Origin: Calditrichaceae bacterium
GTDB lineage: Bacteria; Calditrichota; Calditrichia; Calditrichales; Calditrichaceae
Direction of reading: 5' to 3'
Assembly (NCBI GenBank): GCA_016928315.1
Contig: JAFGKZ010000017.1
Coordinates: 1-52,002, forward strand
Length of the DNA stretch: 52,002 bases
The position numbers and the translations under genes are program-made. Shown one piece after another: positions 1-52,002 of this stretch. Positions within the stretch are counted from its first letter, which is position 1; each line of letters opens with the position of its first letter. Below the pieces are notes generated by a model, which saw nothing but the letters and a program-made list of their open reading frames with translations, made no database searches and was not told the DNA's origin.

Positions 1-117
1 AAATTCAATTAATATCATTTTAATATATTTTTACAGCGATAGATATTATCTAAAACATTTCTTTATAATAAAAATCCTTATTGATATTATCCGACTATTT
101 TATATTTATTTATATGA

Positions 118-141
118 AACAATTATAAGTTTATAATTGTT
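118..141. promoter_or_regulatory. Palindrome upstream of the DUF4159 gene
   Basis: Arms AACAATTATAA (118-128) and TTATAATTGTT (131-141) are perfect inverted copies separated by two bases. The spacer is too short for a good RNA hairpin, so a dimeric regulator site is more likely than a terminator. It lies about 60 bases before the start at 201. The remaining bases of 1-200 are AT-rich with no gene visible. Confidence 0.4.
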
Positions 142-200
142 ATCAGGGATAAATTCATTTGTTATTTGCAATGGATTCATTTAATTTTTAAGGGGTTTTT

Positions 201-845
201 ATGACACGATTTCTAATTTTAATTTTACTTTTATTGTATCCTATCCGGGCTCAGGATATAAAGCCTGTTCGTATTCATTACAATGGCGGCGGCGATTGGT
301 ATGGCAATAAAACAACATGGATTAATATTCTGGATCGGGTTCATTCTGAAACAGGATTAAATGTATCCAAACAGGAAGCCGCTTGCAGAATTTCCGACGT
401 TGAATTCAATCAATACCCAATCGCTTATATAGCAGGGCATGGCAATATTTCTTTTGATGAAGATGAAATCATTAAACTTCGATCCTATTTGATCCATGGT
501 GGATTTTTGATTGCCGATGATGATTACGGCATGAATTTATCATTTCGCCGGGAAATGAAAAAAGTGTTTCCGGAACTTAATTTTGTCGAATTACCCTTCT
601 CACATCTCATTTATCATATTCATTACCATTTTGATCAGGGGCTTCCTAAAATTCATGAACATGACGGCGGACCCCCAAAAGGCTATGGATTAATCTATGA
701 AGGACGGTTGGTTTGTTTCTATAGTTTTAATACAGATCTGAGTGATGGCTGCGAGAATCAGGAAATACACAACGATCCGCCTGAGAAACACGAGCAAGCA
801 TTAAGAATGATGGTAAATATTGTTTTATACGCTTTAATTAATTAA
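201..845 (+). CDS. DUF4159-family exported protein
   Basis: A 214-residue protein with an N-terminal hydrophobic signal sequence (about residues 1-17, ending P-I-R-A-Q). The body has the DUF4159 look: an early NGGGDWYGN segment, a YIAGHGN segment, then LRSYLIHGGFLIADDD. The fold is thought to resemble a glutamine-amidotransferase/flavodoxin-like alpha/beta domain; no enzymatic activity is established. The SD AAGGGG lies just before the ATG. The next gene begins 3 bases after the stop, so the two are co-translated. In FCB bacteria DUF4159 genes usually sit with MoxR ATPase, DUF58 and BatA-like genes, which here would have to lie upstream of the window. The family call is fairly sure; the function is unknown. 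Confidence 0.75.
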   Translation: MTRFLILILLLLYPIRAQDIKPVRIHYNGGGDWYGNKTTWINILDRVHSETGLNVSKQEAACRISDVEFNQYPIAYIAGHGNISFDEDEIIKLRSYLIHGGFLIADDDYGMNLSFRREMKKVFPELNFVELPFSHLIYHIHYHFDQGLPKIHEHDGGPPKGYGLIYEGRLVCFYSFNTDLSDGCENQEIHNDPPEKHEQALRMMVNIVLYALIN

Positions 846-848
846 TCA

Positions 849-3800
849 ATGACTGATAAAGAAAATAAATTACTCATAAATATTTATCGTTTCGGACGGA
901 AACAGCGGTTATTTGAATTTGTAAAAGGATTCATTTTATTTGGTTGTATAGCCCTTATACTCTGGTTGAGCGTTTGTCTTGCAGATATATTCTTTTATTT
1001 TTCTACAATAACCCGCTGGGGATTGTGGTTTATTCATATTTTTATAATTAGTTTTCTGTTTATTACACTTATACTAAAACCGTTATTGAATATATCATCA
1101 CTTAAATTGCATTCTGATCTTACTGATATTTGTTCCATCATTAAAATCTACTTTCCGGAAACAAAAAACTCCCTTTTAAACGCTTATCATCTGATCATAA
1201 AAAAACAGAACAGTCAAATATCAGAGGGCTTGCGATCAGCGGCTGTAAAAAAATATCTTGACCAATTTGAAACGTATAATTTTTCCCAACGGCTTAAATT
1301 ATCAGAATATATCCCACCTTTAAGTTTTGTAATACCAATTATTATCAGCGCAATCATTTTATTGTCCTTTAAAGCGGACCGAATTATTCATTCATCATTA
1401 CGGTTATTAAATCCAACCAACGAATATATCCTAATTCCTGATTTTTCATTTAATATAATTCCGGGTGATGTAAAAGTTATTAAAGGAGAATCAATTGATT
1501 TTAAGGTAGGATACAGCGGACCTGCGATAAATAGTTGTGATTTGATCATTCTTCCGGAAGGCAATCAAGAATACCAACAGATTGATTTAAAAAAGACGGA
1601 TGGCTATTATAATGCTTCAATGACAAATCTCCAGAAACCATTCAAATATCAAATTCGGGCTCAATCGCCGGAAAATAAATCGCTTAAAAACAAGCTCGTC
1701 TCAAAATTTTATTATGTTGATATCATTACCCCGCCTATAACCAATAATATTGATATATCTATAACGCCGCCTATCTATGCCGGGCAGGATATACAATATC
1801 TTGCAAGAAATATTGGTGACATTACCGGATTAGCCGGCTCAAAAATCAGTTTTAAAGCCATCGTTAATAATGTTTTAGAATCTGCTAACTTAATATTTGC
1901 AGAGGGTAATGCGATAAATTGTCAAATTCAGGGGAAGCGAATTTCTACTGAATTTTATATTACAGAAAATTCGAATTATATAGTAGTATTGAAGGATACG
2001 GCCGGATATACAAATCAGAACCCTATTGAATACACCATTTCCATTCAACCTGATAATCCACCATTTGTGGAAATCATTGAACCCGGTGAAGATATTGAAA
2101 TACAACTTGACGCCACCCTGGCGATTCAGGCCGAAGTAATTGATGATTATGGCATAAATAAAACCTCTCTTCATTATAAATATATACGTAAATCGGAAAC
2201 TTTATCTGACAGTGGCTGGCATGTTATTGATCTCGCTCATCCATCAAATCTAAAACGGCTGATAATAAGTCACTTCTGGGATTTTAATAAACTACCTGTT
2301 GCCTTTGAAGATAGAATTGCCTACTTCATACAGGCTAAAGATAACAATAACATATCAGGACCCGGTATTGGTAAAAGTAAAACTTTCTATATTCGTTTCC
2401 CCTCTCTGGAAGAGATCTTTGATACCTTCGCAGAAAAGGAAAGTGAACAGATAGATAAAATGGATGAGGCCGCTAAACAATCTGAAGAATTAAAAAAAGA
2501 ACTGGAAAAGATAAATCGTGAGCTTAAAAGGGCCGAAGAGCTGGAATGGGAGCAAAAACAGCAAATTGAAAACGCATTGAATAAGCAGGAACAACTTCAG
2601 GAAAAAATTAAAGAAATTCAAAAGGACTTGGAAGATTTAATTAATAAAATGGCAAATAATGAATTAATCAGTCCGGAGTTATTAGAAAAGTACTCACAGC
2701 TGCAGGAACTCTTTCAAGAAATTGCCACACCGGAATTGTTGGATGCAATAAATAATTTGCAGCAATCTTTAGATAAGGCTGATCCTAAACAGGTTCAACA
2801 AGCCTTTGAAAATTTCAAATTGAATCAGGAAGAATTTCAGCAGAAAATTGAACGCACAATGGAATTACTAAAACAAGTTCAGTTAGAACAAAAAATGGAT
2901 CAGCTTGTACAGGAAGTTATCCGCCTGATGGAACAGCAGGAAAAAATTAGCAGCCGACTTCAGGATAAACAATCATTAAACAAAGAAGAAACAAATCAGC
3001 TGATTAATCAGCAAAAACAGCAGGAAAAATTATTAGAGAATTTGAAACAGAATTTAAACCATGTTTTAAATGAGCCTCGTTTATCCAATTTTAAGGAAAC
3101 ACACCAATTACTAAAATCTGTACAGCAAATGGCTGAATCAATGCAGAAACAAAATCAGATGCAGATGCTGCAACAAAATCTGGAGCAGGACAATCAGCAA
3201 ATGGCCGCAAATTTATCACAAAATCTGCAAAAACAGATAAGCCAAATGCAGGCATCTATATTAAAGGCGCAATCCAAAATGCTCAATCAAAATAAGGATG
3301 AGATAATGGAACAGATGTTAAGCGCTACGCAGAAATTGTTACAATTATCGTTTAATCAGGAACAAATTTTAAATGATACGCAAACAACCTCAGCGTTAAA
3401 TGAAGATTTTGCGGATATATCTGTAAAACAGGGACGTGAACAACAAAATTTTCAAAAATTGATTTCAGCATTAGTTGAACTTTCAAAGAAGACATTTTTC
3501 ATACAACCCGGAATGAGTAAATTGCTCGGAAAAAGCCAGATGAGTATGGCCAAAAGTATAGAGGAATTATCCGAGAGAAATAAAACGCAGGCCATGCAGC
3601 AGCAGGCACAGGCTTTGGAGGGACTTAACGAGAGCGTTATGCAGATGCAGCAATCCATGTCGCAGATGGCTCAGTCGCAATCAGCAACCGGATTTGAACA
3701 ATTTTTAGAACAACTTCAGCAAATGGCCGGCAGCCAGGGACAGCTTAATGAGCAAACATTAAATCTGTTTCAAACCCAGGGTAATCAAGGTTCTATGACT

Positions 3801-4253
3801 TTGCAGCAACAAGGTGAAATGCGGCGTATTGCCGGTGAACAGGCGGCTATCCAGGAAGCCCTTGAGAAAATGTCAAGTAAGATGGGATCCAGACAGGATA
3901 TTATGGGCCGCCTTGGTGAACTTGGCAGTAAAATGGATGAAGTAGTTCAGGATTTGTTAACGCAGAATGTCGACAGAAAAACTATTGAACGGCAAAGAGA
4001 AATACTTTCCCGAATGCTGGATGCGCAAAAATCTGTCCGGGAACGCGAATATTCAAAAAAACGTAAAGCGGAAACTGCAAAAAAATATATGGTTATTGAT
4101 CCGGGCTCCTTAAAACATTTATCGGACTTGGAAAAAAAGAAACTGCAGGATGCTTTAAAGAAATCATTAAACGAAGGATACCAATCGGATTATCAGAATT
4201 TGATTGAATTGTATTTTAAACAACTTATACAGCAGCAAAACGAAAAGAACTAA
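849..4253 (+). CDS. DUF4175-like membrane protein with long Gln-rich coiled coil
   Basis: An 1134-residue protein. Two membrane segments lie near residues 23-50 and 58-80, a third near 150-172. A large beta-rich extracytoplasmic region follows, with P-G-D-V-K-V-I-K-G-type strands, to about residue 520. From about 523 to the end the protein is almost entirely coiled coil, extremely rich in Gln, Glu, Met and Lys, including repeated QMQQSMSQMAQSQ-like stretches. This layout is that of the DUF4175 proteins found next to DUF4159 genes. It begins 3 bases after the preceding stop, so translational coupling is likely. Membrane anchoring plus a long coiled coil suggests a structural or scaffolding role in the envelope, but that is inference. 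No enzymatic motif is visible. Confidence 0.7.
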   Translation: MTDKENKLLINIYRFGRKQRLFEFVKGFILFGCIALILWLSVCLADIFFYFSTITRWGLWFIHIFIISFLFITLILKPLLNISSLKLHSDLTDICSIIKIYFPETKNSLLNAYHLIIKKQNSQISEGLRSAAVKKYLDQFETYNFSQRLKLSEYIPPLSFVIPIIISAIILLSFKADRIIHSSLRLLNPTNEYILIPDFSFNIIPGDVKVIKGESIDFKVGYSGPAINSCDLIILPEGNQEYQQIDLKKTDGYYNASMTNLQKPFKYQIRAQSPENKSLKNKLVSKFYYVDIITPPITNNIDISITPPIYAGQDIQYLARNIGDITGLAGSKISFKAIVNNVLESANLIFAEGNAINCQIQGKRISTEFYITENSNYIVVLKDTAGYTNQNPIEYTISIQPDNPPFVEIIEPGEDIEIQLDATLAIQAEVIDDYGINKTSLHYKYIRKSETLSDSGWHVIDLAHPSNLKRLIISHFWDFNKLPVAFEDRIAYFIQAKDNNNISGPGIGKSKTFYIRFPSLEEIFDTFAEKESEQIDKMDEAAKQSEELKKELEKINRELKRAEELEWEQKQQIENALNKQEQLQEKIKEIQKDLEDLINKMANNELISPELLEKYSQLQELFQEIATPELLDAINNLQQSLDKADPKQVQQAFENFKLNQEEFQQKIERTMELLKQVQLEQKMDQLVQEVIRLMEQQEKISSRLQDKQSLNKEETNQLINQQKQQEKLLENLKQNLNHVLNEPRLSNFKETHQLLKSVQQMAESMQKQNQMQMLQQNLEQDNQQMAANLSQNLQKQISQMQASILKAQSKMLNQNKDEIMEQMLSATQKLLQLSFNQEQILNDTQTTSALNEDFADISVKQGREQQNFQKLISALVELSKKTFFIQPGMSKLLGKSQMSMAKSIEELSERNKTQAMQQQAQALEGLNESVMQMQQSMSQMAQSQSATGFEQFLEQLQQMAGSQGQLNEQTLNLFQTQGNQGSMTLQQQGEMRRIAGEQAAIQEALEKMSSKMGSRQDIMGRLGELGSKMDEVVQDLLTQNVDRKTIERQREILSRMLDAQKSVREREYSKKRKAETAKKYMVIDPGSLKHLSDLEKKKLQDALKKSLNEGYQSDYQNLIELYFKQLIQQQNEKN

Positions 4254-4340
4254 AATAACTTTTCTAATATCTGCTATTTATTTAACTTAACGCACATCAG
4301 GGATTCGTTTCGCCGGTTAAAAAAAATTAATTACCAATAT

Positions 4341-7010
4341 ATGAATTATTTCTTAAAACCGATTACCGCCATAGTTTTTATTGTGTTTATTATCACTTCG
4401 TTTCCATTATATGGGGATGAGGTATATACAAAAGAGATCCTTATTGAGGGGGCTGAGGTCTTTGTAAAAAATAATCAGGATATTTCAGATCAACCAAAAA
4501 TCGCCTTAGTATTGAGCGGCGGCGGCGCCCGGGGTCTGGTTCACCTGGGTGCGATTGAAGTCCTCGAAAAAAATAACATCCGGATTGATTTGATTGTCGG
4601 AACCAGCATTGGCAGTGTAATTGGCGGCTTATATGCATCAGGTTATACTTGCAATGAAATTACGCAAATATTGAAATCTGTAAATTGGGACGATATATAC
4701 AGAGACAGCGCCCAGCGGACAACGCTGTTTCCCAGTCAGATCGATAAGCGGGACCGATATTTAATTTCCGTACGATTTAATGGTTTAAGTCCATATATCC
4801 CCTCATCTTTTACGCCGGGGCAAAAAATTCTTACTTTTTTATCCGAACAGCTATTAAAAGCACGGTACCAGGTCTATAACGATTTTGATGATCTTAAAAT
4901 ATCATTCCGCGCTGTTGCCACTGATCTCGTTTCCGGTAAACAGATCATCATGAAAAATGGTAATCTTGCCGAGGCAATCAATGCTTCGTTAGCCGTTCCT
5001 CTTCTCTTCTCCGCCATTGAAAAAGACAGTATGCTTTTAGTAGATGGAGGCTTATTATCAAATTTACCCGTGCAGGCCGCGCTGGATGAAGGCGCTCAGA
5101 AAACAATCGCTGTGGATGCCACTTCGCGATTGCGTGAAAAGGATGATGTACTGGTTCCATGGAAATTGGTTGATCAGGCCACAACAATTATGTCGGCAAA
5201 TTCTACAACTATAGACAAACAAAAAGCGGATGTGGTAATACAACCGGTTTTGGAAAAATTCCCCAGCGATCAGTTTGATGACATTGATCAGTTAATTGAA
5301 ATTGGCAAACAAGCTGCAGAAAAAGAGATAGAAAGAATTAAACAGGTTACGGGTAAAACGGTTAGTTTATCCGATTCTCTGTTCTATGTTGACAGCATAT
5401 CCATCAAAGTAAACAATCAACCAGTCCCGATTAATGATTTTCCTATTTGTGCAGAAATTGTAAATACTTATACAAATAGAAATTTTATCATTAATGCTAT
5501 GGATTCTATTTTGCAGGATGGTTATTATCAATCAATTTATACAAATATTAATCCCCGTGATACCGTCGTATCCATATCCTGTGATTTAACAGAATTTGCA
5601 TCGATTAATAATATCTTTATCATTGGTAATAATGTCATATCCGGCGAGCAGATTCGGGATAATTTATCAATTAAGCTGGATGATAAATTGAATTATATTA
5701 GACTACAGAACGATATTAAAAATATCATCACTTTGTACCGTCAAAATGGTTATTCTTTAGCTTCAATTAAGAATATTGAATGGAATGATCAGACAGGTAC
5801 ACTTTCCATCTATATTGATGAAGGCATTATCAATGAAATTGAAGTTGAGGGAAATGAAACTACAAAAAGATATGTGATCGACCGCGAATTTAAATACCAA
5901 TACAATAATGTGTTTAACTGGAAACCTATTCAGCAGTCGATACAAAATGTTTATGCTACAAATCTCTTCGAACGCGTGAATGTAGATGTGGTTAAAACCG
6001 ATTCATCCACTAATTTAGTGGTAAAAGTTCATGAAAAATCACCCATTGTGGCACGTCTTGGCGGTAAGTATGACAATGAGCGGCGGATGCAGGCTTATAT
6101 TGAGTTAAGTCACGAAAATATCTGGGGTACCAGTATGCAGGCTGACTTTTTAGCACGACTGGGTATGCGCGATGGTTATGTCGGATTAGGTATTATTGAG
6201 GATCGCATTTTTTTGAGTAATTATAATTTCGGCTTCAAAGTATATCATAACTGGCAAATTAATCCGGCTGGCAATCCTGCAGATCCTGTAGGGCATTATC
6301 GCGAAGAACGTACCGGTTTTCGGATACAGTTAGGCAGACAGCTTCGCAGACTCGGTCAATTGATTGCAGAATTCAGACAGGAAAATATTGAAGATGAAAC
6401 CTATGACGGGGATTTTGATATCAACCAGACAAATGAGATTCGTACGATACGGTTACAGGCATCTTCCGATAAACGTGATCGTCGTGATTTTCCCACCACT
6501 GGTATATACAATTACTGGGCATGGGAATCCGGCAATCGTTTGGTGCTGGAAACAGGTGAAACATATACAAAAGCGCTTATCAATCTCGAAGGGTATTATA
6601 CATTCAGATCATATCATACCTGGCATTTAAAACTATTCGTAGGTATTGGTGATCTCACCCTGCCCTTTTCCGAAAACTTTAGGTTGGGGGGGCTGCATAG
6701 CTTTTTCGGACTTATGGAAAATGAATACTACGGCCGGCAATTATTTTCTGCAAACGCTGAGTATCGTTATCGTCTGCCTTTTAAAATGGGAAATAATAAC
6801 CTATTGATAAATGACGCCTATCTTTTAATTCGCTATGATTTTGCAGGTATCTGGAATGAACCGGAATATTTATTTACTTCCGATGATTTCTTTTCTGCAT
6901 TAGGAGGCGCAATTGCATTTGATACCTTTTTAGGTCCGCTTTATCTTGGTTATGGCCGAACTACCCGGGGCACAGACGCCGCTTATATATCTATTGGCTT
7001 AGATTTTTAA
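4341..7010 (+). CDS. Patatin-like phospholipase fused to POTRA/Omp85 barrel
   Basis: An 889-residue protein with a signal peptide (about 1-25). The patatin domain has the oxyanion loop GGGARG (60-65), the nucleophile motif G-T-S-I-G with Ser89, and the D-G-G motif with catalytic Asp235. After about residue 345 come POTRA-like segments (for example EIEVEGNETTKRYVIDREF), then from about 570 a C-terminal beta barrel of the Omp85/BamA type ending in a terminal aromatic residue (GLDF). This is the architecture of type Vd autotransporters (PlpD, FplA): the lipase is carried to or through the outer membrane by its own barrel. A paralogue lies at 40804-42993. The 3' end overlaps the convergent mutY gene by 20 bases. 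Enzyme class is well supported; substrate is unknown. Confidence 0.85.
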   Translation: MNYFLKPITAIVFIVFIITSFPLYGDEVYTKEILIEGAEVFVKNNQDISDQPKIALVLSGGGARGLVHLGAIEVLEKNNIRIDLIVGTSIGSVIGGLYASGYTCNEITQILKSVNWDDIYRDSAQRTTLFPSQIDKRDRYLISVRFNGLSPYIPSSFTPGQKILTFLSEQLLKARYQVYNDFDDLKISFRAVATDLVSGKQIIMKNGNLAEAINASLAVPLLFSAIEKDSMLLVDGGLLSNLPVQAALDEGAQKTIAVDATSRLREKDDVLVPWKLVDQATTIMSANSTTIDKQKADVVIQPVLEKFPSDQFDDIDQLIEIGKQAAEKEIERIKQVTGKTVSLSDSLFYVDSISIKVNNQPVPINDFPICAEIVNTYTNRNFIINAMDSILQDGYYQSIYTNINPRDTVVSISCDLTEFASINNIFIIGNNVISGEQIRDNLSIKLDDKLNYIRLQNDIKNIITLYRQNGYSLASIKNIEWNDQTGTLSIYIDEGIINEIEVEGNETTKRYVIDREFKYQYNNVFNWKPIQQSIQNVYATNLFERVNVDVVKTDSSTNLVVKVHEKSPIVARLGGKYDNERRMQAYIELSHENIWGTSMQADFLARLGMRDGYVGLGIIEDRIFLSNYNFGFKVYHNWQINPAGNPADPVGHYREERTGFRIQLGRQLRRLGQLIAEFRQENIEDETYDGDFDINQTNEIRTIRLQASSDKRDRRDFPTTGIYNYWAWESGNRLVLETGETYTKALINLEGYYTFRSYHTWHLKLFVGIGDLTLPFSENFRLGGLHSFFGLMENEYYGRQLFSANAEYRYRLPFKMGNNNLLINDAYLLIRYDFAGIWNEPEYLFTSDDFFSALGGAIAFDTFLGPLYLGYGRTTRGTDAAYISIGLDF

Positions 7011-8085
7011 ACCATTCAATCAGCTTAAGATGGGCATTGTGTATTGGTAATTCATTTAACTCTTCAAATGTGCACCATTTACTAGCCCGGTAATTGTTAA
7101 GATACTTTATTTTTTTATTATTTGATTTTATTATCACCGGTTGGTAAGTCAAATCAATATGAGAATATTGATGACGAAAAACATCACCTTTTAAAGTTAC
7201 CTTTCCTTCTATTCCGTAAATTTTTTTCAACTCTGATTCCAGTAATTCATCCTTGATATCCTTTTTTTTCATCTCCAGTATTGGGAACTCCCAAAAAGAC
7301 GCCAACAATCCTGAAGCCGGTCTTTGAACAAATAAATACGCCTCTTTATTCACAATTATTAAGGCATGATGTGTTATTTTTCTTTTAGACGGCGCTGCTG
7401 ATTTAATCGGATATCGTAATTGTTCATTTTTTTTAAAGGCTTCACAAAAGGTTTGAACAGGACATTTAATACAATCAGGATTTTGTTTTTTGCAGATTAC
7501 AGCACCAAGTTCCATAATGGCTTCATTATAATTACCGGGATCAATATTAGAAAGTAATTGATCTGATATTTTCTGAATTGATTTCTGCGTTTTGTTGAGC
7601 CTGATATCATCCGGGACAGCGAACAACCTGGACATCACCCGATAGACATTTCCATCAACCACAGCATAAGGCAGGTTATATACAATAGACAAGATAGCTG
7701 ATGCAGAATATTTGCCAATTCCTGGTAACATTAAAGCCTGCTTTATATCGCGTGGAAATTTAGCCTGATAATCGGTCACGATAATTCGGGCTGTTTTTAA
7801 AAGATTACGGGCTCTGGAATAATAGCCCAGACCTGCCCAAAGAGATAGCACTTCCTGTTCGGTTGCTTTGCTTAATGCATGTATATTCGGATATCGCTTA
7901 ATGAATTTTACATAATATGGCAAAGCCTGATCCACCTGAGTCTGCTGCAGCATTATTTCAGAGAGAAAGACAGGATACCAGTGTGCTTGCTCCCGCCAAG
8001 GGAGACTGCGTTTATTTTTTTTAAACCAGTTTAAAAGGCTGTTTTGGAATTGAATTTTATCAATCGATTTTAGTTTCGGCATCAT
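6991..8085 (-). CDS. mutY: A/G-specific adenine glycosylase MutY
   Basis: A 364-residue base-excision repair glycosylase that removes adenine mispaired with 8-oxoguanine. Catalytic Glu43 lies in SEIMLQQTQ and Asp144 in VVDGNVYRV, 101 residues apart as in E. coli MutY. The helix-hairpin-helix LPGIGKYSA is at 120-128. The 4Fe-4S ligands C198, C205, C208 and C214 keep the C-x6-C-x2-C-x5-C spacing. The C-terminal part from about 230 is the NUDIX-like 8-oxoG recognition domain. The start lies 11 bases after the stop of the PhoH gene, indicating one operon. Two adjacent ATG codons make the start ambiguous by one codon. The end overlaps the convergent patatin gene. Confidence 0.95.
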   Translation of the reverse strand: MMPKLKSIDKIQFQNSLLNWFKKNKRSLPWREQAHWYPVFLSEIMLQQTQVDQALPYYVKFIKRYPNIHALSKATEQEVLSLWAGLGYYSRARNLLKTARIIVTDYQAKFPRDIKQALMLPGIGKYSASAILSIVYNLPYAVVDGNVYRVMSRLFAVPDDIRLNKTQKSIQKISDQLLSNIDPGNYNEAIMELGAVICKKQNPDCIKCPVQTFCEAFKKNEQLRYPIKSAAPSKRKITHHALIIVNKEAYLFVQRPASGLLASFWEFPILEMKKKDIKDELLESELKKIYGIEGKVTLKGDVFRHQYSHIDLTYQPVIIKSNNKKIKYLNNYRASKWCTFEELNELPIHNAHLKLIEWFKNLSQ

Positions 8086-8096
8086 TTTAGTTGATG

Positions 8097-9521
8097 CTAT
8101 TTTCTTGCCATTTGGATTGAATCTTCAAACCATTTTGAAGTATGGGATCGCACCATTTGTACTAAGCAGATTTGAGCAATAAATGGCGCAGAATTTTGCA
8201 GAGCATTTTCATACAAATTAATCAGTGCATTACTATATTTATCGAGGTATATACTATCAATCTGAGTGGGATCGCCCAATACGATAAGTTTCGCATCTTC
8301 ACCCAATCGGGTTCCCAGGGTCAGCATCTGGAATGGATTGGCATTCTGTGCTTCGTCAAAAATAACGAAAGAATTTGCCAGATCAGCGCCACGGATATCG
8401 GCCAGATTTAACATTTCAATAACGCCGGAATCTAAAAGCTTTTTATACCCTTCATCGGTATCGGAATCATTGGTAAATTGTCGCAGCTTTTCAACGAACG
8501 GCCGCATTTTGGGCAATAGTTTTCGCTTAACTGATCCGGGTAGAAAGCCAATATCTTCACCTAACCGGCTTTTTGTGATAACCGGTTTAATCAGTTTAAT
8601 CGAATCATATTTACGATCTTTAAAAACCTTCTCCAGTGCAGCGGCCATGGCAATATGGGTCTTGCCTGTTCCCGCTTTGCCGATAATAATCTGTATCTTA
8701 ATATCATCATCCAGGGCTTGTTGTATACATACAGACTGTTCAAAATTATGTGTGTACTTAGTGCCATCAAGAACCTTTGGCGGCATATCCAGCACTTTTG
8801 TGGAATGATAATCAAAATACCTCAGCTTGTCCTCTTTTCGTATACCCATACCGAAAAATTGACCAGCCGGATCGTATAAGGTTACCCCCTCATTCTCCTG
8901 CAGGTGCCATTTTTTTCGATAGGGTATCAACCAGTTAGCAGCCGTTTTAGATTTGAACAACTGGTTTATCTCTTCTTCATCCAAATGTATTTCTTTGACT
9001 GGCTGGAAGAAGCTGGCTAAGTATTCCTCGGAAATTTTATCATGCAGATAATCCTGGTTAGGAATGGCTAACGCGCTGGATTTGATCCGAAGATTGCGGT
9101 CTTTTGTTACAAGTTTAAAATGACGTTTGGGAAAAGCCTCTTTCATTCCCATAAGATGAGATAGAATTGCATTATCTTTATAACTTAAAGACAACTCACT
9201 GGGAAATTTATTTGACATATAACCATTGGTAAAAAAGAGCATTCCATTTTTGCCATTAGGAATTTGGATAGCGTGATAAGGGCTCTCCCGTTTATCAAGT
9301 AAATGTTCAAGCTTATGGCTGATCTCCCTGGCATTGTATCCAATTACAGGATCACTTTTCTTGCTGTCAATTTCATCTAAAACAAACAAAGGTATTAAAA
9401 CGATATGTTCATCAAAACGAAAGATGGAAGAGGGATCATGCAAGAGAACATTAGTATCAAGAACATAAGCCGTTCTTTTATCATCCTGGTTTAAAACGCT
9501 TAAATCAACAATCTCAACCAT
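8097..9521 (-). CDS. phoH: PIN domain-PhoH ATPase (PhoH2/YlaK type)
   Basis: A 474-residue fusion. The N-terminal PIN nuclease domain (about 15-160) has the acidic signature LDTNVLLHDP with Asp22, and later acidic residues near D141. The C-terminal PhoH P-loop ATPase has Walker A GKAGTGKT (281-288) and Walker B FVIFDEAQN (D389, E390). Proteins of this layout are described as RNA helicase/ribonucleases; the cellular role is not settled. An SD, AGAGGT, precedes the ATG with about 4 bases spacing. It lies between ychF and mutY on the same strand, in a repair and translation-associated group. Confidence 0.9.
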   Translation of the reverse strand: MVEIVDLSVLNQDDKRTAYVLDTNVLLHDPSSIFRFDEHIVLIPLFVLDEIDSKKSDPVIGYNAREISHKLEHLLDKRESPYHAIQIPNGKNGMLFFTNGYMSNKFPSELSLSYKDNAILSHLMGMKEAFPKRHFKLVTKDRNLRIKSSALAIPNQDYLHDKISEEYLASFFQPVKEIHLDEEEINQLFKSKTAANWLIPYRKKWHLQENEGVTLYDPAGQFFGMGIRKEDKLRYFDYHSTKVLDMPPKVLDGTKYTHNFEQSVCIQQALDDDIKIQIIIGKAGTGKTHIAMAAALEKVFKDRKYDSIKLIKPVITKSRLGEDIGFLPGSVKRKLLPKMRPFVEKLRQFTNDSDTDEGYKKLLDSGVIEMLNLADIRGADLANSFVIFDEAQNANPFQMLTLGTRLGEDAKLIVLGDPTQIDSIYLDKYSNALINLYENALQNSAPFIAQICLVQMVRSHTSKWFEDSIQMARK

Positions 9522-9578
9522 TTTTACCTCTAAATATTATTTTCCCCGTTTTAGATTTTATTGTCGTCATACTTAAGG

Positions 9579-10661
9579 CTATATATTAAAACGGATTGTC
9601 ATAACATCGCCATCTTTAACAATGTATTCCTTACCCTCCAGCCGAAGCAATCCTTTCTCCTTACACTTTGCCAGAGATTCATTCACAATCAATTCATCAT
9701 AATGAACAGTTTCCGCGCGAATAAAACCTTTTTCCAGATCCGTATGGATTGCGCCGGCAGCTTTTTGAGCCGTTGATCCGTTTCGAATCGTCCAGGCGCG
9801 GCATTCCTTTTCTCCAACTGTAAAAAAAGATATCAAGCCTAATAACTCATAGGATTTCCTGATCAGTTTATACATAGCCGGTTCCTGAATACCCAGGTCT
9901 TCCATAAATATAAGAGCATCCTGCTCTTCCAATTCTGCAATTTCTTTTTCAATTTCGGCGCTTAACACCGTTAAGGCACAATTTTTTGTAACAAAACCGG
10001 AAAGTTCATTAGCAATAAAATTTGCCTTCGGAATTTGATCTTCCTGAATATTGATTACATACAACAAGGGTTTAATGGTTAAAAACTGATAAGCTTTTAA
10101 CATAAACCGCTCGTCATCGCTAAAATCCATATCCCGTAAAGGTTTTTCCTGTTCCAACTGATCTTTTAAACGAAGCATCAAATCGAGTATGCGTTTGTCT
10201 TGATCATTTTTTGTTTTTGGAATCATTTTTTGCAAGCGTTCAATACGCTGTTCCACCAGCATTAAATCACTTAACAAAAATTCAGAATTGATAAAGTCTA
10301 TATCAGCGGCAGGATTTATTCGTCCTTTTGGATGGGGGAAATATTCATTCTCAAAATTTCGGATTAGTACTAAAAGAGCTTCTACATTTTTTAAATTGTT
10401 CAAAAATTGAGATGGTAATCCCTGACCCTGGCTGCCATCCTGTTCTAATCCGGGGACTTTAACAAATTCCAGTGTTGCGTTTGTTTGCTTTTTGGGATTG
10501 ATTAGCTTTGTTAGTTTATCCAGCCGTTCATCGGGTACTTTAACAATGCCGCGTTCTGCGCTTTCTTTACCGCCGCCGGAATCCGCTGATTTATGCTGTA
10601 ATAAAGTAGAAAAGATTGTTGACTTGCCGGAATACTGTAATCCAACGATTCCTATTTCCAT
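9579..10661 (-). CDS. ychF: Ribosome-binding GTPase/ATPase YchF (OLA1 family)
   Basis: About 360 residues, the usual size of YchF. The protein starts MEIGIVGLQYSGKS, with the G1 loop at residues 7-14. The G4 motif is N-I-Q-E, the NxxE form that gives OLA1/YchF proteins ATP over GTP preference. The C-terminal TGS domain is clear (GEKECRAWTIRNG onward). A longer ORF begins at 10682, but the ATG at 10661 is preceded by GGAG seven bases upstream and gives the family's normal N-terminus. The G1 loop reads GLQYSGKS rather than the more usual GLPNVGKS, a mild divergence. The protein binds ribosomes and is linked to stress responses in other bacteria. Confidence 0.93.
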   Translation of the reverse strand: MEIGIVGLQYSGKSTIFSTLLQHKSADSGGGKESAERGIVKVPDERLDKLTKLINPKKQTNATLEFVKVPGLEQDGSQGQGLPSQFLNNLKNVEALLVLIRNFENEYFPHPKGRINPAADIDFINSEFLLSDLMLVEQRIERLQKMIPKTKNDQDKRILDLMLRLKDQLEQEKPLRDMDFSDDERFMLKAYQFLTIKPLLYVINIQEDQIPKANFIANELSGFVTKNCALTVLSAEIEKEIAELEEQDALIFMEDLGIQEPAMYKLIRKSYELLGLISFFTVGEKECRAWTIRNGSTAQKAAGAIHTDLEKGFIRAETVHYDELIVNESLAKCKEKGLLRLEGKEYIVKDGDVMTIRFNI

Positions 10662-10831
10662 TAATACTCCAAGATTTATCATTATTTAAACCGAATTTAC
10701 ACAATAAATTCATTTTATTAAAATTAGAATTTTCCAGCCAACTTAACTTCCGGTCAACAAATTTGGAATTGGAAATTGCATCACAATTGATTAAACTTGG
10801 TTCTGATTTTGTTATAACCGTATTCGGCGTA

Positions 10832-11611
10832 ATGACTATTATGATAAATAATACAATCAATAAACCAATCCCTATTAAAATATTTGGCCGGCAGCCTGTA
10901 TTTGAGGCCTTGCGATTCGGATGCGTTTTACAAAATATTTGGATAGCAAAACAAGCAAAGGATAAACCGATCAGACAAATTGAAGAAACTGCTCAAAAAA
11001 AATTAGTTAAAGTCAACTATGTTGATAAAAATGATATTCAAAAAATTGTCGGTGCGGTTGTGCATCAGGGAGTGGCTGCGCAGGTGGTTTATGATAATTT
11101 TATTGATATTGCATCTTTAGATTCATTTATAGGTCATTGTAACAATCCATTTATATTGGTACTGGATCAAATACAGGATCCGCATAATCTGGGAGCTATC
11201 ATCCGCACAGCTGAAATTACCAATGCCGATTTAGTTATACTTCCGGTAAAAGGCAGCGCTCCCATCAATGCGACCGTAGCTAAAACTTCAGCCGGCGCAT
11301 TATTTGGAGTAAAAATTCATCAGACAGAAAATATAACTCTTCTAATCAAACAATTACAGCAGCATGGAATTTTTGTGTTTGCTGCATCCGTTTCCAACAG
11401 GCAATCCATTTATCAGGTCGATTTTACAAATCCAACCGCTCTGGTCATTGGAAGTGAAGATAAAGGTATTCGGAAAAATATACAGACGGTCTGTGATGAA
11501 TTAATTACTATTCCGCAATTGGGCAAATTAAATTCACTAAATGCCTCTGTATCAACGGCCATAATAATGTATGAAGTTATTCGTCAGCGTTATTTTAAGA
11601 ATATTAATTAA
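10832..11611 (+). CDS. rlmB: TrmH/SpoU-family 2'-O-ribose RNA methyltransferase (RlmB-like)
   Basis: About 259 residues from this start. An N-terminal substrate-binding domain begins KIFGRQPVFEALRFG, and the C-terminal SPOUT domain has motif 1 (DPHNLGAIIRTAEI, with the conserved Asn and Arg), motif 2 (LVIGSEDKGI) and motif 3 (LNASVSTAIIMYE). RlmB methylates the 2'-OH of a guanosine in 23S rRNA domain V. The ORF is open upstream to 10616, but that part is antisense to ychF and has no family similarity. ATG codons at 10832 or 10841 give the expected N-terminus, neither with a strong SD. The gene is divergent from ychF, leaving about 170 bases for both promoters. Confidence 0.88.
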   Translation: MTIMINNTINKPIPIKIFGRQPVFEALRFGCVLQNIWIAKQAKDKPIRQIEETAQKKLVKVNYVDKNDIQKIVGAVVHQGVAAQVVYDNFIDIASLDSFIGHCNNPFILVLDQIQDPHNLGAIIRTAEITNADLVILPVKGSAPINATVAKTSAGALFGVKIHQTENITLLIKQLQQHGIFVFAASVSNRQSIYQVDFTNPTALVIGSEDKGIRKNIQTVCDELITIPQLGKLNSLNASVSTAIIMYEVIRQRYFKNIN

Positions 11612-11717
11612 ATTTAGTTTAACTTGTGGAACAAAACAAAGCAATAAATGTATTTTTTATCTTTGAATAATGGATTAATATTTGGATAGATTATACTTTG
11701 GGAGTTGAAATTAAATT

Positions 11718-13283
11718 ATGCAAAAAATTCTCTGGGCAGATGATGAAATAGAAATTCTACAGGCACACGTCCTCTTTCTGCGTGAAAAAGGATACGAGGT
11801 AGTGACCGTAACCAATGGCGACGACGCAGTTTATCAGGTTAAGAACAATCAATACGACATCGTCCTGGTTGATGAAATGATGAGCGGAAAAGACGGCTTA
11901 ACCACCCTAAACGAGATTAAAGATTATTCTCCGCAATTACCCGTTATTATGATCACCAAAAACGAAGAAGAAAGTTTAATGGAAGAGGCCATTGGTAAAC
12001 GTATTGACGACTATTTAACCAAGCCGGTTAACCCCAGCCAAATTTTAATGGCCTGCCGTAAATTACTCGATAAAAAAGATATCATAACTGAAAAAAGAAG
12101 CCAGCAATACGCCCGGGAATTAGCTCAAATTTCCGCCTCTTTAATGAAACCTCTATCAGCGCAGGATTGGATTGATTATACTCTTAAATTTTTTCGCATG
12201 GATATGGACCTGGATTCTACAACCGATACGGATTATCGGCAAATATTGTACGATCACCGTAACGAGATCAATAAAGAATTTGGCAAATTTATTGAAAGAA
12301 ATTACGCCGGTTGGGTTGCCGAAACAAATGCTTCTAAGCGGCCTGTTTTTTCTGTAGATATTGTTAATAATTATTTAATACCTGAAATAAAACGAGGCAA
12401 CCAGGTTATCTTTTTTGTGATTGATTGTATGCGCACGGATCAATTTTTCAGTATCGAATCCTTTTTTTATGATGATTTCCGCGTACAAAAGGATTATTAT
12501 TATTCCATACTGCCAACCGCTACACCCTTTTCACGTAATGCCATTTTTAGCGGATTATTCCCCCACGAGATTGAAAAAAAATATCCTGAATTATGGTCTC
12601 TAAATGAAGATGATGAGAGTCTGAATCGTTATGAAAGAGAATTACTTGAATTACAGTTACAGCGCAGCGGGCTTAATTTAAAAAATGATTTGAAGTATGT
12701 AAAAATTATGAATAATGAGGATATTAAAAACCTCGAAAAAAATATGCATAATTATCTGGATTCCAAGTTATTAGCGATTGTAGTGAACTTTGTGGATATT
12801 CTTGCACATCGGCGTTCCGATTTGCCTATTCTTAAAGATATCGTTCCCGATGAAGCGGCTTATCGTTCTCTAACCCGCTCCTGGTTCCAACACTCTCCAA
12901 TGCTTGGATTGTTTAAACAGATTGCCGAAACCAATGCGCTTACTTTTTTGACATCTGATCATGGCAGCATTCGCGGTTTGCACGGGACTAAAGTAATTGG
13001 CGATCGTGAAACCTCTACGAATTTACGATACAAATACGGCCGAAGTTTAAAAGCCGATCGAAAGCATGCTATCTATATTAAAGACCCGTATGAATGGAAA
13101 CTGCCTAAGCGCGGCATAAATACCAGCTATATTATTGCCAAAGAAGACTATTATTTTGTTTATCCGACAAATTACAACAAATATTTATCCTATTATAAAG
13201 ATAGTTTTCAGCATGGCGGTGTCTCTATTGAAGAAATAATTTTACCCATTGTTAAACTGGAAAGTAAAAAAATAATCAGATAG
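11718..13283 (+). CDS. porX: PorX-type two-component regulator (receiver plus PglZ phosphodiesterase)
   Basis: A 521-residue protein. The N-terminal receiver domain (about 1-118) has the acidic pair D8/D9, phospho-acceptor Asp52 in IVLVDEMMSGKDG, Thr80 and Lys102. A helical linker follows. From about 205 to the end is a PglZ domain of the alkaline-phosphatase superfamily, with metal-site sequences VIDCMRTDQF (Asp236), PTATPFSRN (nucleophile region Thr267/Thr269) and TSDHGSIRG. This is the layout of PorX, the regulator of the type IX secretion system, whose PglZ domain acts on oligonucleotides. The partner kinase PorY is not in the window. The T9SS sorting-domain protein at 28019-29227 is consistent with a PorX role here. 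The PglZ domain should not be read as phage defence. Confidence 0.88.
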   Translation: MQKILWADDEIEILQAHVLFLREKGYEVVTVTNGDDAVYQVKNNQYDIVLVDEMMSGKDGLTTLNEIKDYSPQLPVIMITKNEEESLMEEAIGKRIDDYLTKPVNPSQILMACRKLLDKKDIITEKRSQQYARELAQISASLMKPLSAQDWIDYTLKFFRMDMDLDSTTDTDYRQILYDHRNEINKEFGKFIERNYAGWVAETNASKRPVFSVDIVNNYLIPEIKRGNQVIFFVIDCMRTDQFFSIESFFYDDFRVQKDYYYSILPTATPFSRNAIFSGLFPHEIEKKYPELWSLNEDDESLNRYERELLELQLQRSGLNLKNDLKYVKIMNNEDIKNLEKNMHNYLDSKLLAIVVNFVDILAHRRSDLPILKDIVPDEAAYRSLTRSWFQHSPMLGLFKQIAETNALTFLTSDHGSIRGLHGTKVIGDRETSTNLRYKYGRSLKADRKHAIYIKDPYEWKLPKRGINTSYIIAKEDYYFVYPTNYNKYLSYYKDSFQHGGVSIEEIILPIVKLESKKIIR

Positions 13284-13394
13284 TATTTTTGCGATGCAAT
13301 AAGTAATTACAGTTATAATTAACTCCTGCTTTTGCTTGTATTCATAGCCATTTTCAGTTAATTTCACAAATCTGTTTGAACAGAATTATTACAT

Positions 13395-13817
13395 ATGACG
13401 CAGATCAAACAAATAAAAATAAATACGATTGAAGATTCCATAAAATTTGCCGGTGAATTAGCACAGCTATTTCAACTAAGCGACACCATATTGCTAGAAG
13501 GAAACCTGGGTACAGGTAAAACATTTCTTGTAAAAGAGATCTGTAAAATATGGAAAACATACGATGAAGCATCCAGCCCCTCATTTGCCATCCTTTTGCA
13601 ATATAACGGACCGATTCCGGTAAATCATTTTGATCTGTATCGAATAAATAATATTCGCGAACTTGATAATTTGGGCTGGGAAGAGCATTTAAATAATGGT
13701 TCTGTAACCTTTATTGAATGGCCCGGTATTATTGAAAAACAATTGAAAAAATATTATAAATTAAAACTGGAATTTGACAATCAGTCAAGAATTTTTACAT
13801 TGAGCCGTGCTGAATAA
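13395..13817 (+). CDS. tsaE: tRNA t6A synthesis ATPase TsaE
   Basis: A 140-residue P-loop ATPase. The Walker A motif GNLGTGKT is at 36-43, followed by the family's SPSFAILLQY and HFDLYRI segments and a C-terminal VTFIEWPG. TsaE drives turnover of the TsaB-TsaD-TsaE complex that makes N6-threonylcarbamoyladenosine at position 37 of ANN-decoding tRNAs. The tsaB start follows 3 bases after the stop. The 111-base gap from porX shows no obvious terminator. Confidence 0.93.
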   Translation: MTQIKQIKINTIEDSIKFAGELAQLFQLSDTILLEGNLGTGKTFLVKEICKIWKTYDEASSPSFAILLQYNGPIPVNHFDLYRINNIRELDNLGWEEHLNNGSVTFIEWPGIIEKQLKKYYKLKLEFDNQSRIFTLSRAE

Positions 13818-13819
13818 TT

Positions 13820-14503
13820 ATGATCCTTGGTATTGAAACATCAGATCTGCTTTGCAGCGTTGCTTATATAAAGGATGATCGCATATTAGCAGAGTACAGC
13901 CATGAATTACCTAAACAGCATGCGGCACTAGTGGGAAGCCTGGTTGAAAATGCGGGCAAATTTCTTGCAGTAAATAAATTAACTGCTCTAAATTTTATGG
14001 AAGATTTAAAACTGGTCGCGGTTTCAATTGGTCCGGGTTCGTTTACCGGTTTAAGAATCGGATTAAGCTATGCACAGGGATTGTGTCTTGGAAAACAGAT
14101 TCCACTTGTGGGTATCAGTAATCATCAGGTTTTAGCAGATAATTGCCCTGACGGCCATAAAAATGTTTTTACACTCATTGATGCGCGTCAGGGTGAAGTA
14201 TATCTGGCCACTATGATTCGTAACCATACATTTTTCAAAATTAAAGACCACAGAATTGTGGATAAAAACAATCTTGTTAATGAAATTGATAAAAATGCCG
14301 TACTCATTTGTAGTGATAAGGTGTGTTTAAGTGAGTCCATTAAATATGAACTAATCAAGAAGCATATTCAATTAATTACTTCAGCCCGCTATGCCGCTGC
14401 ACTTACGGCAAAAATTGGCTGGAGAAAATATCAGGATACCGGAGCAGATAACCTGGCTGATTTGGAACCACTTTATATAAGGTCTTTTGCAGGAATCAGG
14501 TGA
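13820..14503 (+). CDS. tsaB: tRNA t6A synthesis protein TsaB
   Basis: A 227-residue ASKHA-fold protein with the N-terminal ILGIETSDLLCSVA, the conserved SIGPGSFTGLRIGLSYAQGL at about 72-91, and DARQGEVYLA. TsaB is the non-catalytic partner of TsaD and bridges TsaD and TsaE. TsaD itself is not in the window. The gene follows tsaE by 3 bases and overlaps rimI by 4 bases (GTGA), so the three genes are translationally coupled. Confidence 0.93.
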   Translation: MILGIETSDLLCSVAYIKDDRILAEYSHELPKQHAALVGSLVENAGKFLAVNKLTALNFMEDLKLVAVSIGPGSFTGLRIGLSYAQGLCLGKQIPLVGISNHQVLADNCPDGHKNVFTLIDARQGEVYLATMIRNHTFFKIKDHRIVDKNNLVNEIDKNAVLICSDKVCLSESIKYELIKKHIQLITSARYAAALTAKIGWRKYQDTGADNLADLEPLYIRSFAGIR

Positions 14504-14940
14504 ACATATTAATCCGACGCATGCAGCATACAGATGTAAAGGTGGTCTTTGATTTAGAAACACAAATATTTAGTGATCCCTGGACACTGGAAAGTTTTAG
14601 AATCGAGGTGGAAAACCGACACAACTCTTATCCATGTGTGCTGCTAAAAGATAATGTAATCGCCGGATATGCCGTAGTTTGGTATTACAGCGGTGAAATT
14701 CATATCGGAAATTTTGCCATTCATCCGGAATTTAGAAAACAGGGATTAGGAAAAGTTTTATTAGAAAATATTTTAAACAAATTTAAAGATTTCAATACAG
14801 CATATCTGGAAGTCCGGAAATCCAACATCGCTGCAATAAATCTTTATAAAAAATTCGCGTTTACGGAATTATATGTTCGGGAAAAATATTATTCCAATAA
14901 AGAAGATGCAATTGTAATGTGCATGAAATATAAACATTAA
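14500..14940 (+). CDS. rimI: Ribosomal-protein-alanine N-acetyltransferase RimI-like
   Basis: A 146-residue GNAT acetyltransferase. The acetyl-CoA-binding motif is in FAIHPEFRKQGLGKVLL, and motif B is YLEVRKSNIAAINLYKKFAF. RimI acetylates the N-terminal alanine of ribosomal protein S18 in E. coli. Position directly after tsaB is the usual RimI context, which separates it from generic GNAT proteins. The start codon is GTG and overlaps the tsaB TGA stop by 4 bases. Confidence 0.88.
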   Translation: MNILIRRMQHTDVKVVFDLETQIFSDPWTLESFRIEVENRHNSYPCVLLKDNVIAGYAVVWYYSGEIHIGNFAIHPEFRKQGLGKVLLENILNKFKDFNTAYLEVRKSNIAAINLYKKFAFTELYVREKYYSNKEDAIVMCMKYKH

Positions 14941-14953
14941 GCGAGGATATACA

Positions 14954-15799
14954 ATGGATTGGTTTAAACGCAAAAAAGAATCGCTCAAACCGATACAAAA
15001 AAAAGAACTACCAGACGGATTATGGATAAAATGTGATGGCTGTGGTGAAATTATATTTAAAAAGGAATTAGAAAAAAAGTTCTATGTTTGTCCCCATTGC
15101 GATATGCATATGCGCGTAGGCAATGATGTCTATATTTCTGTCCTGCTGGATAAGGGCAGCTTCCGTGAATTTAATAAGAATATTAAATCGGCTGATCCTT
15201 TGGAATTTACTGATTTTAAACATTATAGCGACCGGTATAAAGCAACGGTTAAAAAGACAGGGATTAATGAAGCTGTTGTAACCGGAACCGGCAGTCTGGA
15301 TAAACATAAGGTTGTCGTTGCTATAATGGATTTCAGATTTCTGGGCGGCAGTATGGGCTCTGTTGTTGGTGAAAAAATTGCGCGCGCTATCGACAAAGCG
15401 CTTAAACTGAAATGTCCTCTGATTATTGTCTCTTCTTCTGGCGGGGCCAGGATGCACGAAGGTGTGCTCAGCTTGATGCAATTAGCAAAGACCAGCGCCA
15501 AACTAGCCCAACTGGCAAAAATGGGTATTCCATATATCTCTATTTTAACAAACCCTACAACCGGCGGCACTACGGCAAGTTTCGCGATGCTCGGCGACGT
15601 GCATATCGCTGAACCCGGAGCGCTGATTGGTTTTGCCGGACCCAGGGTTATAAAACAAACCATCGGGCAAGACCTTCCTAAAGGATTCCAACGGTCTGAG
15701 TTTGTTCAGGAACATGGATTTTTAGATTTAATTGTCCACCGGCATGAACTGAAAGAACGCATCTCCAAAATTTTATCATTTTTGGAATCAAAAAACTAA
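14954..15799 (+). CDS. accD: Acetyl-CoA carboxylase carboxyltransferase subunit beta
   Basis: A 281-residue AccD. The N-terminal zinc ribbon has C-x2-C-x15-C-x2-C spacing (CDGC at about 28-31, CPHC at about 47-50). The crotonase-fold carboxyltransferase domain carries SSSGGARMHEGVLSLMQLAK and NPTTGGTTASFAMLGD, which form the acyl-CoA oxyanion sites. It makes malonyl-CoA with AccA and biotinylated AccB. accA is not nearby, which is common. The SD GAGGA precedes the ATG, 13 bases after rimI. Confidence 0.95.
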   Translation: MDWFKRKKESLKPIQKKELPDGLWIKCDGCGEIIFKKELEKKFYVCPHCDMHMRVGNDVYISVLLDKGSFREFNKNIKSADPLEFTDFKHYSDRYKATVKKTGINEAVVTGTGSLDKHKVVVAIMDFRFLGGSMGSVVGEKIARAIDKALKLKCPLIIVSSSGGARMHEGVLSLMQLAKTSAKLAQLAKMGIPYISILTNPTTGGTTASFAMLGDVHIAEPGALIGFAGPRVIKQTIGQDLPKGFQRSEFVQEHGFLDLIVHRHELKERISKILSFLESKN

Positions 15800-15846
15800 T
15801 TACTGAAAGAAGTTTTATTGGATAATTTTGCCGCTGTAAAAAATCT

Positions 15847-16614
15847 ATGAAAACACCATCCATATTGATTACCAATGATGACGGCATTTATGCGCCCGGT
15901 ATTTTACAATTATATAAATCTTTGAATGAAATAGGATTGGTGACGGTTGTTGCCCCCTTAATTGAAAAAAGCGCTGTTGGCCATGCCATTACCATTTCTG
16001 ATCCTTTACGCGTTATCGAAGTTGAACGTGATGGAACGTTTTTCGGTTACGCGGTTAACGGCACACCTGCGGATTGTGTTAAGCTTGGTATACAATGCAT
16101 CCTTAAAGACAAACCCGATTTAGTCGTTAGCGGTATAAATCTCGGACCCAACACAGCCACTAATATTATCTATTCGGGAACGGTTTCGGCTGCTGCGGAG
16201 GCAGTTATTATGGGCATTCCGGCAATGGCGGTTTCTCTTACTTCCTTTACCAGCAAAGATTTTTCGTATGCTGGGAAAATAGCGTACCGGATTGCCCGGG
16301 AAATTTTAAAACATGGATTGCCCGAAGAAACGCTTTTAAATGTGAATGTTCCTTCGGTTCCGGAACATGAGATTAATGACATTATTATAACCCGCCAGGG
16401 GAAAGGCCGTTACCAGGAGGCTTTTGACAAACGAACGGATCCCAACAACCGCACCTATTATTGGTTAACCGGAAAAAGAATGATGCTTGATAAAGATCCT
16501 GATGTTGATGATTTGGCAGTTATGCATAATAAAGTATCTATCACGCCCATTCACTATGATTTAACCAACTATGATTTCTTAAAGGAATTAAATAAATGGA
16601 ATCTAAAACCGTAA
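15847..16614 (+). CDS. surE: 5'/3'-nucleotidase SurE
   Basis: A 255-residue survival-protein-E phosphatase. The metal ligands are in [13 protein letters not shown] (D11, D12), [11 protein letters not shown] and [19 protein letters not shown]. The family hydrolyses nucleoside monophosphates and short polyphosphates. The C-terminal end overlaps the guaA start by 19 bases. No strong SD is seen before the ATG. The 47-base gap after accD has no evident terminator, so it probably continues the same transcript. Confidence 0.94.
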
Positions 16615-18161
16615 CAAATGATCTTTTACATGAAACCATTTTAATCCTCGATTTTGGTTCGCAATATACGCAGCTTATAGCACGCCGCATCCGTGAATTA
16701 AATGTCTTTTCTGAAATTCAACCCTTTAATTATAATTTGAATTTAATCAGAGATAGGAATATCAAAGGAATCATTTTATCGGGGGGACCATCATCTGTTT
16801 ACGAAAAAGATGCGCCTCGGATTGGAAAAGAAATTTTAGATCTAGGCATACCAATATTAGGCATCTGTTATGGTCTGCAGTTAATTTCCTATTTGTCCGG
16901 CGGTAAAATCGCTCCTGCTGAACATAAGGAATACGGATTAGCCAATTTAGCAATCATTAAGGATTCTAAATTGTTCAAAAATATTAGTGTAACTACCAAT
17001 GTTTGGATGAGCCACGGGGATAAAGTGACAAAACTACCTGTCGGATTTAAAACAATCGCTCAAACAATAAATTCACCATATGCTGCGATACTGCATGAGC
17101 AATTGGATATTTACGGTATTCAGTTTCATCCGGAGGTAGTGCATACCGTTGAGGGGAAAAAATTACTATCCAATTTTCTATTTGAAATATGTAAATGCTC
17201 CGGCAAATGGTCGCCTCAATCCTTTATTGAGGAAAGCATTAAAAGTATCCGTCAAAGAGTAGGCGATCGTCATGTTTTGTGCGCCATGAGCGGCGGTGTT
17301 GATTCCAGTGTGGTTGCGGTTCTCTTTTCCAAAGCTATCGGTAAACAACTGCATTGTGTTTTTATTGATACTGGTCTTCTACGAAAGAATGAGGCCGATG
17401 ATGTAGAACAAATTTTTAGAAAAAATTTTGCGATTGATTTGACCTGTATCAACAGCAGCAAGTTATTTTATTCTAAATTAGCCGGCATTCAGGATCCTGA
17501 AGAAAAGAGAAAAATTATCGGGAATGAATTTATAAGGGTATTTGAAACAGAAGCCAAAAAGCTCGGCAATTTTAGTTTTCTTGCACAGGGCACTCTCTAT
17601 CCGGATGTAATTGAGAGTGTATCCTTTAAAGGGCCTTCGGCAACCATAAAGTCTCACCATAATGTTGGGGGACTGCCGGAACATTTTGATTTTGAGTTGA
17701 TTGAGCCTTTACGCGAATTATTTAAAGATGAAGTACGTAATGTCGGCCGGGAACTTGGCATACCGGAAAAGATAATAGGCCGTCATCCATTTCCGGGGCC
17801 TGGACTTGCCGTAAGGATTTTGGGTTCAGTTTCAAAAGAAAGGGTCGATATATTACAAAAAGCTGATGCCATTTTTATAGAAGAATTACACCTCAATAAT
17901 ATTTATGATGAAATATGGCAGGCTTTTGCTGTACTGCTTCCGGTTCAATCTGTGGGCGTAATGGGCGATCAACGAACCTACGAAAATGTGATTGCTCTGC
18001 GGGCAGTGACCAGTACAGATGGTATGACCGCTGATTGGTATAAAATGTCGTATGATATTTTAGGGAAGATATCAAACAGAATAATAAATGAAGTGAGCGG
18101 AGTAAACCGGGTTGTTTATGACATCAGCTCGAAACCTCCGGCGACAATTGAATGGGAATAA
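16596..18161 (+). CDS. guaA: GMP synthase (glutamine-hydrolysing)
   Basis: A 521-residue bifunctional enzyme converting XMP to GMP. The class I glutamine amidotransferase domain starts [16 protein letters not shown], with nucleophile Cys91 in GICYGLQL and the GIQFHPEV histidine-glutamate segment near 175-182. The ATP-pyrophosphatase loop SGGVDSS is at 232-238. The C-terminal dimerisation domain ends in the family-typical KPPATIEWE. Length matches E. coli GuaA (525). The start lies inside the last codons of surE (19-base overlap in another frame), so coupled translation is likely. Confidence 0.96.
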
Positions 18162-18174
18162 GTTAGGAGTTATT

Positions 18175-20001
18175 ATGTGTGGTATCGTTGGGTATCTGGG
18201 CCATAATGAAGCGGTTCCTGTATTAATTAATGGATTAAAACGACTCGAATATCGCGGTTATGATTCCGCCGGTATAGCGGTGTTAAATGATTCCGGTATC
18301 GATGTTGTGAAAGAAGTTGGGAAAATCCGCAATTTAGAAACCGTGCTTGCAGCGGGAGCGCCCAAAGGCACGATTGGAATTGGACATACACGCTGGGCAA
18401 CCCATGGTCAGCCAAACCAGGTTAATGCGCATCCCCATTCGGATCAGTCAGGCAATATTGTTTTAATTCACAATGGTATTATCGAGAATTATACGGTGCT
18501 GAAAAAAATACTTCAAAATAAAGGACACGAATTCAAGTCAGACACCGATACTGAAATTATTGCGCATTTAGTAGAAGAAAACTATAATGGCGATATGGAA
18601 AAGGCCTTCCGGGAATCGTTATTAAGATTAGAAGGCACTTATGGTATTGCATTGATAACCAACCATGAACCAGGAAAAATTTTTGTGGCTCGTAAAGGCA
18701 GCCCCATTGTTATTGGCGTCGGTGAAAATGAGTTTTTTGTGGCTTCCGATGTTACTCCCCTCGTACCATACACCCGAAATGTGTTTTATCTGGAAGACGA
18801 CGAAATGGCTGTGATTTCTGAATCGGGTATTATAACAAAAACCATTCACAATAAAACAATTGAAAAGAAACTGGAAAAAGTCACCTTCGATCTCGAGGCT
18901 ATTGAAAAAGAAGGATATGATCACTATATGCTCAAGGAAATCTTTGAGCAGCCCAAAACAATAATGGATTGTATGCGCGGCCGTATTATGCGTGAAGAAG
19001 GCTTGGTGAAATTAGGCGGTCTGCGGGATATAGAAAATAAATTAATCAATGCGAATAAAATATATTTTACTGCTTCCGGGACTTCCTGGCATGCCGCTTT
19101 AATCGGTGAATATTTGATCGAAGAATACTGTCGCATCCCGGTAGAAGTGGAATATGCCTCAGAATTCAGATACAGAAATCCCATTATCCGTTCGGATGAA
19201 ATTGTAATTGCTATTTCACAATCCGGAGAAACAGCAGATACACTGGCCGCACTCCGCGAGGGAAAACATAAAGGGGCAACTGTCTTAGGCATTGTTAATA
19301 CAGTAGGTTCGACCATTGCCCGCGAAACCGATGCCGGCGTTTACATCCATGCCGGTCCGGAAATTGGTGTAGCCAGTACAAAAGCCTTTACTTCGCAGGT
19401 TACCGCGATTCTTTTAATTACATTAATGATAGCGCGCCGGAAACACATGTCTGTTGTACAAGCCAAACAATTGATTGATGAATTATTACGGCTGCCTGAA
19501 AATGTTGAGAAAATTTTAGCACAAAATGATAAAATTAAAGAAATGGCCGATATTTACAGAAATGAGAAGAATTTCCTGTATCTGGGCCGCGGCTATAATT
19601 TTCCTGTCGCCCTGGAGGGCGCCTTAAAATTAAAGGAGATATCTTATATTCATGCCGAAGGCTATCCGGCTGCGGAAATGAAACATGGACCCATTGCTTT
19701 GATCGATGAAAATATGCCCGTTGTATTTATCGCGACCAAAGATGCTATCTACGATAAAGTGATCAGTAATATTGAAGAAGTGCGCGCAAGAAAAGGACGT
19801 GTTATTATTGTGGCAAGCGAAGGTGATACAAAAATTGCAAAATATGGTGATCATGTTATTTATATTCCCGAATCCTCGCAGGCGCTTTCACCATTGCTTA
19901 CCGTAATTCCTTTACAATTGCTGGCATATCATATAGCGGTTCTGCGCGGCTGTAATGTTGACCAGCCAAGGAATCTGGCAAAAAGCGTCACGGTTGAATA
20001 A
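18175..20001 (+). CDS. glmS: Glutamine-fructose-6-phosphate aminotransferase (isomerising)
   Basis: 608 residues, the standard length. The mature enzyme starts with Cys after Met removal (MCGIVGYLG), the Ntn-type glutaminase nucleophile. Two SIS isomerase domains follow, with SGTSWHA, SQSGETADT, GVASTKAFTSQ and a C-terminal QPRNLAKSVTVE. It makes glucosamine-6-P for peptidoglycan and LPS. An open frame extends upstream to 18112, but the ATG at 18175 has AGGAG seven bases before it and gives the catalytic N-terminus. It lies 13 bases after guaA. No glmS ribozyme is visible upstream. Confidence 0.96.
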   Translation: MCGIVGYLGHNEAVPVLINGLKRLEYRGYDSAGIAVLNDSGIDVVKEVGKIRNLETVLAAGAPKGTIGIGHTRWATHGQPNQVNAHPHSDQSGNIVLIHNGIIENYTVLKKILQNKGHEFKSDTDTEIIAHLVEENYNGDMEKAFRESLLRLEGTYGIALITNHEPGKIFVARKGSPIVIGVGENEFFVASDVTPLVPYTRNVFYLEDDEMAVISESGIITKTIHNKTIEKKLEKVTFDLEAIEKEGYDHYMLKEIFEQPKTIMDCMRGRIMREEGLVKLGGLRDIENKLINANKIYFTASGTSWHAALIGEYLIEEYCRIPVEVEYASEFRYRNPIIRSDEIVIAISQSGETADTLAALREGKHKGATVLGIVNTVGSTIARETDAGVYIHAGPEIGVASTKAFTSQVTAILLITLMIARRKHMSVVQAKQLIDELLRLPENVEKILAQNDKIKEMADIYRNEKNFLYLGRGYNFPVALEGALKLKEISYIHAEGYPAAEMKHGPIALIDENMPVVFIATKDAIYDKVISNIEEVRARKGRVIIVASEGDTKIAKYGDHVIYIPESSQALSPLLTVIPLQLLAYHIAVLRGCNVDQPRNLAKSVTVE

Positions 20002-20108
20002 ATATTTTTATTTTTGCAAATTAACAGCTAAATTTTACTTACATTATCTGAATGATCGGGATTCTATAAATCCGCTTATCCAAAATTTTAAACAAGAGGA
20101 ATATTTAG

Positions 20109-21968
20109 ATGTTTAACCTTAATCAGGTATTTGGGGTATTTATTTTTTCATTGTTAATAATACAATCAATTCAGGCACAAAAAGCCCCGGAACGTGAATG
20201 GACTATTTTCAGAAAAGGCGTGGATGATTATCAGGCTGGAAAATATAGTGATGCTGAAAAAAATTTCAGCACCATGATTGCAAAACTGCCAAACTCGAAA
20301 CTAATTACCGCCAATTATCTTATGCTGGCTAAAACTCAATATAAACTTGGTAAGTATAATGAATCTATTAATACCTGTGAAACATTTATAAGTAATTTTC
20401 AGGAATCTGCTTATCTCGATGAGATCTATTACCTTATCGGAAATAATAATTACAAAATGAAATACTATGAGAATGCTGTTCATTTCTGGCTTACTGCCGC
20501 ATCAAAAAAACAATCAATCAGCAAAAAGGCTTTAAAACTGGCGGAACAAACAACACGTTATAAGTTGAATGAACGTCAATTGACAAACCTTAAAAATAAT
20601 ACAACGGATCCATACGCCCGTATTTTTTTTATGTATCATCTTGCTGAAAAATATTATGATAAAGGTAATGCCGCTTCTGCTTTGATAACTCTGGAAGAAT
20701 TGCGTATGAGCCCGGCAAAAAATATTGTTTATACAAGCGAAACACAACGTTTATATGATATATTAAAAAACCGGAAGAGTAATTCAATACGGATCGCTGC
20801 CCTTTTACCTTTGAGCGGTGAAAATGAACGTATAGGCCAACAAGTTCTGGATGGAGCCAATATGGCTGCTGAAAATTTTAACAAATTGCCTGGAATCGAT
20901 TTAGAAATTGTTCCTTATGACTATGGTTCCAAACTGATCACAGCCGTTCAGCAGCTAAAAGAGATTGCCATTGATAGATCTTTAATTGCTGTTTTTGGCC
21001 CAATTGAAAACGATATTACTATTGCCTGCGCTGCCATTGCAGAATATGAAAAAATTCCAATGATTTCACCTACTTCTTCGGAAAATAAACTGACTGAACT
21101 TTCTCCGAATGTTGTTCAGTTGGCAACGCCGATTAATGTCATATCCGAAAATTTGGTTCATCAATTATCTGATTCTTTAATTGCCAAACGCGCTGTAACT
21201 TTAGCCCCTATTGATGATTATTTTATTGAACTTACAGATGCATTTGTAAATAATCTCCAGGAAATTGGAGGCGAAATTGTCTCTGAACAGTGGTATTATC
21301 CCGGAGATAAAGATTTTTCAAAACAATTCCGACAACTTAAACGAATCGGTTTAAAATTAGCCTTTCAGGACTCCCTGTATGAATTGGACCCAACCGTATC
21401 CCCGGCTTTAATTGATTCAATGTATATTAATTATATCGAAGAAAAGAAAAAGCTGCTTGAAGAAACCAATACAAAAATTGACTCTGCCGATATTCCCGTA
21501 ACGTCTTTTGATGCAATATTTTTACCAATATATACAGAAGATATTAGTCTTATCGCACCGCAATTTGCCCTTTCCAATATTCAGGCACAAATATTAGGTA
21601 ATTCAGATTGGTACGATCCCGAGACTTTAAAAAAGAATCGCTCTTATATAAATGGTCTTATTTTCATTTCCGATGGGTATATCGATGAAGAAAACTGGGA
21701 CTATCGGCAGTTCCGTAATAATTTTCGTACTAAGTATCAACGAACTCCTGAAAAATTTGATTTAATAGGTTATGACTGTTTCCACCTTATAATTAATCTG
21801 GTTTCAGACAATAAAGCTGGCATCAATCGTGAAAATTTTGTCGATACAATTTCCAACTCATCGCCATATAAAGGGATTTACCGTCATTTCAAAATGGACA
21901 ATAGCCGTTTTAATAAATCAACCCGACTCTTAAAATACTGGCGCGGCGTACTGGTGCCATTGAATTAA
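20109..21968 (+). CDS. Exported TPR plus type 1 periplasmic-binding-fold protein (LpoA/LivK-like)
   Basis: A 619-residue protein with a signal peptide ending S-I-Q-A-Q (about 23). Residues 30-220 form TPR-like helical repeats (DYQAGKYSDAEKNFSTMI, AKTQYKLGKYNESINTCE, LAEKYYDKGNAASALITLEEL). From about 230 comes a Peripla_BP_6-type domain: RIAALLPLSGENERIGQQVLDG, then AVFGPIENDITIA and IPMISPTSSEN. TPR plus this fold is the layout of LpoA-type penicillin-binding-protein activators, and also of unclassified ABC-type ligand-binding proteins. There is no lipobox cysteine, so it would be soluble rather than a lipoprotein. The SD AGAGGA precedes the ATG. No transporter genes lie nearby. Confidence 0.7.
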   Translation: MFNLNQVFGVFIFSLLIIQSIQAQKAPEREWTIFRKGVDDYQAGKYSDAEKNFSTMIAKLPNSKLITANYLMLAKTQYKLGKYNESINTCETFISNFQESAYLDEIYYLIGNNNYKMKYYENAVHFWLTAASKKQSISKKALKLAEQTTRYKLNERQLTNLKNNTTDPYARIFFMYHLAEKYYDKGNAASALITLEELRMSPAKNIVYTSETQRLYDILKNRKSNSIRIAALLPLSGENERIGQQVLDGANMAAENFNKLPGIDLEIVPYDYGSKLITAVQQLKEIAIDRSLIAVFGPIENDITIACAAIAEYEKIPMISPTSSENKLTELSPNVVQLATPINVISENLVHQLSDSLIAKRAVTLAPIDDYFIELTDAFVNNLQEIGGEIVSEQWYYPGDKDFSKQFRQLKRIGLKLAFQDSLYELDPTVSPALIDSMYINYIEEKKKLLEETNTKIDSADIPVTSFDAIFLPIYTEDISLIAPQFALSNIQAQILGNSDWYDPETLKKNRSYINGLIFISDGYIDEENWDYRQFRNNFRTKYQRTPEKFDLIGYDCFHLIINLVSDNKAGINRENFVDTISNSSPYKGIYRHFKMDNSRFNKSTRLLKYWRGVLVPLN

Positions 21969-22004
21969 GAAAATTTTAATTCCTCCAATTTAAATTATTT
22001 TTGT

Positions 22005-22763
22005 TTGATTGTGGACTCGTTAAAGATAATTCAGTTTAATTTATTAAAATCTCAGTTATCATTAGTCCATGCTTTTTCAATCCGAACAGGTGGCTGCAGT
22101 AATTTTCCCTATCAAAGTTTAAATCTGGGATTGACGTGCGGAGATAATCCTGAAGATGTTCAGAAAAATCGTAATCTCTATTTTAATTATTTAGACATAC
22201 CCCAAAAGAGACTTGTTTTCCCGGTACAAATCCATTCGGATCATATTCAGATTGTTGATTCGCCCGGCATCGTGGATGATTGTGATGCCCTGATTACGCA
22301 AACGTCTAATCTATTCCTCACCATCCAGACAGCCGATTGTTTTCCCGTTTTTATATTTGATCCTCAAACTATAACCATTGCCATTATACACTCAGGTTGG
22401 AAAGGTGCAGCGGCCAATATTACCGGTAAAACCATTCAAAAAATAAAAAATATTTTTCATGCTGATCCGCAAAAAATATTGGCGACCATTGGGCCCGGCG
22501 TTCAAATGAAAAATTTTCAAGTGGATGAACCGGTATATTCACAATTTGAACCAAAGTATTTTACACCTGATGGACCCGGACATTACAGAATGGACTTGCA
22601 GATGGCAATATTCGATCAACTACTTGCAGCCGGCTTAAATAAGCAGAATGTTGAATGCAATCCTGATTGTACTTATGAAAAAGAAGAACTTTATTATTCT
22701 TATCGCCGTGATGGTCAGAACAGCGGGCGAATGATGGGTGTAATAGGCATTCGTACTGAATGA
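22005..22763 (+). CDS. pgeF: Peptidoglycan editing factor PgeF (laccase-domain, YfiH family)
   Basis: About 252 residues. Family signatures are RTGGCSNFPYQSLNLGLTCGD, QIHSDHIQIVD, QTADCFPVFIFD and HSGWKGA, then IGPGVQMKNFQVDEPV. The Cys and His residues of TADC and HSGWKG are zinc/active-site positions of the Cu/purine-nucleoside laccase-like family. Members remove wrongly incorporated residues from peptidoglycan precursors and also act on purine nucleosides. The start is uncertain: TTG at 22005 or GTG at 22011, neither with a good SD. The gene lies just after glmS and the LpoA-like gene, a cell-wall-flavoured neighbourhood. Confidence 0.87.
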   Translation: MIVDSLKIIQFNLLKSQLSLVHAFSIRTGGCSNFPYQSLNLGLTCGDNPEDVQKNRNLYFNYLDIPQKRLVFPVQIHSDHIQIVDSPGIVDDCDALITQTSNLFLTIQTADCFPVFIFDPQTITIAIIHSGWKGAAANITGKTIQKIKNIFHADPQKILATIGPGVQMKNFQVDEPVYSQFEPKYFTPDGPGHYRMDLQMAIFDQLLAAGLNKQNVECNPDCTYEKEELYYSYRRDGQNSGRMMGVIGIRTE

Positions 22764-22769
22764 CAATGA

Positions 22770-22830
22770 GTATCAGGATACTAGGGAAAAGGGATCAATT
22801 TTTACCCTGACTGATACGAACTTTTATTTT
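22770..22830 (+). terminator. Possible weak stem-loop after pgeF
   Basis: GTATCAG (22770-22776) and CTGATAC (22811-22817) are inverted copies, with an inner AGGG/CCCT pair (22783-22786 and 22805-22808) that could extend the stem. A T-rich stretch follows a few bases later. The long loop and loose T-run make this an uncertain terminator. Confidence 0.3.
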
Positions 22831-22879
22831 ATTGAGGGGTAAGATTATCTGACCGAATCAAACTTGAAAGGACAATATT

Positions 22880-24205
22880 ATGCTAAAAAAAGGATTAAAA
22901 AATTCTATGGGGCTTCGCCTGGGTATTATTGCTTTATTAACGCTGCTATTATTAATTCCAGCCGCCATGATACAATCAACCATAGAAGAGCGTCAGGAAA
23001 GACGGGACAGCGTGATTAATGAAATCAACCAGAAATGGGGTACCGCTCAGACATTATCGGGACCGGTATTAAGTATTCCATATCGCTATTATTATAAAAA
23101 TGCGGACGATGAAATTAGAAGCAGTATAAATTATATGCATTTCTTACCCGCCGACTTACAAATTACCGGCAAAGTGAATCCTGAAATTCGTTACCGGGGT
23201 ATTTACGAAGCCGTCCTTTATAATTCAGAAATTGAGTTTACCGGTTTATTTAAATCTGTGGATTATAAAAAATTCAAGGTCCCAGACAAGGATATTCTTT
23301 GGGACGATGCTTTCGTTGCCATTGGTATCAGCGATATGAAAGGAATTCAGGATTTGATCTCGCTTGCATGGAACGATGAAATAGTGGAGCCGAACCCGGG
23401 TATTACGACCAATGATGTCCTGGATGCCGGCATAAGCGCGCCGGTGCCTGTTAATCCAGATAAGCTTGGGAACACATTCAATTTTAAAGTCAATATTAAT
23501 GGGAGCGCCGGATTGTATTTTACCCCAGTCGGACAGGAAACCCGCGTGGAATTATCGTCCTCATGGAAAGATCCCAGCTTTATCGGCATGTTTATTCCGG
23601 ATGAACATGAAATTTCGGACAATGGTTTTTCTGCAATCTGGAAAATTTTACATTTAAACAGAAACTATCCGCAGCAGTGGATAGGCGGACAATACAAAAT
23701 TAACGTTTCATCCTTTGGCGTGGATTTGCCGCTGCCTGTGGATGAGTATCAAAAAACTATGCGGACGACAAAATATGCTATTATGTTTATTAGCCTCACA
23801 TTCCTGGCCTTTTTCATGATTGAATTGCTAAATAAAAGGGTTCTGCATCCTATTCAATATTTGTTAATCGGATTTGCTTTATTACTATTTTTTACTTTGT
23901 TGCTGGCTTTAACAGAGCATCTCCTATTTAGATATGCCTATATTATTGCCGCCGCCGCAAACGTTGGATTAATAACCGCTTATACAAGAGGCGTTTTAAA
24001 ACACTACTTACAGACTGTTATAATCTTTTCTGTACTCACTATTCTTTACGGATACCTTTATGTCGTATTGCAGCTTCAGGATTTTGCTCTTCTGATGGGA
24101 AGTATCGGTCTGTTTGTTATTTTAGCAGTAGTTATGTATCTTACCCGGAAAATTGACTGGTTTATGATTTTAAAAGGGGAAAAAGCCGAAGATTCCACTT
24201 CCTAA
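22880..24205 (+). CDS. creD: CreD-like inner-membrane protein
   Basis: A 441-residue protein with one N-terminal membrane segment (about 11-31), a long periplasmic domain, and four to five membrane segments from about 297 to the end. CreD-family sequences are present: RQERRDSVINEINQKWGT, LSGPVLSIPY, and later FFMIELL..RVLHPIQYLLIGFALLLFF. CreD is an inner-membrane protein of the CreBC regulon in E. coli, linked to envelope integrity and colicin tolerance; its biochemical function is unknown. The SD AAAGGA precedes the ATG. No creBC genes are seen here. Confidence 0.87.
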   Translation: MLKKGLKNSMGLRLGIIALLTLLLLIPAAMIQSTIEERQERRDSVINEINQKWGTAQTLSGPVLSIPYRYYYKNADDEIRSSINYMHFLPADLQITGKVNPEIRYRGIYEAVLYNSEIEFTGLFKSVDYKKFKVPDKDILWDDAFVAIGISDMKGIQDLISLAWNDEIVEPNPGITTNDVLDAGISAPVPVNPDKLGNTFNFKVNINGSAGLYFTPVGQETRVELSSSWKDPSFIGMFIPDEHEISDNGFSAIWKILHLNRNYPQQWIGGQYKINVSSFGVDLPLPVDEYQKTMRTTKYAIMFISLTFLAFFMIELLNKRVLHPIQYLLIGFALLLFFTLLLALTEHLLFRYAYIIAAAANVGLITAYTRGVLKHYLQTVIIFSVLTILYGYLYVVLQLQDFALLMGSIGLFVILAVVMYLTRKIDWFMILKGEKAEDSTS

Positions 24206-24211
24206 ATTCTG

Positions 24212-24640
24212 ATGAATGTAACACGACTTTTTATTACACAACACATATTCATCTCTTTAAATGAGATTAATTTCAGCGCCATACGCGCGCAGGGACCGGG
24301 AGGACAGCACGTTAATAAAGTCGCTTCGGCAATTCAATTGAGATTTGATATTCCTGCGTCTTCTCTGCCCGATTACCTCAAAGAGCGGTTATTGCACATG
24401 TGTGATGCTAGAATCAATAATGATGGTATTGTCATCATAAAATCGCAGCAACATCGCAGTCAAAAAAAGAATAAAGACAATGCCCTGGCAAGATTACAGG
24501 CATTAATACGTAACGCGCTGATTGTTCCAAAATCCCGCATACCAACCAAACCAAGCAAAACATCTAATGAAAAACGAATTGAAACCAAGAAAAGACATGG
24601 CCAGATTAAAAAATTAAGAAAAAACATATTTATTGATTAA
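24212..24640 (+). CDS. arfB: Alternative ribosome-rescue peptidyl-tRNA hydrolase ArfB (YaeJ)
   Basis: A 142-residue protein with the release-factor GGQ motif in AIRAQGPGGQHVNKVASAIQL (about residues 29-32 for PGGQ). The C-terminal tail is strongly basic (KSRIPTKPSKTSNEKRIETKKRHG and onward), which in ArfB enters the empty mRNA channel of stalled ribosomes. There are no codon-recognition domains, so it is not RF1 or RF2. It begins 6 bases after creD, probably in the same transcript. Confidence 0.92.
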   Translation: MNVTRLFITQHIFISLNEINFSAIRAQGPGGQHVNKVASAIQLRFDIPASSLPDYLKERLLHMCDARINNDGIVIIKSQQHRSQKKNKDNALARLQALIRNALIVPKSRIPTKPSKTSNEKRIETKKRHGQIKKLRKNIFID

Positions 24641-24753
24641 TTTTACGGCGTGAAACTTTATCATCGGATGCTCGTAGTTTTAAAATTCACCAGTATGCAA
24701 ATTATTATTGGAATAATCATTTTACATGATAACCTTTTTAGGAGGAATTATTT

Positions 24754-27741
24754 ATGAAGGCAATAAGTTTTTTGCTGTTAATTAGTTTTACTATTATCTT
24801 ATTTTCTTCAAATTTACTATGGGCAGGGTATAAAGTGGACAAGACTTATCACGGATTTAAATTAAAAGAAAAGCGCTTCGTTAAAGAAGTCAACGCAGAA
24901 TGTTATTATTTCATTCATGAAAAGAGCGGCGCCCGTTTATTAAAAATTGCCGTAGATGATCCCAATAAAACATTCAGCATTTCATTTAAAACCGTACCGG
25001 AATCTGATGCCGGCACGCCGCATATTATGGAGCATTCGGTTCTAAACGGATCAAAAAACTTTCCGGTTAAAAGTCCGTTTGATATTTTGTCCAAAGGTTC
25101 ACTCAACACTTTTTTAAATGCTATGACCGGCGGAGATATTACAATCTACCCGGTTGCCAGTATGAATGACAAAGATTATTTTAATTTGATGCATGTTTAC
25201 CTGGATGCGGTTTTTAATCCGCTGATTTATGATGATCCTCGTATTTTGAAGCAGGAAGGCTGGCATCATGAATTACTGCACAAAGACAGCTCTGTTGTAT
25301 ATAAAGGCGTTGTTTATAACGAAATGAAAGGCGCCTTTTCCAGTCCTATTCGCGAACTTGGCTATCAGATTGATAAACATCTTTTCCCTGATAATAGTTA
25401 TCACTTCTCATCCGGTGGATATCCAAGCGCTATTCCAACGCTTACCTATGACGATTTTATTAATTTCCATAAAAAGTACTATCATCCTTCTAACAGCTAC
25501 ATCTACCTTTATGGCAATGCAGATTTCGATAAAGAACTCGAATTTATAGATAAAGAATACCTTTCCAATTACACAAAATCAGATTTTAAAGCTTCCATTC
25601 CATTGCAAAAGCCATTTGACAATATGAAACAGATAACTGCATATTATTCCGCTGCCGAAGGCAGCAGCACTGAAGATCAGACTTATATTGCACTTAATTA
25701 TGTAAGCGGTCTAAATACCGATCAAAAATTACTTTTTGCCCTGGATATTTTAGCCGAAGTTCTTGTGAATGGTGAATCAGCCCCTTTGCGTTTGGCGTTA
25801 CAGGAAGCAGGCATTGGTAAAGAAATCCGGGCCGGTGTGGATGAAATGAAGCAAAATGTATTTCAGATTCGCGTTCAGAATGCCAATCCTTCTGATAAGA
25901 ATAAATTTCTTGAAATTGTTAACAATACCTTACAGAAAGCTATAGACGAAAGTTTGGATATGGAAGCCGTCGCAGGCCGATTGAACCGTGTGGAATTCCG
26001 CCTGAGAGAAGGCGATGACGCACAGAAAGGATTAACCTATAATTTTCAAGCCATCAACGGATGGTTCTTTGCGGAAGATCCATTTTTGAGCCTCGAATAT
26101 GAAAAACCGCTGGCAGAAATAAAATCAGCAATTAAAGAAGGTTATTTACAGCAGGTTATAAAAAAATATATGATAGAAAATCCCCATGCCCTGCTTTTAG
26201 TACTGGAACCGAAACCAGGTATGGAAGCTGAAATCACTAAAAAAACCGAACAGGAATTAGCTGAATATAAAAAGACGCTCGGTGAAAAGGACCTTGATAA
26301 ACTAGTCCATGAAACGACGGAACTTGTGGCCTATCAGGAACGTGAAGATACCGATGAAGCAGTGGCAACCATCCCCATGCTGGAACTAAAGGACATTAAT
26401 CCGGAAACTGAATTTTATGAAGTAAAGGATAGCGAAGTCGCCGGAATTCCGGTACTGCATCATGAAACTTTTACAAATAATGTGGTTTATGGCCGTTTAT
26501 ATTATGATGTTCGTGTTTTACCGGCAGAGCTTGTTCCCTATGCGGCATTGCTGGCTGAGGCGCTGGGCAGTCTGAATACAGAGAATTACAGTTATGGCGA
26601 TCTGGATAAGGCGTTAAATCTGCATACCGGCGGATTCAGCACTTTTCTTAACACATATCTTGAAAATCGCAGGGATGAAAATTTAATTCCGAAATTTATA
26701 GTAGAATCGAAAGCGACCGATGATAAGGTTGATAAAATGTTTGAGCTGCTGACGGAAATTGTTAACAACACCATTTATTCCGATAAAGACCGATTTAAGG
26801 CTGTATTAACCAGACATCAGTCCCGGCTTGACGCCAATATAAAACAGAATGGCTTTGGGTATGCCCGGACACGCTTATTCTCCTATTTCAGCAATGAAGG
26901 CATGTTTGATGAAATGACCGGCGGCGTTGAATATTACTGGTTCGTCACTGATCTGGTAAATAATTTTGAAGATAAAGCAGATCAAATTGTAAGCGCTTTG
27001 AATGAAACCGCGAAAATGTTATTTAACAAAAATAATTTGATGGCCTCTGTTACCTGCATTAAGGATGATGTTGGTAAATTTAATTCTAATTTGAAAAAAT
27101 TTGTAAGTACTCAGCCTGAAGGATCGGCGGATTATCAAACATGGAATTTAAAACTGGAAAATAAAAATGAAGGCCTGCTTGCCGCGTCCAAAGTACAATA
27201 TGTTGTAAAAGGATATGATTTTAAAAAACTGGGTTACAAATGGGATGGTAAAATGCGCGTGCTGGATCAGATATTATCCAGTGATTATCTGCAAAATCAG
27301 ATCCGTGTGATCGGCGGGGCTTACGGTGGATTTTCATCGTTTGGATCAACCGGCCGCGTTTACTTTGCTTCCTATCGTGATCCGAATTTAAAAGAGACGC
27401 TTAAAAATTATGATGCGGCGCCTGAGTATTTAACATCTTTCGAAGCGGATGATAATGAAATGGTTCGCTATATTATCGGAACCATTGCGCGGATTGACCG
27501 CCCGTTGACGCCATCACAGAAAGGAAATGCCGCCATACAGAATTATTTCCAGAAATCAACAAAGGAAGATCAGCAGAAAGATCGTGAAGCCATATTGGCG
27601 ACGACTGTTGATGATGTTAAAAGCATGAAGAAAATCGTTGAAGATATTCTCGCTCAGAATGCTTTTTGTGTCTATGGTAACGAAGAAAAAATTCAGTCCG
27701 AAAAAAGTTTATTCAAAGAATTGGTTAAATTGACCAATTAG
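24754..27741 (+). CDS. Exported M16C metallopeptidase (PreP/falcilysin type)
   Basis: A 995-residue zinc peptidase with a signal peptide (about 1-24, ending L-L-W-A-G). The inverted zinc motif H-x-x-E-H is at H90, E93, H94 (HIMEHSVLNGS). The distal Glu ligand is probably E190 in VVYNEMKGAF. The second half has the inactive M16C domain, and a FxxFGSTGRVYFASYRDPN segment near the end matches the PreP/falcilysin group, which degrades peptides such as cleaved signal and transit peptides. Export suggests periplasmic peptide scavenging. AGGAGG precedes the ATG by 9 bases, the best SD in the window. A terminator at 27825-27862 follows. Confidence 0.9.
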   Translation: MKAISFLLLISFTIILFSSNLLWAGYKVDKTYHGFKLKEKRFVKEVNAECYYFIHEKSGARLLKIAVDDPNKTFSISFKTVPESDAGTPHIMEHSVLNGSKNFPVKSPFDILSKGSLNTFLNAMTGGDITIYPVASMNDKDYFNLMHVYLDAVFNPLIYDDPRILKQEGWHHELLHKDSSVVYKGVVYNEMKGAFSSPIRELGYQIDKHLFPDNSYHFSSGGYPSAIPTLTYDDFINFHKKYYHPSNSYIYLYGNADFDKELEFIDKEYLSNYTKSDFKASIPLQKPFDNMKQITAYYSAAEGSSTEDQTYIALNYVSGLNTDQKLLFALDILAEVLVNGESAPLRLALQEAGIGKEIRAGVDEMKQNVFQIRVQNANPSDKNKFLEIVNNTLQKAIDESLDMEAVAGRLNRVEFRLREGDDAQKGLTYNFQAINGWFFAEDPFLSLEYEKPLAEIKSAIKEGYLQQVIKKYMIENPHALLLVLEPKPGMEAEITKKTEQELAEYKKTLGEKDLDKLVHETTELVAYQEREDTDEAVATIPMLELKDINPETEFYEVKDSEVAGIPVLHHETFTNNVVYGRLYYDVRVLPAELVPYAALLAEALGSLNTENYSYGDLDKALNLHTGGFSTFLNTYLENRRDENLIPKFIVESKATDDKVDKMFELLTEIVNNTIYSDKDRFKAVLTRHQSRLDANIKQNGFGYARTRLFSYFSNEGMFDEMTGGVEYYWFVTDLVNNFEDKADQIVSALNETAKMLFNKNNLMASVTCIKDDVGKFNSNLKKFVSTQPEGSADYQTWNLKLENKNEGLLAASKVQYVVKGYDFKKLGYKWDGKMRVLDQILSSDYLQNQIRVIGGAYGGFSSFGSTGRVYFASYRDPNLKETLKNYDAAPEYLTSFEADDNEMVRYIIGTIARIDRPLTPSQKGNAAIQNYFQKSTKEDQQKDREAILATTVDDVKSMKKIVEDILAQNAFCVYGNEEKIQSEKSLFKELVKLTN

Positions 27742-27824
27742 AGTAAATTAAAATTGGAGGGATGGTTTCGTTATTCCGATTTTATTCCGGAATCTTATTA
27801 TAACTTTAATACTATTCATACATC

Positions 27825-27862
27825 TAGCCCGGTGTATTTCTTACGTCGGGCTATTTTTTTTT
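27825..27862 (+). terminator. Rho-independent terminator after the M16C peptidase gene
   Basis: Stem TAGCCCG (27825-27831) pairs with CGGGCTA (27847-27853) around a 15-base loop, followed directly by about nine T. It ends the + strand run that starts near 20109. Confidence 0.85.
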
Positions 27863-28018
27863 ACGTTAGTGCATATTACATTTGATTTTCCTTTAAAATC
27901 ATAAATGATTATATTTTGCACAATTATTTTGAATAATATCAATTGTACATCAGTATTTTCAATATTGGTATTATAGTTGTAAAGTTAAACCATCATAGAT
28001 ACTAAATCAGAGGCAATC

Positions 28019-29227
28019 ATGAAAAAATGCATTTCATTTTATCCATTACTTACGTTTTTTATTTCCGCATTAATAATAGCATCCGGTTATGCTCAGGGTT
28101 TAATTATTGATCACAATTGTGTGGCTATAACAAAAATTCCACAAACCTGGATTGAAACAGCAAAATCTTCTCTGCACATCGCCTATGGTCATACATCCCA
28201 CGGCAGTCAGATAACTGATGGCATGTCCGGATTAGTTGCCTTTGCCAATGGCGGGGGAAAAAGTTTAGCCTTACCAGAAGATATTTTTGCATGGAATAAT
28301 GGCGGCACAGACGGCGCTTTGGATTTGCACGACTATGCTATGGGCGGCGATGTGGGGTATTATCCGGATTGGATCAACAATACGAGGTCTTATTTGGGTG
28401 ATCCGGATTCAACAACAGGCCGGGGCGCTAATAATCCTGATGTGAATGTGATCATGTGGTCCTGGTGCGGTCAGGTAGGTGACAAATATTTCTACGGCAC
28501 GTTAAATTCCGAATACATTGAACCCATGACACAATTAGAATTAGATTATCCCGGTATAACATTTATCTACATGACCGGTCATGCGGATATTAATGATGAT
28601 GAAGATAATAAAGCAGCTAACCAAATTATTCGTGACTATTGCATAAATAATGATAAGGTTTTGTATGATTTTAACGACATCGAATGTTATGACCCTGATG
28701 GAACCTATTATGAATTTGTTCATGATAATTGCAATTACTATGCTTCCGATGGAACTTTACTTGGCAATTGGGCAACAGAATGGCAAGCCGCTCATACAGA
28801 GAATGTCGACTGGTATACTTGCGGCGCCCAGCATAGCCAGCCTTTAAACGCCAATCAAAAAGCCTATGCCGCATGGTGGATGTGGGCCTGCCTGGCCGGC
28901 TGGGAACCGGTTACATCAGGGAATATGACCAATGTGTCAGTCCAACCAAGCAAATTTAGATTAGAACAAAATTATCCCAATCCTTTTAACCCAAACACAA
29001 TTATTACATATACCGTAGGGGCACATAGCGATGTGCCCTTACAATATATAGATTTATCCATTTACAACATTCTTGGGCAAAAGGTTGCTGCGTTAGTTTC
29101 AGAAAAACAACCGCATGGAACCTATTCAGTTAATTTCAATGCGGATGGATTAAATGCTGGTATATATTTCTATAAGCTTACTGTTGGGGATTTTGAGCAG
29201 ATTCGTAGGATGGTATTGGTAAAATAA
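28019..29227 (+). CDS. Exported protein of unknown function with T9SS type A sorting domain
   Basis: A 402-residue protein with a signal peptide (about 1-25). I do not recognise a named family for residues 30-300. Its notable sequences are GHTSHGSQ (58-64 for H-T-S-H-G-S-Q), IMWSWCGQVGD, YMTGHADIND (H188, D190) and CGAQHSQPLNANQKAY (H272). These could be blocks of an SGNH/GDSL-like hydrolase, which is inference. Residues about 312-402 are a T9SS type A C-terminal sorting domain: FRLEQNYPNPFNPNTII, LSIYNILGQKVAALV, GIYFYKL and a final MVLVK. The sorting domain is interrupted by an in-frame palindromic repeat (29015-29042). It is expected to cross the outer membrane through the T9SS and be cleaved and anchored or released. 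Confidence 0.8.
   Translation: MKKCISFYPLLTFFISALIIASGYAQGLIIDHNCVAITKIPQTWIETAKSSLHIAYGHTSHGSQITDGMSGLVAFANGGGKSLALPEDIFAWNNGGTDGALDLHDYAMGGDVGYYPDWINNTRSYLGDPDSTTGRGANNPDVNVIMWSWCGQVGDKYFYGTLNSEYIEPMTQLELDYPGITFIYMTGHADINDDEDNKAANQIIRDYCINNDKVLYDFNDIECYDPDGTYYEFVHDNCNYYASDGTLLGNWATEWQAAHTENVDWYTCGAQHSQPLNANQKAYAAWWMWACLAGWEPVTSGNMTNVSVQPSKFRLEQNYPNPFNPNTIITYTVGAHSDVPLQYIDLSIYNILGQKVAALVSEKQPHGTYSVNFNADGLNAGIYFYKLTVGDFEQIRRMVLVK
29015..29042. repeat. Palindromic REP-like repeat inside the sorting-domain coding sequence
   Basis: Arms GTAGGGGCACAT (29015-29026) and ATGTGCCCTTAC (29031-29042) are inverted copies with one mismatch around AGCG. The form resembles dispersed GTAGGGGC...GCCCCTAC palindromes seen in many bacterial genomes. 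In this frame it encodes about nine residues (from V333), in a loop between two strands of the sorting domain. Confidence 0.65.
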
Positions 29228-29244
29228 TTTCTTTGAAGTATAAA

Positions 29245-29271
29245 AAAATCCGGAATTTATAACCGGGTTTT
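29245..29271. terminator. Bidirectional terminator between convergent genes
   Basis: A-run and CCGG (29250-29253), 9-base loop, CCGG (29263-29266) and a T-run (29268-29271) form a hairpin that reads as a terminator on both strands. It separates the T9SS protein gene (+) from aceF (-). Confidence 0.65.
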
Positions 29272-29294
29272 ATATTTCAATCATTTCATTAATT

Positions 29295-30986
29295 TTAATC
29301 TTCCAAACTCAATAAAAACGGTTGTTCCAGAATTTCGCAAACCCAGCGCAGGAAACGGGCTGCGTCCGCCCCATCAATAATTCTGTGATCATAGGATAAT
29401 GATAACGGCAGCATCAGTCGTGGCTTAAATTCGCCGTCGATGTATACCGGTTCAAAAGCGGAACGTGATACACCCAGTATAGCCACCTCCGGCGAATTGA
29501 CCACAGGCGTAAAGGCCGTTCCGCCAATCCCGCCGAGATTGGATATACTGAAATTACCACCCTGCATTTCTTCCAGAGATAATTTCCGGTCTCGCGCTTT
29601 TTTAGAAAGTTCCGTCAACTCCACCGAAATCTGAATGATATTTTTCTGATCCACATTTTTAATCACCGGGACCAGTAAACCCCGGTCCGTATCCGCTGCA
29701 ATACCGATATTATAATATTTTTTATAAATGATTTTATTATTGCCCATATCCACACTGGCATTAAATTGGGGAAACTTCTTTAAAGCATATTCAATCACTT
29801 TTATGAGGATGGCGGTAACCGTTAGTTTGCCCCCTGCCTCTTCCATGTGTTTGGCAAAGCGTTTACGTAACTTTTCCAATTCAGTGATATCCGCTTTATC
29901 ATGCTGGGTCACATGCGGAATGGTAGCCCAGGCATAACTTAAATGTTTGGCGGTTGTTTCGCGCACTTTACTCATCGGCTGAGGATCCACTTCGCCCCAT
30001 TTGCTGAAATCCGGCAGCGCTTCAGCCTCAACGCCTTTGGATAACGCCGGCGCTGAACCACTTTGCTTATTTAATGATTTTGAATATCGTTTAATATCCT
30101 CAACCGATATGTGTCCCGATCGACCGGAACCGGGCACGTCATGAATATCGATGCCGATTTCGCGGGCAAACCGTCTTACCGATGGCGCGGCTGGTACAAG
30201 ATTATTCGGATCACGCGGCTGATTATATTGAGCCGGTTGGGATAATTCTTTTTTTGCAGGTTTTTCTTTGGTTTCTGATGTATCTTCCGCGGGTTTATCT
30301 GCTTGCGGTTTATCATCCGGAACAGATTTTTCATCTGCGATGGCGCCTGACTCCGTTTCAAGTTTCATAACCGTCTGTCCGACTTTAACCTGATCGCCTG
30401 CTTTAATTAAAATCTCTTTAACAACACCTTCCATTTCGGAAGGCACTTCCGCCACCGCCTTATCCGTTTCCAGTTCAATCAATCCCTGATCAACGGCAAC
30501 CGAATCACCCACAGAAACTAAAACACCGGCTACCGAGCCGGATTCAATATTTTCGCCAAGTTCGGGTATTTTAAATTCGACTATTTGTTTTTTATCCGAC
30601 GATTCTTTCACTGGTTTAGCTTGTTTTTTTTCATCAGCGTTTTTCTTATTTGAGACGTTTTCAGTTTCAGATTTTTTTTTCTGAGTTTCTCTTTCCTGCT
30701 CAGCCTGCTTATCTTTGTCCGCTTTAACTGACTCATTTCCTGCGGTTTCGTCGGAACGAATCGTCACCAGCGTCTGACCGACCTTTACATCATCTCCTTC
30801 ATTCACTCTGATGTCTTCAATCGTGCCCGATTTATCAGCTGGAACCTCTACAACAGCCTTATCCGTTTCCAGTTCCATTAATATCTGGTCCTTTTCGATT
30901 TTATCACCCGCACTTGCCATGATGCCAACTACCCGACCGGATTCTATATTTTCACCCAACTCAGGCAGTTTGATTTCCACAGTCAT
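29295..30986 (-). CDS. aceF: Pyruvate dehydrogenase E2, dihydrolipoamide acetyltransferase
   Basis: A 563-residue E2. There are two lipoyl domains, with lipoylated lysines K43 and K176, each in an ETDKA motif. They are joined by a charged Lys/Glu/Pro linker. The peripheral-subunit-binding domain is at about 267-301 (PSVRRFAREIGIDIHDVPGSG). The catalytic acetyltransferase domain ends with SYDHRIIDGADAARF (H534, D538). The SD AAAGGA precedes the ATG. It lies 62 bases downstream of aceE on the same strand, so the two form an operon. No E3 (lpd) gene follows; the operon ends at a terminator. Confidence 0.95.
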   Translation of the reverse strand: MTVEIKLPELGENIESGRVVGIMASAGDKIEKDQILMELETDKAVVEVPADKSGTIEDIRVNEGDDVKVGQTLVTIRSDETAGNESVKADKDKQAEQERETQKKKSETENVSNKKNADEKKQAKPVKESSDKKQIVEFKIPELGENIESGSVAGVLVSVGDSVAVDQGLIELETDKAVAEVPSEMEGVVKEILIKAGDQVKVGQTVMKLETESGAIADEKSVPDDKPQADKPAEDTSETKEKPAKKELSQPAQYNQPRDPNNLVPAAPSVRRFAREIGIDIHDVPGSGRSGHISVEDIKRYSKSLNKQSGSAPALSKGVEAEALPDFSKWGEVDPQPMSKVRETTAKHLSYAWATIPHVTQHDKADITELEKLRKRFAKHMEEAGGKLTVTAILIKVIEYALKKFPQFNASVDMGNNKIIYKKYYNIGIAADTDRGLLVPVIKNVDQKNIIQISVELTELSKKARDRKLSLEEMQGGNFSISNLGGIGGTAFTPVVNSPEVAILGVSRSAFEPVYIDGEFKPRLMLPLSLSYDHRIIDGADAARFLRWVCEILEQPFLLSLED

Positions 30987-31048
30987 AATAATTTCCTTTT
31001 AAAATATATTTGTAATCTAAATCCTTATTTTATTCTCAATTATAATTG

Positions 31049-33739
31049 CTAACTTATAATCGGATTAGATTTTTTAGGATTTATATCCATATCTTTGATG
31101 GCCTTTTTCACTATTTCTGCCGTTATTTTACCTTCCTTTTTTAACTGATGTAATGCGGCCAAAACAATATAGCGTTCATCAACTTCAAAGAATTCTCGGA
31201 GATGCCGGCGGCCGTCACTGCGGCCAAATCCGTCCGTGCCCAGCGTAAATAATTCTCCCGGAACCCATTTGGCAATCGATTCCGGTAAGGCTCTTACATA
31301 GTCCGAAGCCGCCACAAAAACACCTTTGGCGTCTTTGAGCGCTTCTGCAACATAAGGTAATTTAGCTTGTTTGCCTGGATTAAACATATTTTCCCGTTCA
31401 ACTTTTATCGCATCATAATGCAGTTCTTTATAGCTGGTAACGCTCCAAACGTCCACGGCAATATCATAATCTTTTTCCAGAATTTCTTTCGCTAAAACTG
31501 CTTTGTTGAGAATGGAACCGCTGCCGAATAAATTGGCATATCCTTTAGCTTTCTTCTTTTTAGAGGCGCTCAGTTTATACAGTCCTTTGATAATACCTTC
31601 TTTAATATTCTTACCTTCAGGCATAGCCGGCTGGGCATAATTTTCATTCATTATCGTGATGTAGTAAAAGATGCTTTCCTGATCGATGTACATGCGTTTA
31701 ATACCATCCTGGATAATAACAGCGAGCTCATAAGCATAGGCCGGATCGTACGCTTTTAGACTGGGATAAGGATAAGCCAGTAGATGACTGTTGCCATCCT
31801 GATGCTGTAAACCCTCGCCGGCCAGAGTGGTTCTGCCTGCCGTACCGCCCAGTAAAAATCCCCGGGCACGCATATCTCCGGCAGCCCATATCAGATCGCC
31901 TATACGCTGCAGACCAAACATGGAATAAAAAATATAAAATGGAATCGCATTAATATTATGTACTGAATATGCCATTCCCGCGGCTATGAATGATGACATT
32001 GAACCCGCTTCGGTAATACCCTCTTCCAGTATCTGACCGTTTTTAGCTTCCTTGTAATAAAGCAGACTTTCTTTATCAACCGGTTCGTACAACTGCCCGA
32101 CATTGGAATAGATACCAATTTGCCTGAATAGCGCTTCCATTCCGAAGGTGCGCGCTTCATCGGGAACAATGGGCACAATGAGTTTTCCGATTTCCTTATC
32201 GCGAAGCAATTTAGCCAGGATACGTACAAATACCATGGTTGTGGATACTTCCCGATCCTCCGTACCCGCATAAAATTCATCAAACAATTTTTCATCCAGT
32301 TTATTGATTGGATTGCTCTCCACCCGGCGGGAAGGCACATAGCCGAATAGTTTTTTTCTTTGTTCATGCAGATACTTCATTTCCGGGCTGTCTTCATCCG
32401 GTTTATAAAAAGGTACCGTATCAATATCTTCATCTGAGATTGGAATACCGAAACGTGACCTGAAATGTCTCAGCTCCTCCTCGTTCAATTTTTTCTGCTG
32501 ATGGGTAATATTTTTACCTTCCCCGGCTTCGCCCAGTCCATAACCTTTTACTGTCCTGGCCAGAATAACCGTCGGCGAACCTTTGTGATTAACCGCCGCC
32601 TGGTAAGCGGCATATACTTTTTCCGGATCGTGCCCGCCCAAACGCAATTTTTCTAACTGCTCATCAGACATATGCTCAACCATTTTCAGCAGCTCGGGGT
32701 ATTTTCCCCAAAAATGTTCACGCAAATGGGCGCCGCCTTTAACCACATAATTCTGATACTCACCGTCAACCACTTCACACATACGTTTAGTAAGTAAACC
32801 ATCTTCATCTTTAGCCAGTAAAGCATCCCAATCGCCTCCCCAGATGACTTTAATGACATTCCATTTGGCGCCGCGAAAAACCGTTTCCAGTTCTTGTATA
32901 ATTTTCCCATTGCCGCGCACCGGACCATCCAGCCGCTGAAGATTACAATTGATCACAAAAACAAGATTATCCAAATTAGCCCGGGCTGCTAAAGAGATAG
33001 CTCCCAGTGTTTCCGGTTCGTCGGTTTCGCCGTCGCCGAGGAAAGCCCATACTTTTTCACCATTAACCGGTTTAAGCCCACGGTCTTCCAGATAACGGTT
33101 AAAACGGGCATGGTAAATCGCCATAATCGGACCAAGTCCCATTGAGACGGTTGCAAACTGCCAATAGTCCGGCATCAGCCAGGGATGTGGATAGGATGGT
33201 AAACCACGGCCGCTGGTATGCACTTCATGACGGAAATTTTTAAGATCCTGAACGCTTAACCGGCCTTCCAGGAAAGAACGCGCGTAAATACCCGGCGAAG
33301 CATGTCCCTGGAAATAAATGATATCTCCACTAAAGTCGTCTTGTGGAGCTCGGAAGAAATGATTGAAACCGACCTCGTATAGGGTGGCTGCCGATGCATA
33401 GGTGGAAATATGCCCGCCGATACCATTTTCCTCACGATTCGCACGCACTACCATTGCCATGGCGTTCCAGCGGATAATACTTTTAATTCTGCGCTCAATT
33501 TCGCGGCTGCCCGGATAAGCGGGCTGATCTACCTGTTGTATTGTATTTATATAAGGTGTGTTTGCTGTAAATGGCATACGAATACCAGCCGTATAAACTC
33601 TTTTCTGCAATGCTGAAAGGAGTGCCTGTACCCGTTCCGATCCGCCATGCTCAATCACATAATCAAGAGATTCCAGCCACTCCCTGGTTTCTAAATCCAC
33701 TTCTTCATTTAAGTAATTTTGATTCTTTTCTTCACTCAT
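31049..33739 (-). CDS. aceE: Pyruvate dehydrogenase E1, homodimeric type
   Basis: An 896-residue E1 of the single-chain (alpha2) type as in E. coli AceE (887). The thiamine-diphosphate motif GDGETDEPETLGAISLAAR with the closing VINCN is clear. Other family sequences are GHASPGIYARSFLEGRL, PYPHPWLMPDYWQF and LAGEGLQHQDGNSHL. The enzyme decarboxylates pyruvate and transfers the acetyl group to the E2 lipoyl arms. The SD GAGGT precedes the ATG. The homodimeric type is less common than the alpha-beta type in FCB bacteria and may point to transfer or to a particular lineage. Confidence 0.96.
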   Translation of the reverse strand: MSEEKNQNYLNEEVDLETREWLESLDYVIEHGGSERVQALLSALQKRVYTAGIRMPFTANTPYINTIQQVDQPAYPGSREIERRIKSIIRWNAMAMVVRANREENGIGGHISTYASAATLYEVGFNHFFRAPQDDFSGDIIYFQGHASPGIYARSFLEGRLSVQDLKNFRHEVHTSGRGLPSYPHPWLMPDYWQFATVSMGLGPIMAIYHARFNRYLEDRGLKPVNGEKVWAFLGDGETDEPETLGAISLAARANLDNLVFVINCNLQRLDGPVRGNGKIIQELETVFRGAKWNVIKVIWGGDWDALLAKDEDGLLTKRMCEVVDGEYQNYVVKGGAHLREHFWGKYPELLKMVEHMSDEQLEKLRLGGHDPEKVYAAYQAAVNHKGSPTVILARTVKGYGLGEAGEGKNITHQQKKLNEEELRHFRSRFGIPISDEDIDTVPFYKPDEDSPEMKYLHEQRKKLFGYVPSRRVESNPINKLDEKLFDEFYAGTEDREVSTTMVFVRILAKLLRDKEIGKLIVPIVPDEARTFGMEALFRQIGIYSNVGQLYEPVDKESLLYYKEAKNGQILEEGITEAGSMSSFIAAGMAYSVHNINAIPFYIFYSMFGLQRIGDLIWAAGDMRARGFLLGGTAGRTTLAGEGLQHQDGNSHLLAYPYPSLKAYDPAYAYELAVIIQDGIKRMYIDQESIFYYITIMNENYAQPAMPEGKNIKEGIIKGLYKLSASKKKKAKGYANLFGSGSILNKAVLAKEILEKDYDIAVDVWSVTSYKELHYDAIKVERENMFNPGKQAKLPYVAEALKDAKGVFVAASDYVRALPESIAKWVPGELFTLGTDGFGRSDGRRHLREFFEVDERYIVLAALHQLKKEGKITAEIVKKAIKDMDINPKKSNPIIS

Positions 33740-34095
33740 TTTGACCTCAATACAAATTTAGATTTTTATCATGAATACCTAATTTAATGGTATTTATGTC
33801 ACATCAATTTAAACCGTTATCCAAAATACATTTTGATATCTTATTTATCAAATAAACCTTTTTCTCCAATCTATCTAAACACCGTATCAGAAAAGGATGC
33901 AATGTTTCTAATATAGACCAGAACCAACGCAAAATTATTGAATTTAATTTCACAATTTGGCCTATTTATAAAGTTAAATCACAATCAGGTGTTATTATAA
34001 TAAATTTGAAATTGCCTGTAAATAAAAATCTGATTTACAAATTAGTCCCATTTGTTTATCTTTATTCAAAGCGATTGTATTAAGGAGAATATATA
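33740..34095. other. Divergent intergenic region between aceE and the aldo-keto reductase gene
   Basis: This 356-base AT-rich region holds no gene I can support. It must contain the promoters for aceE (-) and for the reductase (+). A 7-base inverted repeat, TGTAAAT (34017-34023) and ATTTACA (34033-34039), lies about 60 bases before the reductase start. The SD AAGGAG is at its right edge. Confidence 0.5.
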
Positions 34096-35094
34096 ATGAG
34101 TTATGTTCCTGATAAATCACGTTATGATAATATGCCGTATAACCGATGCGGAAGAAGCGGTCTTAAACTGCCAACTATATCGCTGGGCCTGTGGCATAAC
34201 TTCGGCGGCGTTAGCTCACTGGAAAATGCCCGTGAAATGATCCATACCGCATTTGACCTGGGTATAACTCATTTTGATTTAGCCAATAATTATGGCCCAC
34301 CAGCCGGATCCGCGGAAAAAACCTTTGGGCATATATTATCGCAGGATTTTAACTATTATCGTGATGAATTGATTATTTCTACTAAAGCCGGCTGGGGTAT
34401 GTGGCCGGGGCCTTATGGCGATTGGGGATCACGTAAATATCTTGTTGCCAGTCTGGATCAAAGTCTTAAACGGTTAAGTCTGGATTATGTGGATATTTTC
34501 TATCATCATCGCCCCGATCCGGAAACGCCATTGGAAGAAACGATGAGCGCACTGGATTATATTGTTCGCAGCGGACGGGCATTGTACATAGGCATCTCTT
34601 CCTATGATGTTAATGAAACAAAAAAAGCCGCCAAAATATTAAAAGCCCTTGGCACTCCCTGTCTTATTCATCAACCGTCATATAGTCTGCTGAATCGCTG
34701 GATTGAAGATGGATTGGCAAAAGTGTTGTCTAGTGAAGGCATTGGTTGTATTGTTTTCTCTCCCCTTGCACAGGGAATGTTGACCAGTAAATATCTCAGC
34801 GGTGTACCAGAAGACTCCCGTGCTGCAAACATTCACGGTTTTTTAACAAAAGAACAGGTAACCGAAGAAGTTATTGGTAAGGCAAAGAAGCTTAATGAAC
34901 TGGCAAAAGAACGCGGACAAACGTTGGCGCAACTGGCCATTGCCTGGGTTTTGCGATTGCCCGAAATAACCTCTGCATTGATTGGCGCCAGCAATCCGGA
35001 ACAAATTAAGGATTGTGTCGATGCTACAAATAATTTAAGTTTTGGCGTAGAAGAATTAAAGCAAATTGAGAATATTTTAAACAATAAAGAATAA
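34096..35094 (+). CDS. yghZ: YghZ-type aldo-keto reductase
   Basis: A 332-residue NADPH-dependent AKR. It follows E. coli YghZ closely: YNRCGRSGLKLPTISLGLWHN, FDLGITHFDLANNYGPP (catalytic Asp and Tyr), IISTKAGWGMWPGPYGDWGS (catalytic Lys), DYVDIFYHHRPD (catalytic His), LIHQPSYSLLNRW and ITSALIGASNPEQI. YghZ reduces L-glyceraldehyde 3-phosphate and methylglyoxal. The SD AAGGAG lies 9 bases before the ATG. It is convergent, with a 1-base gap, to a DJ-1/PfpI gene, so their transcripts overlap unless terminated inside coding sequence. Confidence 0.92.
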   Translation: MSYVPDKSRYDNMPYNRCGRSGLKLPTISLGLWHNFGGVSSLENAREMIHTAFDLGITHFDLANNYGPPAGSAEKTFGHILSQDFNYYRDELIISTKAGWGMWPGPYGDWGSRKYLVASLDQSLKRLSLDYVDIFYHHRPDPETPLEETMSALDYIVRSGRALYIGISSYDVNETKKAAKILKALGTPCLIHQPSYSLLNRWIEDGLAKVLSSEGIGCIVFSPLAQGMLTSKYLSGVPEDSRAANIHGFLTKEQVTEEVIGKAKKLNELAKERGQTLAQLAIAWVLRLPEITSALIGASNPEQIKDCVDATNNLSFGVEELKQIENILNNKE

Positions 35095-35095
35095 T

Positions 35096-35623
35096 TTAAC
35101 CGTTTTTTAAAAATTCTATTATTGCTGTGCAAAAAAATGGCAAATCGTCCGGTCTTCGGCTTGATACCATATTACGATCTACTACTACCGGTTTATCTAC
35201 CCATTTAGCTCCGGCATTAATTAAATCGTCTTTTATTCCCGGAGTTGACGTGCAGGTAAATCCTTTCATGATACCCGCTGAGATGGTTATCCAGCCTGCA
35301 TGGCAAATGTGTGCGATTAATTTACTGTCCTGATGCATTTTTTGGGTAATTTGCAGAACTTTAGGATCCCTGCGTAATCGATCGGGAGCGAAACCACCAG
35401 CAAGAACCAGGCCATCAAAATCATTATCCTTTATATCGGATATCGCCGCATCCGATTTACAGGGATAACCATGCTTACCACTATAAATTTTTCCTGAATC
35501 CGGTCCGGCGACCACAACTTCTGCCCCGGCTTCAATAAGACGCATTTTAGGATACCATAATTCCAGATCTTCATAAATGTTATCAATAAACATCACTATT
35601 CTTTTCCCGGATAATTCATTCAT
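35096..35623 (-). CDS. DJ-1/PfpI family protein (YhbO/protease I type)
   Basis: A 175-residue protein with the DJ-1 superfamily nucleophile elbow AHICHAGW (Cys107, His108) and an early acidic partner (E18 in YEDLEL). The opening KRIVMFIDNIYEDLELWYP and GLVLAGGFAPDRLRRD match PfpI/YhbO proteins. These have been reported as proteases, glyoxalases III or glycation-repair deglycases, the last being disputed. Location beside a methylglyoxal-type reductase supports a reactive-aldehyde role, which is inference. Confidence 0.88.
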   Translation of the reverse strand: MNELSGKRIVMFIDNIYEDLELWYPKMRLIEAGAEVVVAGPDSGKIYSGKHGYPCKSDAAISDIKDNDFDGLVLAGGFAPDRLRRDPKVLQITQKMHQDSKLIAHICHAGWITISAGIMKGFTCTSTPGIKDDLINAGAKWVDKPVVVDRNMVSSRRPDDLPFFCTAIIEFLKNG

Positions 35624-35714
35624 TTATGATTCCTTTCATTAATTTAAACACTCATTATTTTATTAAAATATATTTAACTGTTTTTCATACCAAAAATTTC
35701 ATAAATTGACGTCG

Positions 35715-35738
35715 ATCATTTTGAAATATTAAAATGAT
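35715..35738. promoter_or_regulatory. Inverted repeat in divergent promoter region
   Basis: ATCATTTT (35715-35722) and AAAATGAT (35731-35738) are perfect inverted copies around 8 bases. They lie between the DJ-1 gene (-) and the outer-membrane-like gene (+), about 100 bases from each start. A regulator site is possible. Confidence 0.3.
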
Positions 35739-35838
35739 TGATATTTTCCGTCTTTCATAATCAATCAAATGGTGAAATAAATCGTACATATTATGTGTTT
35801 TTTTATAAATATCATTAACCTCGAAGAAAGGAACCGTA

Positions 35839-36402
35839 ATGAAGTTAACTAAGTTAGTTGGTCTTTGTTTATTACTAGTTGGGTTTACACAAGCCGGAAT
35901 CATGAATGGACCCGGTAATCCGCATTTGAGTAAAGGGGATATCATCGTTGGCGCCAGATTGGCATTGATCGACGCTTACGATGCGCCTGTAGGTTTTATT
36001 ATTAATGGTGAATTTGGACTTATGGAAGGATTCCTGAGCATTCCTCATTTTCCAACCAGCTTAGGCATCGGAGCAAGCCTTGCCTATTCGGGTTACACAC
36101 AAACCTATTATTATGGTGAGTATAGTTATTCTAATTTTGAAATCATGACACACGGTGTATATCATGTAAAACTCATTAAAAAAATTCCTATGGATACCTA
36201 TATTGCGCTTAGCCTTGGCTTTAATATTGAAAATAACGATTTGGATGTTGGTATTGGAGGTGATCCACCCGATCGTAATGGCGGATTTAGGCTGGGTACA
36301 TCAGTAGGCGTCCGTTATTACTTTACTAATAATTTAGCTGCTGTTGGTGAATTAGGCTTCGGAATGGGATTACTTAGGCTAGGTATGGATTTTAAATTTT
36401 AA
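35839..36402 (+). CDS. Small outer-membrane beta-barrel-like protein
   Basis: A 187-residue protein with a signal peptide (about 1-20, ending F-T-Q-A-G). The rest alternates short amphipathic strands with glycine-rich turns (LGIGASLAYSGYT, YIALSLGFNIENND, GFRLGTSVGVRYYF) and ends MDFKF with a terminal Phe, as expected of an outer-membrane barrel substrate of BamA. About eight strands are plausible. No specific family is recognised. The SD AAAGGA lies before the ATG. The DUF72 gene begins 6 bases after its stop. Confidence 0.65.
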   Translation: MKLTKLVGLCLLLVGFTQAGIMNGPGNPHLSKGDIIVGARLALIDAYDAPVGFIINGEFGLMEGFLSIPHFPTSLGIGASLAYSGYTQTYYYGEYSYSNFEIMTHGVYHVKLIKKIPMDTYIALSLGFNIENNDLDVGIGGDPPDRNGGFRLGTSVGVRYYFTNNLAAVGELGFGMGLLRLGMDFKF

Positions 36403-36408
36403 AGCACC

Positions 36409-37161
36409 ATGTCTGTTATTCATCTTGGAACATCCGGCTGGTCGTATAAAGACTGGCTGGGTGTTTTTTATCCTGATTTAACCAAACAAGCCGACTATTT
36501 ACCTTTTTATGCTAAAAAATTTGACTCTGTGGAAGTGGATTCAACTTTTTATGCCATTCCAAGAAAAACAACCGTACAAAACTGGTACGATAAAACTCCG
36601 GATACATTTACATTCTCACTAAAAGTCCCTCAGATTATTACACATGAAAAACGGTTAAATAATTGTGAATCAGAATGGAATCAGTTCGTCCAGACAGCAC
36701 AATTATTAAAACACAAATTGGGTCCAATTGTATTGCAATTTGATTATAAATTTCAATTTAATGAGCATTTTTTCCTATTAAACGAGTTTTTGAAAATTTA
36801 CAATTTTAAAGATATTAAACTCTGCGTGGAAATCCGAAACAAAGATTGGCACAATTTAGATTTCTATGATTTGTTAAGAAAACATAATGTAGCTCTTGTT
36901 CTAAACGATTTGTATTACATGCCCCGAATAATTGAATTGACTTCTGATTTTGTCTATGTCCGATTGCTTGGAAATCGCAAGCAAATCCCGGATGATTTTT
37001 CTCATGTGCGGGTAAAACGTGATATGGATTTAGACTGGTGGGCTGACTGGATCCATAAATTTATTGAAAAAGAACTGGATGTTTGGGTATACTCCAATAA
37101 CCGTTATCAGGGACATGCTCCCGCAACCATCGCTGAACTCCAAAAAAGAGTTGCAAAATAA
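36409..37161 (+). CDS. DUF72 (YecE-like) protein
   Basis: A 250-residue TIM-barrel-like protein of the DUF72 family: IHLGTSGWSYKDWLGVFYP at the N-terminus, FDSVEVDSTFYAIP, TFSLKVPQIITHEKRL, CVEIRNKDW and DVWVYSNNRYQGHAPATI at the C-terminus. Conserved Glu, Asp and Asn in the barrel suggest an enzyme related to AP-endonuclease-like TIM barrels, but no activity is established. It follows the small barrel gene by 6 bases. Confidence 0.9.
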   Translation: MSVIHLGTSGWSYKDWLGVFYPDLTKQADYLPFYAKKFDSVEVDSTFYAIPRKTTVQNWYDKTPDTFTFSLKVPQIITHEKRLNNCESEWNQFVQTAQLLKHKLGPIVLQFDYKFQFNEHFFLLNEFLKIYNFKDIKLCVEIRNKDWHNLDFYDLLRKHNVALVLNDLYYMPRIIELTSDFVYVRLLGNRKQIPDDFSHVRVKRDMDLDWWADWIHKFIEKELDVWVYSNNRYQGHAPATIAELQKRVAK

Positions 37162-37224
37162 TTTTCTGATTTGAATATCTAATATATAAATCTGTAGATG
37201 TATTAAACACTTAAAATTAGCTAC

Positions 37225-37268
37225 CACAGAGAACCATAAGTTATATATAAGCTTTAATTTTCTCTGTG
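37225..37268. repeat. CACAGAGAA inverted repeat
   Basis: CACAGAGAA (37225-37233) and TTCTCTGTG (37260-37268) are perfect inverted copies around a 26-base AT-rich loop. It lies between the DUF72 gene and the small zinc-ribbon gene. Similar CACAGAG-type short repeats are dispersed in many bacterial genomes; it may also act as a transcript end. Confidence 0.45.
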
Positions 37269-37303
37269 TTCTGAGCAACCAAGTTTATTTTTAGGAAGAT
37301 GGA

Positions 37304-37483
37304 ATGATTGAACTTCAGGAAAGAAACGACGTCACTCCGGAATGCCCGCATTGCAAGCAAAGAATTGAGAAATTGTATTTCCAGGAATTGATAGGGTTTC
37401 TCGGCAAACGTTATATTTATTTTTGTTCAATGTGCAATAAGGTATTAGGTGTGTCACATCGCAAAGGCTTCTGGATGGGTTGA
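37304..37483 (+). CDS. Small zinc-ribbon protein, 59 residues
   Basis: This short gene reads MIELQERNDVTPECPHC and onward to a C-terminal SHRKGFWMG. Two C-x2-C knuckles (C14/C17 and C41/C44) make a treble-clef or zinc-ribbon site. AGGAA lies 7 bases before the ATG, and an overlapping upstream ATG at 37299 stops after one further codon, which leaves 37304 as the start. It ends one base before the stop of the convergent alkyltransferase-like gene. The clean zinc knuckles and SD make it a real gene. Function is unknown; nucleic-acid or protein binding is possible. Confidence 0.75.
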   Translation: MIELQERNDVTPECPHCKQRIEKLYFQELIGFLGKRYIYFCSMCNKVLGVSHRKGFWMG

Positions 37484-37484
37484 T

Positions 37485-37790
37485 TTATTGTGCATTCCAG
37501 CGATATTTGTTCAAATTAACTCTGCCCGAATTATCAAAAATTATACCCTCGGACTCCAATAGTTTGCGCTGCAGATCCTCAAGCGCCACTAAGCTGATTT
37601 TCCCCTGGCTGTTTATTACCCGATGCCAGGGGATTTTGATATCTTCCGGTGTAGCAGCTAAAGCATATCCAACCATACGGGCTGTACAATTGCCTACTAT
37701 TTTAGCGATCTGGCCATAAGTGGCCACCCGGCCAAATGGAATTAGTTGAACAATTTTATAGATATTTTGATAAATTGAGTTTGTTTCCAA
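37485..37790 (-). CDS. Alkyltransferase-like protein (ATL, MGMT family without the acceptor Cys)
   Basis: A 101-residue protein with the O6-alkylguanine-DNA alkyltransferase DNA-binding domain: PFGRVATYGQIAKIVG, the arginine-finger segment CTARMVGYALAATP (R38) and IPWHRVINSQGKIS. The active-site PCHR of MGMT reads PWHR here, with Trp55 replacing the methyl-accepting Cys. This defines ATL proteins such as E. coli YbaZ (eATL), which flip and bind alkylguanine and hand it to nucleotide-excision repair but cannot dealkylate. Length and domain fit ATL exactly. Confidence 0.9.
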   Translation of the reverse strand: METNSIYQNIYKIVQLIPFGRVATYGQIAKIVGNCTARMVGYALAATPEDIKIPWHRVINSQGKISLVALEDLQRKLLESEGIIFDNSGRVNLNKYRWNAQ

Positions 37791-37832
37791 TAGTTCTTAT
37801 TTTACCACAATCATATTTACTTACTACTAATA

Positions 37833-39470
37833 TTACTCTTCGAGTAAATAAATACTCTGGCTGGTTTCAATTTCTACCAGAATACCTTCTTTAGCATTTA
37901 GTTTTTCATCATCTGCATTCAAATACACTGGAAAATCCGATTTTATTTTTCCGTATTCCGATCGTAGTTTGGCTTTAACTTCAGTGTCTTTTGGCAGGGA
38001 AATTTTTACCGGTTTGTAGGAAGTTATTAATCGGATACTTGCATCTTTAGGTAAATCTATAATATCACTGATTTCTATCGGGCTGCTGGATCCTTGCACA
38101 TCAATTGATCCGCCGGATCGTTTGATAATTACATATTTATATGAATTCTCAATTTTAATATCTCCGCCGATGCTATCGACCAGAACCGGACAGGAACCAC
38201 CGTGTATATCCAGATTTCCATCGATATAACTAACATTAATTGGTTTATAGGTTGAACGAATTTTAACATCCCCCCCAACATGACCAAGCGTAACCGGTGC
38301 CGAACCGCTGTTAATATCCACTTTACCTCCTACATTAAATACCCGTACATCTTTATACGAGGAATGAATAGTCACATCATTTTTAACGCCGTCGATATCA
38401 ATCGGACAGGAACCGCCATCTACAACAACGCCGCCGCCAATCTTCTCTAAACGAATTGTTTTATAAGAAGTACGAATTGAAGCATCCTTGCCAATGTTGA
38501 TTGCAGAAACCGGGCAGGAGTTGGCATTCACCTCAAGCGCACCTTTAATATTGTTCAAAATAACATCTTTATAACTTGTTTCAATAAGTGCATCCTTGCC
38601 GACGCCATAAACATTAACCGGAGCGCTTTCACTGTTGACAGTTAATCGGCCCTCTATATTTTCAATGCGCACCGGCTTATAGGACGATCGAATTTCGCAA
38701 TCACCTCCAATATCGGTTACATTTACATCCGAACTGGTTCCTTTTAATATCAGATCACCTGTAACCTGCGAAACGCTAGCCATTTTATAACTGTTATAGC
38801 AGTCCACATTGCCATCCACATTTCGAATATCAACCGGACAACTGCCGCCTTTTACCCATACATTACCTTTAAAATTATTTACTTTGATTGTTGAATAATT
38901 ATTATGAACAATTAGATTCCCACCGCAATTATTAAGTGTTACTTCACCGGAAGAATTTTTGATTTCAATTTCACCATTAATATCAAAAGTTTCGATGTCG
39001 CCATATTTATTTTCAATAATCAAAGAATAATTATTGGGCATCTCTATTTTCATTTCAGTGGATGTGGATACTGAGCGATTGATGATAAATAATCGGCTTA
39101 ATAATCCAAGAATACCTTTATTCCGGCTGAATTTTGGATCATCTTTTGGAGTCTTCATTTCCAGGCGATACCCATCTTTATAGGGTTCAAGTATCAGCTC
39201 CGATTGTGAGAAAAATTCCTTCTCCAAATCCTCATCGAGACCACCCGTCTCCAGGGCAGCCTCAACAGATATTTTATTCGTATCAGAGCCTTTAATCGAC
39301 ATATCATACCTGCCATCCTTGATGTATAGGATACCAGCGGATTTTACATCGGCTAGTGCATTATATAAAGAAGCATTTTGGATGGGCGGTGTTTTATCTT
39401 CCGCAGAATAGCATAATGCTGCAATTGAAAATGATATGGAGAATAGCATGTATATTTTAAAGCTTTTCAT
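37833..39470 (-). CDS. Secreted DUF4097-like solenoid protein with 36-residue repeats
   Basis: 545 residues from this start, preceded by AAAGGAG; a longer frame to 39512 lacks a signal sequence at its start. A signal peptide covers about 1-22. Residues about 173-490 form a regular solenoid. Tyr of an (S/T)-S-Y-K-like motif recurs at 192, 228, 264, 300, 336, 372, 408 and 444, exactly 36 apart, and again at 485. Between them a G-(G/S)-S-(C/A)-P-V motif recurs at 211, 247, 283, 319, 355, 391, 427 and 463, also 36 apart. Each period is two coils of about 18 residues, as in a beta helix. The family resembles the DUF4097 putative adhesins. It sits 69 bases after an anti-sigma factor gene, so it is probably a product or partner of that regulon. 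Confidence 0.85.
   Translation of the reverse strand: MKSFKIYMLFSISFSIAALCYSAEDKTPPIQNASLYNALADVKSAGILYIKDGRYDMSIKGSDTNKISVEAALETGGLDEDLEKEFFSQSELILEPYKDGYRLEMKTPKDDPKFSRNKGILGLLSRLFIINRSVSTSTEMKIEMPNNYSLIIENKYGDIETFDINGEIEIKNSSGEVTLNNCGGNLIVHNNYSTIKVNNFKGNVWVKGGSCPVDIRNVDGNVDCYNSYKMASVSQVTGDLILKGTSSDVNVTDIGGDCEIRSSYKPVRIENIEGRLTVNSESAPVNVYGVGKDALIETSYKDVILNNIKGALEVNANSCPVSAINIGKDASIRTSYKTIRLEKIGGGVVVDGGSCPIDIDGVKNDVTIHSSYKDVRVFNVGGKVDINSGSAPVTLGHVGGDVKIRSTYKPINVSYIDGNLDIHGGSCPVLVDSIGGDIKIENSYKYVIIKRSGGSIDVQGSSSPIEISDIIDLPKDASIRLITSYKPVKISLPKDTEVKAKLRSEYGKIKSDFPVYLNADDEKLNAKEGILVEIETSQSIYLLEE
38001..38954 (-). repeat. 108-base coding repeat of the solenoid gene
   Basis: The stretch encodes eight uninterrupted 36-residue periods plus one end unit with a 5-residue insertion (residues about 173-490). 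The repeat is clear in protein sequence but strongly diverged in DNA, which points to an old expansion kept under structural constraint. Confidence 0.75.
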
Positions 39471-39539
39471 TTTATTACTCCTTTTAAATATAAATATCCC
39501 CTTACTCTGCAACCATCGAAGGGTCTAGGGGCGGGGTTA

Positions 39540-40175
39540 TTAACTCTCCTCTTTCAAATTTTCAGGTTTTATTTTATATATTTCTTGAAGTGTTTCCTTT
39601 TTTTCTTTTAGAGCGGCGAACAGATATTTATGGATATGCGCATTGGCTGGATTATCTGATAAAGCTTCTTTGCATTCAGCAATTTGCTCATCAATCATTT
39701 CCAACTTATCACGATAGAGAAGCATCAATCCGATATCCATCTGTGCCATTTTTTCCTTGGTAGCTGCTTCCAGTTCTTCAATTGATTTCAGATAATCTTG
39801 CTCCTTTTCATCCAGTTTTTCCAGCATGCTAAAAGTAACGATACCCTTATCCGGGATTTGATTGCGCTGGATAAAATAAAAACTAATGGCAACTCCAACA
39901 ATCAAAACTGCTGCGATGCGAAATAGCATTTTGTTGCTCTTTAGCATAAGATGAATAATATTTTTAGATTTTTGCTTACTCAGATCAGTTTCAATCTTTA
40001 CCCAGACATTATCTGAATCAACCGGTCGCTTTAAACTGTTAACCAGCTCAATCAATCTTGCATCCTCGGCCAACATGGCCTTGCAAAATTCACATGATTG
40101 AACATGTTGATCGAATTCCATATCATCAATCTGACCCAATTCATGTTTTTTATAAAAATCGCATTGCTTACTCAT
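39540..40175 (-). CDS. Anti-sigma factor with zinc-finger ASD motif
   Basis: A 211-residue single-pass membrane protein. The N-terminal H-x3-C-x2-C motif (H24, C28, C31; HVQSCEFC) is the zinc-binding anti-sigma motif. A membrane segment covers about 84-102. The C-terminal part (about 110-205) is helical and charged and would be periplasmic. Overlapping the ECF sigma gene by 4 bases, it is its likely partner: it would hold the sigma factor at the membrane until an envelope signal triggers release. No protease site is recognisable by eye. Confidence 0.85.
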   Translation of the reverse strand: MSKQCDFYKKHELGQIDDMEFDQHVQSCEFCKAMLAEDARLIELVNSLKRPVDSDNVWVKIETDLSKQKSKNIIHLMLKSNKMLFRIAAVLIVGVAISFYFIQRNQIPDKGIVTFSMLEKLDEKEQDYLKSIEELEAATKEKMAQMDIGLMLLYRDKLEMIDEQIAECKEALSDNPANAHIHKYLFAALKEKKETLQEIYKIKPENLKEES

Positions 40176-40699
40176 ATAGCTGCCAACTCTCCTTTCAGAG
40201 CCTGTTTTAGTTTATTTTTTGCCTGAAAAATGTGTGCCTTAACCGTTCCAATACTTATATCCAGCATCTCAGCAATTTCATCTTGTTTAAATCCTTCAAT
40301 AGCAAATAACACAAAACAAGCGCGCATTTTATCGGGTAAGGCACAAATAGCTTCATCCAAATGAATTTGCAACTCGTTCTGTGGATTAAAAATAGGTTCT
40401 CTGTCTCCAATTCTCTCATTAACTGTTTTTTTCCGATGTAAATCATAGCAAACATTAAAAAGTATGCGATAAATATAAGTACTCAGTTTTGCCTCGCTTC
40501 TAAAGTTAGAAATTGCCTTATTTAGCTTTATAAAAGCAATTTGTATGGCATCATCCGCATCTTCCCGGTTTCCAAGCATACGATATGCTGTTCGGTATAA
40601 CCCATCAAAATATTGCTGATAAATCTTGTTAAAAGCATGCAAATCACCTGATCGACATTGTTTGATAATTGTCTGTTCATTTTCCAGTTGTGGTTCCAA
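40172..40699 (-). CDS. ECF (RpoE-type) RNA polymerase sigma factor
   Basis: A 175-residue group IV sigma factor. Region 2 spans about 20-90 (YFDGLYRTAYRMLGNREDADDAIQ), and region 4 about 115-170 with the helix-turn-helix FKQDEIAEMLDISIGTVKAH. There is no region 1 or 3. The start is TTG, with GGAG six bases upstream, a sign of modest translation. The 4-base overlap with the anti-sigma gene couples their synthesis. An imperfect palindrome (40721-40740) upstream may be part of an autoregulated promoter. Confidence 0.92.
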   Translation of the reverse strand: MEPQLENEQTIIKQCRSGDLHAFNKIYQQYFDGLYRTAYRMLGNREDADDAIQIAFIKLNKAISNFRSEAKLSTYIYRILFNVCYDLHRKKTVNERIGDREPIFNPQNELQIHLDEAICALPDKMRACFVLFAIEGFKQDEIAEMLDISIGTVKAHIFQAKNKLKQALKGELAAI

Positions 40700-40720
40700 A
40701 AAATTCTCCGGAATTGTATT

Positions 40721-40740
40721 TAACGATGGTTACACCGTTA
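40721..40740. promoter_or_regulatory. Imperfect palindrome upstream of the sigma factor gene
   Basis: TAACG (40721-40725) and CGTTA (40736-40740) flank a partly symmetric centre, 22 to 41 bases before the TTG start. Its position suits a promoter or operator, but the match is only partial. Confidence 0.25.
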
Positions 40741-40803
40741 ACACATACTTTTATTATATTAGACCGTTCATTATTTAAAAAGGTTTAGCAGAAGTGAAAC
40801 TTT

Positions 40804-42993
40804 TTAAAGCGAATAACCAGCACAAAAATAAAAACGGGTTTGAAACTGATCAGATCGATTTAAACTTTTTGATCCCTGGCTGACAATAAATTCAATTGTT
40901 CCAAGGATAGAAAGGAACTTAACGCCTAGACCATAACCATAAAGATTACTTGTTTCTTGGATTCCGGCCATATCAAAAAGATCATAGGCAGCGCTATTTA
41001 AGATGAGTTTTAGAAAAATATCTTTCTTATATTGATATCGGTAATCCAATCGCACGTAACCAAATTTATCACCAATAAGCTGATCATTGGACATACCAAC
41101 AAATGATTTAGCGCCTCCTTTAAAGACATATTTATATATAGGTATACCACCATCAAAATTAGTATAAAATGTGTGCAACGAAATGGTATGATTTTTAAAT
41201 AAAGTATTATACATATCAAAAGAAATTTTGTACTGTTGATATTCAACATCTGATTTGAGATCTTTATAAGAAGCATCAATATTAGCATCTAAATAAATGC
41301 CGTTTCGGGGAAGTATTGAATTATCAAGCATATCAATTTTAATATTCATCCGCACTTTCCTTAACCGATCATTGAACGATTGATGATAAAGAGTATCCAG
41401 ACTGCTAACTCCTGGCTTGGTATCCATTTGCTCCTGGTTATACTCCAAAAGAATATTTCCGCTTCTACCCATTAATATTCCGATGCCTCCGGCTATGGTA
41501 TGTGATTTATCACTATATTCAGCCGACTTATTTCCTAAAAAAGGATTGTAAATATTTACCGGTATGTCTTTGTAATTAACTCGGATATAGGGATAAATCG
41601 GTAAATTTAAATTACGTGACGGATATGAAACATTCAGGTTATAGTTGACCAATCCCGCAAATTCCAACGAAGTTTCAAGCCGGGCGCCCGTAATAAAAGT
41701 ACTTGATAATTGAACTCCCAGGTGCGCTACCAATTCATAGTAATTATCATAATGGATTCCTATGCGCAATTTTCGGAATGGTTTTTCTTTAACTTTAATA
41801 TTAATACGAATACCTGTATCCGTAATTTTTTCTATTGTATAAGTAATTCGATCAAAGTATCCCAGCCCATATAGCTGCTCAATACGTTGATTCAATACTT
41901 GTTTATTAAATTCATCTTTTGGTTTGATACCGAGCAAACGGTAGATGAAATTAAAGTTTAGTTTTTTATTGCCTGTAATAGTAATACCGTACACGGTCAA
42001 ACTTTTATTAATTGTATTATTTTGAACAAATACAGGTTTTGATTTTTTATAAAGATTGTTATCAGCTTGAAGCCGTCGTAGATCAGAAATATAACTAAGC
42101 GCTGTTTGTTCTCCCTTTTTTAAAATATGCTGTACTTTATCGTTGTCAAAATCAGAAGAGGATAGGTTTTCAAGATCAGGGGTTATAACCATATCACAAA
42201 GCGTACGATTTTTAACCTGCCGATCATAATCTGTTAATACAAAAGTCTGATTAAGTATGTTTATTAATGAATTTAGTTCATCCTTCCCGGCAAGGCGGCT
42301 GCCAATATCAACGCCGATAATAATATCAGCGCCCATATCTTTTACAACATCGGCAGGAAAATTATTAACAAGACCGCCGTCAACCAGCAGGGAATCGCCC
42401 CATTCCACAGGACTAAAAATGGTGGGAATAGACATGGTCGCATGCATAGCCCGGGCAAGAGATCCCGATTGTAAAATCACCTCATCACCCGTAATAAGAT
42501 CAACAGTAACACATCGCAGTTTTATATTCAGATTATCAAAGTTATAAATCTGGTTATCTTTTATTAATAACTCCGAGATAAAGGACGACACGTTCTGTCC
42601 CTGAATAAGTCCGCTGGGCACTACAGGCGTAATGCCTTTTAGACTAAGCTGTATCTGATATTTGTCATCATCATATTTTAACAGATATGGAATGGATTTT
42701 CGTTCGGGAGTATCGGATAATAATGCATCCCAGTTTGCCTTATTGACGATACCTTCAATTTCTGCACCTGAATAGCCGCAAGCATATAACGCGCCAAGCA
42801 ATCCGCCTATACTTGTCCCCGCAATATAATCAACAGGAAAATTAAGAGAATCCAGCATCTTCAAAATACCAACATGGGCAAATCCCCGGGCGCCGCCCCC
42901 TGACAAAACCAAGCCTACTTTTGGATGATCTTCCTGGGCAAAAACATGACAACAAAACATCAATATAGTAAGGATTAAACTAAATATTCGCAT
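40804..42993 (-). CDS. Patatin-like phospholipase with POTRA/Omp85 barrel, second copy
   Basis: A 729-residue paralogue of the protein at 4341-7010. A signal peptide ends near residue 19 (HVFAQ). The patatin domain has GGGARG (32-37), G-T-S-I-G with Ser61, and D-G-G with Asp205. A POTRA-like segment lies around 330-400 (LTVYGITITGNKKLNFNFIYRLLG), then a predicted barrel from about 405 to the terminal AGYSL. It is shorter than the first copy, with fewer POTRA-like residues. Strand and place beside the sigma unit suggest an envelope regulon, without proof. No strong SD is visible. Confidence 0.85.
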   Translation of the reverse strand: MRIFSLILTILMFCCHVFAQEDHPKVGLVLSGGGARGFAHVGILKMLDSLNFPVDYIAGTSIGGLLGALYACGYSGAEIEGIVNKANWDALLSDTPERKSIPYLLKYDDDKYQIQLSLKGITPVVPSGLIQGQNVSSFISELLIKDNQIYNFDNLNIKLRCVTVDLITGDEVILQSGSLARAMHATMSIPTIFSPVEWGDSLLVDGGLVNNFPADVVKDMGADIIIGVDIGSRLAGKDELNSLINILNQTFVLTDYDRQVKNRTLCDMVITPDLENLSSSDFDNDKVQHILKKGEQTALSYISDLRRLQADNNLYKKSKPVFVQNNTINKSLTVYGITITGNKKLNFNFIYRLLGIKPKDEFNKQVLNQRIEQLYGLGYFDRITYTIEKITDTGIRINIKVKEKPFRKLRIGIHYDNYYELVAHLGVQLSSTFITGARLETSLEFAGLVNYNLNVSYPSRNLNLPIYPYIRVNYKDIPVNIYNPFLGNKSAEYSDKSHTIAGGIGILMGRSGNILLEYNQEQMDTKPGVSSLDTLYHQSFNDRLRKVRMNIKIDMLDNSILPRNGIYLDANIDASYKDLKSDVEYQQYKISFDMYNTLFKNHTISLHTFYTNFDGGIPIYKYVFKGGAKSFVGMSNDQLIGDKFGYVRLDYRYQYKKDIFLKLILNSAAYDLFDMAGIQETSNLYGYGLGVKFLSILGTIEFIVSQGSKSLNRSDQFQTRFYFCAGYSL

Positions 42994-43082
42994 TTTAAAT
43001 AACAGGATAAATTGATTATATCACTAAATATACGATTCGTATGTTTTATAAAAAAGCAGATAAAATAATTTTTACTTTAAAA

Positions 43083-43114
43083 TAAAAAAACGGCAGGTTA
43101 AAAACACCTGCCGT
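43083..43114 (-). terminator. Rho-independent terminator after the TPR gene
   Basis: On the minus strand, stem ACGGCAGGT and ACCTGCCGT (43090-43098 and 43106-43114) closes a 7-base loop and is followed by a T-run (43083-43089). It ends transcription just after the TPR gene stop at 43157, separating that gene from the patatin gene. Confidence 0.85.
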
Positions 43115-43156
43115 TGGTATTAAAATTTCTTATGGGAAATCTAAGGTTTATTATAA

Positions 43157-44437
43157 TTATTGTTCTATCCAGCTTATGTAACTTTCCCGTGTTATTTTAG
43201 TATTGCCCTGAGCAAAGAAAAGTTCTTCCTGGGTTGGTTTTAAAGGCTCAAGTAATTTAATTCTCTGTTTTGCGTAGGCCTTATAAGCCGGATATTTACT
43301 TGCTTGTTCATATTCTCTTATAGCAAGTTCATAAACAAAGCCATCATCAATTTTACGTCCGCGATTTTCAATCTGCTGACTATAAGGCACCGCCGCTTCA
43401 TAAATTTCTGCCATGGCAATATAAGGCAAACCACTTTTCGGATTTGCCGCTTTTGCTTTATCCGCCCAGTATTTTCCTTCTGCAAATTTGTTCATATATT
43501 TATAATCCGTGGCGATCGCGCACATGGCGTCTACATCGTTTGGTTTTTTGTTAAGAATTAATTTGTAATCATTTATAGCGGCGGAATAATTAGCTAATCC
43601 TTCATAGGCCTGGGCTCTCAGCTTTAATATTGATTTTTGATTCAAGTCTTTATCCAGCAATATTGTAGCCTTTTCCAAAGCTTGCTGATAGTTGCCGGCA
43701 TCCAATTCCGCTCGCAATAACATTTGAATAATTTTAACATCATCCGGATTTTTTTCAAAAGCCGTCCTGAGTTCAATAAGCGGATCATAATCAAAATACT
43801 TAATGTAAGCTACCAAACGTTTATGATATTCAGGATTTTCCGGATTTACCTCAATCAAATGTTTTTGAACTTCAATCGCCCGCTCATCCTCCAGATTAAA
43901 GTATATATAAGCCAGTTTGTCAAGATAGTTTTCATCATCAGGTAAACGCTCGACTAAAAACTCATAATGCGGAAGGGCGCACTCATTTTTAGCCAGGTTC
44001 ACTTGTAATAATCCAGCAAAATAATGAAGACTGGTTAATTCAGGATATCGATATAATCCACGGTAACAAGCCAATAGGGTACTATCGGTGTATTGCAATT
44101 TAAAATATGAATCAGCGATTTTTCTGATAGCATACTGCCCCATTTTATTGCTATCATTAACAAATACTTTCCACAAATAAGGTAGAGCGGATTTATAAGC
44201 TTCCTGTTTATAATATTCCGAACCGAAACTATACCACATCTTTAAATCCGTTTCATTCAGATCCGCTTGTTTTAATTGATCGTAAGCGGTTTGCAGTGTT
44301 TCCGGAATACAAATAATTGAAGTTTGTTCTTCAAGAAATTCATCATCCTCAAACTGGGCATAACACAAAGCAGAAAAGGAAAATATCAAAACTCCTATCC
44401 ACTTTATTTTTTTCTGTATTCTTTTGCCTGTCTTCAT
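43157..44437 (-). CDS. Exported TPR-repeat protein
   Basis: 426 residues from this start; an ATG five codons earlier would contain the SD AAGGAA in its own reading frame. A signal sequence covers about 5-28. The body is a chain of TPR-like helical pairs: YKSALPYLWKVFVND, LEDERAIEVQKHLIEVNP, GNYQQALEKATILLD, ANYSAAINDYKLILNKKP, and AIREYEQASKYPAYKAYAKQRI. Such proteins mediate protein-protein contacts in envelope complexes. No specific partner can be named. It lies 70 bases downstream of the large protein gene and ends at a strong terminator. Confidence 0.75.
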   Translation of the reverse strand: MKTGKRIQKKIKWIGVLIFSFSALCYAQFEDDEFLEEQTSIICIPETLQTAYDQLKQADLNETDLKMWYSFGSEYYKQEAYKSALPYLWKVFVNDSNKMGQYAIRKIADSYFKLQYTDSTLLACYRGLYRYPELTSLHYFAGLLQVNLAKNECALPHYEFLVERLPDDENYLDKLAYIYFNLEDERAIEVQKHLIEVNPENPEYHKRLVAYIKYFDYDPLIELRTAFEKNPDDVKIIQMLLRAELDAGNYQQALEKATILLDKDLNQKSILKLRAQAYEGLANYSAAINDYKLILNKKPNDVDAMCAIATDYKYMNKFAEGKYWADKAKAANPKSGLPYIAMAEIYEAAVPYSQQIENRGRKIDDGFVYELAIREYEQASKYPAYKAYAKQRIKLLEPLKPTQEELFFAQGNTKITRESYISWIEQ

Positions 44438-44507
44438 GACGTTTCCTTTCAATTAGGTTCCTTGAAAAATTAAACTCAATACTCTTCAAATAGTTTACTA
44501 TTGGCTT

Positions 44508-47042
44508 TTATTTGTTATCCTTTGTTTTCTTGATTGGTTTAGATTTTACTTCTAATTCATTTTCTTCCGGTAATTTAACTTCAATTTTTTCTGATGATTT
44601 TGTTCTGCGATAATTTAATATATGATAAACTACACTGACCCAGAACAGGAAGAATAATATCACGGTTAAAAATGAGTAATTAAATGTCCAGGTAATCATC
44701 AGTAACCCAAAAATCACAACCAGCGTCATTTTGGATTGGGCTATTTTTGTGATGCTATCACTGTGTTGGTTGTACCACTCATATATTAACATCCATACAG
44801 ACTTAAGTAAATTGATCAGTTTTACAAGCTGCTTACGAAGCAACCATAATACTAATACAAACAGGATGTATATAAGCCACCGTAAAACATCATTAGTCCA
44901 GGAACTACTGAAGTACACCTGTATTGATAAAACATCATCCGATTTAATGATCGTGCGGGCAAAACGATAAACCTGTCCGCTGGTTGGAATTTGAATTTGA
45001 ATTGGTAAAATTCCCGTCGCGGTTCCGGCAACACTTTCTTTTTGTAAACCTTCCATCCGATTGCTAAAACCAACTTCAGCCTGCATTTGACGAGCAATCT
45101 GTTCTTCGGGCATTGGTACGTTTCTAAAACTGCTTTTAGATTCATTTCTCGAATAGGCGCGTTTCAGTTTATCCACCTGTACTGACGGTTCTTCGTCTTC
45201 GCTTAATTCACTTAAAACATCATCCATATCACTTGAATCATAATCCCGACGGGCATCACCAAATAAATTTCCTACACCACGAAGACTTTCTTCTTTTTCC
45301 AATGTACTACTAAAATAATTATAGGTATAATCATTTGGCAGATAAACTGACCAGATCATCTGGCTGACAATTAGGTCCACCTCCGGTAATACTGCTGAAC
45401 GCTTGCCAAAGGAATCAAATCGATCACCCGCTAAAGCGTAAATAATTTCAACCGGAAAGGTATCCAGTTGATCATTTGTCGATCGTGAGCGAATCAATGG
45501 AATGAGTAGTTTCCCCTGGCTGTTCAGTGATGATTCGACCGGTTGATTACCTACAAAGACGCTCCAGACATCGGCATTTTCCGGCAGGGCAATTTCCATA
45601 AATTGTTTGGCGCTGTTGCGCACATTATAAATAATACGATGTATAATTTTACCATCTTCCGTAAACAGGGTGACCGCATTGGATGAATTAATCACCGCCA
45701 TGGGCACGGCAATTTTTTCATGTTTTTTCACATCGAAGACAGCATTGAATGGGTGCTTTAAATATTTAAATCCAAACAGAAGCGGTTTTACCGATTTGTT
45801 AAATAGTACCTGTGGCAATTTCTGGACCGCTATTTTTTCAAGTCCTTCACTTTCTGCCAGAATAACCTCTGCACTTGTATTCAGTTCAACTGCAATAAAA
45901 CCGGTTTCCCGAACACAATCCAGTGCTTTAAATCCAATGAAGGCATTGGCCATGCCATTTTCAGTTAATGGTGTTTCGGATGAAACATAGATTCGGACTG
46001 AACCTTTTTTACCATAGGTAAAAGGTACTTGAATCACTCTCTGGTTATTCTGTGCGATTTCCTGCCATTCACCGATACCTTCTCCGCTTACATTTAAAAC
46101 ACTCATGTTTTCAGGAATCGTAAATCGAACACCGTCAATTTCACTGTGCAGAATATTATACACGATTTCACTGTTTATTTTAAATGCATCATCTTCAATT
46201 GAAATGAGATGATAAACTTCTGCATACAATTTTGCCGGGATCTTTTCCGCTTCCGGGGCTTTTTTACGCCACTCCACACTTACAAATGTGCCGGGCGCCA
46301 GAATTGCCGAAACCAATGTTGAATTGCCTCTTATTCTTGATGCTATTTGTTGAGCCTGAGGGATTTCGAGATCAGCGTCTTTAATGGGGATTTCAAGATT
46401 CAACAACGTTATGGGTGTTTGCTGAATATAAAGATCGATCTTGTGCGGGCCTCTGTCCAGTGATGATTTTACCGAGAAATTAGCTTTAACAGTGTATTCG
46501 CCTTTTCCCTTTAAAATAACTTTATGATATCCCCCTTCACTCACGACCAAGGCCGGCTTATTATCAACCGTAAGTTCGTTAATGGCCATATTCTGCCGCA
46601 GTATGGGAATATTTAGAAATCCTTCCTCTTTCAGAACATGAACTTTGAACGTGCCGGTAAAATCGGTAGCGTTTTCGTTCATTTTCCCATTGTACTCTGA
46701 TTTCGTTATCAAGTATTCAAATGGAGGATTTGCTGCAGGATCAGCTGGTGCTTTCATCTGATCCACCAATTTTTGAAATTCAGCTTTTGATAAGATGACA
46801 TTACCATCTTTGATTGTATAGGGCGGAACCGTTTTAACGCCCGTTTGAGCCAGTAACTTATTGAATGTCTGTAAAGGTATATTAATGTTTTCACCATCAA
46901 AATTGAGCAGCTTTTTAAATTCATCCCAGGAAACGGTAACCTGTGATTTGTTTGCCGGTTGTTCCTGTGCTACTGCCAATGTCAGCAAAATAGATAACAG
47001 AATAAACAGTGTGATAATCAATTGAACTGATCTGAATTTCAT
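44508..47042 (-). CDS. Large exported protein with C-terminal membrane segments, unknown
   Basis: 844 residues from this start, chosen because GGAGG lies eight bases before it and a signal peptide (about 1-25, ending L-A-V-A-Q) follows directly; the frame is open upstream to 47153. The extracytoplasmic part is mainly beta-rich (for example ATDFTGTFKVHVLKEEGFLNIPIL). Membrane segments lie near 719-735 and 772-809, and the tail of about 35 residues is highly charged, probably cytoplasmic. I recognise no family. With the TPR gene downstream it forms an envelope pair on one strand. Confidence 0.7.
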   Translation of the reverse strand: MKFRSVQLIITLFILLSILLTLAVAQEQPANKSQVTVSWDEFKKLLNFDGENINIPLQTFNKLLAQTGVKTVPPYTIKDGNVILSKAEFQKLVDQMKAPADPAANPPFEYLITKSEYNGKMNENATDFTGTFKVHVLKEEGFLNIPILRQNMAINELTVDNKPALVVSEGGYHKVILKGKGEYTVKANFSVKSSLDRGPHKIDLYIQQTPITLLNLEIPIKDADLEIPQAQQIASRIRGNSTLVSAILAPGTFVSVEWRKKAPEAEKIPAKLYAEVYHLISIEDDAFKINSEIVYNILHSEIDGVRFTIPENMSVLNVSGEGIGEWQEIAQNNQRVIQVPFTYGKKGSVRIYVSSETPLTENGMANAFIGFKALDCVRETGFIAVELNTSAEVILAESEGLEKIAVQKLPQVLFNKSVKPLLFGFKYLKHPFNAVFDVKKHEKIAVPMAVINSSNAVTLFTEDGKIIHRIIYNVRNSAKQFMEIALPENADVWSVFVGNQPVESSLNSQGKLLIPLIRSRSTNDQLDTFPVEIIYALAGDRFDSFGKRSAVLPEVDLIVSQMIWSVYLPNDYTYNYFSSTLEKEESLRGVGNLFGDARRDYDSSDMDDVLSELSEDEEPSVQVDKLKRAYSRNESKSSFRNVPMPEEQIARQMQAEVGFSNRMEGLQKESVAGTATGILPIQIQIPTSGQVYRFARTIIKSDDVLSIQVYFSSSWTNDVLRWLIYILFVLVLWLLRKQLVKLINLLKSVWMLIYEWYNQHSDSITKIAQSKMTLVVIFGLLMITWTFNYSFLTVILFFLFWVSVVYHILNYRRTKSSEKIEVKLPEENELEVKSKPIKKTKDNK

Positions 47043-47354
47043 TTGGAAATCCTCCATAATTATTTGGATGAAGTATAATATCCATATTCGACTTATTGTT
47101 TTAATTATTAATGTCAGGAAGTGAAAAAAAGTAAATAGATATTTAAAGGCCATTAGTTATAAATTAATCTTTCTTAAAGACCTAAATTTAAACTCAAGTA
47201 AAAACTTTCCGCAATCTAGTCTTGTGGCCGTACTAAAATCATTTATCCAGGGTCCATGGAATTTGAAAAAATTTAGAGATGTTAAATTGAATCTGACACA
47301 GCTATAACACAGTTTTAAGTGATGATATTAGAAGTAGATATTCTTTTAAGAGCT
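47043..47354. other. Intergenic region between ppc and the large membrane-protein gene
   Basis: About 312 AT-rich bases with no supported gene. It must hold the promoter of the minus-strand protein gene and the end of ppc. No clear terminator hairpin is visible after ppc. Confidence 0.4.
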
Positions 47355-49937
47355 TTACGCAGAATTCCGGCTGGCGTTAATGTTACCATAAAGCGCTCTT
47401 CGTACTATTTTCTCATAGACCGATTTATTAGAATTATTTTTTTCTATCTTTTGCAGGGCATATTGTTGAATGGTTAACAGAGGTAATACTATTTTTTCAC
47501 GGATAGCAATGGAATGTTTGGCCACCATCTCTTCCTCCATTAAGCTCTTGTAACCGGAAATCTTCAGCACCATCTCTTTAGTAAGTCTATATTCATCATG
47601 GAGAATATTCCAGAATTCTTCGTAATTTTCATCTTTAGCAATGTATCGGGTTAAGTTAAAGTAACATTTGGAGAGAGACATCATACTATTTAAAATTAAC
47701 GCCTTAAAAAAGGGAACCTCTATAAATAGCCTTTTCATGCTGTCCAGTTTATTATCATCCATTAAATTTTTTATCGCAGTACCCATTCCAAAATATCCCG
47801 GTACGTTTTGTTTTAACTGGCTCCAGGATCCGACAAATGGAATAGCTCTCAAATCTTTTAAATCCAGTTTTCTCTTATTGCCTCTTTTATCTGGCCGGCT
47901 TCCGATATTTGTCTGACCGTAATATTTTAAGGTACTTTTATTTTCCAGATACGCAATAAACATCTTATGATTTTTTAACGCCTGATACTTTTTATAACTG
48001 ATATTCGCCAGTTGTTCAATGATATCACGATACTCTTCACTAATTATATTTTCGTTTTCAAATAAACTGTGAGATAGCCCCGCAGTGATTAACTGTTCAC
48101 AATTATTAATGAAATGTTCCGTTGTTCCGTACTTACTTGTTATCGTTTGCCCCTGAATGGTCAATTGAATGGCGTGGTTAGCAATTCTATCAGTCTGTGA
48201 GGCATAAAAGCGGTGTGCTTTTCCACCACCCCTGGCAGGCGGACCACCGCGTCCATCAAAGAAGATTACTTTAATATTATATTCTTTACATAACAATGAT
48301 AATTTTTCCTTTGTCTTAAAAATAGACCAGTTAGCCTGCAAATAACCGCCATCCTTTGTACCGTCAGAAAATCCAAGCATTATGGTTTGCTCATTTCCCC
48401 GCTGCTCCAGATGAGTCCGGTATTGCGGTATTTCAAATAAAGTCTGCATAATATTTTCCGCATTTCCCATTGCTTCCATCGATTCAAATAGCGGAATAAT
48501 GTCAAATGTGATGGGTTCTTCATCCCAGGCAATCCATTTTAATAAACAATAGGTAAATACTATCGAAAAAATATCTTCAGAATTACTGATTATATAACGG
48601 TTACAGCCCTCTTCTCCATTTTTCTTTTGAATAGTTTTAAGCTGCTTGATTAGGACAATCGTATCAGATAGTACTTTATCATTAAATTGATCATTTGATA
48701 TCTCAAATGTTTGATTGAACAGAATGGAGAGTAGTTCAGAAGTATCAAGTTCATTCAGAGTGTTTTTAACATAACCCTCTTTTTTTAGAATTGATTCAAT
48801 AATTTGTTTATGAATATTATGATTTTGCCTGATATCCAGAATCGCGAAATGTGTTTTAAAAATTTTTACTTTATCGATAAATCTATCGAGCTCATCAAGA
48901 TATAAACTATTATATTTATCAATAAGTAAATTTCTAATCTGTAAAACAGGATCTAATATTTTGTTATAGGTGATCAGCTCATTTGAATCGAACATGGTTT
49001 TATAAATTTTAGCTCTCAAATCGGCAATAATCTCTTCAATGAATCTAAAGGTTAATTTACGTTCCAGCTCTTTCATATCCTGATAATAGCATTTCATCAA
49101 TGTCATACGCAGCTCATCCACAACACGTATAGTGATATCTGAGGTTACATATGGATTGCCGTCCCTGTCACCACCCGGCCAGAAACCAAGTTGAATTATT
49201 TTTGGATTTTCGAACCGGTTAGAAGAAACATTTTGCCTGATATCCGAATAAAGCTGTCCTATCGCATTATAATATACATTTCTCAGATAGTAGATAACGT
49301 TTTTAGCTTCATCGAGAGGCGTCGGTTTTTTTGAGTTAATCAACGACGTTAATCCCAATTGCTGCAGTGTAATATCTATCTTATTAATATCATTGAATAC
49401 GATGTATGTTCTCAATCTGCTTATAATATCCAGAACAGCATGGGTATAAAATTGTGTCGGGTGAGCGGTAAAAACGACACGGGTACTGAAAGAATTCAGC
49501 TTTTCGAGTACAACTTTACTTTTATTTTTGTTTTCCGATAGATGAAGGTAATCTTTAAGTGAAAGATCATCAATATATTTTTTGATTTCAGGAAACCCGG
49601 CATCCTCAACACTGTCATAAAGTACGATTTGACGTTCAATGTATTGAATAATTCGGAACATGAAATCAATCTTTTCATTTTCTGACTTCAGATTTGCATG
49701 GATGTTAAAAAATGAATCGAGTATTTCAATTGGATCGCTGCCTGCTTCCAGACCTTCCCTGCAATGACGCTGCATTAAAGGGATGAGTACACCAATGTTA
49801 CTTATACCTTTAAAGGGCAGATTTAAAAACAAACTGTTGTAAACATCGAACTTATTTTTAACGGTTTTTTCAAATTCTTTAATGACTAAAGATGTATCAT
49901 TCATAGTATCTGTTTCTGCACTTTTTTTTAACTCCAC
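47355..49937 (-). CDS. ppc: Phosphoenolpyruvate carboxylase
   Basis: An 860-residue bacterial PEPC that makes oxaloacetate from PEP and bicarbonate. Visible family sequences are FTAHPTQFYTH (catalytic His159), GFWPGGDRDGNP, MLGFSDGTKDGGY, DGRGGPPARGGGKAHRFYASQ and AIPFVGSWSQLKQNVPGYFG. The DGRGG loop differs from the HGRGG of E. coli and the C-terminus ends RNSA rather than NTG; both look like traits of a divergent FCB-type subfamily. The start is uncertain: GTG at 49937 or ATG at 49904. It stands alone, divergent from the kamA-like gene by 526 bases. Confidence 0.88.
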   Translation of the reverse strand: MELKKSAETDTMNDTSLVIKEFEKTVKNKFDVYNSLFLNLPFKGISNIGVLIPLMQRHCREGLEAGSDPIEILDSFFNIHANLKSENEKIDFMFRIIQYIERQIVLYDSVEDAGFPEIKKYIDDLSLKDYLHLSENKNKSKVVLEKLNSFSTRVVFTAHPTQFYTHAVLDIISRLRTYIVFNDINKIDITLQQLGLTSLINSKKPTPLDEAKNVIYYLRNVYYNAIGQLYSDIRQNVSSNRFENPKIIQLGFWPGGDRDGNPYVTSDITIRVVDELRMTLMKCYYQDMKELERKLTFRFIEEIIADLRAKIYKTMFDSNELITYNKILDPVLQIRNLLIDKYNSLYLDELDRFIDKVKIFKTHFAILDIRQNHNIHKQIIESILKKEGYVKNTLNELDTSELLSILFNQTFEISNDQFNDKVLSDTIVLIKQLKTIQKKNGEEGCNRYIISNSEDIFSIVFTYCLLKWIAWDEEPITFDIIPLFESMEAMGNAENIMQTLFEIPQYRTHLEQRGNEQTIMLGFSDGTKDGGYLQANWSIFKTKEKLSLLCKEYNIKVIFFDGRGGPPARGGGKAHRFYASQTDRIANHAIQLTIQGQTITSKYGTTEHFINNCEQLITAGLSHSLFENENIISEEYRDIIEQLANISYKKYQALKNHKMFIAYLENKSTLKYYGQTNIGSRPDKRGNKRKLDLKDLRAIPFVGSWSQLKQNVPGYFGMGTAIKNLMDDNKLDSMKRLFIEVPFFKALILNSMMSLSKCYFNLTRYIAKDENYEEFWNILHDEYRLTKEMVLKISGYKSLMEEEMVAKHSIAIREKIVLPLLTIQQYALQKIEKNNSNKSVYEKIVRRALYGNINASRNSA

Positions 49938-50067
49938 TGAAGGTAATATATAAACATCATAATCAAAATGGTATATTCCCCTGCGAATTAATTTAGATTG
50001 TTTTGTATGCTTTATAGAATTTTAAAAACATTAATCCTGAGTCAGGTCCGTAATTATGTGTAAATTG

Positions 50068-50128
50068 TGGAAAACCGTTTTTTTGTTTTCCAGGTAAGTG
50101 TTTTAAATCTTTGATTTTCAACACTTAC
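50068..50128. repeat. Two tandem hairpins
   Basis: TGGAAAAC (50068-50075) pairs with GTTTTCCA (50085-50092) around 9 bases. One base later GTAAGTGTT (50094-50102) pairs with AACACTTAC (50120-50128) around 17 bases. Both are perfect. They could be regulatory RNA structures or repeat remnants. Confidence 0.5.
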
Positions 50129-50140
50129 GTCAATTTCACA

Positions 50141-50159
50141 CCCCCCTTGCTAAGGAGGG
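50141..50159. repeat. GC-rich palindromic repeat CCCCCCTT-GCT-AAGGAGGG
   Basis: The 8-base arms pair with one mismatch around GCT, in a strongly AT-rich setting. Cores of the CCTT-GCT-AAGG kind occur in dispersed repeats of several bacterial phyla. A vaguely similar G-rich stretch (39521-39536) lies before the anti-sigma gene. Confidence 0.5.
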
Positions 50160-50463
50160 AAGAGCGGGGTAAATTTTTGATTTTTTCATAAAACTTTTAA
50201 CACTGCCATTCATAAAACTCAGAGTCAATTAGTCTGTTTTAGTCCGATCATGTTCATGAATCCAAATTAAATTTTGAAAGATGCATTTGATTTATTATTT
50301 TACAAACATGTTTTATATTTGTAAAGACATATACTACAAAACTCCGCATTTTAGAAATTGTGAATTTCCACAATTTATTCTGTACACCAGAATAATTCGA
50401 TAGTCACCTGCCTAACATCGTTTTTTTACTAATTTATTCGTTTCACAAAATAGGTTTATTGTC

Positions 50464-51939
50464 ATGCAATATTCACAAAAAGATATTTCTACTATAGAAA
50501 ATGCAAATATCGTATCGGATTTGCCCGATAAGATTACAAATGATAAACGCTGGGATAAACTCCAGGATGTCGAAATCCCCGAACATCTAAAAGATATGGT
50601 CAAAAAAAAAGACATGGAACATCGATATTTTAATGATACGCGCTTTTGGCAAAAGATTCCGTACTTTAAAAATGTTTCAAAAGATGAATTTATGGATGTT
50701 CATTTTCAAAATCAGAATTCCGTAACAAAGGTTGACCATTTGGATGATCTCCTCGATGAACTTGTGGATCCCAGCTTTTTAGAAGATGTTCATAATGGTA
50801 TGATTAAAGCGCCTATGAATATCCGCGTCTCGCCATATATCATGAGTCTGATTAACTGGGAAAATCCATTAAACGATCCATTACGAAAACAATTTATCCC
50901 GGTAGCCAGTGATTTCAAGCCCGATCATCCCAAGCTCGTACTTGATTCATTGAGTGAGCAGGAAGATTCCCCGGTTAATGGTCTGGTTCATCGTTATTTT
51001 GATAAAGCATTATTTCTGCCGCTTGATGTTTGTCCGGTTTATTGCCGGTTTTGTACCAGAAGTTATGCGATAGGCAGCGATACAGATCTGGTTGCCAAAC
51101 TTAGTTTTAAACCCGTTCCAAATAAATGGCACAAGGCGTTTGCCTATATTGCTTCCCGTCCTGAAATAGAAGATGTGGTAATTTCCGGTGGAGATACTTA
51201 TATGCTGACGCCTGCGAGGCTTCGACAGATTGGAGAATTACTATTAGCCATACCACATGTGCGTCGTCTTCGTTATGCCAGTAAGGGACCCGCCGTCTTG
51301 CCGATGAAAATACTTTCAGATAAAGAATGGAGTCAGGCTTTGATTGATTCGGTAGAACTCGGCAGAAAAATGGGTAAAGATGTTGTATTTCATACTCATT
51401 TTAACAGTCCGAATGAAATTACCGATATTACCAGAGAAGCCATGCTATATCTTTTTAAGCATGGAGTAACGGTGCGAAATCAAAGCGTCCTATTGCGTGG
51501 TGTCAATGATGATCCTGAAGATATGATCCATCTGGTACGCAAGTTATCTTATATGAATGTACAGCCCTATTATGTGTATCAGCATGATATGGTTAAAGGT
51601 TTGGAAGAAATGCGTACCCGCGTATCTGATTCATTGGAGCTCGAGCGGATTGTGCGCGGAGCGACTGCCGGCTATAATACTCCATTATTTGTAATGGATG
51701 CTCCCGGCGGCGGCGGTAAAAGGGATTTACATAGTTATGATTATTATGATGAACTAACCGGTATATCTGTCTATCGCAGCCCAAGCGTTGATGATAGTAA
51801 GATTTATTTGTACTACGATCCCATTGATCTCTTACCCGAGAAAGGTAAAAAACTCTGGACAGATCCGAAGAAACATAATGATCTTATTAATGATGCAATT
51901 CTTCAATCAGGATATAAGGAACTGGAACCCGCCCTTTAA
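50464..51939 (+). CDS. kamA: KamA-family radical SAM aminomutase (lysine 2,3-aminomutase-like)
   Basis: A 491-residue protein. The radical-SAM cluster motif C-x3-C-x2-C is at C190, C194 and C197 (CPVYCRFCTR). PLP-enzyme features follow, with VVISGGDTYMLTP and VVFHTHFNSPNEIT. The substrate-region aspartates in LRGVNDDPEDM and YVYQHDMVKG are kept; in lysine 2,3-aminomutase Asp at these places bind the lysine amino group, and in glutamate mutases they are changed. So lysine is the likely substrate, by inference. The N-terminal part before the cluster is longer than in clostridial enzymes. No other lysine-fermentation genes are seen. The SD is weak. Confidence 0.85.
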   Translation: MQYSQKDISTIENANIVSDLPDKITNDKRWDKLQDVEIPEHLKDMVKKKDMEHRYFNDTRFWQKIPYFKNVSKDEFMDVHFQNQNSVTKVDHLDDLLDELVDPSFLEDVHNGMIKAPMNIRVSPYIMSLINWENPLNDPLRKQFIPVASDFKPDHPKLVLDSLSEQEDSPVNGLVHRYFDKALFLPLDVCPVYCRFCTRSYAIGSDTDLVAKLSFKPVPNKWHKAFAYIASRPEIEDVVISGGDTYMLTPARLRQIGELLLAIPHVRRLRYASKGPAVLPMKILSDKEWSQALIDSVELGRKMGKDVVFHTHFNSPNEITDITREAMLYLFKHGVTVRNQSVLLRGVNDDPEDMIHLVRKLSYMNVQPYYVYQHDMVKGLEEMRTRVSDSLELERIVRGATAGYNTPLFVMDAPGGGGKRDLHSYDYYDELTGISVYRSPSVDDSKIYLYYDPIDLLPEKGKKLWTDPKKHNDLINDAILQSGYKELEPAL

Positions 51940-51945
51940 AATTTT

Positions 51946-52002
51946 ATGCATATAATAGATTTTGTAATTTTTGGAATTTATTTTACCATCGTCCTGGCAG
52001 TT
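51946..52002 (+). CDS. Membrane-protein start, cut by window end
   Basis: An ATG 6 bases after the aminomutase stop opens a frame of 19 codons to the window end: MHIIDFVIFGIYFTIVLAV. The hydrophobic, D-near-the-start pattern resembles the first helix of sodium-solute symporters, which would fit a transporter beside the aminomutase, but the fragment is too short for a family call. Confidence 0.4.
   Translation, partial: MHIIDFVIFGIYFTIVLAV

Follow-up and report, generated by a model that had tools for sequence, protein, structure and literature searches.

The locus lies in a window of 52,002 nucleotides, the whole stretch of DNA that was analysed, which is part of a 3.7-Mb draft genome (G000) of a little-studied Calditrichaceae bacterium; Calditrichota is placed directly under Pseudomonadati in the NCBI taxonomy, without an FCB node. 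Three genes stand in a row on the minus strand, to which all features of the locus given below belong, just as a sequence-only reading of this DNA had described them: an ECF sigma factor, an anti-sigma factor overlapping it by 4 bases (ATGA) and, after a gap of 69 nt, an exported repeat protein. The sigma factor (40172..40699, 175 aa, TTG start) matches Pfam Sigma70_r2 (1.2e-17) and r4_2 (1e-15) as well as TIGR02937 (8e-31) and, in keeping with ECF membership, has sigma regions 2 and 4 only; its orthologues are about 48-49% identical to it. Directly downstream of the repeat protein is a gene (37485-37790, minus strand) for an alkyltransferase-like protein in which PWHR replaces the PCHR active site. 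On the other side, a gene for a patatin protein (40804-42993, minus strand), which scores for Patatin, POTRA and Omp85 like PlpD-type secretion proteins, terminates about 20 bases ahead of the sigma promoter; a second, similar-looking patatin protein by sequence is encoded elsewhere in the window (4341-7010, plus strand).

The anti-sigma factor (39540..40175, 211 aa) has a single transmembrane helix, and the ATGA overlap together with the conserved operon order suggests that it binds and inhibits the cognate sigma factor. Its N-terminal domain (40032..40175; helices at residues 7-48 in the structural model) carries a ZAS-like motif read in the sequence, C5 and H24-x3-C28-x2-C31, and gave no match to Pfam zf-HC2. 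The Hx3Cx2C motif is found in G000 and G009, and the proteins of G019 and G020 lack the N-terminal ZAS-like domain; orthologues that consist of the transmembrane helix and the extracytoplasmic domain, without this N-terminal domain, are encoded at L024:4384-4908 and L012:869-1393. The transmembrane segment (residues 82-105, 39861..39932) is a hydrophobic helix in the model and is followed by the extracytoplasmic domain (residues 115-200, 39576..39833), the best conserved part of the protein, with a motif, LYR.KL..QI..C..A...NP.N.HI..Y...AL, that is invariant in five orthologues. This domain is modelled as three helices with moderate confidence (local pLDDT about 80-90), and a search of PDB folds with that moderate-confidence model as query returned no match.

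The repeat protein (37833..39470, 545 aa, with its ATG after an AGGAG site) is a long, divergent Toastrack (DUF4097/LiaG-like). Inspection reveals a signal peptide at about residues 1-22 (39405..39470), with a charged n-region, a hydrophobic core and a CYSA site, and its equivalents in all the solenoid orthologues. There follow an N-terminal Toastrack entry domain (residues 33-110, 39141..39374), which shows the corresponding strand pattern in the model and aligns to the Toastrack profile, 17 coils of 18 residues with alternating aromatic (Y/F) and Ser arcs (38094..39011), delineated by the repeat and charge analyses given below, and a C-terminal cap (residues 460-545, 37836..38093) with a YGKIKSDFPVY motif common to Toastracks of other phyla. 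Neither the window protein nor three of its orthologues reach the gathering cut-off of PF13349, and other Pfam and PHROG matches are at chance level; Toastrack membership therefore rests on profile and fold evidence. NCBIfam LiaG matches the window protein at 4e-6, more distant relatives clearly pass Pfam DUF4097, and BLASTP reaches at 5e-17 a Chloroflexota protein that itself passes DUF4097 at 1e-34. An hhalign comparison of two profiles, one built from the window protein with three orthologues and the other from eight DUF4097-passing relatives, aligned residues 1-542 to 1-411 of 413, entry region and cap included (probability 99.9, E 1.1e-34).

The AlphaFold model, made from an alignment of four sequences, bears out the predicted solenoid fold (mean pLDDT 87.6, solenoid mostly >90), with strands of five to six residues and three-residue turns between them. 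Its top Foldseek matches in the PDB are 3jx8, 4qrk (probability 1.00, TM by target 0.53), 3ljy, 4opw and 3lyc, the best of which are putative-adhesin/Toastrack structures, at modest E-values (2e-3). 4QRK and 4OPW are type examples of the Toastrack (Ravi et al., PMC11237479), and the model shows the same kind of single-stranded beta-helix. A likeness to knotted solenoids was discarded, the paper concerned (PMC13123833) describing a different fold. Toastracks were predicted to be mainly intracellular (Ravi et al., PMC11237479), a proposed rather than a defining property that the window protein, having a signal peptide, does not share. A sorting tail of the YPNPFNP type, as on the product of 28019-29227, is absent from the solenoid; the signal peptide and the lack of such a tail together point to the periplasm as its most likely location.

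The three-gene order recurs in relatives, being complete in G000, G009 (locus L023), G019 and G020 (L024). The arrangement in G022 (L022) is consistent with it to the contig end: the contig starts inside the anti-sigma gene and the solenoid gene lies downstream, after about 380 nt. Among 40 genomes of the phylum, a profile of the anti-sigma factor detected this type in five, exactly those that carry the solenoid; such co-occurrence of neighbouring genes can also be produced by inheritance as a single block. The operon is real, conserved and of a known kind.

The expectation of a sigma-type promoter ahead of position 40699 also held: a sigma-E-like element, AACCTTTT-N13-GTCTAA, is predicted 59 nt ahead of the sigma start codon (40759..40785) and is conserved upstream of the sigma gene in all four genomes. 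It was discovered as a bipartite word shared, at identical spacing, by three upstream regions; the fourth copy, in G009, came from a later genome search and precedes the annotated sigma start by 233 nt, outside the discovery sequence. Element and spacing are the same in G009, G019 and G020 as in the window, and the bipartite form with an AAC -35 core is that of a promoter of an autoregulated ECF sigma factor, as far as a predicted site, matched by sequence, can indicate. The sole exact copy in each of the four genomes is the operon's own; therefore, the visible regulon is the operon itself. A search for a wider regulon with one mismatch gave matches that do not exceed the reversed-pattern control (8 vs 12 in G000, where long ORFs contain five of the seven extra sites); the scan covered one motif at no more than one mismatch, and weaker targets may escape it. 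Its own operon thus seems to be the main thing that the switch controls, and a sigma factor with no other visible target points to the third gene, the Toastrack, as the output. An imperfect palindrome, TTAACG-N10-CGTTAA (40720-40741), which was not seen in the other upstream regions, lies in the leader that separates the promoter from the sigma start.

Numbered from the ATG at 39470, correctly so in the sequence-only reading, the Tyr ladder of the solenoid runs without an indel through residues 156, 192, 228, 264, 300, 336, 372, 408 and 444, one coil beyond the earlier claim, and the residues C, S, A, C, C, A, C and S do follow one another in the second column reported, every 36 residues from 211 to 463. 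At lag 36 the protein matches itself with an identity of 0.34 and at lag 18 with 0.18; over all lags, 1000 shuffles gave at most 0.167. At the DNA level the 108-bp repeat units share about 48% identity, which indicates that selection maintains the ladder; a recent repeat expansion was rejected on this ground. Charge pairs at lag 18 are strongly skewed: 23 are of like charge (47.5 +/- 5.0 expected) and 78 of opposite charge (58 +/- 5.1 expected), none of 1000 shuffles within columns and within coil type being as extreme in either respect, and lags 36 and 54 show nothing comparable. This complementarity at lag 18 only argues that residue i stacks on i+18 and that one coil has 18 residues; the repeat is accordingly best read from such patterns as 18 residues in two alternating versions rather than as a 36-residue coil. 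A 36-residue coil with opposite Tyr and Cys faces was rejected for the same reason, and the faces earlier placed on opposite coils were probably misplaced: the i/i+18 charge pairing would put the Tyr and Cys columns on one edge, in alternate coils. The solenoid of G009 (L003/L023) lacks exactly 36 residues, that is, one aromatic/Ser coil pair, relative to window residues about 364-399, and changes in solenoid length may go by coil pairs.

Across the five orthologues, coil position 3 is Tyr in 35 and Phe in 9 of 44 odd coils and Ser in all 39 even ones. The position after this invariant Ser, the Cys/Ala-Pro column which had been put forward as a conserved site, varies (C13, S13, G6, A5, N2), so that the conserved partner of the Tyr is Ser, not Cys. 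A redox role for the Cys ladder was dismissed given this variation and orthologues with 2 to 6 Cys in total. Hydrophobic residues fill 85-100% of cells at positions 6, 8, 11, 15 and 17, position 1 holds a small residue, and position 3, being Tyr/Phe or Ser, is never charged. By parity the Tyr at position 3 would face inward, and the pattern would be explained most simply if a large side chain there had to be matched by a small one in the coil that follows.

We consider it fairly probable that the locus is an autoregulated envelope-stress module, in which an ECF sigma/membrane anti-sigma operon has as its output an exported, elongated Toastrack that serves as a periplasmic effector. Homology, operon conservation, co-occurrence, promoter conservation and i/i+18 stacking were computed for this proposal; the signal and step of release, the location, the effector role and the inward Tyr are inferred. 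The anti-sigma factor would keep the sigma factor tethered to the inner membrane until an envelope disturbance, sensed by the extracytoplasmic three-helix domain, frees it. The freed sigma factor would then transcribe from the AACCTTTT-N13-GTCTAA element ahead of its own gene, yielding more sigma, more anti-sigma as a brake and more Toastrack. The latter would be exported to the periplasm, where a rod of roughly 17 coils could act as envelope effector or scaffold, its edge alternating between Tyr/Phe and Ser because an inward aromatic would require a small neighbour one coil on.

The main rival, which we regard as rather unlikely, casts the solenoid as an RseB-like co-regulator that controls how stable the anti-sigma factor is by attaching to its extracytoplasmic domain; the third gene would then belong to the sensor rather than be the output. 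The order of sigma, anti-sigma and periplasmic partner as in rpoE-rseA-rseB speaks for it, as do the strict co-occurrence of anti-sigma and solenoid and the fact that the extracytoplasmic domain is best conserved and is retained even without the N-terminal ZAS-like domain. However, a sensor-only role leaves no output if the sigma factor targets only its own operon, and the fold is unlike that of RseB: neither Pfam nor Foldseek matched the solenoid to the MucB/RseB family, and the model is a beta-solenoid. Moreover, anti-sigma factors of another type, zf-HC2 plus HEAT, also adjoin Toastracks, so the partner surfaces are not fixed.

The sequence-only reading had offered two roles for the solenoid, the binding of a repetitive ligand by a Tyr-Lys surface or that of a sensed or displayed product of the sigma regulon; with the own operon as the only visible target, the regulon product is the better half. 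The former, in which the stacked Tyr-Lys edge of a surface-displayed solenoid binds a repetitive polymer (glycan, peptidoglycan or ice), strikes us as improbable. Solenoid edges can serve as binding sites, and about half of the aromatic coils have a Lys directly after the Tyr; but in G022 the Tyr is replaced by Phe in all arcs and the Lys by N/E, successive Tyr residues are two coils apart, and the solenoid carries no sorting tail or anchor. The Phe throughout G022, the inward parity and the outward positions such as 7, 9 and 18, which are the least conserved (0.36-0.59), therefore make a ligand surface unlikely, and core packing fits the Tyr ladder better. As for the notion that an unrelated solenoid gene merely lies downstream of the sigma/anti-sigma pair, the gaps of 69 nt in the window and about 380 nt in G022 lend it something, but it is scarcely credible with the order maintained in four to five genomes of three families at 32-38% identity to the window solenoid amid otherwise differing flanks, and with solenoid and anti-sigma co-occurring in five of five.

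Returning to the module with the Toastrack as its output, we asked how far its alternating arcs extend. In most of the Toastracks found, all coils have the same arc letter (S in GSG, G, D, N or T). Seven alternate between aromatic and small residues: the five orthologues (YS or FS), one from Chloroflexota (YS) and one from Verrucomicrobia (FN), a count that gives no class frequency, since the latter two came from searches that started from the window family. These two (L025:4560-5870 and L026:4551-5726, respectively) have strictly alternating YG/SG and F/NG arcs, and in L025 an ECF sigma gene divergently adjoins the Toastrack gene. A search beyond the phylum in two sampled classes (150 and 141 genomes) gave one distant match in each, in already known genomes. 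We tentatively suggest, as a possibility only, that Toastracks include a 'binary' coil class, with strict alternation of aromatic and small (Ser/Asn) arcs from one 18-residue coil to the next (YS, FS, FN; Calditrichota, Chloroflexota, Verrucomicrobia), and that the Calditrichota member is the one product of a dedicated sigma factor regulating only its own operon. If true, this would be a closed sense-and-respond loop around one periplasmic rod. The alternation of aromatic and small arcs offers a simple rule by which to design beta-solenoids with 18-residue coils. Toastracks recur in the envelope-stress systems of many bacteria, and a sigma factor with a Toastrack operon as its single visible target narrows the question of what the domain does to one gene.

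Among known systems, the rpoE-rseA-rseB operon of Gammaproteobacteria shares with the locus the order of sigma, membrane anti-sigma and periplasmic protein, and a promoter of the same general type (AAC...GTCTAA), whereas the fold of RseB differs from the window solenoid. RseB governs the stability of RseA, and sigma-E has a broad regulon. In Bacillus subtilis, too, an ECF sigma factor controls a Toastrack gene with a link to envelope stress, YvlB being encoded in the sigma-W-regulated operon yvlABCD (PMC12791056), and an operon-linked sigma factor is mentioned for Toastrack contexts by Ravi et al. (PMC11237479). However, the sigma-W regulon is broad and YvlB has PspC/holin-like partners, whereas at the present locus a sigma/anti-sigma pair is dedicated to a single visible target, and no PspC lies close by.

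Compared with the Toastracks themselves (PF13349 DUF4097, DUF2807/DUF2154; LiaG, YvlB, Lmo2486/2487), the window protein has the same entry region, 18-residue beta-helical repeats and C-terminal cap, but is longer (17 coils), exported and below Pfam detection; unlike most Toastracks of the phylum, with one arc letter per coil (GSG, GG, DG, NG), its arcs alternate between aromatic residues and Ser. Closest in logic are the loci of the phylum in which an ECF sigma factor and a zf-HC2-HEAT anti-sigma factor accompany a DUF4097 gene (G000:C169, G029, G030, G034): they have the same three parts with a Toastrack as output gene, but the extracytoplasmic part of the anti-sigma factor consists of HEAT repeats, and the Toastracks have uniform TMGG/SGGD arcs, unlike the window protein. 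One of them, L095 (G000:C169:2400-11100, about 1968-4600), is a second ECF sigma/HEAT-type anti-sigma/Toastrack locus of the window genome, with uniform TMGG arcs, and those of G029 and G030 have AACTTTTT...GTCAAA-like elements upstream. Thus, the type of system is already known, and what is new is the strict alternation of coils and the dedicated one-target switch.
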